A DNA stretch of 38,524 nucleotides. Origin: Chitinophagaceae bacterium (lineage in GTDB: Bacteria; Bacteroidota; Bacteroidia; Chitinophagales; Chitinophagaceae). This document shows positions 1-38,524 of this stretch, one piece after another (the stretch's first letter is position 1; the number at the start of each line of letters is the position of its first letter). Both the position numbers and the translations under genes were made by a program. Where the stretch lies: the NCBI GenBank assembly GCA_947466405.1, contig CANICR010000008.1:1-38524 (forward strand), given 5' to 3'. The notes below the pieces were generated by a model, which saw only the letters and a program-made list of their open reading frames with translations, had not been told where the DNA came from and made no database searches.

Positions 1-87
1 AGAGGAAAAAAAGCCCTACTTCAGGTTGGCATTATGCCAATGTTAGTTGAAATAAAAGACCTAGTTGTGGTAAAGGAGAAAATATAA
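1..87 (+). CDS. C-terminal fragment of a MutS2-like protein (partial)
   Basis: The frame starting at base 1 is open from the window edge to a TAA at 85-87 and gives 28 residues, including GKKALLQVGIMPMLVEIKDL. This resembles the small beta-barrel segment that follows the ATPase and coiled-coil parts of MutS2 (a 'GKKA-hydrophobic-QVG...v.l.dL' pattern). MutS2 acts on DNA junctions or on collided ribosomes, depending on the species. Here the protein stops a few residues after that segment, so no Smr nuclease domain can follow, which I believe is common in Bacteroidota homologues. Only the tail is visible, so the assignment rests on a short stretch and could be wrong. Confidence 0.5.
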   Translation, partial: RGKKALLQVGIMPMLVEIKDLVVVKEKI

Positions 88-100
88 AAATATTCTTTGT

Positions 101-394
101 TTATATTGTTTCCACTTTTATGATAGCTTCTAAATTAATTGCTCCAAAAATATGAGGGAATTCCTGATTTATTGAAGGGGACAATTCATATTTTAATGTA
201 GCTGTTAATTTACTTTCATCTACATGCAACAAAACAAGGTCAACTGCATTTTTATAATAGCGTTCTAATACACCAGCAACCTGATGTTCTTGACTCATAT
301 GAATAAATCCTTCCGAATTAAGTGAAGGCACTTCAAAATAACCCAATGCTTTTGAGGATTCCCAATGAGAACGGGTGGTTACATGGAATATCAT
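101..394 (-). CDS. DUF952 family protein
   Basis: A 97-residue protein that matches the DUF952 family over its whole length: an N-terminal 'IFHVT...W' segment, the core EGFIHMS motif near residue 30 followed by a Q and basic residues, a 'DLVLLHVD' strand, and the C-terminal 'FPHIFGAINLEAI' segment. The family is small, soluble and of unknown biochemical role, with a fold related to ADP-ribosyltransferase-like proteins; the conserved His residues may bind a ligand. Its ATG overlaps the stop codon of the upstream SirB1-like gene as ATGA (391-394 on the minus strand), so the two are probably translationally coupled. No signal peptide is present. Confidence 0.85.
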   Translation of the reverse strand: MIFHVTTRSHWESSKALGYFEVPSLNSEGFIHMSQEHQVAGVLERYYKNAVDLVLLHVDESKLTATLKYELSPSINQEFPHIFGAINLEAIIKVETI

Positions 395-1296
395 GGGTTT
401 ATTTTTTTAGATAATTGAGCTAATTCATCTGATTTATATTGATTGTTTTCATTATCAAAACACTTCCCAAGCTCATCCAATAAAAATTGTATTACCCTTA
501 AATTATTCATTGGCCTGAAAAATGATGCAGTAGGCGGTACCGCTAATCTTTTAAAATAACTTTCAATGTCTTTGTGTGAATACATTTGACCAGAAAAGGG
601 ATCAATGTAAAAAAGTATTTTTTGAGAAGGGTGACCAGATGGATTTAACACCTCAAATTGTTCATCAAAATAAGCGAGCAAAAATTGACGGGGAATATTA
701 ACTGCTTTAACAGGAATATCCAATAAATGACATAAGATAAGATAAACAATACCATTACTTATTGAATTGCCCAATTTATGTTCCAATGTTTTATTGATCA
801 AAAAATGATCAGGAATATCGTAATTGATTTCTACTCCATTTTGCTTGTAATAGTTATAAAAAATACTATTCAGCACATTGATACGCTCCATTGGCGTAAG
901 GTAATTATTCAACTCCAACCATATATTTCTTCGTAATTTTTCAATTTCCTGAAAAACTTGCGTTGGTTGAATATCTGGGTAATGATATTTGGCTACGATA
1001 ATAGAACCACTGAGTAATTCTCCTGAATTATTTATCCATTCCTCAAATTCAGCATTCAGATCTCTGAAGTGTAACCGATGTATTAGTAATTCAATTCTTT
1101 CTTGTGTTGATTCACTGCCCACCGTTTCCCACAAATGCTCTAGGTTAGGGATAATTTCTTTTCCAATAGATATTATCTTATCACTTACTGTATTGTAAAT
1201 ATCTTCATCAGGATCATCAATCAGATGTAAGAGGGCTTTTATTTCATTATTTTCTTGCACTAGTAAGTTTCTTAATTTATTTAAATATCGGAACAA
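391..1296 (-). CDS. SirB1-type transglutaminase-like protein
   Basis: A 301-residue cytoplasmic protein of the SirB1 / 'Transglut_core2' family. The N-terminal part (residues 15-110) is helical, with 'LLHLIDDPDEDIYNTVSDKI' resembling a HEAT-like repeat. The central part (about 120-250) has the family core, including 'NSISNGIVYLILCHLLDIPV' and 'FLLAYFD'. No reaction is established for the family. The start is unusual: no in-frame ATG exists near the N-terminus. The frame opens with TTG at 1294-1296 directly after an in-frame TGA, and a GTG at 1258-1260 would start the protein at VQENNEIKALL, close to where I expect family members to begin. Either start is plausible. It is co-transcribed with the DUF952 gene, which overlaps its stop by 4 bases. 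Confidence 0.75.
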   Translation of the reverse strand: MFRYLNKLRNLLVQENNEIKALLHLIDDPDEDIYNTVSDKIISIGKEIIPNLEHLWETVGSESTQERIELLIHRLHFRDLNAEFEEWINNSGELLSGSIIVAKYHYPDIQPTQVFQEIEKLRRNIWLELNNYLTPMERINVLNSIFYNYYKQNGVEINYDIPDHFLINKTLEHKLGNSISNGIVYLILCHLLDIPVKAVNIPRQFLLAYFDEQFEVLNPSGHPSQKILFYIDPFSGQMYSHKDIESYFKRLAVPPTASFFRPMNNLRVIQFLLDELGKCFDNENNQYKSDELAQLSKKINP

Positions 1297-1392
1297 TCAT
1301 TTCATAATTACTTTTTAATTTTCCACATGAGTGATTAACTTTTTATTTCTTTTTCAATTTCATCAAAAAAATATTACTACTACTGAATAAGC

Positions 1393-1423
1393 AAAAAAAA
1401 TCCTTCTTTTTTAGAAGAAGGAT
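1393..1423 (-). terminator. Rho-independent terminator downstream of topA
   Basis: Read on the minus strand, a 9-bp perfect stem (ATCCTTCTT pairing with AAGAAGGAT, 1400-1408 with 1415-1423) encloses a 6-base loop and is followed directly by a T-run (1393-1399). It lies 22 bases past the topA stop codon and separates topA from the SirB1-like gene downstream on the same strand. Confidence 0.85.
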
Positions 1424-1444
1424 GTAAGATTTTTAAGATTACGA

Positions 1445-4039
1445 TTACTTTTTAACTGCCTTTTTTTTGGGGGCTGCTTTTTTTTGGGGAGCCGCCTTTT
1501 TAGTTGCAGACTTTTTCTTTACCGCAGTTTTTTTGCCGAAAGCTTTTGGATCTTGTTCAAGAATCATTTTTTTAATTAGTTCTAAATCCATGACCATTAA
1601 TTCTTCAGCAGAATATTTTCCATTAACCCCTTTGCCAATAAGCTTCAACATTTTTTTACCGAATCTGATAAACGGACCCCAACGACCATTTTCAATAGCA
1701 ATTTTTTCTTCTGGCCATTGCTTAATAAAACGATTAGATTCCTTTTCTATTTTCTTTTCAATTAATTCATTACACTCTTGCTGAGTCAGCGTATCAAAAT
1801 TATAAGCTCTAGGAATATTAATAAATAAATCATTCCATTTTATAAAAGGGCCAAATCTGCCTTTACCTTTAGTGATGGGCTTTTCATTATAAAAACCAAT
1901 AGGAGCGTCTTCTACTTGTTTTGCAGCAATGATTTCTACTGCTCTTTTTAAATCAACTTCCAATGGTTCTTCCCCTTTGGGAATAGAAATGAATTGCTCA
2001 CCCCATTTTACATAAGGACCAAATCTGCCAATGTTAACAGACACTTCCATGCCATCATGTTCACCAAGCGTTAAAGGGAGTTTAAACAAATCGATAGCTT
2101 CATCGAAAGAAATTGTTTCTATACTTTGGCTGGCTTTCAACTTTGCGAATCTCGGTTTCTCCTCATCATTTTGTGCCCCAATCTGAACCATTGGCCCATA
2201 ACGTCCCATCCTCGCAATCAATGGCTTCCCATCTTCAGTTACACCTAATGTTCTTTCTCCAACAGCACGTTCTGCTGTTTCTAGTGTATGAGCAACGCCT
2301 GTATGAAAAGGCGTATAGAATTCTTCCACCATTTTATTCCATACAATTTTACCATCAGCAATTTCATCAAACTCTTTTTCGATATTCGCCGTAAACGAAT
2401 AATCCATTACATTTTTAAAATGTTGATTTAGAAAATCTGTAACAACTAATCCCAAATCAGTTGGAAATAATTTAGACTTTTCGGCTCCAGTATTTTCCTG
2501 TTCAGTTATTTTCTGAATATTATTATCTTTTAATTTCAGAATTCTAAAACTTCTTTTAACAGCTTCTTTATCTTTCTTTTCAACATAAGTTCTTTTTACA
2601 ATGGTGGAAATAGTAGGTGCGTAGGTACTTGGTCTGCCAATACCCAATTCTTCCATTTTCTTTACCAAAGAAGCTTCTGTATATCTTGCGCTGTGTTTAG
2701 TGAATTTTTCTGTTGCTGTCATTTGATTAAAAGTGAGTACTTGACCAACCGTTAAATTAGGCAACCTACTTTCACCATCCTCTTCATTAGTATCTTCATT
2801 ATCTTCATCATCTGTACTTTCTAAATACACTTTTAAAAATCCATCAAATTTCAACACTTCTCCAGAAGCAGACAATTCTTCCTTATTGGTACTAATAATA
2901 ATTTTAGCAGTTGTTTTTTCAAATTCTGCATCACTCATTTGAGAAGCGATTGTACGCTTCCAAATCAATTCATACAACCTGCTTAAATCAGGATCACTTT
3001 CAAAATGATTTTCCATGTAAGTAGGTCTGATTGCTTCATGGGCCTCCTGCGCACTTTCATTTTTATTTTTGTATTTGCGTATATGCAAATATTTATCGCC
3101 GTAACTTTTTGAAATTTCCGCTTTAATTCCATCCATGGCTGTATCACTCAAATTAACACTATCTGTACGCATATAGGTAATCTTCCCACTTTCATATAAT
3201 TTTTGCGCCAATAACATTGTTTTGCTAACTCCATATCCCAGTTTCCTACTCGCTTCTTGTTGTAAGGTAGATGTTGTAAAAGGCGCAGCCGGCGTACGTT
3301 TTCCAGGTCTAACTTGAATGTCATTTACGGTATAAGATGCACCAATACAACTTTGCAAAAATGCTTCTGCTTGTTCTACTTGTTTATATTTGCCTCCTTC
3401 TGCTTTAAAGAGAACTGTTTTATTATTTAAATCAGTGGCAGATAATGAAGTCTCTATTTTGAAACTAATAGAAGGTAAAAATTGGTTGATTTCTCTTTCT
3501 TTTTCTACTATTAATTTCACTGCAACACTTTGCACCCTGCCCGCACTTAAACCACCTTTTTGGCCAATTTTCCTCCAAAGTACCGGGCTTAATTCAAATC
3601 CTACAATTCTATCAAGCACTCGCCTGGCTTGTTGAGCGTCAACAAGATTCATATTAATCAATCGTGGATTTTGAACTGCCTTTTGAATCGCCGGCTTAGT
3701 GATCTCATGAAAAACGATTCGTTTTGTTGTTTTTGGATCCAAATTCAATACTTCAGCCAAATGCCAGCTAATGCTTTCCCCTTCACGATCCTCATCCGAA
3801 GCAAGCCACACTTCATCCGACTTTTTAGCTATACTTCTCAACTCTTTTACTACTCTTTCCTTTTCAGCAGGTACGATATATTTTGGCAAAAAATTGTTTT
3901 TGATATCAATACCCATGTCATTTTTTTCTAAATCACGGATATGTCCATAGCAACTTTTAACTTCAAAATCCTTACCAAGAATGGCTTCAATGGTCTTTGC
4001 TTTTGCCGGAGACTCCACTATTAACAGGTTCTTTGCCAT
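1445..4039 (-). CDS. topA: DNA topoisomerase I
   Basis: An 864-residue type IA topoisomerase that relaxes negative supercoils. The Toprim domain occupies the N-terminus (LLIVESPAKAKTIE at 5-18; acidic cluster ASDEDREGE near residue 80). The catalytic tyrosine sits in 'GKITYMRTDS' near residue 290, and 'HEAIRPT' follows. The C-terminal third carries four topoisomerase C-terminal repeats with the pattern GR-aromatic-GP (GRYGPM, GRFGPYVKWGE, GRFGPFIKWND, GRWGPFIRFG) that lack zinc-binding cysteines. The last 25 residues form a Lys/Ala-rich basic tail that probably binds DNA non-specifically. The ATG start gives the canonical MAKNLLIVESP N-terminus. It is transcribed alone, from the 4040-4428 region to the terminator at 1393-1423. 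Confidence 0.97.
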   Translation of the reverse strand: MAKNLLIVESPAKAKTIEAILGKDFEVKSCYGHIRDLEKNDMGIDIKNNFLPKYIVPAEKERVVKELRSIAKKSDEVWLASDEDREGESISWHLAEVLNLDPKTTKRIVFHEITKPAIQKAVQNPRLINMNLVDAQQARRVLDRIVGFELSPVLWRKIGQKGGLSAGRVQSVAVKLIVEKEREINQFLPSISFKIETSLSATDLNNKTVLFKAEGGKYKQVEQAEAFLQSCIGASYTVNDIQVRPGKRTPAAPFTTSTLQQEASRKLGYGVSKTMLLAQKLYESGKITYMRTDSVNLSDTAMDGIKAEISKSYGDKYLHIRKYKNKNESAQEAHEAIRPTYMENHFESDPDLSRLYELIWKRTIASQMSDAEFEKTTAKIIISTNKEELSASGEVLKFDGFLKVYLESTDDEDNEDTNEEDGESRLPNLTVGQVLTFNQMTATEKFTKHSARYTEASLVKKMEELGIGRPSTYAPTISTIVKRTYVEKKDKEAVKRSFRILKLKDNNIQKITEQENTGAEKSKLFPTDLGLVVTDFLNQHFKNVMDYSFTANIEKEFDEIADGKIVWNKMVEEFYTPFHTGVAHTLETAERAVGERTLGVTEDGKPLIARMGRYGPMVQIGAQNDEEKPRFAKLKASQSIETISFDEAIDLFKLPLTLGEHDGMEVSVNIGRFGPYVKWGEQFISIPKGEEPLEVDLKRAVEIIAAKQVEDAPIGFYNEKPITKGKGRFGPFIKWNDLFINIPRAYNFDTLTQQECNELIEKKIEKESNRFIKQWPEEKIAIENGRWGPFIRFGKKMLKLIGKGVNGKYSAEELMVMDLELIKKMILEQDPKAFGKKTAVKKKSATKKAAPQKKAAPKKKAVKK

Positions 4040-4428
4040 AATATTATATTAATTAATGCTTCCTTTTTATATATAATTTATATGAAAATCCGAAAGCGAT
4101 AATACTGCAATATTAGTTTAAAATTGAAAAAACAAATTTTTTTGAAAATATAAATAGGGTAGTTAAGGTTAACAAACCCTGAAAATCAATTATTTTTCGC
4201 CTTTGTGTTTGAGTAAGATAATTTCGGTTAATACTCAATAGCAGCAATAATTTAGCGTATTTAAAAAATTTACTTTTTGCTGTATTTTTTAGGAATAAAA
4301 ATATTTTTACCCTTGTGAAAAGTTTTTTTTCTCCTCCAAATTCAAATAATAATAAATGCGAACTATCTATCATTTCATGAAAAATGATATAATTGTTTTG
4401 TATTTTCAACACCCCAAATCAAGGTTTT
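4040..4428. other. Gene-free divergent region between topA and the DUF2520 gene
   Basis: A 389-base AT-rich stretch must hold the promoters of topA (leftward) and of the DUF2520 gene (rightward). I found no exact TAnnTTTG box on either strand. It contains an interrupted palindrome at 4156-4180 (AGGGT-a-GTTAA-gg-TTAAC-aa-ACCCT) and a second inverted repeat at 4368-4389 (TATCATTT, 6-base spacer, AAATGATA). A minus-strand 99-codon frame is present, but its composition (Lys/Phe/Leu/Ile-rich, no recognisable motif) suggests chance. No RNA gene was recognised. Confidence 0.6.
4368..4389. repeat. Inverted repeat upstream of the DUF2520 gene
   Basis: Perfect 8-bp arms TATCATTT and AAATGATA are separated by CATGAA, 40 bases before the ATG at 4429. 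The symmetry and position fit an operator or a weak mRNA hairpin; AT-rich composition makes chance possible. Confidence 0.4.
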
Positions 4429-5184
4429 ATGAATATAGTTATCATTGGATCCGGTAATGTTGCCACCATATTAGGGACACTATTAAAACAACATGATTAT
4501 ACTATTATTCAAATTATCAGCAGAGATATTAACCACGCTAAAATTTTAGCAAATAAACTAGATGCAACCTTCGCCGATTTTAGTGGGCCACATGAAATGA
4601 ACGCTGATTTATACATTTTGGCATTATCAGATGATGCTTTATTAGGCGACTTTTCATTTTTAAAGCTAAACAATAAACCAGTAGTGCACACCGCCGCTGC
4701 TTTATCAAAAGACGTATTGAAAAATCTATCGTCAAACTATGGCATTTTATATCCGCTTCAATCACTAAGTAAAATAATGAAAGATATTCCTCCGATACCT
4801 TTTTTAATAGATGCTAATAATAATGACACATTAGAATTAATAAAAAGCATCGTTCAAAAAATATCAAACACTGTAAAAGTTGCAACAGATGAAGAAAGAT
4901 TAAAACTTCATGTAGCCGCTGTATTGGTAAATAATTTTACCAACCATTTATTTTCCTTAGCCGAAAGTTTTTGTGAAAATGAAAACCTGAATTTTACATT
5001 ATTACAACCGCTCATTATAGAAACTGTTAATAAAATAAAACATAATACAGCTAAAGAATCACAAACGGGGCCCGCCATTAGAAATGATATTAAAACTATT
5101 GAAAAACATCTGGCTGTTTTAGAAAAATATTCAAGCCTTAAAGAAATATATCTTAAAATGACTAATGATATTATGAATCATTAA
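4429..5184 (+). CDS. Rossmann-like DUF2520 protein (predicted NAD(P)-binding oxidoreductase)
   Basis: A 251-residue protein. The N-terminal Rossmann domain opens with MNIVIIGSGNVAT (GxGxxA-type dinucleotide-binding loop, residues 7-12). The C-terminal helical DUF2520 domain includes 'HVAAVLVNNFTNHL' and 'QTGPAIRND..TIEKHL', the family hallmark. The architecture resembles pyrroline-5-carboxylate or F420-dependent reductases, but no substrate is known. I chose the ATG at 4429 because it places the nucleotide-binding strand at the N-terminus; an upstream TTG at 4393 would add 12 unrelated residues. Its stop overlaps that of the convergent lipoprotein gene by 4 bases, within the palindrome TTAATTAA. 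Confidence 0.87.
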   Translation: MNIVIIGSGNVATILGTLLKQHDYTIIQIISRDINHAKILANKLDATFADFSGPHEMNADLYILALSDDALLGDFSFLKLNNKPVVHTAAALSKDVLKNLSSNYGILYPLQSLSKIMKDIPPIPFLIDANNNDTLELIKSIVQKISNTVKVATDEERLKLHVAAVLVNNFTNHLFSLAESFCENENLNFTLLQPLIIETVNKIKHNTAKESQTGPAIRNDIKTIEKHLAVLEKYSSLKEIYLKMTNDIMNH

Positions 5185-5819
5185 TTAAAGGGATAAACAA
5201 TATTAGTTTGTACTTTATATGGATCCAGTGGATTTCCATCTTTCCCAATTGGATCATCAACATAAATTTCATAAGGCGCCGCTGAAGGCGATTTCTTTTT
5301 TTCCTTAATCATTTGCTTTAAAATTTGGTATGCTTGCACGGTCTCTTCATAAGGACCATAAAAATGAGCAATCATAACCTGCCCGCTGCTTACTCTTTTA
5401 TAATTGATAGTTTTAGGCAACATGGTAGGTTTTCTATCCACCGGTATTCCAGCTTCAAAAAAGAATGGGGCTTTTTGAGTTTTATACCAGGCAATAGGAG
5501 CTCCCATTACTTTTAATTTATTTTTTTTGATACATTCAGTCAGTTTTTCACTGTATATTTTAGCTAATTTCTGACTTAACCTAACATTATTTTTTGCACT
5601 ATCCTTAATATATATGATGTTAAAAGGCGTAGATATACTATCAGAAACATTTATAATTGGAGCGCTTCTATTGACAGTATCTAGTTTTCCCCTTGGTTTA
5701 TTATTCTTTAATAAAATGGTGGGCCTCTCTTTTTGAGTATTTTCATTTCCTCCAGTACAAGAAAATAAAAATATTGAAAAAACAAGACAAGGTATAAATA
5801 AGCGTATTAACTTGTTCAT
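5181..5819 (-). CDS. GyrI-like effector-binding lipoprotein
   Basis: A 212-residue predicted lipoprotein: an N-terminal hydrophobic segment ends in a lipobox with Cys21 (FLFSCTGG), followed by a low-complexity linker of about 35 residues. The remainder (about 65-212) looks like a GyrI / AraC-effector-binding (SOUL-like) domain: 'GAPIAWYKTQKAPFFFEAGIPV', then 'VSSGQVMIAHFYGPYEETVQAYQ' and an acidic 'EIYVDDPIGKDG' segment, each recalling conserved positions of that fold. Such domains bind small hydrophobic or cationic molecules. With a lipoprotein signal it would act in the periplasm or on the outer membrane rather than in transcription. No clear operon partner; the neighbours on both sides are on the plus strand. 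Confidence 0.75.
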   Translation of the reverse strand: MNKLIRLFIPCLVFSIFLFSCTGGNENTQKERPTILLKNNKPRGKLDTVNRSAPIINVSDSISTPFNIIYIKDSAKNNVRLSQKLAKIYSEKLTECIKKNKLKVMGAPIAWYKTQKAPFFFEAGIPVDRKPTMLPKTINYKRVSSGQVMIAHFYGPYEETVQAYQILKQMIKEKKKSPSAAPYEIYVDDPIGKDGNPLDPYKVQTNIVYPFN

Positions 5820-5920
5820 CTTATAATTTTAAAGAGATTGTAAAATAGCTAATTCTTCTGAAATCTATGAAATATTATAGACTTATATAATAGAGATTTT
5901 ATTAAATTGATATTTTCATG

Positions 5921-5928
5921 TAGGTTTG
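5921..5928 (+). promoter_or_regulatory. Bacteroidota-type -7 box (TAGGTTTG) for the ferredoxin-IscX operon
   Basis: TAGGTTTG matches the TAnnTTTG consensus exactly and is followed by CA, 20 bases before the ferredoxin ATG. A matching -33 TTTG/TTG at the normal distance is not evident (the nearest TTG is 11 bases upstream). Confidence 0.5.
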
Positions 5929-5948
5929 CAATCTGAAATTTTGCAGGT

Positions 5949-6284
5949 ATGTACGACATCACATTTAAGTTTGAACAAAAAGGGTTATCGCCTATTACAC
6001 TTCAAAACATTGAGCCCAATCAATCATTATTAGAAATTGCTTTAATAAATAACATCGAACTGCATCATAATTGTGGTGGCGTTTGTGCTTGTAGCACTTG
6101 CCATTTGTATGTTGAACAAGGAGAGCAATTCCTAGAAGAATTATCCGATAAAGAAGAAGATTTTATCGACAGAGCTGTTAATCCAAGAATAAACTCACGA
6201 TTAGGTTGTCAATGTTTAATCAATAAAGGCAATGGATCAATTATTGTAACCCTCCCGGATCAAACACAATTTTTAGGAGAATAA
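5949..6284 (+). CDS. fdx: Adrenodoxin-type 2Fe-2S ferredoxin
   Basis: A 111-residue 2Fe-2S ferredoxin. The cluster ligands fit the adrenodoxin/Fdx spacing: C42-x5-C48-x2-C51 in 'CGGVCACSTCHLYV' and C87 in 'RLGCQC'. Extra cysteines C46 and C89 are present. The acidic stretch 'EELSDKEEDFIDRA' (64-76) corresponds to the partner-docking helix of adrenodoxin-like proteins. In the ISC pathway Fdx supplies electrons for Fe-S cluster assembly. The iscX-like gene follows 10 bases downstream, repeating the fdx-iscX order of the E. coli isc operon and supporting an ISC-type role, although no other isc gene lies here. Confidence 0.9.
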   Translation: MYDITFKFEQKGLSPITLQNIEPNQSLLEIALINNIELHHNCGGVCACSTCHLYVEQGEQFLEELSDKEEDFIDRAVNPRINSRLGCQCLINKGNGSIIVTLPDQTQFLGE

Positions 6285-6294
6285 AATAAATATC

Positions 6295-6534
6295 ATGACA
6301 TTTGAACCACCCATACATTGGAATGACTATGAGGATATTGCTATGAAATTATATGAAAAATTTGGAGATGATTTTGGCGAAAGCAAAATCTATCGAATTC
6401 GTTTCACTGATTTGCACAAATGGATTTTAGAAATCCCCAATTTTTCTGGCAAAGCTGAAGAGAGCAATGAAGGACACCTGGAAATGATTCAAAGTTCATG
6501 GGTGTACGAATGGAGAGATGCACAAAAAAAATAG
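6295..6534 (+). CDS. iscX: IscX-like Fe-S assembly protein
   Basis: A 79-residue acidic protein aligning with IscX throughout: 'HWNDYEDIAMKLYEKFGDDF', 'IRFTDLHKWILEIPNF', and a C-terminal 'E..LEMIQSSWVYEW'. IscX is a small acidic protein that binds the cysteine desulfurase IscS and modulates sulfur transfer and iron supply during cluster assembly. It is slightly longer than the enterobacterial protein because of an N-terminal extension and a small insert before 'IRFTDLH'. It lies 10 bases after the ferredoxin gene and is surely co-transcribed with it. Confidence 0.88.
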   Translation: MTFEPPIHWNDYEDIAMKLYEKFGDDFGESKIYRIRFTDLHKWILEIPNFSGKAEESNEGHLEMIQSSWVYEWRDAQKK

Positions 6535-6596
6535 ATTGATTAATTAGCAGTAGCTTTTTTTATTTTAATAACAATCTATTCTTTAATAAAAAAACG

Positions 6597-7121
6597 ATGA
6601 ATATTCTAGAGAAATTTAAACCTATTAAAGCATTGGTATTTGATATTGACGGCGTGCTTACCGATGGGAAAATACTGCTTTTAGAATCTCTTGAAATGGC
6701 AAGATCCATGAATATTAAAGATGGATTTGCCTTACAATTAGCGATAAAAAAAGGGTACCAAATTTTAATTATTTCAGGTGCATCAGATGGAGGAGCCATA
6801 TCAAATAGATTAAAGAGTTTGGGAATTCACGATATCCATCAAGGCATTTCAGACAAAGCCACTTTACTGAATGAAAAAATGCTTAAATGGAATTTAACTA
6901 AAGATGAAGTGTTATATGTTGGCGACGATATCCCCGATTTACAGGCAATGAAAATAGTAGGACTACCATGTTGTCCCGCAGACGCTGTATCAGAAATTAA
7001 AGAAGTTTCATTATATATTTCACATAAAAATGGCGGCGAAGGATGCGTTAGGGATATAATTGAAAAAGTACTGAAACTCAATAATGACTGGGATACCGAG
7101 ACAAATGTTTCCTCAAAATAA
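6597..7121 (+). CDS. KdsC-like HAD phosphatase (3-deoxy-manno-octulosonate-8-P phosphatase family)
   Basis: A 174-residue C0-type HAD phosphatase without a cap domain. Motif I is 'FDIDGVLTDG' with nucleophile D16 and acid/base D18; motif II is at 'IISGASDGGA'; motif III is a Lys around 'SDKATLL'; and motif IV is 'VGDDIPDLQAM'. This matches KdsC, which hydrolyses KDO-8-phosphate in LPS inner-core synthesis and normally acts as a tetramer. The usual TGRxS in motif II is replaced by SGASD, so a related sugar-phosphate (for example KDN-9-P or N-acylneuraminate-9-P) cannot be excluded. It precedes the prenyltransferase and maf genes on the same strand. Confidence 0.85.
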   Translation: MNILEKFKPIKALVFDIDGVLTDGKILLLESLEMARSMNIKDGFALQLAIKKGYQILIISGASDGGAISNRLKSLGIHDIHQGISDKATLLNEKMLKWNLTKDEVLYVGDDIPDLQAMKIVGLPCCPADAVSEIKEVSLYISHKNGGEGCVRDIIEKVLKLNNDWDTETNVSSK

Positions 7122-7160
7122 CTTCTAGGTCATTAATAGATAACCGCTTACTATTATTTT

Positions 7161-7201
7161 CCACATTGAGTTCATAACATTGAGTAATTCATTCGATGTG
7201 G
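7161..7201 (+). repeat. Stem-loop and direct repeat in the leader of the UbiA-family gene
   Basis: CCACATTGAGT (7161-7171) can pair with 7191-7201 over 11 bp, including two G-T pairs. Inside and next to it, CATTGAGT occurs twice (7164-7171 and 7178-7185), so an alternative pairing register is possible. No T-run follows, so it does not look like an intrinsic terminator. Confidence 0.35.
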
Positions 7202-7223
7202 TAATAATGCAAAACAAAGATTC

Positions 7224-8189
7224 ATGAAATTATTCTTTGCATTTTTGAAATTAATCAGGTGGAATAATCTATTTATCATTTCACTTACTCAATATTTATT
7301 TTTCTTTTGCCTTTCACATTCTATAATACTTCCTACATCAATTTTCAGCATTTCTCAAATAGCAGCGTTGAAAAATAGTACCTATTTAATAATGACATCT
7401 TCCGTTCTTATTTCAGCTGGCGGCTTTATTATCAATGATTATTTCGATGTACATATCGATTCTATAAACAAACCTGGCAAAAATATTATTGATAAAATTG
7501 TAAAAAGAAGATGGGCAATCGTATGGCACTTATTATTTTCATTTACGGGATTGTTAATAAGCGGATATGTAAGCTTGTTATATCACAATTGGTGGCTCAT
7601 TGTAGGGAATACTTTTTCCGTTATGCTTTTGTGGCTATACTCAACAACTTTTAAAAAGAAATTACTCATTGGAAACATTATCATTGCTGCACTTTCATCA
7701 TGGGTTATCGTGGTGATGTATTTATTTATGCTTTCGCCAATAAATATGATTCATCTATTTGATGTTCCCGGCTTTCAAATTAAAGCAAAAATACTTTTAA
7801 AGTGGACCATCCTATATTCAGGATTTGCTTTTATTGTCACCATTATCAGGGAAGTTGTAAAAGACATGGAAGATCGAATAGGAGATGCAACATTCAATTG
7901 CGAAACAATCCCTATTAAATGGGGGGTCGCTGCAAGTAAAATATTTATTGGGGTTTGGATATTTTTTTGCATAGCTCTATTGATGATTGCACAAATATTT
8001 ATCTGGCAAAATGGCTGGCATATCAGCGCTATTTATTCTTCAATTTTTATATTAATACCCTTATTATTTTCATTTTCAAAATTATACAATTGTAAAACAA
8101 CTGAAGATTATCACCAATTAAGTACACTGATGAAATTAATCATGCTAGCAGGTATTTTATCGATGATATTTTTTAATTTCTTGCCATGA
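7224..8189 (+). CDS. UbiA-family membrane prenyltransferase
   Basis: A 321-residue integral membrane protein with about eight or nine hydrophobic segments. The first aspartate-rich motif is 'NDYFDVHIDSINKPG' (near residue 72), the NDxxDxxxD signature that binds Mg-prenyl diphosphate. The second is 'VKDMEDRIGDATFN' (near 215), in the position of the DxxED motif. UbiA enzymes attach prenyl chains to aromatic rings, glycerol phosphate or porphyrins; in Bacteroidota this branch is often annotated as geranylgeranylglycerol-phosphate geranylgeranyltransferase, but the sequence alone does not settle the acceptor. The stop overlaps the maf start by 4 bases (ATGA), indicating coupled translation. Confidence 0.88.
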   Translation: MKLFFAFLKLIRWNNLFIISLTQYLFFFCLSHSIILPTSIFSISQIAALKNSTYLIMTSSVLISAGGFIINDYFDVHIDSINKPGKNIIDKIVKRRWAIVWHLLFSFTGLLISGYVSLLYHNWWLIVGNTFSVMLLWLYSTTFKKKLLIGNIIIAALSSWVIVVMYLFMLSPINMIHLFDVPGFQIKAKILLKWTILYSGFAFIVTIIREVVKDMEDRIGDATFNCETIPIKWGVAASKIFIGVWIFFCIALLMIAQIFIWQNGWHISAIYSSIFILIPLLFSFSKLYNCKTTEDYHQLSTLMKLIMLAGILSMIFFNFLP

Positions 8190-8749
8190 TAAAAAAAATA
8201 ATCCTTGCTTCACAATCACCCAGAAGAAAGCAATTATTAGAATGGGCAGAGGTGGAGTTTGAAATATTAATAAGCGACTCAGCAGAAACCTATCCTCCTA
8301 ATTTAACCGATTCGGAAGTTGCTATTCATATTGCCAAAAATAAAGCAACCGCCATTATCGAAAAACATAACCCTTCCATACCTGTATTAGCAGCGGACAC
8401 TATCGTTATATGCGAAAATGAAATCATAGGGAAACCATCTGATAGGAATGAAGCCATTAATATTCTAAAAAAATTATCCGGGAAAACCCATCATGTAATT
8501 ACAGGAGTGTACATTTATTTCGATAATAAAGAACATTCTTTTTCAGATACTACTGCGGTAACATTTCATCATCTTTCTGAAGAACAAATATGTTTCTATG
8601 TAGACAACTACAAGCCTTATGATAAAGCTGGTGCTTATGCAATTCAAGAATGGATTGGCGTCATTGGCATTAAATCGATTGATGGAGATTTCTATAATGT
8701 TATGGGATTACCTGTAAGCAGGGTGGTTAAAGCACTAGAATTATTTTAA
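8186..8749 (+). CDS. maf: Maf-like nucleoside triphosphate pyrophosphatase
   Basis: A 187-residue Maf/Ham1-fold protein: N-terminal 'ILASQSPRRKQLL' (P-loop-like SxSPRR motif), 'VLAADTIVI' with the catalytic Asp, 'GKPSDRNEAINIL', 'SGKTHHVITGVYI', and 'YDKAGAYAIQ..WI..I.GDFYNVMGLP'. Together these are the complete set of Maf signatures. Maf proteins hydrolyse non-canonical or m5UTP/dTTP/UTP nucleotides to monophosphates. 'YDKAGAYAIQ' with the Q suggests the YhdE-type subgroup (dTTP/UTP pyrophosphatase). It overlaps the UbiA-family gene by 4 bases. Confidence 0.93.
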   Translation: MIKKIILASQSPRRKQLLEWAEVEFEILISDSAETYPPNLTDSEVAIHIAKNKATAIIEKHNPSIPVLAADTIVICENEIIGKPSDRNEAINILKKLSGKTHHVITGVYIYFDNKEHSFSDTTAVTFHHLSEEQICFYVDNYKPYDKAGAYAIQEWIGVIGIKSIDGDFYNVMGLPVSRVVKALELF

Positions 8750-8815
8750 CCAATTTTATAATACAAAACAGCCGCGTCAAGCATAATAAATAACGTAAAC
8801 TATTAACTTTACACC

Positions 8816-9097
8816 ATGGCCGAATTTTCACTTCAAGAAGCATTGCAAGAGTTTTTACGGAAAAGCAGATTAAAAACGGGTATTCAAGCCGTACAAATTG
8901 AAGAAATATGGGAAGAGCTAATGGGTTCCACGATAGCGAAATATACAGACAGTATAAAAATAATTGGCCATTCATTATTTATTTCAACTACTGTAGCCCC
9001 TTTAAGAAATGAACTCCTTTATCAAAAAGAAATAATTATTGAAAGAGTAAATGAAGCGCTAGGAGAAAAAGTAGTTAAAGAAGTTGTTATCAAATAA
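8816..9097 (+). CDS. DciA/DUF721-like protein
   Basis: A 93-residue protein of the DUF721 (DciA-like) family: an N-terminal helix 'SLQEALQEFLRKSRLKTGI', a central 'IEEIWEELMGSTIAKYTDSIKI', 'LFISTTVAPLRNELLYQKEIIIERVNEALG', and a terminal beta strand. DciA proteins form a KH-like fold and help load the replicative helicase DnaB in bacteria lacking DnaC. The short length fits the single-domain Bacteroidota version. It is convergent with recF, with only 7 bases between stop codons; this DNA-replication neighbourhood agrees with the assignment. A TAACTTTA sequence just upstream is one mismatch from a -7 box. Confidence 0.85.
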   Translation: MAEFSLQEALQEFLRKSRLKTGIQAVQIEEIWEELMGSTIAKYTDSIKIIGHSLFISTTVAPLRNELLYQKEIIIERVNEALGEKVVKEVVIK

Positions 9098-9104
9098 TTC
9101 TACA

Positions 9105-10196
9105 TCACATCTTTCCCAAATCAATAATTTGTCCATTTACACCAAGTCTGTCAAAGACATCCGTTAATCTTTCTTTGTGCGTATCCGTAATAAATACCTG
9201 ACCTTTGTTTTTATTACAAACCCATTCCAACAAATTATTCATTCGATCATCATCTAATTTTTCAAACACATCATCTAAAAGTAAAATAGGAGAGAACCCT
9301 TTTGTATTTTTAATAATTTCATACTCGGCTAATTTCAACGCAAATAACAAACTCTTTTTTTGACCCTGAGAGGCAATGTTTTTAAACAACAGCACATCTA
9401 GTTCAAAACGTAAATCATCTTTATGGATTCCTGCATTGGTTCTTTGAAGTAAAAAATCCTTTTCCTTGTTTTTTTCTAATAAATCCTGAATAGAAAAATC
9501 TTTCAGATTACTTTCATATTCAACTTGCAGCCTTTCTTCATTATTGGCAATTTGTTGATAAAACCGAACAACCAAAGGAATTAAAGTTGCCGCAAATTCC
9601 ATTCTTTTTGAAAAAATAATATTACACGGATTGATTAACTGCTGATCAATTATTTCCAACAAACTAACATCATTAATTTTCTTATTGGCTAAATTCTTTA
9701 ACAGGCTATTTCTCTGTTGGAGTATCTTATTGTATACAATCAATTGATTTAAATAATCAGCATCCAATTGACACAATATAGTATCCATATATTTTCTGCG
9801 GCCTTCACTACCTCCGTTAATAATTTCTATATCATCAGGCGCAATCATTACAGCTGGCAACAATCCAATATGATGTGATAATTTTTCATACAAAACATCA
9901 TTTAAATAAAGCTCTTTTTTGCAATTGTTTCTTTGTATACATACCACTTTATAATGCAGCAGATTATTTACAAAAGAAGATTCAATTCTGAAACCTTCTT
10001 GATTAAAATGTATATTCAATGTATCTGATCCCGGAAAATAACTTTTGGTGAAACAAGAATAGTAGACAGCATCCAGCAAATTGGTTTTCCCTTTTCCATT
10101 ACTACCACAAATACCAATAATAGATTTTTCAAAATCAAAAGACTGAACCTCGTAATTTTTATAGTGGGTTATGGTTATTTTTTGTAGTGATAGCAT
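9105..10196 (-). CDS. recF: DNA replication and repair protein RecF
   Basis: A 363-residue SMC-like ABC ATPase. Walker A is 'GSNGKGKTNLLDAV' (31-43); a middle helical arm follows; the ABC signature region is 'ASQGQKKSLLFALKLAE'; Walker B is 'ILLLDDVFEKLDDDR'; and an H-loop is seen in 'FITDTHKERL'. RecF binds dsDNA/ssDNA junctions with RecR and helps load RecA at gaps. Length and motif order match the family. It lies 43 bases downstream of the IMPDH/GMP reductase-like gene on the same strand and may be read from the same promoter. Confidence 0.96.
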   Translation of the reverse strand: MLSLQKITITHYKNYEVQSFDFEKSIIGICGSNGKGKTNLLDAVYYSCFTKSYFPGSDTLNIHFNQEGFRIESSFVNNLLHYKVVCIQRNNCKKELYLNDVLYEKLSHHIGLLPAVMIAPDDIEIINGGSEGRRKYMDTILCQLDADYLNQLIVYNKILQQRNSLLKNLANKKINDVSLLEIIDQQLINPCNIIFSKRMEFAATLIPLVVRFYQQIANNEERLQVEYESNLKDFSIQDLLEKNKEKDFLLQRTNAGIHKDDLRFELDVLLFKNIASQGQKKSLLFALKLAEYEIIKNTKGFSPILLLDDVFEKLDDDRMNNLLEWVCNKNKGQVFITDTHKERLTDVFDRLGVNGQIIDLGKM

Positions 10197-10239
10197 CCAG
10201 GTTGTAATTTACGAAAAGTCAGCACTAAGGAAAGAAAGT

Positions 10240-11247
10240 TTACAACAGATGAGGTTTTGCTTCACTCAATCCAGCATTTGTAACTTGAACAATATCAGGT
10301 TTAAATTCTTTTAAATTATTGGCTCCCGCATAAGATAATGCAGATTTGATGCCGTCAAGTAATGAATCAATAACCAGCGATACTTTACCTTTGTAAGGTA
10401 TTAAAGTACTTTCTCCTTCAATATTTCTAACTTCCTGACCATGGGCCACTTTTGTATCAAAGGATGCAGCTCCGCTGTATTTTTTATACAGTCCATTTTT
10501 TTGATTGATTAGTAACCCTGGTGCTTCTTCAGTTCCTGCTAATAAAGAACCTAACATTACAGAAGATGAACCTAAAGCAAAAGCCTTGGCTAAATCGCCG
10601 CTCATGCGCAATCCTCCATCTGCCATTACAGGCACCGTTGCCACTTTAATAATATCGATTAAGCAGCTGACATTGGGTACACCAAACCCAGTTTTAATTC
10701 GTGTTGTACATAAACTTCCTCCACCAACTCCAACCCTCAATGCATCAGCTCCCCAATTTTGCAAATCAATGGCGGCTTTGGCCGTCGCGATATTACCGGC
10801 AATAACGTCAATGCCTGTGTGAATATTTTTTATTTTTGCGATAGCTTCTTTAACATTTTTATGGTGTCCATGAGCCACATCAATTAAAACAATATTTACG
10901 CCCGCATGTACCAAAGAAATAGCTCTTTCAAGAAAATCACCATTGGCTCCCACGGCAGCCATAATAGGAGATGAGCTATTCAATTGCTTTTTAAACTCAG
11001 CTAATTTATGAATGATCTCTTCCTGATCTTGTATTGACATAAACCGATGCACACATCCTACACCTCCAATCTTCATTATTTCCATCGCCATATCTAATCC
11101 GCAAACTGTAGGCATGGGAGATGCTACTAATGGAACATCTAAAGAAAATCTGTTGGTAACTTGGGTGGATAAATCAATATTCTTTCGGGATACAATTTCT
11201 GAATACGCTGGAACTAATTGTATATCATCGTAAGTTAAGGCAGTCAT
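10240..11247 (-). CDS. CBS-less IMP dehydrogenase / GMP reductase family protein
   Basis: A 335-residue TIM-barrel enzyme of the IMPDH/GMPR family. The N-terminus 'LTYDDIQLVPAYSEI' is typical. The phosphate-binding and catalytic loop is 'VGGGSLCTTRIKTGFGVP' with nucleophile C180; 'VMADGGLRMSGDLAKAFALG' and 'VMLGSLLAGTEEAPG' bind the nucleotide phosphate. The regulatory CBS pair inserted in normal GuaB is absent, which explains the length. CTTR followed by KTG is the pattern of GMP reductase (GMP + NADPH to IMP + ammonia), whereas IMPDHs usually have C-[IT]-T-R with different downstream residues. The call is therefore GMP reductase-like, but an IMPDH activity is possible. A plausible promoter lies at 11260-11290. 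Confidence 0.85.
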   Translation of the reverse strand: MTALTYDDIQLVPAYSEIVSRKNIDLSTQVTNRFSLDVPLVASPMPTVCGLDMAMEIMKIGGVGCVHRFMSIQDQEEIIHKLAEFKKQLNSSSPIMAAVGANGDFLERAISLVHAGVNIVLIDVAHGHHKNVKEAIAKIKNIHTGIDVIAGNIATAKAAIDLQNWGADALRVGVGGGSLCTTRIKTGFGVPNVSCLIDIIKVATVPVMADGGLRMSGDLAKAFALGSSSVMLGSLLAGTEEAPGLLINQKNGLYKKYSGAASFDTKVAHGQEVRNIEGESTLIPYKGKVSLVIDSLLDGIKSALSYAGANNLKEFKPDIVQVTNAGLSEAKPHLL

Positions 11248-11259
11248 TCTGTTTAGGGT

Positions 11260-11290
11260 TAAATGTATTTATAAAGATGAAAAGTACGAA
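11260..11290 (-). promoter_or_regulatory. Putative promoter of the IMPDH/GMP reductase-like gene
   Basis: On the minus strand, TTCG is followed by 19 bases and TACATTTA, one mismatch in each element from the TTTG-N19-TAnnTTTG consensus of Bacteroidota. The -7 element ends 12 bases before the ATG. Confidence 0.4.
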
Positions 11291-11445
11291 CACATTCTTA
11301 TTGAAGCCATTTCATTTCCAATTAGTTTTTAACAAATAATCCCAAGAACAAATTATACATATTGTTTTATTATCAACTTTACGAGCCTTTCAATCGAAAA
11401 AACAGCTAGAATAATATCTAAAAAAGCTTTTTTACAATAGCACCA

Positions 11446-11478
11446 TTGGTTTTTTTTATGATTTATCCCTTATATTTG
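11446..11478 (+). promoter_or_regulatory. Putative promoter of the pyruvate dehydrogenase E1 alpha gene
   Basis: TATATTTG at 11471-11478 is an exact TAnnTTTG -7 box followed by CA. A TTG lies 22 bases upstream (11446-11448), at the long end of the usual range. The start codon follows 19 bases after the box, giving a leader of roughly 15 bases. Confidence 0.55.
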
Positions 11479-11497
11479 CAACCTAAAATTTAAACAA

Positions 11498-12490
11498 TTG
11501 GCAACAAAGTTTTCAAAGGAAACTTATCTATACTGGTACGAATTAATGCTTCTATTACGCCGTTTTGAAGAAAAAACAGGGCAGTTATATGGCATGCAAA
11601 AAATTCGTGGATTCTGTCACCTTTATATCGGACAAGAAGCAGTGGCCGCTGGATGTATGACGGCAACAAATGCGGATGATAAGTTTATTACCGCCTATCG
11701 CGATCATGCGTTGGCTATTGCTAAAGGCGTATCCGCCAAAAGCTGCATGGCTGAATTATATGGAAAAGCAACTGGCTGTAGCAAAGGAAAAGGCGGAAGT
11801 ATGCATTTCTTTGGTTTAAAAGAAAACTTTTTCGGTGGTCATGGTATTGTAGGTGCTCAAATTGGTACAGGAGCAGGATTGGCATTTGCTGAAAGATATA
11901 AAGGAACCAAAAATGTTGTTCTTTGCTTTTTTGGTGATGGCGCTGCTCGTCAGGGCATGCTACACGAAGCTTTTAATATGGCAATGCTTTGGGATCTTCC
12001 CGTTGTATTTATTTGCGAAAACAACCACTATGCGATGGGTACTTCTGTAGCCAGAACTAGTAAAACATTAGATATTTACAAAACAGCAGATGCTTACGAA
12101 ATGCCAGCAGACGCTGTAGATGGCATGAGCCCTGAAGAAGTGCACAATGCTGTTTTAAGAGCAGTAAACAGAGCTAGGGAAAAAGGCGGACCGACATTGC
12201 TTGAAATAAAAACATACAGATATAAGGGGCATAGTATGAGCGATCCCCAAAAATACAGAACCAAAGAAGAACTGGAAGACTATAAACAAAAGGATCCAAT
12301 TGAACATGTACTTAAAGTACTTCAGGATGATTTCAAATTATCAGATTCTGATATTGAAATCATTAATGAAAGAGTTAAAAAAGAAGTGGAAGAGTCTGTT
12401 ACATTTGCGGAAGAAAGCCCTTGGCCAGATGAAAGCGAATTGCTAAAAGATGTCTATATTCAAGAAGATTACCCTTTTATTACCGACTAA
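11498..12490 (+). CDS. pdhA: Pyruvate dehydrogenase E1 component, alpha subunit
   Basis: A 330-residue E1 alpha subunit of a 2-oxo-acid dehydrogenase complex. 'RGFCHLYIGQEAVAAG' (near 37-52) and 'KGKGGSMHFF' are substrate and TPP contacts. The TPP/Mg motif is 'FGDGAARQGMLHEAFNMA', ending in 'VFICENNHYAMGTS', followed by the phosphorylation-loop region 'YRYKGHSMSDPQKYR'. It decarboxylates pyruvate with TPP and passes the acyl group to E2. The beta subunit and E2 are not in the window. The start is TTG (11498), giving MATKFSKETYLYWYELM, which matches the family N-terminus; no ATG is available nearby, so TTG is probably genuine. Confidence 0.95.
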   Translation: MATKFSKETYLYWYELMLLLRRFEEKTGQLYGMQKIRGFCHLYIGQEAVAAGCMTATNADDKFITAYRDHALAIAKGVSAKSCMAELYGKATGCSKGKGGSMHFFGLKENFFGGHGIVGAQIGTGAGLAFAERYKGTKNVVLCFFGDGAARQGMLHEAFNMAMLWDLPVVFICENNHYAMGTSVARTSKTLDIYKTADAYEMPADAVDGMSPEEVHNAVLRAVNRAREKGGPTLLEIKTYRYKGHSMSDPQKYRTKEELEDYKQKDPIEHVLKVLQDDFKLSDSDIEIINERVKKEVEESVTFAEESPWPDESELLKDVYIQEDYPFITD

Positions 12491-12528
12491 TAATTCACTA
12501 TTGTTTTTTTAACAATTAAACAAAAAAT

Positions 12529-13230
12529 ATGGCAACTGAGCAAAACGAAATACTAGATAAAGCAAAAGGAATCTGGTCTAACTATAGTAAAATGATCACT
12601 TACACGGGTGCAGCAATTATTATTCTTGCAAGTGGATGGATTGGTTACCAAAAACTAATTAAAGAACCCAAAGAATTAAAGGCTGCTGAAAGTATATTCT
12701 TAGCTGAAGATCTATTTGATAAAATGGCAACAACCGGATTCAATAAAGACTCTGTGAATATCGTTTTAAATGGAGGTAATTTTAATGGAAGCAATGTTAC
12801 TGGATTATTAAAAATAATCAATACTAGCGCAGGCACACTAAATGCCAATCGCGCAAAGTATATGGTTGGCGCTTGCTATCTTCAAATAGGAGAGTACGAT
12901 AAATCAATAAAATATTTAGAAGATTTTGACGGAAGTGAAGTTGATCAAATACAAAGCAAAGCATACACCATGCTTGGACATGATTATGCTGAGAAAAAGC
13001 AAACTGAAAAAGCAATGTCTTATTACAAGAAAGCTGCTTCTGTAAATGAAAAAGATGAATCATTTACACCAGATGCTCTAATGCTTTGCGGCAACTATGC
13101 AGAAGCCATCGGAAAAAATACAGAAGCGATTGATTTCTTCAAAAAAATAAAAGATAAATACCCAACATTTGTTTCAGTTACAAATGGAGATGTAGATAAA
13201 CATTTAGCACGTTTGGGCGAGTTCGAATAA
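12529..13230 (+). CDS. Membrane-anchored tetratricopeptide-repeat protein
   Basis: A 233-residue protein with a short cytoplasmic N-terminus, one transmembrane helix at about residues 22-42 ('MITYTGAAIIILASGWIGYQ') and a soluble C-terminal domain with TPR-like units. Clear examples are 'YMVGACYLQIGEYDKSIKYLEDF', 'AYTMLGHDYAEKKQTEKAMSYYKKA' and 'LMLCGNYAEAIGKNTEAIDFFKKI'. The layout resembles YfgM-type (TPR_21) proteins, which attach to the Sec translocon, but no catalytic function is implied. It follows pdhA by 38 bases and precedes ribH by 32, so all three may share a transcript without sharing a pathway. Confidence 0.8.
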   Translation: MATEQNEILDKAKGIWSNYSKMITYTGAAIIILASGWIGYQKLIKEPKELKAAESIFLAEDLFDKMATTGFNKDSVNIVLNGGNFNGSNVTGLLKIINTSAGTLNANRAKYMVGACYLQIGEYDKSIKYLEDFDGSEVDQIQSKAYTMLGHDYAEKKQTEKAMSYYKKAASVNEKDESFTPDALMLCGNYAEAIGKNTEAIDFFKKIKDKYPTFVSVTNGDVDKHLARLGEFE

Positions 13231-13262
13231 AGCATATAATTGCATCCACTTAAAGCATTGTC

Positions 13263-13751
13263 ATGTCCCTTTATTCTCCCGAAATTAACTTACCAACTGG
13301 CATCCAAATAAACAAGGATGCCTTTGTTGTAATTATACGAACCGAATGGAATGCTCCTATTATTGACGAATTAACAAAAGGTTGTACTGACGTTTTATTA
13401 GAAAATAATATCGCACACGAAATAATAAATGTTCCTGGCGCTTTCGAAATACCATTTACTATAAAAAAATATTGGGATACTCACGAAAATAAAAACATTG
13501 CTGCATTTATTGCATTGGGTTGTGTTATTCGTGGAGATACCCCACATTTTGATTTTGTTTCTAATGCAGTAACAGATGGGATTTTGCAACTTAACCTATC
13601 ATTACCCATTCCTACCATTTTTGGCATATTAACTGTGGACAATGAATTGCAAGCCATAGAAAGAATAGGGGGTAAACACGGTCACAAAGGGAAAGAAGCT
13701 GCTATAACTGCAATAAAAATGATTGCTACTGTAGATTCTTTCAAAAAATAA
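13263..13751 (+). CDS. ribH: 6,7-dimethyl-8-ribityllumazine synthase
   Basis: A 162-residue lumazine synthase. It contains 'VVIIRTEWNAPI' (substrate-binding strand with the key aromatic), 'INVPGAFEIPF', 'ALGCVIRGDTPHFDFVSNAV' with the catalytic His95 and phosphate-binding Arg90, 'TFGILT'-type 'PTIFGILTVD', and the C-terminal 'KHGHKGKEAAITAIKMI'. It condenses 5-amino-6-ribitylamino-uracil with 3,4-dihydroxy-2-butanone-4-phosphate in the penultimate step of riboflavin synthesis, usually as a 60-mer or pentamer. No other rib gene and no FMN riboswitch-like leader is visible here. Confidence 0.96.
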   Translation: MSLYSPEINLPTGIQINKDAFVVIIRTEWNAPIIDELTKGCTDVLLENNIAHEIINVPGAFEIPFTIKKYWDTHENKNIAAFIALGCVIRGDTPHFDFVSNAVTDGILQLNLSLPIPTIFGILTVDNELQAIERIGGKHGHKGKEAAITAIKMIATVDSFKK

Positions 13752-13806
13752 TTGTTTTACATTTTCAATGAAAGTAATTCATTACTCAAAGCAGCACCAA
13801 TAATAC

Positions 13807-14529
13807 ATGATGAAAGTTCAATTATTTATCCCTTGTTTTATTGATCAACTTTACCCGCAAACTGCTTTTAATATGATAAAAATATTAGAAAAAGCAGGAT
13901 GTACTGTTGAATACAATCCCAATCAAACTTGCTGTGGTCAGCCCGCATTTAACGCAGGTTTTTGGGATGAAGCAAGAGATGTTGCTTCAAAATTTCTAGC
14001 TGATTTCGATACTGTTGATTATATAGTTGCCCCAAGCGCAAGCTGTGTAGGCTTCATTAGAAATTACTATCCTACCTTATTTGAAAATAATTCTTCAAAT
14101 CATCAGATAAAAAATATTAAAAATAAAATTTTTGAGTTCACAGAATTTTTAATTAATATTTTAAAAACAGATGACTTCAATGCTGCTTTATCAGGTAAGG
14201 CAACGTATCATGATAGTTGCGCGGCTTTGAGAGAATGTAAAATAAAAGAGGGACCTCGAAAATTATTAGCTAAAGTAAAAGGACTCGAAATAGTAGAAAT
14301 GAATGACAATGAGACCTGCTGCGGTTTCGGAGGTACCTTTTCTGTAAAATTTGAATCTATTTCAATAGGCATGGCCAATCAAAAAATCAATAACGCTTTA
14401 GCTACCGGTGCTGAATACATTATATCTACAGACCTAAGTTGCTTAATGCAATTAGATGGTTTTATTAAGAAAAATAATTTACCCCTCAAAACGATGCATA
14501 TTGCGGATGTGCTAAGTTCAGGATGGTAA
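13807..14529 (+). CDS. (Fe-S)-binding CCG-domain protein, LutA/YkgE family
   Basis: A 240-residue protein with two cysteine-rich CCG domains: 'NQTCCGQPAFNAGFWDEA' (C42, C43) and 'NETCCGFGGTFSVKF' in the second half, each preceded by the partner cysteine ('FIPCFIDQLYP' and 'YHDSCAALRE'). This is the LutA/YkgE arrangement. In B. subtilis, LutABC together oxidise L-lactate, and CCG domains coordinate an Fe-S cluster or bind heterodisulfide-type substrates. LutB and LutC partners are absent from this window, so the protein may pair with subunits encoded elsewhere. Two adjacent ATGs (13807 and 13810) are possible starts. Confidence 0.88.
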   Translation: MMKVQLFIPCFIDQLYPQTAFNMIKILEKAGCTVEYNPNQTCCGQPAFNAGFWDEARDVASKFLADFDTVDYIVAPSASCVGFIRNYYPTLFENNSSNHQIKNIKNKIFEFTEFLINILKTDDFNAALSGKATYHDSCAALRECKIKEGPRKLLAKVKGLEIVEMNDNETCCGFGGTFSVKFESISIGMANQKINNALATGAEYIISTDLSCLMQLDGFIKKNNLPLKTMHIADVLSSGW

Positions 14530-14565
14530 TATTTCCACTAACCTATAAAATACAATTTTAAAATC

Positions 14566-14976
14566 ATGGCAAATTGGCTTGTAAAATCCGAACCATTTAA
14601 ATACAGTTGGGATCAATTTGTAAAAGATAAAAAAACCTTTTGGGACGGTGTTCGAAATTATGGCGCCCGTAACAATTTAAAAGCGATGAAAAAAGGTGAT
14701 GAAGTGTTTTTCTATCATAGCAATGAAGGAGTGGAAATTGTAGGCATTGCTAAAGTCATCAAAGAATATTATCAAGATCCTACCACCGAAGAAGATGCTT
14801 GGGTTGTAGTGGATTTGAAACCGGTGAAAAAGTTGAAGAATTCGGTAACACTTACTCAAATTAAAACAGATAAGAGATTAGCCAATATGGACCTTGTAAG
14901 ATTAGGTAGATTATCCGTTCAAACTGTTAAAGAAATAGAATGGCAGATAATTCTTGAACTTGCCGGAGAAAAGTAA
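14566..14976 (+). CDS. EVE-domain protein
   Basis: A 136-residue single-domain EVE (PUA-like) protein: 'NWLVKSEPFKYSWDQF', 'FWDGVRNYGARNNLKAMKKGDEVFFYHSN', 'GIAKVIKEYYQDPT' and 'PVKKLKNSVTL'. The aromatic cage residues typical of EVE (Trp in 'FWDGVRNY' and the later Tyr/Trp positions) are present. EVE domains read modified bases such as 5-methylcytosine or modified RNA nucleotides; the free-standing form is widespread and is sometimes linked to tRNA metabolism. The gene sits 36 bases after the LutA-like gene and 17 before the sirtuin. Confidence 0.93.
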   Translation: MANWLVKSEPFKYSWDQFVKDKKTFWDGVRNYGARNNLKAMKKGDEVFFYHSNEGVEIVGIAKVIKEYYQDPTTEEDAWVVVDLKPVKKLKNSVTLTQIKTDKRLANMDLVRLGRLSVQTVKEIEWQIILELAGEK

Positions 14977-14993
14977 ATCCAATAATTATATAC

Positions 14994-15674
14994 ATGCGTA
15001 AACAGCATATCGTAGTTCTTACCGGTGCAGGAATATCAGCTGAAAGCGGACTTAAAACTTTTAGAGACAGTGATGGTTTGTGGATGGGATATAATATCGA
15101 AGATGTTGCCACACCTCGAGCTTTTAAAAAGAATCCGCAATTGGTTTTGGATTTTTATAACATGCGCAGAAAAGAAATCATCCAAGCAAAACCAAACGAA
15201 GCCCATTATGGATTGGCTTCATTACAGCTCAAATACCAGGTAACAATCGTTACACAAAATATAGACGATTTACATGAACGCGCCGGATCTGAAAATGTAC
15301 TTCATTTACATGGTGAAATTTTAAAAATGAGAAGTACTAAAAACGAACATATCCTGTACGATATTGAAGGAGATATTAATTTGGAAGATCTTGCTTCGGA
15401 TGGTGCACCATTGAGACCACATATCGTTTGGTTTGAAGAACCAGTGCCATTAATTGAAACAGCAGCCAACATCATGACTTCTGCCGATATTTTTATATTA
15501 ATAGGCACTTCTTTACAAGTATATCCTGCTGCAGGACTAATGGATTATTTACCTCATGAAATACCCAAGTATATTATTGATAAAAAAATTCCATCCGTTC
15601 AACATCTCACATCAATAACCACTTTCGAAAAAGCTGCCACTCAAGGCATAAAAGAATTGCTAGAAATATTGTAA
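14994..15674 (+). CDS. cobB: Sirtuin, NAD-dependent protein deacylase (class III, SIRT5-like)
   Basis: A 226-residue sirtuin. It contains the NAD-binding 'LTGAGISAESGLKTFRD' (10-25), 'TQNIDDLHERAG' (87-98), catalytic His106 in 'LHGEIL', and 'IGTSLQVYPAAGL'. Tyr55 and Arg58 in 'FYNMRR' correspond to the pair that recognises succinyl and malonyl groups in SIRT5/CobB, so desuccinylase or demalonylase activity is likely besides deacetylation. The four zinc-binding cysteines found in most sirtuins are absent: between the catalytic His and 'LRPHIVWFEE' there is no Cys at all. It lies 17 bases after the EVE gene and ends just before a hairpin terminator. Confidence 0.93.
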   Translation: MRKQHIVVLTGAGISAESGLKTFRDSDGLWMGYNIEDVATPRAFKKNPQLVLDFYNMRRKEIIQAKPNEAHYGLASLQLKYQVTIVTQNIDDLHERAGSENVLHLHGEILKMRSTKNEHILYDIEGDINLEDLASDGAPLRPHIVWFEEPVPLIETAANIMTSADIFILIGTSLQVYPAAGLMDYLPHEIPKYIIDKKIPSVQHLTSITTFEKAATQGIKELLEIL

Positions 15675-15680
15675 ATAAAA

Positions 15681-15706
15681 AAAGCCGACACATTAGTATC
15701 GGCTTT
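15681..15706. terminator. Bidirectional terminator between the sirtuin and Omp28-like genes
   Basis: AAAGCCGA (15681-15688) pairs perfectly with TCGGCTTT (15699-15706) around a 10-base loop, in the 50-base space between two convergent genes. The A-run on its left gives a good T-run for minus-strand transcripts (Omp28-like gene); the plus-strand T-tract is weaker. Confidence 0.8.
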
Positions 15707-15724
15707 AAAAATTTTATACGAAAA

Positions 15725-16852
15725 TTAATTATACCCTACATCAGCACCAAGATCCGCATATTGCACATTTAACAACCCTTTTGGAGAATTGGTAGCGCCA
15801 TCAACTACAAATGCAACAATGCCACATTTAGATGGTACGCTTGAATAAGTTCCAAAAGCTGTATTACCCGATAATGGGATCGTTTTTGTTACAGTATATT
15901 CATTCCCTTTTGTGATGGAAACTTGAGGAATAACATCTCCAAATAAATCAGTGACAGTTTTTCTTAATACTCCATTATGAACGAAATTGTTAATTGGATT
16001 AACACCATTATACAAATAAGGAGTATAACCACCAGATGGAGAATAATAATTATCTTGAGCATATATAATACCATTTTCTACAACAGCTATTACAATCTTC
16101 ATTGCATTTGAAGTGGATACTCCAAATTTTACTTTAATCGTTGCTGTTACTGAAGCACCAGAAGTGTCACTTGAAATAGATAAAGCAAGAGGTGCGCCGT
16201 TCTCTAGAGCCTTAGTTAAATCAGCGGTATTCTCACTCCAGGCTTTCTTTCTGTTTAATATGGCAGTAGGATATCCACTTGCAGCAAAATGAGAATTAAA
16301 GGTTGAATAATACTGAAAACACATTGGATCAGTATTATTGCCCCCATGAATAGTAGTAGAAATACAATTAGGATGAGAAGGTTTATATTGATCTAAAGAA
16401 TTTGCCACTCTAGGACAAAATCCACACCATGTTCCAGTTAAATCTTCTACCAATATTTTCTGAGTAAAATCAGAGGCGACAACAGTAAATGCTTTTTGAT
16501 TTGATGGAATATTACATGATGGTATTTTTGCAGTAACCATTTGATTTCCCAATGATACAGGAACATAAACACTATCAATTAAAATCACATCATTTAAATA
16601 TAAATTACATTGTCTTGTAACATTATTACCCGAATCATCTAAAACAGTAATACTAATATAATCAAATCCGTTTTTCACTACAGTATCACTTAATAATTGA
16701 ACATGTAAATTATTAGTATGTGGACATACTACAGTATCATAATTGGTAGTGTCTGTAGGATTTACAGGGACTGTAGTTTCTGTTTTTTTACAGGAAATAA
16801 ACAAATCCGATAAAAGCAAAAAGGACAAGGCAATAAATAGTATCTTTTTCAT
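15725..16852 (-). CDS. Omp28-like outer-membrane lipoprotein with thioredoxin-like domain
   Basis: A 375-residue predicted lipoprotein (signal peptide, lipobox ending at Cys21 in 'LFISCKK'). Residues 45-125 form an Ig-like beta region. From about 130 a thioredoxin-like domain begins with 'LVEDLTGTWCGFCPRVA', in which C143 and C146 form a CxxC; 'ASGYPTAILNRKKAW' supplies the cis-Pro region. The rest matches Omp28-related proteins of Bacteroidota, surface lipoproteins first noted in Porphyromonas and of unknown role. It is divergent from tlpA and the DUF6029 gene, which are probably functional partners. It ends at the bidirectional terminator at 15681-15706. Confidence 0.85.
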   Translation of the reverse strand: MKKILFIALSFLLLSDLFISCKKTETTVPVNPTDTTNYDTVVCPHTNNLHVQLLSDTVVKNGFDYISITVLDDSGNNVTRQCNLYLNDVILIDSVYVPVSLGNQMVTAKIPSCNIPSNQKAFTVVASDFTQKILVEDLTGTWCGFCPRVANSLDQYKPSHPNCISTTIHGGNNTDPMCFQYYSTFNSHFAASGYPTAILNRKKAWSENTADLTKALENGAPLALSISSDTSGASVTATIKVKFGVSTSNAMKIVIAVVENGIIYAQDNYYSPSGGYTPYLYNGVNPINNFVHNGVLRKTVTDLFGDVIPQVSITKGNEYTVTKTIPLSGNTAFGTYSSVPSKCGIVAFVVDGATNSPKGLLNVQYADLGADVGYN

Positions 16853-16876
16853 TATTTAATTTTTAGAATTAAAAAT

Positions 16877-16898
16877 ATGATTTTTTAATTAAAATCAT
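16877..16898. repeat. Inverted repeat between divergent Omp28-like and tlpA genes
   Basis: ATGATTTT and AAAATCAT, 8-bp perfect arms with a 6-base spacer, lie in the middle of the 85-base divergent intergenic region. It could be a shared operator, though the sequence is AT-only in most positions. Confidence 0.35.
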
Positions 16899-16937
16899 TG
16901 TTTTTTATCAAAAATGTATGTACTTCGTCTAAAAAAA

Positions 16938-17429
16938 ATGAAAAAGAGAATATTGGTATTTATAATTTCTGTGGTTTTATTGGCACATGTTGCAAAATCA
17001 CAGGAAAATATCCCCTCCATTAAATTAAAAGCTGTTTCTGGTAAAATAATTGATTTAAGAGATTTAGTTGCCAATACAAAAGACACAGTTTTAGTTGTTT
17101 CATTTTGGGCAACATGGTGTATGCCATGTATCGCTGAACTAGATAATATCAATGATGAATTTGAAGAACAGCAGACCCTAAAACCTTTTAAATTTTATGG
17201 AGTAGCTATTGATGATGCTAGAACAACACAAAGAGTTAAACCTTTTGTAAAAGGAAAAGGGTGGAAATTTGATGTATTAATGGATGTAAACAGCGAGTTA
17301 AAAAGGGCTCTCAATATCACAGATGTGCCTCACGTTATTATTTTTAAAAATGGCAAACTCGTATCCAGACATACAGGCTATATTACCGGCGATGAAAATA
17401 ATTTATTTGAAACCATCAAAGGCCTTTAA
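16938..17429 (+). CDS. TlpA-like thioredoxin-family protein, exported
   Basis: A 163-residue periplasmic thioredoxin of the TlpA/ResA type. The signal peptide is 'MKKRILVFIISVVLLAHVAKSQ'; the active site is 'VSFWATWCMPCIAELD' with C61-x-x-C64, and the cis-Pro loop is 'DVPHVIIF'. The dipeptide inside the CxxC is Met-Pro. It probably keeps cysteines of exported proteins reduced or exchanges disulfides with the Omp28-like lipoprotein. I chose the ATG at 16938 because it begins the signal peptide; an ATG at 16914 would add eight charged residues before it. The DUF6029 gene follows after 23 bases. Confidence 0.88.
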   Translation: MKKRILVFIISVVLLAHVAKSQENIPSIKLKAVSGKIIDLRDLVANTKDTVLVVSFWATWCMPCIAELDNINDEFEEQQTLKPFKFYGVAIDDARTTQRVKPFVKGKGWKFDVLMDVNSELKRALNITDVPHVIIFKNGKLVSRHTGYITGDENNLFETIKGL

Positions 17430-17452
17430 TTAAATAATTTATACTCAATATC

Positions 17453-19081
17453 ATGAAAAATGTTATGAAAAAAGTAATAGCTCTTTTATGTTTAACATCT
17501 TTTTGTTTTACACCTAGCATATATGCTCAAATAACTTCAGAAAATATTAATGGTCATTTTACTGGAAGTTATGAAAATATTACCCAGTATTATATGAAGG
17601 ATACATCAATTGGAGCATTCCCTACAAATGAAAAAATCGCCTCCAACGGTTTTTTTAAACTTGATTATAATAATGGAAATTTTTCAAGCGGTATTCAGTA
17701 TGAAAGTTATATGCCAGCTATTAATGGATATTTTGCTCCAAGTGTCATCGATGCCAATAAGAGCAAAATTGTAAATAAATATTTTAAATATTCAAAAGAA
17801 CATTTTTATATACAGGCAGGTGATTTTTATGAACAGTTTGGGTCGGGGCTCATTTATCGCTCTTATGAAAACAGACAAATCGGTATCAATAATGCGTTGG
17901 AAGGTTTTAAAGCCTATGTAGAACCAACTGACTTCATGAAAGTGAAGGTCATATATGGAAGAACGAGAGAAGTATTTGATTATTCAAATGCTTTAACTAG
18001 AGGTATAGATGCTGAAATAAATATCAATTCTTTGCTACGTATTATTGCAACAGAAAAAACTCCCACAGTATCAATAGGAGGGAGTTATGTAAGCAAATTT
18101 CAAGGAGATTATACAGGCACAATAGAAAATTTCCCTACTACAGTAAATGCATATGCAACCAGATTAGATTTTACTTCCAATAGTATTTCTATCAATGCAG
18201 AATACGTTGATAAAAGTAAAGATCCCCATTTAGTAAATAATATGAGTTTTAAAAAAGGAAGTGCCTTTCAAGTGAATAGTTCTTTTACAAAAAATAACTT
18301 TGGTGCAAATATTAGTTTCCGGTCATTAACTAATATGGATTTCAGAAGCAATAGAAATCAAGAATTTGCCAGCATTGGCCCATTGAATTTTTTACCCTCC
18401 CTCACAAAACAACATGACAATCTAACAAGCAATTTATACATTTATAATACGCAACCAAAAGGAGAGAGTGGCATTCAATCCGATGTTTATTACACCATCA
18501 AATCAGGCACTAAACTTGGCGGAAAATATGGCACCACCATTTCAGGTAATTTATCTTATATCGAATCGCTCAATGATAGTAGTGAGTTATTAAGTTTTGG
18601 GAAAACGAAATATTTCAAGGACGCCAATCTTGAAATAAAAAAGAAATGGAATAAAAAATTGGAGACTACCATTTCTTATCAAAGCATTTTCTTCAAAGCA
18701 GCTCTTCAGTCTGCCTCGCGTCCAAATATAAATGCAACTGTAATTGCAGGAGGGATGATTTATAAATTCAAACCTAAAAAATCATTACGTATTAAATTAG
18801 AGCATCTTTCTGTAGCAAATGATCAGGGCAATTGGGCTTCTGCATTATCAGAGTTCTCCTTTTCTTCGCCTTATGCCTTTTTTGCAAGTGATTTGTACAA
18901 CTACGGAGATACAAAAGATCATTATTATAATATAGGAACCAGTGTCACCAAACAATCTACTAGATTTAGTTTGGCATTCGGGAAACAAAGAGCAGGATTA
19001 TTTTGTGTAGGTGGTGTTTGCCGATTTGTACCAGCGGCATTTGGATTTACCGCCTCTTTAACCACCACATTTTCAAATTAA
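17453..19081 (+). CDS. DUF6029 outer-membrane beta-barrel protein
   Basis: A 542-residue exported protein with a signal peptide ending near 'SIYAQ' and a body of alternating short amphipathic strands rich in Tyr, Phe, Asn, Ser and Gly, as expected for an outer-membrane barrel. The N-terminal mature part 'INGHFTGSYENITQYYMKD...F.KLDYNNGNFSSGIQYESY' and 'FYIQAGDFYEQFGSGLIYRSYE' matches DUF6029, a Bacteroidota family without assigned function. Two late cysteines ('LFCVGGVCRFVP') near the C-terminus form a CxxxxC pair that could be a disulfide, interesting beside a TlpA gene. The start may be 17453 or the ATG at 17465. It is probably co-transcribed with tlpA. Confidence 0.8.
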   Translation: MKNVMKKVIALLCLTSFCFTPSIYAQITSENINGHFTGSYENITQYYMKDTSIGAFPTNEKIASNGFFKLDYNNGNFSSGIQYESYMPAINGYFAPSVIDANKSKIVNKYFKYSKEHFYIQAGDFYEQFGSGLIYRSYENRQIGINNALEGFKAYVEPTDFMKVKVIYGRTREVFDYSNALTRGIDAEININSLLRIIATEKTPTVSIGGSYVSKFQGDYTGTIENFPTTVNAYATRLDFTSNSISINAEYVDKSKDPHLVNNMSFKKGSAFQVNSSFTKNNFGANISFRSLTNMDFRSNRNQEFASIGPLNFLPSLTKQHDNLTSNLYIYNTQPKGESGIQSDVYYTIKSGTKLGGKYGTTISGNLSYIESLNDSSELLSFGKTKYFKDANLEIKKKWNKKLETTISYQSIFFKAALQSASRPNINATVIAGGMIYKFKPKKSLRIKLEHLSVANDQGNWASALSEFSFSSPYAFFASDLYNYGDTKDHYYNIGTSVTKQSTRFSLAFGKQRAGLFCVGGVCRFVPAAFGFTASLTTTFSN

Positions 19082-19116
19082 TAATATCCAAAAACAGGTC
19101 ATTATAACAAACTATT

Positions 19117-20436
19117 TTATATCCTATGTTCATTAAATTGAACACCATATTTCCTTAGTTCTGCTAATACAGGTAAGTATATTTCTTTTGAGATAGGGAT
19201 TTGAACCCCCGACTGTTTTATGGTGCCGTTTAAAATAAATTTTGCAGCAATACCTAAAGGCAAACCAACGGTTTTTGCCATGGCGGTATGAATATGATTT
19301 TCTCCTTTAACCACTAAAGAACTTTTAATTGTATGATTTTTTCCATTTAATGCATAATCAATTTCGTGTAGCATTACAATCATGTCTTTATCTTCTTTAC
19401 TCAATACTAATTTTTTTTCCAGTGCAAGTTGTAATACATCAGCCACACTGCAAATACCTTTATTAATCTTCGTTACCGTATCATGCAAACCCAAATATTC
19501 AAGCTGCTGCTTAAATAAAGAATTTTCATTTTTATCGAAATTGTATGTGTTTAAATATTCATTATAAAAATCTGCAAGTGTTTTTGCATCCGAAGAATAA
19601 GTCAATGATTCATCCGTCATTTTTAATTGAACTAAATTATTCCATCCGCTCATGAAATCAGGATGCCTTAAAGTTGTTCTAATAAAAGTTTGAACATGAT
19701 GCAATCGATACAAATCGATATAAGGCAAACTATTTCTATTAGGGTAATAACTAAAAGATGAAAGATTTTCGTTTTCAAAAGTAACAGACCTTTTCGAATC
19801 AAACAGTTGTTCATATTCTTCCTGAACAATATTGCCGTCTTTTTTATAAATAGCTCCTGATTTACCAGCCAGCACTACATTTCTTGGATTCCAACTGATT
19901 TTATAATGCCATGGATTATTATCAGATTCTGGCGCTACCAATCCGCCACAATGGCTTTTAAAAGAAACTACCTTTCCACCTTTTTCGTCTATTTCATCCA
20001 GTAATTGCATAGCACTCATATGATCAATTCCAGGATCCAATCCCATTTCACATAAAAAAAGAAGACCCTTTTCCTTCACGTTTTTATCCAGCGCTAAAAT
20101 AGCTTCATCAGCATACGATGCTGTTAATAAAGATTTACCATATTGCAGACAGTCATTAGCAATTAAAATGTGTAGGGAAGGAGGCATCATGGATATAACA
20201 ATATCCGAAGACTCAATCAATAACCTTCTTTTTGAAGCGTCATTAATATCTAGTGGAACAGAAGTGGAGTGGGGCCTGTTGTTCGTTTTTTCTTTGATCA
20301 ATGCAGCATTGGCATCAGCCACAATAACATCCCAATTGTTTTCTTCAGCTGACAATATTAAATAATCGATAAGGGCACTAGCAGACTTGCCTGCACCAAA
20401 TAATAACACTTTTTTTAGTTGATTCATATGTTGCAA
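19117..20436 (-). CDS. Saccharopine dehydrogenase-like oxidoreductase
   Basis: A 439-residue protein of the saccharopine dehydrogenase (Lys9/LYSN) family. The N-terminal Rossmann domain has 'KKVLLFGAGKSASALIDYL' and 'SSDIVISMMPPSLH', and the active-site region is 'LFLCEMGLDPGIDHMSAMQLLDEI', a well conserved family motif. The C-terminal domain has 'GLPLGIAAKFILNGTI' and ends in 'GVQIPISKEIYLPVLAELRKYGV'. In lysine metabolism this family interconverts saccharopine and lysine or aminoadipate semialdehyde with NAD(P)H. The start may be the first ATG (MQHMNQL) or, better placed before the Rossmann strand, the ATG at 20425-20427. It is divergent from gyrA across a 209-base region with palindromes. 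Confidence 0.87.
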   Translation of the reverse strand: MQHMNQLKKVLLFGAGKSASALIDYLILSAEENNWDVIVADANAALIKEKTNNRPHSTSVPLDINDASKRRLLIESSDIVISMMPPSLHILIANDCLQYGKSLLTASYADEAILALDKNVKEKGLLFLCEMGLDPGIDHMSAMQLLDEIDEKGGKVVSFKSHCGGLVAPESDNNPWHYKISWNPRNVVLAGKSGAIYKKDGNIVQEEYEQLFDSKRSVTFENENLSSFSYYPNRNSLPYIDLYRLHHVQTFIRTTLRHPDFMSGWNNLVQLKMTDESLTYSSDAKTLADFYNEYLNTYNFDKNENSLFKQQLEYLGLHDTVTKINKGICSVADVLQLALEKKLVLSKEDKDMIVMLHEIDYALNGKNHTIKSSLVVKGENHIHTAMAKTVGLPLGIAAKFILNGTIKQSGVQIPISKEIYLPVLAELRKYGVQFNEHRI

Positions 20437-20458
20437 ATAATTTCAATTCTATTGAAAG

Positions 20459-20497
20459 TTGGCAAGGTATAATCTTGACTCAACTTTGCCAAAGTTA
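20459..20497. promoter_or_regulatory. Palindromic region with a minus-strand -7 box between saccharopine dehydrogenase-like gene and gyrA
   Basis: AACTTTG-C-CAAAGTT (20482-20496) is a perfect palindrome around one base. It overlaps CAAAGTTA (20490-20497), which is TAACTTTG, an exact -7 box, on the minus strand. TTGGCAA (20459-20465) is also inverted as TTGCCAA (20486-20492). The arrangement suits an operator at the promoter of the saccharopine dehydrogenase-like gene. No good -33 element was found. Confidence 0.45.
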
Positions 20498-20621
20498 ATA
20501 AATGAGAAAACAATAAACTTGATCAATAATTTAGAAAATAGTTGTCCACAAACATTGATTTTTTGTGCAAAAACAACAGTAAAAACAACCATATATTTTA
20601 TTAAAAAAGGGCTATTTCAGT

Positions 20622-20629
20622 TATATTTG
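20622..20629 (+). promoter_or_regulatory. -7 box (TATATTTG) of gyrA
   Basis: An exact TAnnTTTG match followed by C, ending 16 bases before the gyrA ATG, which predicts a leader of about 12 bases. No clear -33 TTTG lies at the expected spacing. Confidence 0.55.
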
Positions 20630-20645
20630 CTTACGATAAAAAAAT

Positions 20646-23285
20646 ATGGAAAATCTAGAAAATTTCGAGGGTTCTAACCCTAATAACAGAGGAAAAATAA
20701 TTCCAGTTAACATTGAAGAGCAAATGAAAACGTCTTATATCGATTATTCGATGAGCGTAATTGTAGGCAGGGCTCTTCCAGATGTTAGAGACGGTTTAAA
20801 GCCAGTTCACAGGCGCGTGCTTTTTGGAATGAACGAATTAAGCAACACCAGTAATAAGGCGTATAAAAAATCAGCACGTATTGTTGGAGAGGTTATGGGA
20901 AAGTATCATCCACATGGAGATGCTTCCATTTATGATACAATGGTTCGTATGGCTCAGGAATGGTCTATGCGCTACAAAATGATTGATGGGCAGGGTAACT
21001 TTGGTAGCCAAGATGGAGATCCTCCAGCTGCTATGCGTTATACAGAAGTAAGAATGGAGAAATTTGCGGAAGCAATGATGGAAGACATTGATAAAGAAAC
21101 AGTAGATTATCAATTTAATTTTGACGACTCCTTACAAGAACCAACGGTATTGCCTACACGAATACCACAATTGCTTTTAAATGGCAGTAGCGGTATTGCT
21201 GTTGGAATGGCTACCAACATGATGCCGCATAACTTAAATGAAGTTATAGACGGCTGTATTGCTTATATAGAAGATAACGACATTACACTAGATGAATTAA
21301 TCAAGCATGTAAAAGCGCCAGATTTCCCAACAGGTGGTATCATCTATGGCTATGAAGGTGTGAAACAAGCTTTATTCACTGGCCGAGGCAAATTAGTACT
21401 CAGGGGAAAAACAACGGTAGAATCAGATGCTAAAGGAAGAGAAAAAATTGTAATCACAGAAATTCCTTATCAGGTTAACAGAGATACCCTTACTCAAAAA
21501 ATTGGTGATTTAATTAATGATAAAATAATTGAAGGCATTAGTGATGTCAATAATGAAAGTAATAACAAAGAAGGAACACGTATTGTAGTTGAACTTAAAA
21601 AAGATGCGGTTGCTCAAGTAATCATTAATCAATTATACAAATATTCTGAACTTCAAACATCCTACGGCATTAATAATGTAGCGTTGGTTAAAGGCAGACC
21701 TAGGCAGCTAAATGTAAAACAACTTATTTCAGAGTTTGTAGAATTTAGACATGAAGTTGTAGTAAAGCGTACAAAATTCGAACTAAAAAAGGCAGAAGAA
21801 AGAGCGCATATTTTAGAAGGTTATATCATTGCTTTAGACAATCTTGATGCCGTTATTAAATTAATCAGAGAAAGTTCTACACCAAATATTGCACAGGAAG
21901 GTTTGAAATCTTCATTTGGCATGAGTGATATTCAAGCAAAAGCCGTTTTAGAAATGCGTTTACAACGTCTGACTGGAATGGAAATTGATAAGATTCGTGA
22001 AGAACACGCGGAGATTATGAAATTGATAGAACGTTTGAAAGAAATTCTTTCTAACGAAAGTTTACGATTTGATATTATAAAAACAGAATTAATCGAGGTA
22101 AAGACAAAATTTGGCGACGAACGTAAATCAGAAATAATTTATGCTGATGACGAAATAAACATGCTTGATCTTATTGAAGAAGAAGATGTGGTGGTTACCA
22201 TATCCCATTTAGGCTATATCAAAAGAACTTCAGCAAACGAATATCGTCAACAACGCAGGGGTGGCCGTGGCGCTAAAGGAAGCAGCACTCGTCAGGAAGA
22301 CTTTATAGAACATCTTTTCGTAGCTTCTACTCACCATACCTTACTTTTCTTTACCGAAAAAGGTCGTTGTTTCTGGCTAAAAGTATACCAAATACCAGAA
22401 GGAGATAAAACTAGCAAGGGACGTGCTATTCAGAATATGGTGCAAATTCCTCCGGATGATAAAGTAAGAGCTATTATTGATGTTAAAAATTTCGAAGATG
22501 AAGAATATGTCAATAATCACTTTATTGTATTATGTACGAAAAATGGTATTATTAAAAAAACAGATTTAAAAGACTTTAGCAGACCAAGACAAAATGGAAT
22601 AAATGCAATCAATATTTTAGAGGGTGACCAATTATTAGCAGCCGAACTAACAGATGGTAATTGCGAAATAATGCTAGCTGTTAAAAGTGGAAGAGCAATT
22701 CGTTTCCACGAATCTGCGGTTAGAAGTACAGGCCGTGGAGGAATTGGCGTATACGGAATTGAAGTAGATGAAGCTGAAGATCAAGCGGTTGGAATGATCT
22801 GTATCAATAAAAATGACAAGTCGAAAACGGTTTTGGTTGTCAGTGAAAAAGGTTATGGTAAACGTACATTACTAGACGATCCCGAAACAGGCGAAAACAA
22901 CTACAGAATAACCAACCGAGGTGGTAAAGGGGTAAAAACCATAAATGTTACTGATAAAACTGGAAAGCTAGTAGGATTACTAGCAGTAACTGAAAAAGAG
23001 GATTTAATGATTACCTGCGTAAGTGGAGTAACCATCAGAATGCCAGTAAACGGTATATCTGAACAAGGGCGAGCTACACAAGGTGTGAAATTGATTAAAG
23101 TTGATGAAGGAGATGAAATTGCGGCTATTACACATCTAGATGAAATTGAAGAAGATTCTGAAATGCCAGATTCAACAGACAATCAAACGAATTTAACAGC
23201 ATCAAACAACCAATCAGAAAATTCTGCTCAGAATACCGAGACAGAAGATGATAATGTACAACCAGATAATAATCAACCTGATTAG
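20646..23285 (+). CDS. gyrA: DNA gyrase subunit A
   Basis: An 879-residue type IIA topoisomerase subunit that, with GyrB, introduces negative supercoils. The N-terminal breakage-reunion domain has 'PDVRDGLKPVHRR', 'GKYHPHGDASIYDTMVRMAQ' and the catalytic Tyr132 in 'AAMRYTEVRM'. The C-terminal beta-pinwheel follows a GyrA box 'QRRGGRG' (canonical QRRGGKG), distinguishing it from ParC. The last 50 residues are an acidic, Asn/Gln-rich, probably disordered tail. At the position of E. coli Ser83 this protein has Ala93 followed by Ser94; Asp97 (E. coli Asp87) is kept. It is monocistronic, with its own -7 box and a strong terminator. Confidence 0.96.
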   Translation: MENLENFEGSNPNNRGKIIPVNIEEQMKTSYIDYSMSVIVGRALPDVRDGLKPVHRRVLFGMNELSNTSNKAYKKSARIVGEVMGKYHPHGDASIYDTMVRMAQEWSMRYKMIDGQGNFGSQDGDPPAAMRYTEVRMEKFAEAMMEDIDKETVDYQFNFDDSLQEPTVLPTRIPQLLLNGSSGIAVGMATNMMPHNLNEVIDGCIAYIEDNDITLDELIKHVKAPDFPTGGIIYGYEGVKQALFTGRGKLVLRGKTTVESDAKGREKIVITEIPYQVNRDTLTQKIGDLINDKIIEGISDVNNESNNKEGTRIVVELKKDAVAQVIINQLYKYSELQTSYGINNVALVKGRPRQLNVKQLISEFVEFRHEVVVKRTKFELKKAEERAHILEGYIIALDNLDAVIKLIRESSTPNIAQEGLKSSFGMSDIQAKAVLEMRLQRLTGMEIDKIREEHAEIMKLIERLKEILSNESLRFDIIKTELIEVKTKFGDERKSEIIYADDEINMLDLIEEEDVVVTISHLGYIKRTSANEYRQQRRGGRGAKGSSTRQEDFIEHLFVASTHHTLLFFTEKGRCFWLKVYQIPEGDKTSKGRAIQNMVQIPPDDKVRAIIDVKNFEDEEYVNNHFIVLCTKNGIIKKTDLKDFSRPRQNGINAINILEGDQLLAAELTDGNCEIMLAVKSGRAIRFHESAVRSTGRGGIGVYGIEVDEAEDQAVGMICINKNDKSKTVLVVSEKGYGKRTLLDDPETGENNYRITNRGGKGVKTINVTDKTGKLVGLLAVTEKEDLMITCVSGVTIRMPVNGISEQGRATQGVKLIKVDEGDEIAAITHLDEIEEDSEMPDSTDNQTNLTASNNQSENSAQNTETEDDNVQPDNNQPD

Positions 23286-23313
23286 TCTATAACTATTAAA
23301 ACAAATTAAATCT

Positions 23314-23346
23314 AAAGACTGCTCTAACAAGAGTGGTCTTTTTTTT
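23314..23346 (+). terminator. Rho-independent terminator of gyrA
   Basis: AAGACTGCTCT (23315-23325) pairs with AGAGTGGTCTT (23330-23340), 11 bp including two G-T pairs, around a 4-base loop (AACA). It is followed by a T-run to 23346, 30 bases past the gyrA stop. Confidence 0.9.
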
Positions 23347-23555
23347 ATTCAATTTGCTATCAATCAGATTAGAGGATACATTATTTATAGAATTAGGATA
23401 CGGACAAGTATTGAAAGCTAGAATATTCTACTTAACATAATATTAATTATAGGCTAATTGTATACTTAAAATAGTGCTATTAATTGGCGACGGCTATATT
23501 TGAGGGGCATTTAGTTTGTCTTTATAATAAAAAGTAACTACTGCTATTATTAAAG

Positions 23556-23563
23556 TATTTTTG
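23556..23563 (+). promoter_or_regulatory. -7 box (TATTTTTG) at the DEAD-box helicase start
   Basis: An exact TAnnTTTG followed by CA, ending only 4 bases before the ATG at 23568. If used, transcription would begin at or next to the start codon (leaderless mRNA) or translation would begin at the next ATG (23583). A second exact box, TATATTTG, lies at 23495-23502 and would give a conventional leader. Confidence 0.4.
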
Positions 23564-23567
23564 CAAA

Positions 23568-24899
23568 ATGACTGATACACTAATGGATTCCGAATCGATT
23601 TTATTGAATTTGAAAATTAAATCGTTAAACCCAATGCAGATTGCCACTCAAGAAGCAATTGCTGAACATGACGACATTTTGCTTCTTTCTAATACAGGAT
23701 CCGGAAAAACCTTGGCTTTTTTAATCCCATTGATACAATCTATTAATACGGCTAATTTAAATATAACTCAGGCATTAATTTTGGTTCCATCTAGAGAACT
23801 AGCTTTACAAATTGAGTCTGTTTTAAAGCAAATTCAACCTGGCTGCAAAATCAGCTGCTGTTATGGTGGTCATAAACGCGAAATCGAAGAAAATAATCTA
23901 ATCCAGGCACCCACCATTGTGATCGCTACCGCTGGCCGAATGGCCGATCACCTTCGCCGTGGTAATATTAAGACAAATGATATCTCTTTTTTGGTACTTG
24001 ATGAATTTGATAAAATCTTAGAATTAGGGTTTCAGGAAGAAATGGAATTTATTCTTTCTCAATTGCCTTCCATAAAAAAGAAAATGCTTACGTCAGCAAC
24101 CAATGCGATTGAGGTTCCTGCATATGTAAAAATGAACAATCCTCATTTACTAAATTTCCTTTCCGAAGAACCAAAAGATACAATTACTTTAAGCATAAAA
24201 AGAATCATTGCACCAGAAAATGATAAAATAGATACACTATTTGTATTGTTATGTTCGCTGAAAGATACTTCCAGTATCGTATTTTGTAACCACAGAGATG
24301 CCGTTGAACGCACACACCTTTTATTAATGGAAAAAGGCATTTTAAATGTGTTTTACCATGGCGGAATGGAGCAACAAGATCGAGAAACTGCTTTATGTAA
24401 ATTCAAAAATGGAACCTCCAATATTTTAGTCACTACAGATTTGGCTAGTCGAGGTTTAGATATTGCTAACATTAGAAGTGTCATTCACTATCATCTACCC
24501 TTAACCGAAGATTCCTTTACTCATCGAAATGGCCGAACAGCCCGTATGGATGAAACAGGATCCGTATTTGTAATTACAGGCCCTGAAGAAGAAGTACCTG
24601 ACTATTTACTTTCTTGCTGCCAAGATATGACATTGCCTGAAACCTACGAAATACCTGAGAAACCTAAGTGGAGCACCCTTTTCATTGCTGCGGGGAAAAA
24701 AGATAAAATAAACAAAATTGATATTGTAGGATTTCTAATGAATAAAGGAAATTTAAAAAAAGATGAAATTGGCCTCATTGATGTAAAAGACTTTTCCGCT
24801 TTTGTTGCTATACGTAAATCTAAAATTGGATTAGTAATTGAGTCTGTAAAGAATGAGAAAATAAAAAATAAAAAAGTAAAAATCGCTATTGCTCGATAA
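23568..24899 (+). CDS. DEAD-box RNA helicase with DbpA-like C-terminal domain
   Basis: A 443-residue ATP-dependent RNA helicase. Motifs in order: Q motif 'LNPMQIATQ', I 'SNTGSGKT' (41-48), Ia 'PSRELALQ', Ib 'TAGRM', II 'LDEFD' (DEFD at 145-148 instead of DEAD), III 'SAT', V 'TTDLASRGLDI', VI 'HRNGRTAR'. Residues about 370-443 look like the DbpA RNA-binding RRM ('KINKIDIVGFLMNKGNLKKDEIGLIDVKDFSAFVAI'), which in E. coli DbpA targets 23S rRNA hairpin 92 during 50S assembly. A role in ribosome assembly is therefore likely. A short ATAAGT/ACTTAT hairpin with a T-run at 24896-24914, spanning the stop codon, may be a weak terminator. Confidence 0.9.
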   Translation: MTDTLMDSESILLNLKIKSLNPMQIATQEAIAEHDDILLLSNTGSGKTLAFLIPLIQSINTANLNITQALILVPSRELALQIESVLKQIQPGCKISCCYGGHKREIEENNLIQAPTIVIATAGRMADHLRRGNIKTNDISFLVLDEFDKILELGFQEEMEFILSQLPSIKKKMLTSATNAIEVPAYVKMNNPHLLNFLSEEPKDTITLSIKRIIAPENDKIDTLFVLLCSLKDTSSIVFCNHRDAVERTHLLLMEKGILNVFYHGGMEQQDRETALCKFKNGTSNILVTTDLASRGLDIANIRSVIHYHLPLTEDSFTHRNGRTARMDETGSVFVITGPEEEVPDYLLSCCQDMTLPETYEIPEKPKWSTLFIAAGKKDKINKIDIVGFLMNKGNLKKDEIGLIDVKDFSAFVAIRKSKIGLVIESVKNEKIKNKKVKIAIAR

Positions 24900-24926
24900 G
24901 TAACTTATTTTTTATATTTCATTACT

Positions 24927-25577
24927 TTATCTTTCTATTTTCAATGTTTCAATGTCTTGTATAAGTCGATCTATTTCAAATTCTAAGGTCCCATTGTAAA
25001 CGCCCCTTATGCGTCTTTTTTGGTCAACCAAAATGAAATTTTCGGTATGAAGAAATTCATTGCCAGTTTGGTAATAGCCAATAGTATCTCCAGCATAATA
25101 TTCTTTTTTGGCAAGCTGATAAATATCTTCCTGCTTGCCAGTGAGCATGCGCCATTTTCCATTGTCCACAACCCCCTTGTCTTCGGCATATTTATGCAAT
25201 ACAGGTACAATATCCAAGTCTGGAGTTACAGAATGCGATAAAATCATAACATCCGGTTCATTTACAAAGTGTTTTTGTACTTTAAGGAGGTTGGCTGTCA
25301 TTTTTGGACAAATGCTTACACAACGTGTGAAAAAGAAATCTGCCACATATATTTTTCCATCCACCGTCTTTTCTGTAACTGTCTTCCCATTCTGATCGAT
25401 GAATGAAAAGGGAGGAATTTGATGGATGTGGGCATAGTTAGAATCTTCTACTGCAATCCATTCAGGAGTAAAGTCGGGTTTATTAATAAAAGGCATGGAA
25501 GATATGCTAGGTTGCTGTTTGCACCCTAATATAATACATGATATTATGAGAAGCTTATTTAGTCTTAATTGAATCAT
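24927..25577 (-). CDS. SCO1/SenC-family copper-binding lipoprotein
   Basis: A 216-residue SCO-family protein. A lipobox ends at Cys19 ('IIILGC'-like), anchoring it in an envelope membrane. The thioredoxin-like core has the copper site C86-x3-C90-P ('FFTRCVSICPKM') and the distal His178 ('FLHTENFILVD'), so all three Cu ligands are present. SCO proteins deliver copper to the CuA centre of cytochrome oxidase or act as thiol reductases. Its 5' end overlaps the MORN-protein gene by 23 bases, so it is the last gene of a minus-strand operon that probably includes the YHYH lipoprotein gene. No oxidase gene is nearby. Confidence 0.92.
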   Translation of the reverse strand: MIQLRLNKLLIISCIILGCKQQPSISSMPFINKPDFTPEWIAVEDSNYAHIHQIPPFSFIDQNGKTVTEKTVDGKIYVADFFFTRCVSICPKMTANLLKVQKHFVNEPDVMILSHSVTPDLDIVPVLHKYAEDKGVVDNGKWRMLTGKQEDIYQLAKKEYYAGDTIGYYQTGNEFLHTENFILVDQKRRIRGVYNGTLEFEIDRLIQDIETLKIER

Positions 25578-26166
25578 AAGGGTTTTTACAAATTTTTAAA
25601 CCAAGTAATCCGTATTTTTTACCATCTTTAATAACATAATTCGCTCTAACAGTCCCATCAGCCCACCATAAACGTTGGCTCCCATTTTCATACCCTTTTG
25701 TATAATGAAAATGCTTGATTAATAATCCATTGGATATCCATTCTCTGAAAGCTCCATCGTATTCGTTGTTGTACGCAGTAAAATAATATTTCTGTTTCCC
25801 ATTTGACCACCAGCCTTGATGAACGCCTTCCTTTTTTCCGTTAATATAAAACCTTATTTCTTGTAATTGCTTTTTGGAAAACCATTTCTTTTGATACCCT
25901 TCTTCTAGTCCATTGAAATAAGAATCAAGACTAAGTGTATCTCCTGCATCATTTAAACTATATCTATATCCTGTATATAAAATATTTTTGAAGAAGAGGG
26001 TATCTTGGTGTTTTCGAAAATTAGAATCCTTGGCATTAATAAAAATCGCCGGTACGGTTTTAGCTATTTTAGGTTCAATAAAAAAATCATTCTTCTTAGT
26101 ATTGCAAAATTGAAAACAGCTACTAAAAAGAATGACTATTAAATAATTTCTTGATTGATTCATCAA
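25555..26166 (-). CDS. MORN-repeat (YwqK-like) lipoprotein
   Basis: A 203-residue exported protein. The N-terminal hydrophobic stretch ends near Cys17/Cys21 ('FSSCFQFCN'), consistent with a lipoprotein. From about residue 60 there is a series of MORN-variant repeats of roughly 20-22 residues: 'YFNGLEEGYQKKWFSKKQL', 'YINGKKEGVHQGWWSNGKQ', 'YNNEYDGAFREWISNGLL' and 'YTKGYENGSQRLWWADGTV', each with a G-x-W/F-x-NG core. This is the YwqK/'toxin-antitoxin' MORN type, a label that does not imply a toxin here. It overlaps the SCO1-like gene by 23 bases and follows the YHYH gene by 33. Confidence 0.82.
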   Translation of the reverse strand: MMNQSRNYLIVILFSSCFQFCNTKKNDFFIEPKIAKTVPAIFINAKDSNFRKHQDTLFFKNILYTGYRYSLNDAGDTLSLDSYFNGLEEGYQKKWFSKKQLQEIRFYINGKKEGVHQGWWSNGKQKYYFTAYNNEYDGAFREWISNGLLIKHFHYTKGYENGSQRLWWADGTVRANYVIKDGKKYGLLGLKICKNPYDSIKTK

Positions 26167-26199
26167 ATCAATTTTACTAAAATTGATAAAATTTTTATA

Positions 26200-27270
26200 T
26201 TATTGAGTAACTGTTCCAGGTGTTCCCCAGAATCCACTGCCATTTAAGTAAGGTGCATCAGCGGTAAAATGGTAATGATAGATTCCGTTAGGATATTCAT
26301 TAGTTGCATGAGAATGTCCATGATAAATATCTAAATCATTGCTAGTGAGTACTACTCCATTTTCTTCTGGACCATACACGGGAAAACCGTCTAGTAAAAA
26401 ACCTAATAGTGCTGCCTTACTTGCTTTTACCGTTGTTAAATACAAAGGTTCTACATGATAATGATACATTCCTTGAGGTTGTGGATGCCCCCATCCTTGG
26501 TCAAAACCATTTACTTCATTTGTTAGTGGTGATCCGCCTGCTGCATATTGATTAAAAAGAGGAACACCATCTAAAGCAATTCCAATAGGTCCAAGCGGCG
26601 TAGCCTGATGTGTGGTGGCTGCTGTTGGATTCAATGGAATTTTGAATGTTCCATTTTGGCTGATTATACTGTTCGGGTTCTTAACAAATGTGTTTCCACC
26701 AAATGTGGTGCCACTGAAAAATTCATACAATGGATTAGAAGTTGGGTAATAGATACTTTTATGATCAGGTAAGTCGTATGTTTTAATATACACATAATTA
26801 GCATCATAGGTAATGCTATACGCTCCATAAATAGAATCATAAATAGTTTTAATAGTAGACCCTCCACCATTACCGACAACTAAATTAATACTACAATTTT
26901 GACCCAAGAAACTAATTGGAAAAGAAGCCGTACCATTACTAGCGGGAGTACCCACTACTAAAAAAGTAATATTACCATTACCATTTGCTAAAGTTCCCAT
27001 TTGCAAAATCGCCTTTAATCCAGTAACTCCTGTCGATTGAATTGAATCAGCACCTCCACTATAGGGCAATCCATTACCACCTGCATATGGTATCGTAGCT
27101 GTGGCAGAAAATAGAGAATTAGCTACAGCGGTTCCAGAAAAAGAGACACTCCCACAATCCAATGCCGTAATACTTGCCATACCCTCACCAGATGGATTTT
27201 TTTTCTTGCATGAAAATAAAATAATCAAAAAAAATGCAAAAAAAACGATAGTCAACTTAGCTATTCTCAT
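26200..27270 (-). CDS. YHYH-domain lipoprotein
   Basis: A 356-residue lipoprotein (lipobox Cys21 in 'ILFSCKKK'). Residues 30-140 are low-complexity, Gly/Thr/Ser-rich, perhaps an Ig-like spacer. The C-terminal half is a YHYH domain: 'GIALDGVPLFNQYAAGG', 'PQGMYHYHVEPLYL', 'LLGFLLDGFPVYGPEENG', 'DIYHGHSHATNEYPNGIYHYHFT'. The doubled YHYH and the HGHSH run give a dense histidine cluster that could bind metal. The family is common in marine and soil bacteria and has no established function. Downstream on the same strand lie the MORN and SCO1-like genes, and upstream the large barrel gene, 97 bases away. Confidence 0.87.
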   Translation of the reverse strand: MRIAKLTIVFFAFFLIILFSCKKKNPSGEGMASITALDCGSVSFSGTAVANSLFSATATIPYAGGNGLPYSGGADSIQSTGVTGLKAILQMGTLANGNGNITFLVVGTPASNGTASFPISFLGQNCSINLVVGNGGGSTIKTIYDSIYGAYSITYDANYVYIKTYDLPDHKSIYYPTSNPLYEFFSGTTFGGNTFVKNPNSIISQNGTFKIPLNPTAATTHQATPLGPIGIALDGVPLFNQYAAGGSPLTNEVNGFDQGWGHPQPQGMYHYHVEPLYLTTVKASKAALLGFLLDGFPVYGPEENGVVLTSNDLDIYHGHSHATNEYPNGIYHYHFTADAPYLNGSGFWGTPGTVTQ

Positions 27271-27367
27271 AATAATAATTTTGATTAATAATTCTTTTGT
27301 TTACAAATACTATAGATGCAAGCTCAATCAAATTCCCTCGCATAAACATATATGTTTTAACAGTATA

Positions 27368-30196
27368 TCAAAAACCCATATGCCTCATCCCACGCATATC
27401 TCCTCTATCATATCCCCCTGGCATTTCAGGGCGTAATCCATTTTGTTGTTGGTTAAAAAACTTATTTAACCGAAATACAAGACTCATGATAAAATACCGC
27501 CCCAGTTTATTTGTTCGAGTATCTGTAAATCCAGTTCCCGAAATTGTTCTATTAACTCCAATATTTTCATTTAACAAATCTAATCCTTGTAATTTCAAAG
27601 AAACATTTTTCTTTTCAAAAAATTGCTTTTCAATAGTTGTATTAATAATAAATGGACTAGTAATAACATTATTGGCATAGCCTGAATTAAATATTTTTTC
27701 CAAATCGTAACTAATAATAAAATCTTTAGGTAAAAAAAATCTTGAATTATTCGATAACGTCCATGCCTTTGTATTAGAATTCAAATCAGATTGATAAGAA
27801 TTTTTACTGTCATTTAATCCATAATTAACTGAAACAGTCGTTTCTAACCATTTCTTAATTTTGATGTCAATGGAAAGCCTTTGGCTGGCTAACCAATTTG
27901 AACCAATATTTTTGCTTTCAAGATCATTACTATCCCTTAAAAATGAAATATTATTTATGTAAGATACATTTCCACCAATATTAAAAACGTACTTCCTATT
28001 CTGTAGAGGCCTTGAAATATTATAAAACCCAGAAAATGTATAAAAACCATTGGCGTTTTTATAGGTTGTTTGCTGCACCCCGTTTCTAATCAGCTTAACA
28101 CTGTTCACTATTTTATCTTGTGTATAATTTGCCGTAAAATTTCCAAAGAATACATTACCAGAAATATAATCAAAATTATTGTACCTAACATTTACATTGC
28201 TTGTAAACTCAGGTTTTAAATCGGGATTCCCAATGGAAATGAATTGTGGATTTGAGTTATCAATAACAGGCTGAAGCTGAGCATTAGATGGCTGGTTTGA
28301 GCTTCCATTATAATTAATATTTAAAGACCTACTTTTAGAGAAATTATACGCCACCCTTACTACAGGATAAAAATTAACAAGCTTATTTACAAATTTGGAA
28401 TTGCTCGTTATAGAATTTGATTCAATCCTTGCTGGTTGGGCAGAAAACCCAAGTGAATAGTTATACTTCTTTTGCGTGGTTTTCAGGTTTAAACCAAACT
28501 TATTTGTTTCATATTTATTATTGTAGATATTACTTAATGAAGCAACATACTCTTCACTTTGAGTAGCAGAATCTATCAAGTAGTTTTTTCTATCATTATC
28601 TAGCTCCTGCTTATTGAATGAATAATTAAACTCCAAACTTCTTTTTTTATTGAGCGGTTCTGTATAAGACAGTTTTGCACCATAATTTTCGTTACTATTC
28701 CCTTGTATTATTTTTTGAGAAAGCAGTGAATCAACATTATTACCATTAGGCAGTATTAAATTTGTCATATTCCCATATCCTTCATTGGAATCGGTTGTAG
28801 AATTTCCGCTGTTAATATTAAGAGACATTGTTCTGCCCCTCTTTTTAAACCGATGATTATACAATAATGAACCTGATATATTGGGCGTATTAGAAATACT
28901 TTTATCCTTTATTGTTCCAGATGAAATATTAGTAGCATCCAAAAAAGAATTAAAATCAGAAAAATAATCAACATCCGAATGATTATAAGAAACGGTTGGA
29001 TTGAATTTGATATAATTCATGGTATCCATCTTGTATTCAATATTAAAAGAAAAACGCTGATTTTGTACGATTGAATTATTTTCTGAATTTAGCAGGTAAG
29101 CCGATGTCTTTGTTTGATAAATATTTTGTTGTGTAGAATTTTTTATTGTATTACTAAGTTTATTGGAAAAACTACAACTACCATAAACGGATATCTTACT
29201 TCCCCACTCATCCCTATAATTTAATCCAATCGATTTTGTTGTATTAATACCATCACTCCCTCCAATACTACCAGTTGATGATCCAACTCCGCCTCTTCCA
29301 CCACCCATTGATCTTGCTGAGTTGCCCATCGTATTTCCCATAGCACCACCCATTGAACCGAAATTGAATAAATTTACATTGGTATTATTTAGATTCCCAA
29401 ATAAAGAAATCTGCTGTTCATTATTGAATTTATTTATCGAAAGTGAACTTAAATAACGATCATTAGTACCTGCACCAACAGTACTATTTCCAAAATATCC
29501 TTTATTTTTATCTTTTCTAAGTTGAATATTCATTGTTTTTGTAGGATCCCCATCTTTAATACCAGTAAATGCTGATTGATCCCCATAATCATCAATTATT
29601 TGAATTCGATCAACCATATCTGCATTAATTTCTCGGGTAGCAGTTGTAACATCTCCATTAAAAAATTCCTTTCCGTTTACTTTTACTTTTGTTACCTGCT
29701 TACCCTGAGCTGTAATCGTTCCATCTTTATCTACTTGTACTCCTGGAAGATTTTTTAACATCGATTCCACATTATCATTCTTTCTATACATAGTGCTGTC
29801 TATCAAATAAGACACCGTATCCTCTTTTATTTGAATTTTTTGAGACTCCACCGTAACATTACCAAGCATGCCAGCATTAGGCACTAAAAAAACATCCTCT
29901 ATACTTTGAATTTCATTAGTGTCTTTAATATCTAGCTCTTTAACAAAAAGAGTATATCCTATGTAAGAGTAGTACAATTTAATTGTACTATTTTTAACTA
30001 CATTGAAACTGAAAACACCTAATTCATTTGACTTTGTTTTTGTACTATCATTTAAAGTGAGGTTAACTAACACTACGGTTGCGTTCGAAAGCACAGTGCC
30101 CTCTTTATTTTTTACTACCCCTTTTACTTGTACCACATTTTGTGCAAGGCCAATTGAATGAAGGAATAAAAAGAAAAATATTAGTTTATAATTCAT
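27368..30196 (-). CDS. Outer-membrane beta-barrel protein with carboxypeptidase-regulatory-like domain
   Basis: A 942-residue TonB-receptor-like protein. After a signal peptide (to about residue 18, 'GLAQ') there is a CarboxypepD-regulatory-like Ig fold (23-110), a plug-like domain (about 115-225, 'MLKNLPGVQVDKDGTITAQG' and 'VKVNGKEFFNGD'), and a long barrel of the OMP_b-brl_3 type. No evident TonB box precedes the plug. A Gly/Met/Ser-rich insert (about residues 280-315) and a Gly/Met/Arg-rich C-terminal tail ending 'RGDMRGMRHMGF' stand out. The tail replaces the usual terminal aromatic strand, although Phe is still last. Substrate unknown. It may head an operon with the YHYH, MORN and SCO1-like genes. 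Confidence 0.87.
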   Translation of the reverse strand: MNYKLIFFFLFLHSIGLAQNVVQVKGVVKNKEGTVLSNATVVLVNLTLNDSTKTKSNELGVFSFNVVKNSTIKLYYSYIGYTLFVKELDIKDTNEIQSIEDVFLVPNAGMLGNVTVESQKIQIKEDTVSYLIDSTMYRKNDNVESMLKNLPGVQVDKDGTITAQGKQVTKVKVNGKEFFNGDVTTATREINADMVDRIQIIDDYGDQSAFTGIKDGDPTKTMNIQLRKDKNKGYFGNSTVGAGTNDRYLSSLSINKFNNEQQISLFGNLNNTNVNLFNFGSMGGAMGNTMGNSARSMGGGRGGVGSSTGSIGGSDGINTTKSIGLNYRDEWGSKISVYGSCSFSNKLSNTIKNSTQQNIYQTKTSAYLLNSENNSIVQNQRFSFNIEYKMDTMNYIKFNPTVSYNHSDVDYFSDFNSFLDATNISSGTIKDKSISNTPNISGSLLYNHRFKKRGRTMSLNINSGNSTTDSNEGYGNMTNLILPNGNNVDSLLSQKIIQGNSNENYGAKLSYTEPLNKKRSLEFNYSFNKQELDNDRKNYLIDSATQSEEYVASLSNIYNNKYETNKFGLNLKTTQKKYNYSLGFSAQPARIESNSITSNSKFVNKLVNFYPVVRVAYNFSKSRSLNINYNGSSNQPSNAQLQPVIDNSNPQFISIGNPDLKPEFTSNVNVRYNNFDYISGNVFFGNFTANYTQDKIVNSVKLIRNGVQQTTYKNANGFYTFSGFYNISRPLQNRKYVFNIGGNVSYINNISFLRDSNDLESKNIGSNWLASQRLSIDIKIKKWLETTVSVNYGLNDSKNSYQSDLNSNTKAWTLSNNSRFFLPKDFIISYDLEKIFNSGYANNVITSPFIINTTIEKQFFEKKNVSLKLQGLDLLNENIGVNRTISGTGFTDTRTNKLGRYFIMSLVFRLNKFFNQQQNGLRPEMPGGYDRGDMRGMRHMGF

Positions 30197-30272
30197 TATC
30201 TGGGATAATTATTCGCTGCAAGTTGCGTTAAATAATTTAATACTAAAAAAGTAATTTACTTTGCATTTAAAA

Positions 30273-31340
30273 TCAAGCATGGTTATTGACTTTGGGGTAC
30301 GAATTAATATATTTTATTAATAAATCGTTAAAAAGTGTTGATTCCTCAAACAAAAAATGATGTTTAATGGGTAAAACAAAAATTGGGAAATCCGACAACT
30401 CCTTTTCAAATTTCTCCAATCTTACAGCATCCTTTTCTGTAGTTAATACTATTTTTTTATTGGAAATAATCTTTTCGAATTTATTTTTAATATCAACCAA
30501 CTCATCTGAAGAAAATATATGATGATCAGGATATTTCATCATCTCATAATACCGAACCTGTTCATTTAAATATTTCTTTATAGGCAATGGGTTTGCAATC
30601 CCGCAAAGTAAAACCACATCATGAGCATTTTCGATTTTTATACTTTTTTTATTGACCAAATGATAAGGTGTTGAATAATCAATTGTAGTAAAAAAAACTC
30701 TTTGGTTTGGCAAAGGATTTAACTCAAATATTATTTTGTTTTTTTCTTTAAGTGACAAAGTTGATTCACACTTGGTTACAATGATGACATCTGCACGAGC
30801 TGCGCTCTTTCTTAAATCCCTTAAATCTCCGGCAGGAAACATCAAGTCTCTTGTGTATAAATTTGAATAATCAGTTAGTAAAATATTAAACCCTGCGCTA
30901 ACCGATCTATGTTGAAATGCATCATCTAATACAATTACTTCCGTTTCAGGTTTTTGATGTAATATTTGAGGGATAGCAAAAATTCTTTCTTCCCCAACAG
31001 CTACAGTTATATCTGGAAATTTTTGAAAAAACTGCATTGGCTCATCCCCTATATCAATTGCAGTAGTATGTTCATTAGCAATGGCAAAACCTTTTGTTCT
31101 TCTTTTATACCCTCTACTTAAAGTGGCTATTTTATATAACGGCTTTAACTGTTGAACAATATATTCTGTCATCGGCGTTTTACCTGTGCCTCCTACCGCT
31201 AAATTTCCTACACAAATAACCGGAAAATTAAAAACGGCAGACCTCAATATCCCTTTATCAAAAAACTTATTACGAATGAATATAACAGCGCCATAAATAA
31301 TCGAGAAAGGAAAAAGAAAATATCTGAAACTCTTTAACAA
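30273..31340 (-). CDS. lpxK: Tetraacyldisaccharide 4'-kinase
   Basis: A 355-residue inner-membrane-associated kinase that phosphorylates the 4' position of lipid A disaccharide. The N-terminal hydrophobic segment is 'YFLFPFSIIYGAVIFI'; the P-loop is 'VGNLAVGGTGKTPMTEYIV' (Walker A around 50-57); 'VIVLDDAFQHRSV' carries the conserved DD and His-Arg of LpxK; and 'PAGDLRD' and 'VTKCE' follow. Length and motif order fit the family. It follows rsmD by 11 bases on the same strand. It shows that the organism makes lipid A, consistent with the KdsC-like gene at 6597. Confidence 0.95.
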   Translation of the reverse strand: MLKSFRYFLFPFSIIYGAVIFIRNKFFDKGILRSAVFNFPVICVGNLAVGGTGKTPMTEYIVQQLKPLYKIATLSRGYKRRTKGFAIANEHTTAIDIGDEPMQFFQKFPDITVAVGEERIFAIPQILHQKPETEVIVLDDAFQHRSVSAGFNILLTDYSNLYTRDLMFPAGDLRDLRKSAARADVIIVTKCESTLSLKEKNKIIFELNPLPNQRVFFTTIDYSTPYHLVNKKSIKIENAHDVVLLCGIANPLPIKKYLNEQVRYYEMMKYPDHHIFSSDELVDIKNKFEKIISNKKIVLTTEKDAVRLEKFEKELSDFPIFVLPIKHHFLFEESTLFNDLLIKYINSYPKVNNHA

Positions 31341-31351
31341 AATAATAATAT

Positions 31352-31891
31352 TTAAGATTGTACAAAAATAGAAAAAATGGTAGTACCATAATTTCGTTCA
31401 GTTTTATAGTAGTCGTATTTTTTGTAGTCATTCCTAGGTGTATGCTCCAAAACAAACCAGCCTCCCTTCGTTAGTAAATTACTTTTAAATATCATGATGG
31501 GTAATTCATCGATAGTGTTCAAAGCATAAGGAGGTCCTGCAAAAATAAAATCATACTTATTTGTACAAGATTTTATAAATGAAAACACATCTTGCTTAAT
31601 TACACTAATATTTTCAAATGATAAAAGTTCGCTTGTTTTTTTAATAAACCCATACATTTTGGAGTCTTTTTCAACAATGGTTAACTGCGAGGCCCCTCTA
31701 CTGGCAAGCTCATAACTGATACATCCAGTTCCACCAAATAAATCCAGCGAATTCAATGAAGTAATATCAAGATTGTTTTCTATAATATTAAACAACCCTT
31801 CCTTTGCAATATCGGTAGTTGGCCTGGTATATGGCATATTTGTTGGCGGCGAAATTCTTCTTCCGCCATGTATACCACTAATTATTCGCAT
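31352..31891 (-). CDS. rsmD: RsmD-like 16S rRNA (guanine966-N2)-methyltransferase
   Basis: A 179-residue SAM-dependent methyltransferase. The N-terminus 'MRIISGIHGGRRI' and 'TRPTTDIAKEGLFNII' are RsmD hallmarks, followed by the SAM-binding 'LDLFGGTGCISYELASRGA' (49-67) and acidic E75 in 'TIVEKD'. The catalytic motif IV is normally [D/N]PPY; here it reads 'IFAGPPY', with Gly119 (GGA codon) in the Asp position. RsmD methylates G966 of 16S rRNA late in 30S assembly. The substitution may reduce activity or be compensated in this lineage. It overlaps the DUF3822 gene by 10 bases and precedes lpxK. Confidence 0.9.
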   Translation of the reverse strand: MRIISGIHGGRRISPPTNMPYTRPTTDIAKEGLFNIIENNLDITSLNSLDLFGGTGCISYELASRGASQLTIVEKDSKMYGFIKKTSELLSFENISVIKQDVFSFIKSCTNKYDFIFAGPPYALNTIDELPIMIFKSNLLTKGGWFVLEHTPRNDYKKYDYYKTERNYGTTIFSIFVQS

Positions 31892-32721
31892 GTTGCCAGT
31901 TCAATTAAATGACTTAAGAAATGCTGATTTTCTACGCTTATAGAAGTTGGTAATAAACTAGCATCATTTATTGATGCAAAATCAATATCTAAAAAATAAT
32001 TATGTAGTTCTTGAAATAACTTAGACTCTTTAACAATCATTCCCTTTAATTGCAATTTTATTTCTGAAGGATTCATTGAATGTTGTTCACAAATATTCAG
32101 CAAATGATAAATGACATCCTCGAATGATTGATAATTAAATTGCTGTACTATTTGCAACTTATTCCCTTTGTATAAAAACACTTTAATGCGATTATGAGAT
32201 ACTATACAAAACAGATGATCACCAATAACATCTGACCTTATTTGTTTGCTGGTTGAATGTTTTTCTTCAATAGCAGAAAAATGATTTTTCAATAAAGCAT
32301 CCAAAGATTTTGGTATTCTATAAATATTATAAACCCCGACTTCTTTCACTTCATCTGACTTTATAATCATTAAATCATTTTCACCATATAGAAGATCAAG
32401 CATCTCTTTATTTAAAGAAGCATTATAATAAATTGTTGGAACCAATAACGACTCTTTAAAATTATACCTGACCCTAGTTTTTTTGATTTGACTATTGAAA
32501 CGTTTACTTTCATTTACTACACCCAAGAAAAATGTAGAAAAATCTTCTTGATGATCAATATTAAATACTTCTATGCCAATAATATTTTTTGTCTGAAACA
32601 TACTCCATACCAAAGAAATACTAAAATCTCCTATCTCAATCAATAGTAACAAATCTATATTATCTTTAATATCAAATGGTGTATGAAGCGCTTTTTTCAA
32701 ATAATTCGTTTGAGGCAGCAA
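31882..32721 (-). CDS. DUF3822 family protein
   Basis: A 279-residue protein of DUF3822, a Bacteroidota family that I know chiefly as the partner gene directly upstream of rsmD, as here. The two halves look alike: 'LLLLIEIGDFSISLVW' with 'FSTFFLG' and 'DHLFCIVSHNRIKVFLYKGNKLQIVQQF' each open an actin-like (ASKHA) type fold, suggesting a duplicated RNase H-like core without obvious ATP-binding motifs. Function unknown. The frame has no ATG near the N-terminus; it begins with TTG at 32719-32721, 24 bases left of the MATE ATG on the opposite strand. The rsmD start lies 10 bases inside its 3' end. Confidence 0.8.
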   Translation of the reverse strand: MLPQTNYLKKALHTPFDIKDNIDLLLLIEIGDFSISLVWSMFQTKNIIGIEVFNIDHQEDFSTFFLGVVNESKRFNSQIKKTRVRYNFKESLLVPTIYYNASLNKEMLDLLYGENDLMIIKSDEVKEVGVYNIYRIPKSLDALLKNHFSAIEEKHSTSKQIRSDVIGDHLFCIVSHNRIKVFLYKGNKLQIVQQFNYQSFEDVIYHLLNICEQHSMNPSEIKLQLKGMIVKESKLFQELHNYFLDIDFASINDASLLPTSISVENQHFLSHLIELATCE

Positions 32722-32737
32722 AATAAGAATATTTTTG
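32709..32737 (+). promoter_or_regulatory. Putative promoter of the MATE transporter gene
   Basis: TTTG (32709-32712), 17 bases, then TATTTTTG (32730-32737), an exact -7 box followed by C. Transcription would start near 32741, leaving about 5 bases of leader before the ATG at 32746. The promoter overlaps the N-terminal codons of the divergent DUF3822 gene. Confidence 0.55.
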
Positions 32738-32745
32738 CTGACTTT

Positions 32746-34104
32746 ATGGATAGTAATATAGAAAAAAATGACTTACAGGTTCATGTGGATAATAAGCAAA
32801 TACTTTCAATTGCTTTACCCATCATCATTGCCATTTTAATCCCACAAATAAATTTGCTTATTAATAGCATATTTCTTGGTCATTTAAGCGAAGAAGCTCT
32901 TGGGAATGCTGGTATAACAGGCGTTTTTTATTTAATTTTTGCAGTAGCAGGTCATGGATTAAACAGTTCCATGCAATCTGTATTTTCAGGTTATGCAGGA
33001 AGTGGAAATCCAGGTGCATTTAAAACCGTTTTAGCTCAAGGAATTAGAATAAGCCTTTTTTTGGCAATTTTATTTATATTGATTACCTGGTTTGCAGCAC
33101 CCCTCATTCTTGAAAAAGTAGCCAACCCCAGCTCCTATCCAGCCGAAATGAGTTTTTTGAAAATTAGAATATTAGGCTTGCCTTTTTTGTATTTATTTCA
33201 AATGGGAAACGCCTTTTTAATTGCTTCCTTAAACACTCGCTTTTTATTGATTGGCTTTATTATTGAAGCTTTGTTTAATATCCTCTTTGATTATTTATTC
33301 ATATTTGGAAAATTCGGATTCCCAAATATGGGTTTTAATGGAGCCGCATTAGCATCTGTTTTATCGGAATGTATTGGTATGATTGCCGTTTTTTCAGTAC
33401 TTACCTTCACTTCTCTTAAGAAAAAATACAACCTACTAACAAATATTACTTATGATAAAATAATTAGTAGAAAAATACTTACTATCGCACTACCCTTAAT
33501 TCTACAGTTTATTATAAGTTTAACTACTTGGCTTGTCTTTTTTTTATTGATTGAATCAAAAGGAGCTAATGCAAAAGCTATCAGCAACACTATGAGAAAT
33601 GTTTTTGGTTTAGCAGGTGTATTTATTTGGGCATTTGCCGGAACTAGCAATACGATGGTTTCAAATCTCATTGGCCAGAAACGTGAAGAAATGGTTATTC
33701 CTGTCATAAAAAAAATATCGATGTGGAGCCTCGGTCTGTGCAGCATTATCATTATTCTATTAAATATTTTCCCGGAATCTTTTTTTCATTTATTCGGACA
33801 AAATCAAGATTTCTTAACAGAAGGAATACCAGTCATTAGAATCGTTTCACTTGGATTAATATTTATGAGTATTGCTAACATTTGGTTGAATGGAGTTACT
33901 GGTACTGGAAAAACAAAAATCAATTTACTCATTGAAATAATAGCCATAATTCTTTATTTAATATACACATGGTATTTTATGAAGTATCATTACATTTCAT
34001 TAACAATGGCATGGAGTAATGAATTTATTTATTGGCTAACTATCTTTACCTTCTCATACTTATATTTAAAATCTGGTAAATGGAAAAAAAATTATAGTCT
34101 TTAA
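32746..34104 (+). CDS. MATE-family efflux transporter
   Basis: A 452-residue polytopic membrane protein with twelve predicted transmembrane helices in two homologous MatE halves. The first begins 'ILSIALPIIIAILIPQINLLINSIFLGHLSEEALGNAG' and the second 'ILTIALPLILQFIISLTTWLVFFLLI'. Conserved features include 'NTRFLLIGFIIEALFNILFDYLFIFG' and 'GFNGAALASVLSE' in half one and 'WLNGVTGTGKT' near the end. MATE proteins export cationic drugs or metabolites in exchange for H+ or Na+. An ATG at 32683 would add 21 residues, but the promoter at 32709-32737 lies downstream of it, so I prefer 32746. Confidence 0.92.
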   Translation: MDSNIEKNDLQVHVDNKQILSIALPIIIAILIPQINLLINSIFLGHLSEEALGNAGITGVFYLIFAVAGHGLNSSMQSVFSGYAGSGNPGAFKTVLAQGIRISLFLAILFILITWFAAPLILEKVANPSSYPAEMSFLKIRILGLPFLYLFQMGNAFLIASLNTRFLLIGFIIEALFNILFDYLFIFGKFGFPNMGFNGAALASVLSECIGMIAVFSVLTFTSLKKKYNLLTNITYDKIISRKILTIALPLILQFIISLTTWLVFFLLIESKGANAKAISNTMRNVFGLAGVFIWAFAGTSNTMVSNLIGQKREEMVIPVIKKISMWSLGLCSIIIILLNIFPESFFHLFGQNQDFLTEGIPVIRIVSLGLIFMSIANIWLNGVTGTGKTKINLLIEIIAIILYLIYTWYFMKYHYISLTMAWSNEFIYWLTIFTFSYLYLKSGKWKKNYSL

Positions 34105-34131
34105 TATAAAAAACAGAAATTTGAATATTGG

Positions 34132-34139
34132 TAATTTTG
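34132..34139 (+). promoter_or_regulatory. -7 box (TAATTTTG) upstream of the GNAT gene
   Basis: An exact TAnnTTTG match followed by A, 31 bases before the acetyltransferase ATG. No TTTG at 17-23 bases upstream. It may also serve the downstream PqqD/ATP-grasp genes if they are read from the same transcript. Confidence 0.4.
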
Positions 34140-34170
34140 ACAATCATCTTTTTATTACCCAAAAATAATT

Positions 34171-34674
34171 ATGGCTGTTATCATTAGAAAATGGAACGAA
34201 GACGATATTCCCTCATTGGTTAAGCATGCCAATAATATCAATATATGGAATAACCTCAGAAATTATTTTCCTCAACCCTATACCACTGAACATGCTGAAT
34301 TATGGATTAAGAATTCTTTAGCTGAAACACCATTGATAAATTTCGCAATTGATTTAGATGGAGAAGCTATCGGAGGAATTGGACTTATTTTTAATACAGA
34401 TGTTTATGTATTGTCTGCCGAAATTGGTTATTGGATTGGAGAAGATTTTTGGGGTAAAGGAATAACTACAGAAGCCATTAGGCAAATGGTTGAATACACT
34501 TTCTATTATTTCGACATCATTAGAATTTATGCTGAAGTATTTGAAAATAATAAAGCTTCAATGCGTACTTTGGAGAAAAATGGGTTCTATTTAGAAGGCG
34601 TTAGAAGAAAATCAGTATTTAAAAATAACATATTAATGGATGATTATATTTGGGTCAAACTGAGGCCTTATTAA
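34171..34674 (+). CDS. GNAT-family N-acetyltransferase (RimJ/RimL-like)
   Basis: A 167-residue GNAT of the Acetyltransf_3 (RimJ/RimL/ribosomal-protein-like) type. The acetyl-CoA site lies in 'IGYWIGEDFWGKGITTEAIRQMVEY' (motif A, with the Gly-rich GKG-I-T turn), followed by 'IIRIYAEVFENNKASMRTLEKNGFYLEGVRRK' (motif B; NxAS-R-x-LEKxGF). The substrate is an amine that cannot be deduced. It ends 84 bases before the PqqD-like gene on the same strand and might belong to that cluster, for instance acetylating the cluster's product, but the gap and generic nature of the family leave this open. Confidence 0.92.
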   Translation: MAVIIRKWNEDDIPSLVKHANNINIWNNLRNYFPQPYTTEHAELWIKNSLAETPLINFAIDLDGEAIGGIGLIFNTDVYVLSAEIGYWIGEDFWGKGITTEAIRQMVEYTFYYFDIIRIYAEVFENNKASMRTLEKNGFYLEGVRRKSVFKNNILMDDYIWVKLRPY

Positions 34675-34758
34675 TTCTTATTAATTTATTTCCGAAGGAA
34701 TTTACTCATTAATTCATCTAAATGAAGTAATTATCATATTCTTTGTTCAATTTCAAGC

Positions 34759-35001
34759 ATGCAACTAAAAAAAAACATTGCTACCAGTGACTCTGGATTC
34801 ATTTTCAATCCTTCTACAGGAGATTCATTTTCAGCTAATCCAATCGCCGCAGAAATCATTGTTCAATTAAAAAAAGGCGAATCTTCTTCTTCCATTAAGA
34901 AAATAATTATTGAAAAGTATGACGTTGAGCCAAATCAATTAGAAGCTGATTGGGATGACTTCATTGTTCAATTAAAAGATGGAAATCTTTTAGAAAATTA
35001 A
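34759..35001 (+). CDS. PqqD-like small protein (possible peptide-carrier/RRE fold)
   Basis: An 80-residue protein resembling PqqD: an N-terminal beta hairpin 'NIATSDSGFIFNPSTGDSFSANPIAAEII', followed by helices 'IVQLKKGESSSSIKKIIIEKYDVEPNQLEADWDDFIVQLKDGNLLE'. The order (x-SGFIF-p-TGdsf-N-A-IV--L--G-s---I---i---Y-v----l--D---F---L---gll) is that of PqqD and of the RiPP recognition element, which bind precursor peptides and present them to modifying enzymes. No precursor peptide is visible in this window. It lies 10 bases before the ATP-grasp gene, so the two are almost certainly co-expressed. Confidence 0.78.
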   Translation: MQLKKNIATSDSGFIFNPSTGDSFSANPIAAEIIVQLKKGESSSSIKKIIIEKYDVEPNQLEADWDDFIVQLKDGNLLEN

Positions 35002-35011
35002 TAATCAAACA

Positions 35012-36061
35012 ATGTCAGATAATAAAACACTAGTAATTGCAGTCACTGGATTAAATGCCATAGACAGCCCTGGCCCTGGTGTAGCTGTAATAAGGGCTTT
35101 AAGAGATGGATTGCAAAAAAATATCAGAATCATTGGCTTATCTTATGAAACATTGGAACCTGGTATCTATTTACATGACATTGTTGATAAAACATACCAA
35201 ATACCATATCCCGCTGCAGGATTAGATACTTTATACAATCGATTACACTTCATACATCAACAAGAAAATATTTCGCTCATCATTCCAAATTTTGATGCAG
35301 AGTTGTACAATTTTATAAAATTAGGACCTGCTCTTAAGTCCATTGGCATTGAAACATTTTTACCAACAATTGAACAGTTTGAATCAAGAGATAAAATCAA
35401 TTTATTCAATTTTGGGAAGAAGTTTAATTTATTAGTACCAAAAGACAAAGTGCTTTACAACATAAACGAATTGCATTCATGTGCTGAAGATTTTGGTTAC
35501 CCCTTGGTAGTTAAAGGGAAGTTTTATGATGCAATCATTGCTCATACAATGGAACAAGCACAAAAAGCATTTTACAAATTATCTGCAAAGTGGGGAATGC
35601 CCATCATTGTTCAGCAATTTATTACTGGTACTGAAATAAACATTGCCGTATTGGGTGACGGAAAAGGGAATACCATCAGTGCTATCCCAATGAGAAAATT
35701 ATATATAACAGACAAGGGTAAAGCATGGGCGGGAATTACTTTAGAAGACGAAACATTGATAGCATTAGCAGAAAAATTTATACGCGCAACTAACTGGAAA
35801 GGTGGATGTGAATTAGAAATCATGAGAACAACTGATGGCAAGCCTTATATCATGGAAGTAAATCCAAGATTTCCTGCCTGGATTTATTTAACAGCAGGTG
35901 CTGGACAAAATCAACCGGCATTATTAACGAAAATGGCATTGGGCGAAGAGGTATTACCCATAAAAGAATATGAGGTTGGTAAAATATTTATTCGATATGC
36001 CTGGGATCATATTACTGACGTGAGTGAATTTCAAAAAATAAGTGCTTTTGGTGAACTTTAA
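35012..36061 (+). CDS. ATP-grasp ligase
   Basis: A 349-residue ATP-grasp enzyme of the carbamoyl-phosphate-synthase/PurK-like type. The N-terminal Rossmann-like preATP-grasp domain begins 'LVIAVTGLNAIDSPGPGVAVIRALR'. The ATP-grasp fold contains Lys168 in 'YPLVVKGKF', Glu208 in 'FITGTEINIAVLGDG', Glu269 in 'CELEIM', and the Mg ligands Glu282 and Asn284 in 'IMEVNPRFPAW'. Such enzymes join a carboxylate to an amine (or another nucleophile) through an acyl-phosphate. The acceptor and donor are unknown. Placement between a PqqD-like gene and a PLP decarboxylase gene suggests use of an amino acid or peptide carboxylate. The gene is 24 bases from the decarboxylase gene. Confidence 0.9.
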   Translation: MSDNKTLVIAVTGLNAIDSPGPGVAVIRALRDGLQKNIRIIGLSYETLEPGIYLHDIVDKTYQIPYPAAGLDTLYNRLHFIHQQENISLIIPNFDAELYNFIKLGPALKSIGIETFLPTIEQFESRDKINLFNFGKKFNLLVPKDKVLYNINELHSCAEDFGYPLVVKGKFYDAIIAHTMEQAQKAFYKLSAKWGMPIIVQQFITGTEINIAVLGDGKGNTISAIPMRKLYITDKGKAWAGITLEDETLIALAEKFIRATNWKGGCELEIMRTTDGKPYIMEVNPRFPAWIYLTAGAGQNQPALLTKMALGEEVLPIKEYEVGKIFIRYAWDHITDVSEFQKISAFGEL

Positions 36062-36085
36062 TTACATTATTCAAAAATATTTTTT

Positions 36086-37444
36086 ATGCAGAAGTTGAAA
36101 TATGAAAGACCTATTATACAAAAAATGAATGCTGGTTTGATGAACAAGTTTGGTACAAGAACTGAATATGAACCCGTTAAACAAATAGATGGAGTTACTG
36201 TAAAATCAATGATAGAAAAATACGGCTCTCCCCTTTTCGTTATTAGCGAAAGAACCATTAGAAGAACATATCAAAATACGGTTAGAGCTTTCAAAACAAG
36301 ATATCCAAAAGTACAATTCGCCTGGAGTTATAAAACAAATTATATCAATGCCGTTTGCAATATTTTTCATCAAGAAGGTAGTTGGGCTGAAGTAGTAAGT
36401 GGTTTTGAATATAAAAAAGCAATTGATAATGGAGTTCCTGGAAATAAAATTATTTTTAATGGCCCTGAAAAAACAAATGAAGAATTATTATTTGCTATAG
36501 AAAATGATTCATTAATCCATATTGATCATTTTGACGAACTCTATCAAATCATTGAATTATGTGAAAACATCACCCAAAAACCTCGTGTTGCCATTCGTGT
36601 TAATATGGACACCGGAATTTATCCAATATGGGATAGATTTGGATTTAATTACGAAAATGGAGCTGCTTGGAATGCGATCACCAAGATTGTCGCATCTGGA
36701 AAAATGAATTTCATTGGATTGCATTGCCATATAGGCACCTATATGTTATCCTCAGAAGCATATGCAATCGCTGTTAAAAAATTAAGTGACTTAGCTTGGA
36801 AATGCAAATCACAATTAAACACCTCTATTCAATATTTAGATATGGGCGGCGGCTTCCCTTCTGCAAACACATTAAAAGGCGCCTACCTTCCAGCCACTGA
36901 TACCAATCCTACTATTGAAGAATTTGCAGAAGCCATTACAAATGCAATTTTAAATGCTGGATTTAAAACAGATGAATTACCATTGCTAATTTTAGAAACT
37001 GGAAGAGCCTTGATCGATGATGCTGGATACCTGCTTGGATCTGTATTAGCGAATAAAAGACTAAGTGACGGAAGAAGAGCCACTATTATGGATTTTGGTG
37101 TAAATATCCTATTTACTTCTTTTTGGTACGAACATAAAATAAGTCCGGCTCAGGAATTTACTCATCATACAGAAGATATGGTATTGTATGGTCCATTATG
37201 TATGAATATTGATGTAGTCAGGGATTCAATAAACTTACCCCTACTAAATCGGGGTGATCATGTTGTTGTACATCGGGTAGGTGCTTATAACATGACACAA
37301 TGGATGCAATTCATTCAAATGCGCCCAAATGTAATTTTAATCGATGAACAAGGTAATACACATTTGATTCGTGAAGCAGAAAACAAACAATATATAGAAC
37401 AATTAGAAAAAATGCCAACACATTTAGCTTCTGTAAAATTATAA
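36086..37444 (+). CDS. Fold-III PLP-dependent decarboxylase (diaminopimelate/ornithine decarboxylase-like)
   Basis: A 452-residue alanine-racemase-fold decarboxylase. The PLP lysine is Lys83 in 'FAWSYKTNY'; 'GLHCHIGTY' (211-219) stacks on the cofactor; the phosphate-binding loop is 'MGGGFPS' (253-259); and 'ETGRALIDDAG' (304-314) is the usual EPGR with Thr replacing Pro. The second-subunit catalytic cysteine is Cys372 in 'YGPLCMNIDV', and Tyr401 in 'GAYNMTQW' completes the site. This resembles LysA, but the N-terminal 35 residues and the cofactor motifs differ enough that another substrate is likely. It follows the ATP-grasp gene and leads within 3 bases into the transporter frame. Confidence 0.88.
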   Translation: MQKLKYERPIIQKMNAGLMNKFGTRTEYEPVKQIDGVTVKSMIEKYGSPLFVISERTIRRTYQNTVRAFKTRYPKVQFAWSYKTNYINAVCNIFHQEGSWAEVVSGFEYKKAIDNGVPGNKIIFNGPEKTNEELLFAIENDSLIHIDHFDELYQIIELCENITQKPRVAIRVNMDTGIYPIWDRFGFNYENGAAWNAITKIVASGKMNFIGLHCHIGTYMLSSEAYAIAVKKLSDLAWKCKSQLNTSIQYLDMGGGFPSANTLKGAYLPATDTNPTIEEFAEAITNAILNAGFKTDELPLLILETGRALIDDAGYLLGSVLANKRLSDGRRATIMDFGVNILFTSFWYEHKISPAQEFTHHTEDMVLYGPLCMNIDVVRDSINLPLLNRGDHVVVHRVGAYNMTQWMQFIQMRPNVILIDEQGNTHLIREAENKQYIEQLEKMPTHLASVKL

Positions 37445-37447
37445 CCC

Positions 37448-38524
37448 CTGCAAAAAAGAAAATACATACAGGCCTTTCAATCATTCACCTCAGCTATACT
37501 AAATAGTTATGGAATGTTGTTTTTCTCAAAGAATACTTTTTTTTCGGCATTAATATTTATAGTTTCCTTTTTTATACCTGTTGTAGGATTTATGGGATTA
37601 ATAGCCACTATTATTGCCATTTCGTCTGCAGAATTACTTGGATTTGATAAACTTCAGATAAACTCAGGCATATATAGTTATAGTGCTTTATTGTTTGGAT
37701 TAGGATTCTCTACCAATTATGAATTCGGCAACGCATTCATGGTGCTTTTAATTATTGGAGCAATATTAACCATGCTATTATCTATAGCTATTTCATCAAA
37801 ATTGGCTTCAAAAAACATTCCCGGATTATCACTTGCTTTTATTTTCACAACCTGGATTGTGATATTAGCTGCTAAAAACTTTGCCGGATTAGGATTAACA
37901 CAACGTCACATTTACTGGGTTAATGAAACCTACGCTATAGGCGGACAACAATTAGTTCACCTCATTCAATCAATAGAAAATTGGCAAGTCGCTCCTTATA
38001 TTTCTGGATATTTCAGATCATTAAGCGCCATTATTTTTCAAGGCAATATTGCAGCAGGAATATTATTATCAATAGGTTTACTTATTAATTCAAGAATATC
38101 ATTTGTATTAACTATTATAGGTTATTCAATTGCTATAGTATTTAATCAATCAATGGGCGGATTTAATAACGGCGACCTTTCCTATTATAATATTGGTACC
38201 AATTTTATGTTAGTTGCCATTGCTTTAGGTGGCTTTTATTTAATTCCATCTATGCAATCCTTCTTTTGGAATATCGTAACTATTCCTATTGCTTATATGA
38301 TGGTTGTAGGGTTAGGTACAATCACGTATAGTTTTGGATTACCCGTATTCTCTCTACCTTTTTGCATAGTAGTGATATTATTTTTATACTGTTTGCAACT
38401 CAGAAAGAATCCAAAAAAACTTGTTGCAACTCCCATTCAATATTATAGTCCTGAAATTAATTTATACAACTTCTTAAATGGCAAAGAACGATTATTAAAC
38501 AAATTTTACCTCCCCTTTTCTTTA
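37448..38524 (+). CDS. Urea-transporter (UT) family membrane protein, truncated by window end
   Basis: An open frame of 359 codons runs from right after the decarboxylase stop to the window end. It encodes about ten hydrophobic segments and resembles the urea transporter (UT) family: 'ILNSYGMLFFSKNTFFSALIF...VVGFMGLIATIIAI', 'GIYSYSALLFGLGF', and the second-half 'GNIAAGILLSIGLLINSRISF'. UTs are channel-like passive transporters of urea or related amides. The start is uncertain: the first in-frame ATG (37514) would remove the 'AILNSYG' helix the family needs, so translation may begin at CTG 37448 or be coupled. After the last membrane segment a soluble stretch begins ('NPKKLVATPIQYYSPEINLY'); I expect a further domain, possibly an M23-type peptidase as recalled for Bacteroidota relatives, beyond the window. 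Confidence 0.8.
   Translation, partial: MQKRKYIQAFQSFTSAILNSYGMLFFSKNTFFSALIFIVSFFIPVVGFMGLIATIIAISSAELLGFDKLQINSGIYSYSALLFGLGFSTNYEFGNAFMVLLIIGAILTMLLSIAISSKLASKNIPGLSLAFIFTTWIVILAAKNFAGLGLTQRHIYWVNETYAIGGQQLVHLIQSIENWQVAPYISGYFRSLSAIIFQGNIAAGILLSIGLLINSRISFVLTIIGYSIAIVFNQSMGGFNNGDLSYYNIGTNFMLVAIALGGFYLIPSMQSFFWNIVTIPIAYMMVVGLGTITYSFGLPVFSLPFCIVVILFLYCLQLRKNPKKLVATPIQYYSPEINLYNFLNGKERLLNKFYLPFSL

Follow-up and report, generated by a model that had tools for sequence, protein, structure and literature searches.

The ATP-grasp enzyme PylC and, on a carrier protein, BtrJ of butirosin biosynthesis are thought to form amides on amino-acid side chains; we know of no urea channel (UT) fused to an M23 peptidase (UT::M23), nor of outer-membrane genes, in the butirosin system. 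BtrI is the butirosin carrier and the BtrK-type decarboxylase acts on a conjugated amino acid (PMC7857480, PMC4431377); FigC, from the rhizoferrin pathway, uses N-citrylornithine and binds its citrate through His357 and Arg387 (PMC7857480); and in Pearlin (scaffold-peptide) pathways such as Tmo/Tgl a carrier-bound amino acid is modified and a membrane-bound protease frees the product (PMC9303977). The locus studied here resembled BtrI/BtrJ/BtrK in combining a small protein, a carbamoyl-phosphate-synthase-like ATP-grasp enzyme and an alanine-racemase-fold decarboxylase; however, BtrI is a carrier protein whereas the small protein of our locus was PqqD-like, and the match between BtrK and our decarboxylase reached just 84 bits. 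PylC was 14% identical to the ATP-grasp enzyme, and the other genes were not those of the Pyl pathway. The scheme proposed below would share with Pearlin routes the modification of an amino acid on a carrier and its release by a membrane-bound protease, but our locus contained no recognised PEARL enzyme or scaffold-peptide gene.

The window, that is, the whole stretch of DNA analysed, is an entire contig of 38,524 bases whose end falls inside the UT gene, so that nothing can be read past position 38,524 in the present assembly. The genes considered are collected in Table 1. A sequence-only reading had assigned the last four to their families, and Pfam agreed in every case (PqqD, ATPgrasp_Ter, Orn_Arg_deC_N and UT, all above cut-off). 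It had also described them as packed on one strand with gaps of 10, 24 and 3 bases; the reading frames and the first two gaps stood, whereas the 3-base gap depends on a start at CTG 37448. The first ATG of the UT gene lies at 37514, but homology extended 5' of it and nine of the ten relatives inspected likewise lacked an in-frame ATG within the 84 bases preceding the first-ATG position (L036 being the exception); the gene therefore probably starts at the CTG. The GNAT gene is a probable lineage-specific accessory: of the best 80 loci from 574 relatives, 28 had a member of its family, which their maps place upstream of the PqqD-like gene. No RNA element or tRNA was found in the window, and a sigma-70 promoter scan upstream of the cassette did no better than shuffled sequence (31 found vs. 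31.3 expected).

Table 1. Positions, strand and supporting matches of the genes at the end of the window
Feature	Position	Strand	Support
GNAT acetyltransferase (Acetyltransf_3)	34171..34674	+	Pfam PF13302, 97.7 bits
PqqD-like protein, 80 aa, predicted RRE (winged-helix peptide-binding) domain	34759..35001	+	PF05402
ATP-grasp ligase, CarB/PylC-like, 349 aa	35012..36061	+	Pfam ATPgrasp_Ter, 46 bits, above cut-off
PLP-dependent alanine-racemase-fold decarboxylase, 452 aa, judged not to be LysA	36086..37444	+	Orn_Arg_deC_N, 105.1 bits
UT-family channel gene, 5' part, 3'-open	37448..38524	+	PF03253, 156 bits, cut-off 25

Conservation was followed in 392 genomes taken evenly across the phylum of the window, on which the search was centred, and in the best 80 of 574 relatives' loci from a scan of genome contigs; the sets share one locus or more, since L145 (G207) and L044 lie on contigs of equal length. 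The decarboxylase was carried by 35 of the 392 genomes, the window's own included. In all 35 the order PqqD-like gene, ATP-grasp, PLP decarboxylase, UT was kept, and decarboxylase, ATP-grasp orthologue and UT gene adjoined one another; being common to 35 carriers among 392 genomes, this arrangement is not due to chance. Scattered homologues had been set beforehand as a finding that would speak against a dedicated system, and the linkage in all 35 carriers contradicts it; in two among the best 80 loci, L057 and L058, the decarboxylase did occur without the rest of the cassette. In most relatives the UT domain was fused to an M23 peptidase (about 720 aa in all; the M23 part would lie beyond the window's end), and the genes for a secreted, barrel-like protein and for a TPR protein came next, so that the cassette extends beyond four genes. 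The dedicated system proposed earlier was thus borne out, but its four-gene extent was too small. Comparison of these loci shows, at the level of sequence, that the four genes of the window, the M23 domain and usually the barrel-like and TPR proteins form one conserved unit. This cassette is so far unnamed, usually has six genes and is patchily distributed in Bacteroidota, most genomes of the phylum lacking it; no paper on it was found in the open-licence PMC literature. Plasmid carriage was discarded: four records appeared at E 1e-10, all with ≤28% identity to the ATP-grasp. A T9SS-tailed family secreted protein was encoded 8-166 bases upstream in 11 of 34 loci.

Residue conservation was read from alignments of full-length proteins reduced by identity (98 to 74 for PqqD, 105 to 64 for ATP-grasp, 109 to 52 for the decarboxylase and 95 to 70 for UT::M23). 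They comprised the window with 53 PqqDs (54 rows), with 60 ATP-grasps (61 rows) and with 52 decarboxylases (53 rows), and 62 rows for UT::M23.

The PqqD-like protein, present in 75 of the best 80 loci and in 34 of 34 loci, scored 40.1 bits with PF05402 (cut-off 23.4), and no other protein of the genome matched PqqD at E 0.001. Among solved chains its family profile came nearest to TbiB1 (50.4 bits), which we take to be a lasso-peptide protein. Pfam gave PqqD only, with no match to a carrier domain or phosphopantetheine carrier, and the C-terminus was unconserved in the 54-row alignment. The gene had been called a peptide carrier; its PqqD domain is confirmed, but with such a C-terminus the protein is more readily explained as an RRE domain that binds a peptide or partner than as a carrier of the covalent kind. 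The ATP-grasp enzyme kept the complete set of catalytic residues claimed for it (K128, K168, E208, K229, E267, E269, E282, N284 and R286, in 61/61 rows); its structural matches were equally good for several kinds of enzyme, biotin carboxylases and GAR synthetase included, and its NCBIfam matches comprised no graspetide family. Short precursor-peptide ORFs, which had been suggested for the flanks, did not materialise: among ORFs of 20-129 aa whose overlap with cassette genes or with longer frames (at least 130 aa) stayed below 20%, no family occurred in more than 6 of the best 80 loci of 574 relatives, in a search that listed families down to four loci and that an unlinked or very variable precursor could escape. 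A RiPP with a linked precursor was accordingly rejected for want of a candidate small-ORF family in these 80 loci.

The decarboxylase carried the PLP lysine, an ExGR motif, the catalytic cysteine and both Pfam domains that mark an alanine-racemase-fold PLP decarboxylase; Lys83, Cys372, Asp376 and the pocket Trp347 were invariant in 53/53 rows. The reported change of EPGR to ETGR was real, with T in 34 rows, S in 15, N in three and P in one. The LysA model TIGR01048 gave 216.3 bits, below the 297.9 required. At the site of the DAP-binding arginine (RPxxY) the cassette rows read FTSFWY or FTAFWY (Phe replacing Tyr in two), with T at the arginine itself in 52/53 rows, and the glutamate after the cysteine was M in 53/53 (CMNID); by comparison, 15 distinct LysA-like rows, leaving out two other decarboxylases (L015, L016) and a fragment (L023), had RPMxY or RPALY together with CE. 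LysA matches over the cut-off occurred in 36 of 59 genomes, never at the cassette gene, and coexisted with the cassette in 6 of 12 carriers. Model score, missing Arg and Glu and this coexistence uphold the earlier view that a housekeeping DAP role is unlikely; with the cassette linkage added, a housekeeping LysA was rejected, and the enzyme is, judged on its residues, not LysA. The statement that no lysine or polyamine gene is present held for the window but not for the genome, which has dapA and, on another contig, a further gene that matches TIGR01048 (52.7 bits), taken as a candidate arginine-decarboxylase-like gene.

By sequence, the nearest solved relative was the N-citrylornithine decarboxylase FigC/FslC, with which the cassette enzyme shares one pocket Thr together with the pocket Tyr and Met (PMC7857480). 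In contrast to FigC/FslC, the citrate-binding His357 and Arg387 were replaced by the neutral residues Ile and Gln, each in 53/53 rows, the FslC model NF041039 gave 215.5 of the 500 bits needed, and no NIS synthetase was found among the cassette families. Since the LysA and FslC models scored the protein alike (216.3 vs. 215.5 bits), its link to decarboxylases of conjugates rests on the pocket and on one PDB ranking.

The whole UT domain aligned with the UT/SLC14 urea channel dvUT (167 bits with the family profile), but unlike dvUT the cassette UT was fused to M23 and had mostly lost the filter residues. TIGR03441 (urea transporter) remained below its 274.6-bit cut-off (109.8 bits for the window and 105.9 for one relative, L033). 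In UT::M23 rows the Thr130 equivalent was T in 3/62, the Thr294 site T in 9/62 and the Glu187 equivalent E or Q in 0/62; the window's own UT has Ser at the first of these sites. Stand-alone UTs of the phylum, by contrast, had T at both threonine sites (10/10 each) and E (seven) or Q (three) at the Glu187 site; these were taken from 11 of 12 UT-only genomes (fragment G275 left out) and gave 10 frames, none coming from L182, with L189 aligning weakly. A UT pore mostly without urea-filter residues makes urea-like cargo doubtful, and the urea- or amide-like product proposed earlier is weakened with it. Ordinary urea uptake was also discarded, because of these changes and because a fused-length UT frame was seen only alongside the decarboxylase in the 392 genomes. 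The M23 domain (PF01551, 62 bits in L033, where Pfam was applied to this single relative) kept all five metal and catalytic residues (H, D, H, HxH) in 62/62 rows. Its best matches were peptidoglycan peptidases, and the 50 matches listed by Foldseek for a model of M23 plus tail were M23 proteins or larger entries containing one. Ten membrane spans assigned by homology to the UT and its net-positive N- and C-flanks suggest a cytoplasmic M23, whereas a conserved Cys pair may point the other way.

We tentatively favour, at somewhat less than even likelihood, a dedicated biosynthesis-and-export cassette working as follows. The PqqD-like RRE protein would hold a partner (peptide or protein) or dock the enzymes; the ATP-grasp enzyme would activate a carboxylate with ATP and join it as an amide to an amino-acid side chain, as PylC and BtrJ probably do, likely on the PqqD-held partner by analogy with BtrI/BtrJ/BtrK; the PLP decarboxylase would strip the alpha-carboxyl from the conjugated amino acid to leave an amine, as in FigC/FslC and BtrK; the M23 domain, cytoplasmic as the channel's topology predicts, would cut the product loose; and the product would cross the inner membrane by the altered UT pore before passing the TPR protein and, in the outer membrane, the barrel. 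Several observations speak against this mechanism: the search for a gene encoding a precursor or carrier peptide was negative; the PqqD-like protein lacks both a carrier-domain match and a conserved C-terminus; the decarboxylase is tied to enzymes acting on conjugates by its pocket and the PDB ranking, with LysA and FslC scores alike; the ATP-grasp enzyme is equally like biotin carboxylases and GAR synthetase; and L057 and L058 carry the decarboxylase alone. Moreover, M23 peptidases normally act outside the cytoplasm, and two cysteines conserved together in 53/62 UT::M23 rows could form a periplasmic disulfide. The bolder proposal of a new class of carrier-assisted biosynthesis, in which the amino acid stays on an RRE-held partner while the ATP-grasp ligates it and the PLP enzyme decarboxylates it, before a cytosolic M23 on a repurposed urea channel cuts off the small product and passes it directly out of the cell, appears unlikely; no description of such channel-coupled release was found in the open-licence PMC literature.

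A pathway for a free small molecule (a siderophore-, signal- or osmolyte-like N-acyl amine), with free substrates, the PqqD-like protein docking enzymes only and the product exported, seems somewhat unlikely. A channel with an outer-membrane barrel would suit a small product, the loci yielded no precursor peptide, and the relatives FigC, SbnH and AcsE use free conjugates (PMC7857480), but neither the widely conserved RRE-like protein nor an M23 domain with all its catalytic residues would have an obvious job. Another reading is a RiPP proper, where the RRE guides enzymes to a precursor from a distant gene, the leader is removed by M23 and the modified peptide is exported: a PqqD/RRE protein with TbiB1 as its nearest solved chain adjoins an ATP-grasp, and a peptidase is fused to the exporter. 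The missing small-ORF family, the missing graspetide match and a UT pore that is narrow for a peptide nevertheless leave this reading distinctly doubtful.

Envelope modification, in which the amine is attached to a surface protein or to peptidoglycan while a periplasmic M23 remodels the wall, would agree with the peptidoglycan peptidases among the best M23 matches, with the outer-membrane-like and TPR partners and with the T9SS-tailed protein upstream. We regard it as very unlikely, since channel topology should place M23 in the cytoplasm and no cell-wall ligase or transferase was among the conserved cassette families. It is highly improbable that the decarboxylase is the organism's LysA and its neighbours are unrelated. 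That the window's genome has dapA yet no LysA over the cut-off, and that TIGR01048 gives 216 bits, would fit; against this stand the sub-threshold score, the lost Arg and Glu, the strict linkage to the cassette and the separate LysA of half the carriers, and LysA was also missing in 17 of 47 non-carriers, not significantly different from carriers (Fisher p 0.51).

Routine annotation would probably name the parts 'LysA', 'carbamoyl phosphate synthase-like' and 'urea transporter', hiding both a metabolite and a transport step. If the favoured mechanism is true, it would show a urea channel turned into a peptidase-coupled exporter and would make amines of a new class accessible.

The four reading frames were at the positions assigned in the sequence-only reading, and each gave a Pfam match above cut-off (Table). 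Because the window is the whole contig, the urea-transporter (UT) gene ends at 38524. The homologous start of this gene had no ATG but a CTG at 37448, which reproduced the 3-base gap reported earlier; an in-frame ATG was likewise absent in nine of 10 relatives inspected, the tenth being L036. In the window and in these nine relatives (inspected among L033-L052), the UT::M23 gene seems to begin at a non-ATG codon with little space behind the decarboxylase stop, which possibly reflects translational coupling.

Table. Coordinates of cassette features in the window and of decarboxylase genes at two loci
Feature	Location	Start	End	Strand
PqqD-like gene	window	34759	35001	+
ATP-grasp gene	window	35012	36061	+
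Decarboxylase gene	window	36086	37444	+
UT gene, open at 3' end	window	37448	38524	+
Decarboxylase/UT junction	window	37442	37516
Decarboxylase gene	L057	6661	8016
Decarboxylase gene	L058	6717	8072

Genome contigs were searched with the decarboxylase, and the analysis covered the best 80 of the 574 relatives confirmed in this way, all from Bacteroidota according to their record titles. The partners adjoined the decarboxylase in 75-78 of these 80 loci (tblastn; ATP-grasp 78, UT 76, PqqD-like 75), bearing out the clustering from which a dedicated system had been proposed. Loci with missing partners were at contig ends (L034, L050, L087), were without PqqD-like and the first part of ATP-grasp (L075), or had a UT fragment preceded by other frames (L108); L057 and L058 contained a close decarboxylase (75%) with the same pocket motifs and no cassette partner in the DNA examined. 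ORF clustering of the same 80 loci placed a UT-cluster frame in 77 (median 723 aa), and a Pfam scan of one relative, L033, showed the channel to be followed by an M23 peptidase domain. UT::M23 was followed by a secreted protein of ~395 aa in 67/80 loci, with a TPR-like start whose matches were weak and under Pfam's cut-off, and then by a TPR protein of ~206 aa in 64/80; gene ends overlapped along this stretch (median gaps -17 and -13). From its sequence, we read the ~395-aa protein as a predicted outer-membrane beta-barrel. Likely regulatory links occurred near the cassette, mostly just upstream, in about one third of the 80 loci (within L059-L112): 27 loci had a LytTR-like regulator, and 26 had a histidine kinase of LytS type, with PF06580 in L089, the only one scanned.

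In a phylum-wide sample of 392 genomes, drawn evenly, the decarboxylase (E <= 1e-40) was found in 35 genomes and the ATP-grasp (E <= 1e-25) in 36, namely the identical 35 at >= 40% identity plus G411 at 29%; the chance of all 35 falling within those 36 is ~10^-48 assuming independent genomes, which they are not. UT occurred in 47 genomes, the 35 carriers and 12 with UT only, the frame being 280-332 aa in the latter (one fragment excepted) and 689-769 aa in carriers, save for three: the window, cut short by its contig, G063, which has two frames, and G312, at ~535 aa. The order PqqD, ATP-grasp, decarboxylase, UT::M23 was kept in 34/34 other carrier loci, with additional frames called between these genes in five (L146, L154, L164, L167, L168), and the TPR protein was recognised in 30/34 inside the stretch shown. 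Scattered homologues, which had been named as evidence against a dedicated system, were thus not the pattern, the four genes following one another in all 34 fetched carriers. Distances among cassette proteins were correlated (r 0.76-0.86, 44-47 loci), shared ancestry being part of the cause, and the distribution was patchy (8/35 congeners and 3/23 genomes from the rest of the order). In 11 of the 34 loci (L155, L160, L161, L169-L176), PqqD-like was preceded, at a distance of 8-166 bases, by a secreted protein that was mostly ~280 aa long; the two scanned of this family (L160, L172) carried Por_Secre_tail, a T9SS sorting tail, and its members were still linked by blastp after removal of the last 85 residues.

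A housekeeping diaminopimelate decarboxylase (LysA) role had been doubted, and this doubt held up: the enzyme scored below the LysA cut-off, LysA's RPxxY Arg and the Glu behind the catalytic Cys were replaced by Thr and Met, and 6 of 12 carriers held a separate LysA above cut-off. Scores with the NCBIfam LysA and FslC models were nearly equal (216.3 and 215.5 bits; cut-offs 297.9 and 500), so that these models cannot discriminate the enzyme. The closest solved chain was N-citrylornithine decarboxylase (191 bits), followed by LysA (155) and BtrK (84). Family-profile scores over 35 loci (four repeating a gene) fell into 13 cassette-type (822-935 bits) and 22 others (<= 150). Co-occurrence was assessed across the window's own genome and 58 relatives (59 in all): the 12 carriers were compared with 47 genomes without the enzyme, 30 of them with LysA above cut-off (Fisher p 0.51). 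The window's own genome (2.08 Mb) had dapA and no LysA above cut-off; several congeners, with or without the cassette, had no such LysA either, which points to dependence on lysine or to a LysA that went unrecognised.

Pocket residues named for the rhizoferrin enzyme FigC (PMC7857480) were transferred via alignment with the N-citrylornithine decarboxylase chain. Among 53 rows, Met355 was retained in all, the Thr327 site was Thr in 52 and the Tyr331 site Tyr in 50 and Phe in three, while Thr330, His357 and Arg387 were Trp, Ile and Gln in 53/53. The resulting pocket has no acid as in ornithine/arginine enzymes, no Arg as in LysA and no basic residues as in FigC, and we infer from these residues that the substrate may be an amino acid in conjugated form whose side chain is uncharged. 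PMC7857480 places members of its non-polyamine clade 2, apart from DAPDC and D-ODC, probably in specialised metabolism; the cassette enzyme was compared by pairwise scores and pocket sites.

The UT domain aligned over its full length with the urea channel dvUT. At the position that we take to be dvUT Glu187, Glu or Gln occurred in 0/62 fusions. Thr130 and Thr294, conserved in UT-A2 and UT-B (PMC4357013), were Thr in 3/62 (mostly Ser) and 9/62 (otherwise Ser, Val or Ala). The stand-alone UTs of the phylum (11 fetched of 12 UT-only genomes, 10 yielding a frame) had Thr at both Thr sites in all 10, and at the Glu187 site Glu in seven and Gln in three. Mean top-residue frequency was higher in the M23 region (0.64) than in UT (0.46), and the catalytic residues His378, Asp387, His462, His495 and His497 were present in 62/62 fusions; the M23-plus-tail model (pLDDT 91.7) resembled LytM/M23 structures. 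Mean Lys/Arg counts exceeded those of Asp/Glu in the N-flank (1.9 vs. 0.8) and behind the last span (2.8 vs. 0.6), and the middle loop was reversed (1.8 vs. 3.5). With ten spans taken by homology, this charge pattern would put the M23 domain in the cytoplasm, an unusual location for M23. Against this, a Cys pair present together in 53/62 fusions could form a periplasmic disulfide.

The best solved matches of the PqqD-like protein were TbiB1 and other PqqD/RRE proteins, and its variable C-terminus argues against a covalent carrier role. A scan for the precursor-peptide ORF suggested earlier gave no candidate: in the best 80 of 574 relatives, no small-ORF family except PqqD extended beyond 6/80 loci. 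No description of the cassette was found in searches of the open-licence PMC literature. Among the literature seen, the closest published logic is that of butirosin, in which BtrI is an 87-aa carrier, BtrJ a carbamoyl-phosphate-synthase-group ATP-grasp, and BtrK decarboxylates carrier-bound glutamate (PMC7857480, PMC4431377); the small protein differs, a carrier in butirosin and an RRE protein here. The peptidase-channel fusion would carry out release and export, a proposed role similar to the freeing of product by a membrane-bound protease described for pearlin pathways (PMC9303977). By these analogies, the cassette appears to resemble the butirosin and pearlin pathways in its working while belonging to neither.
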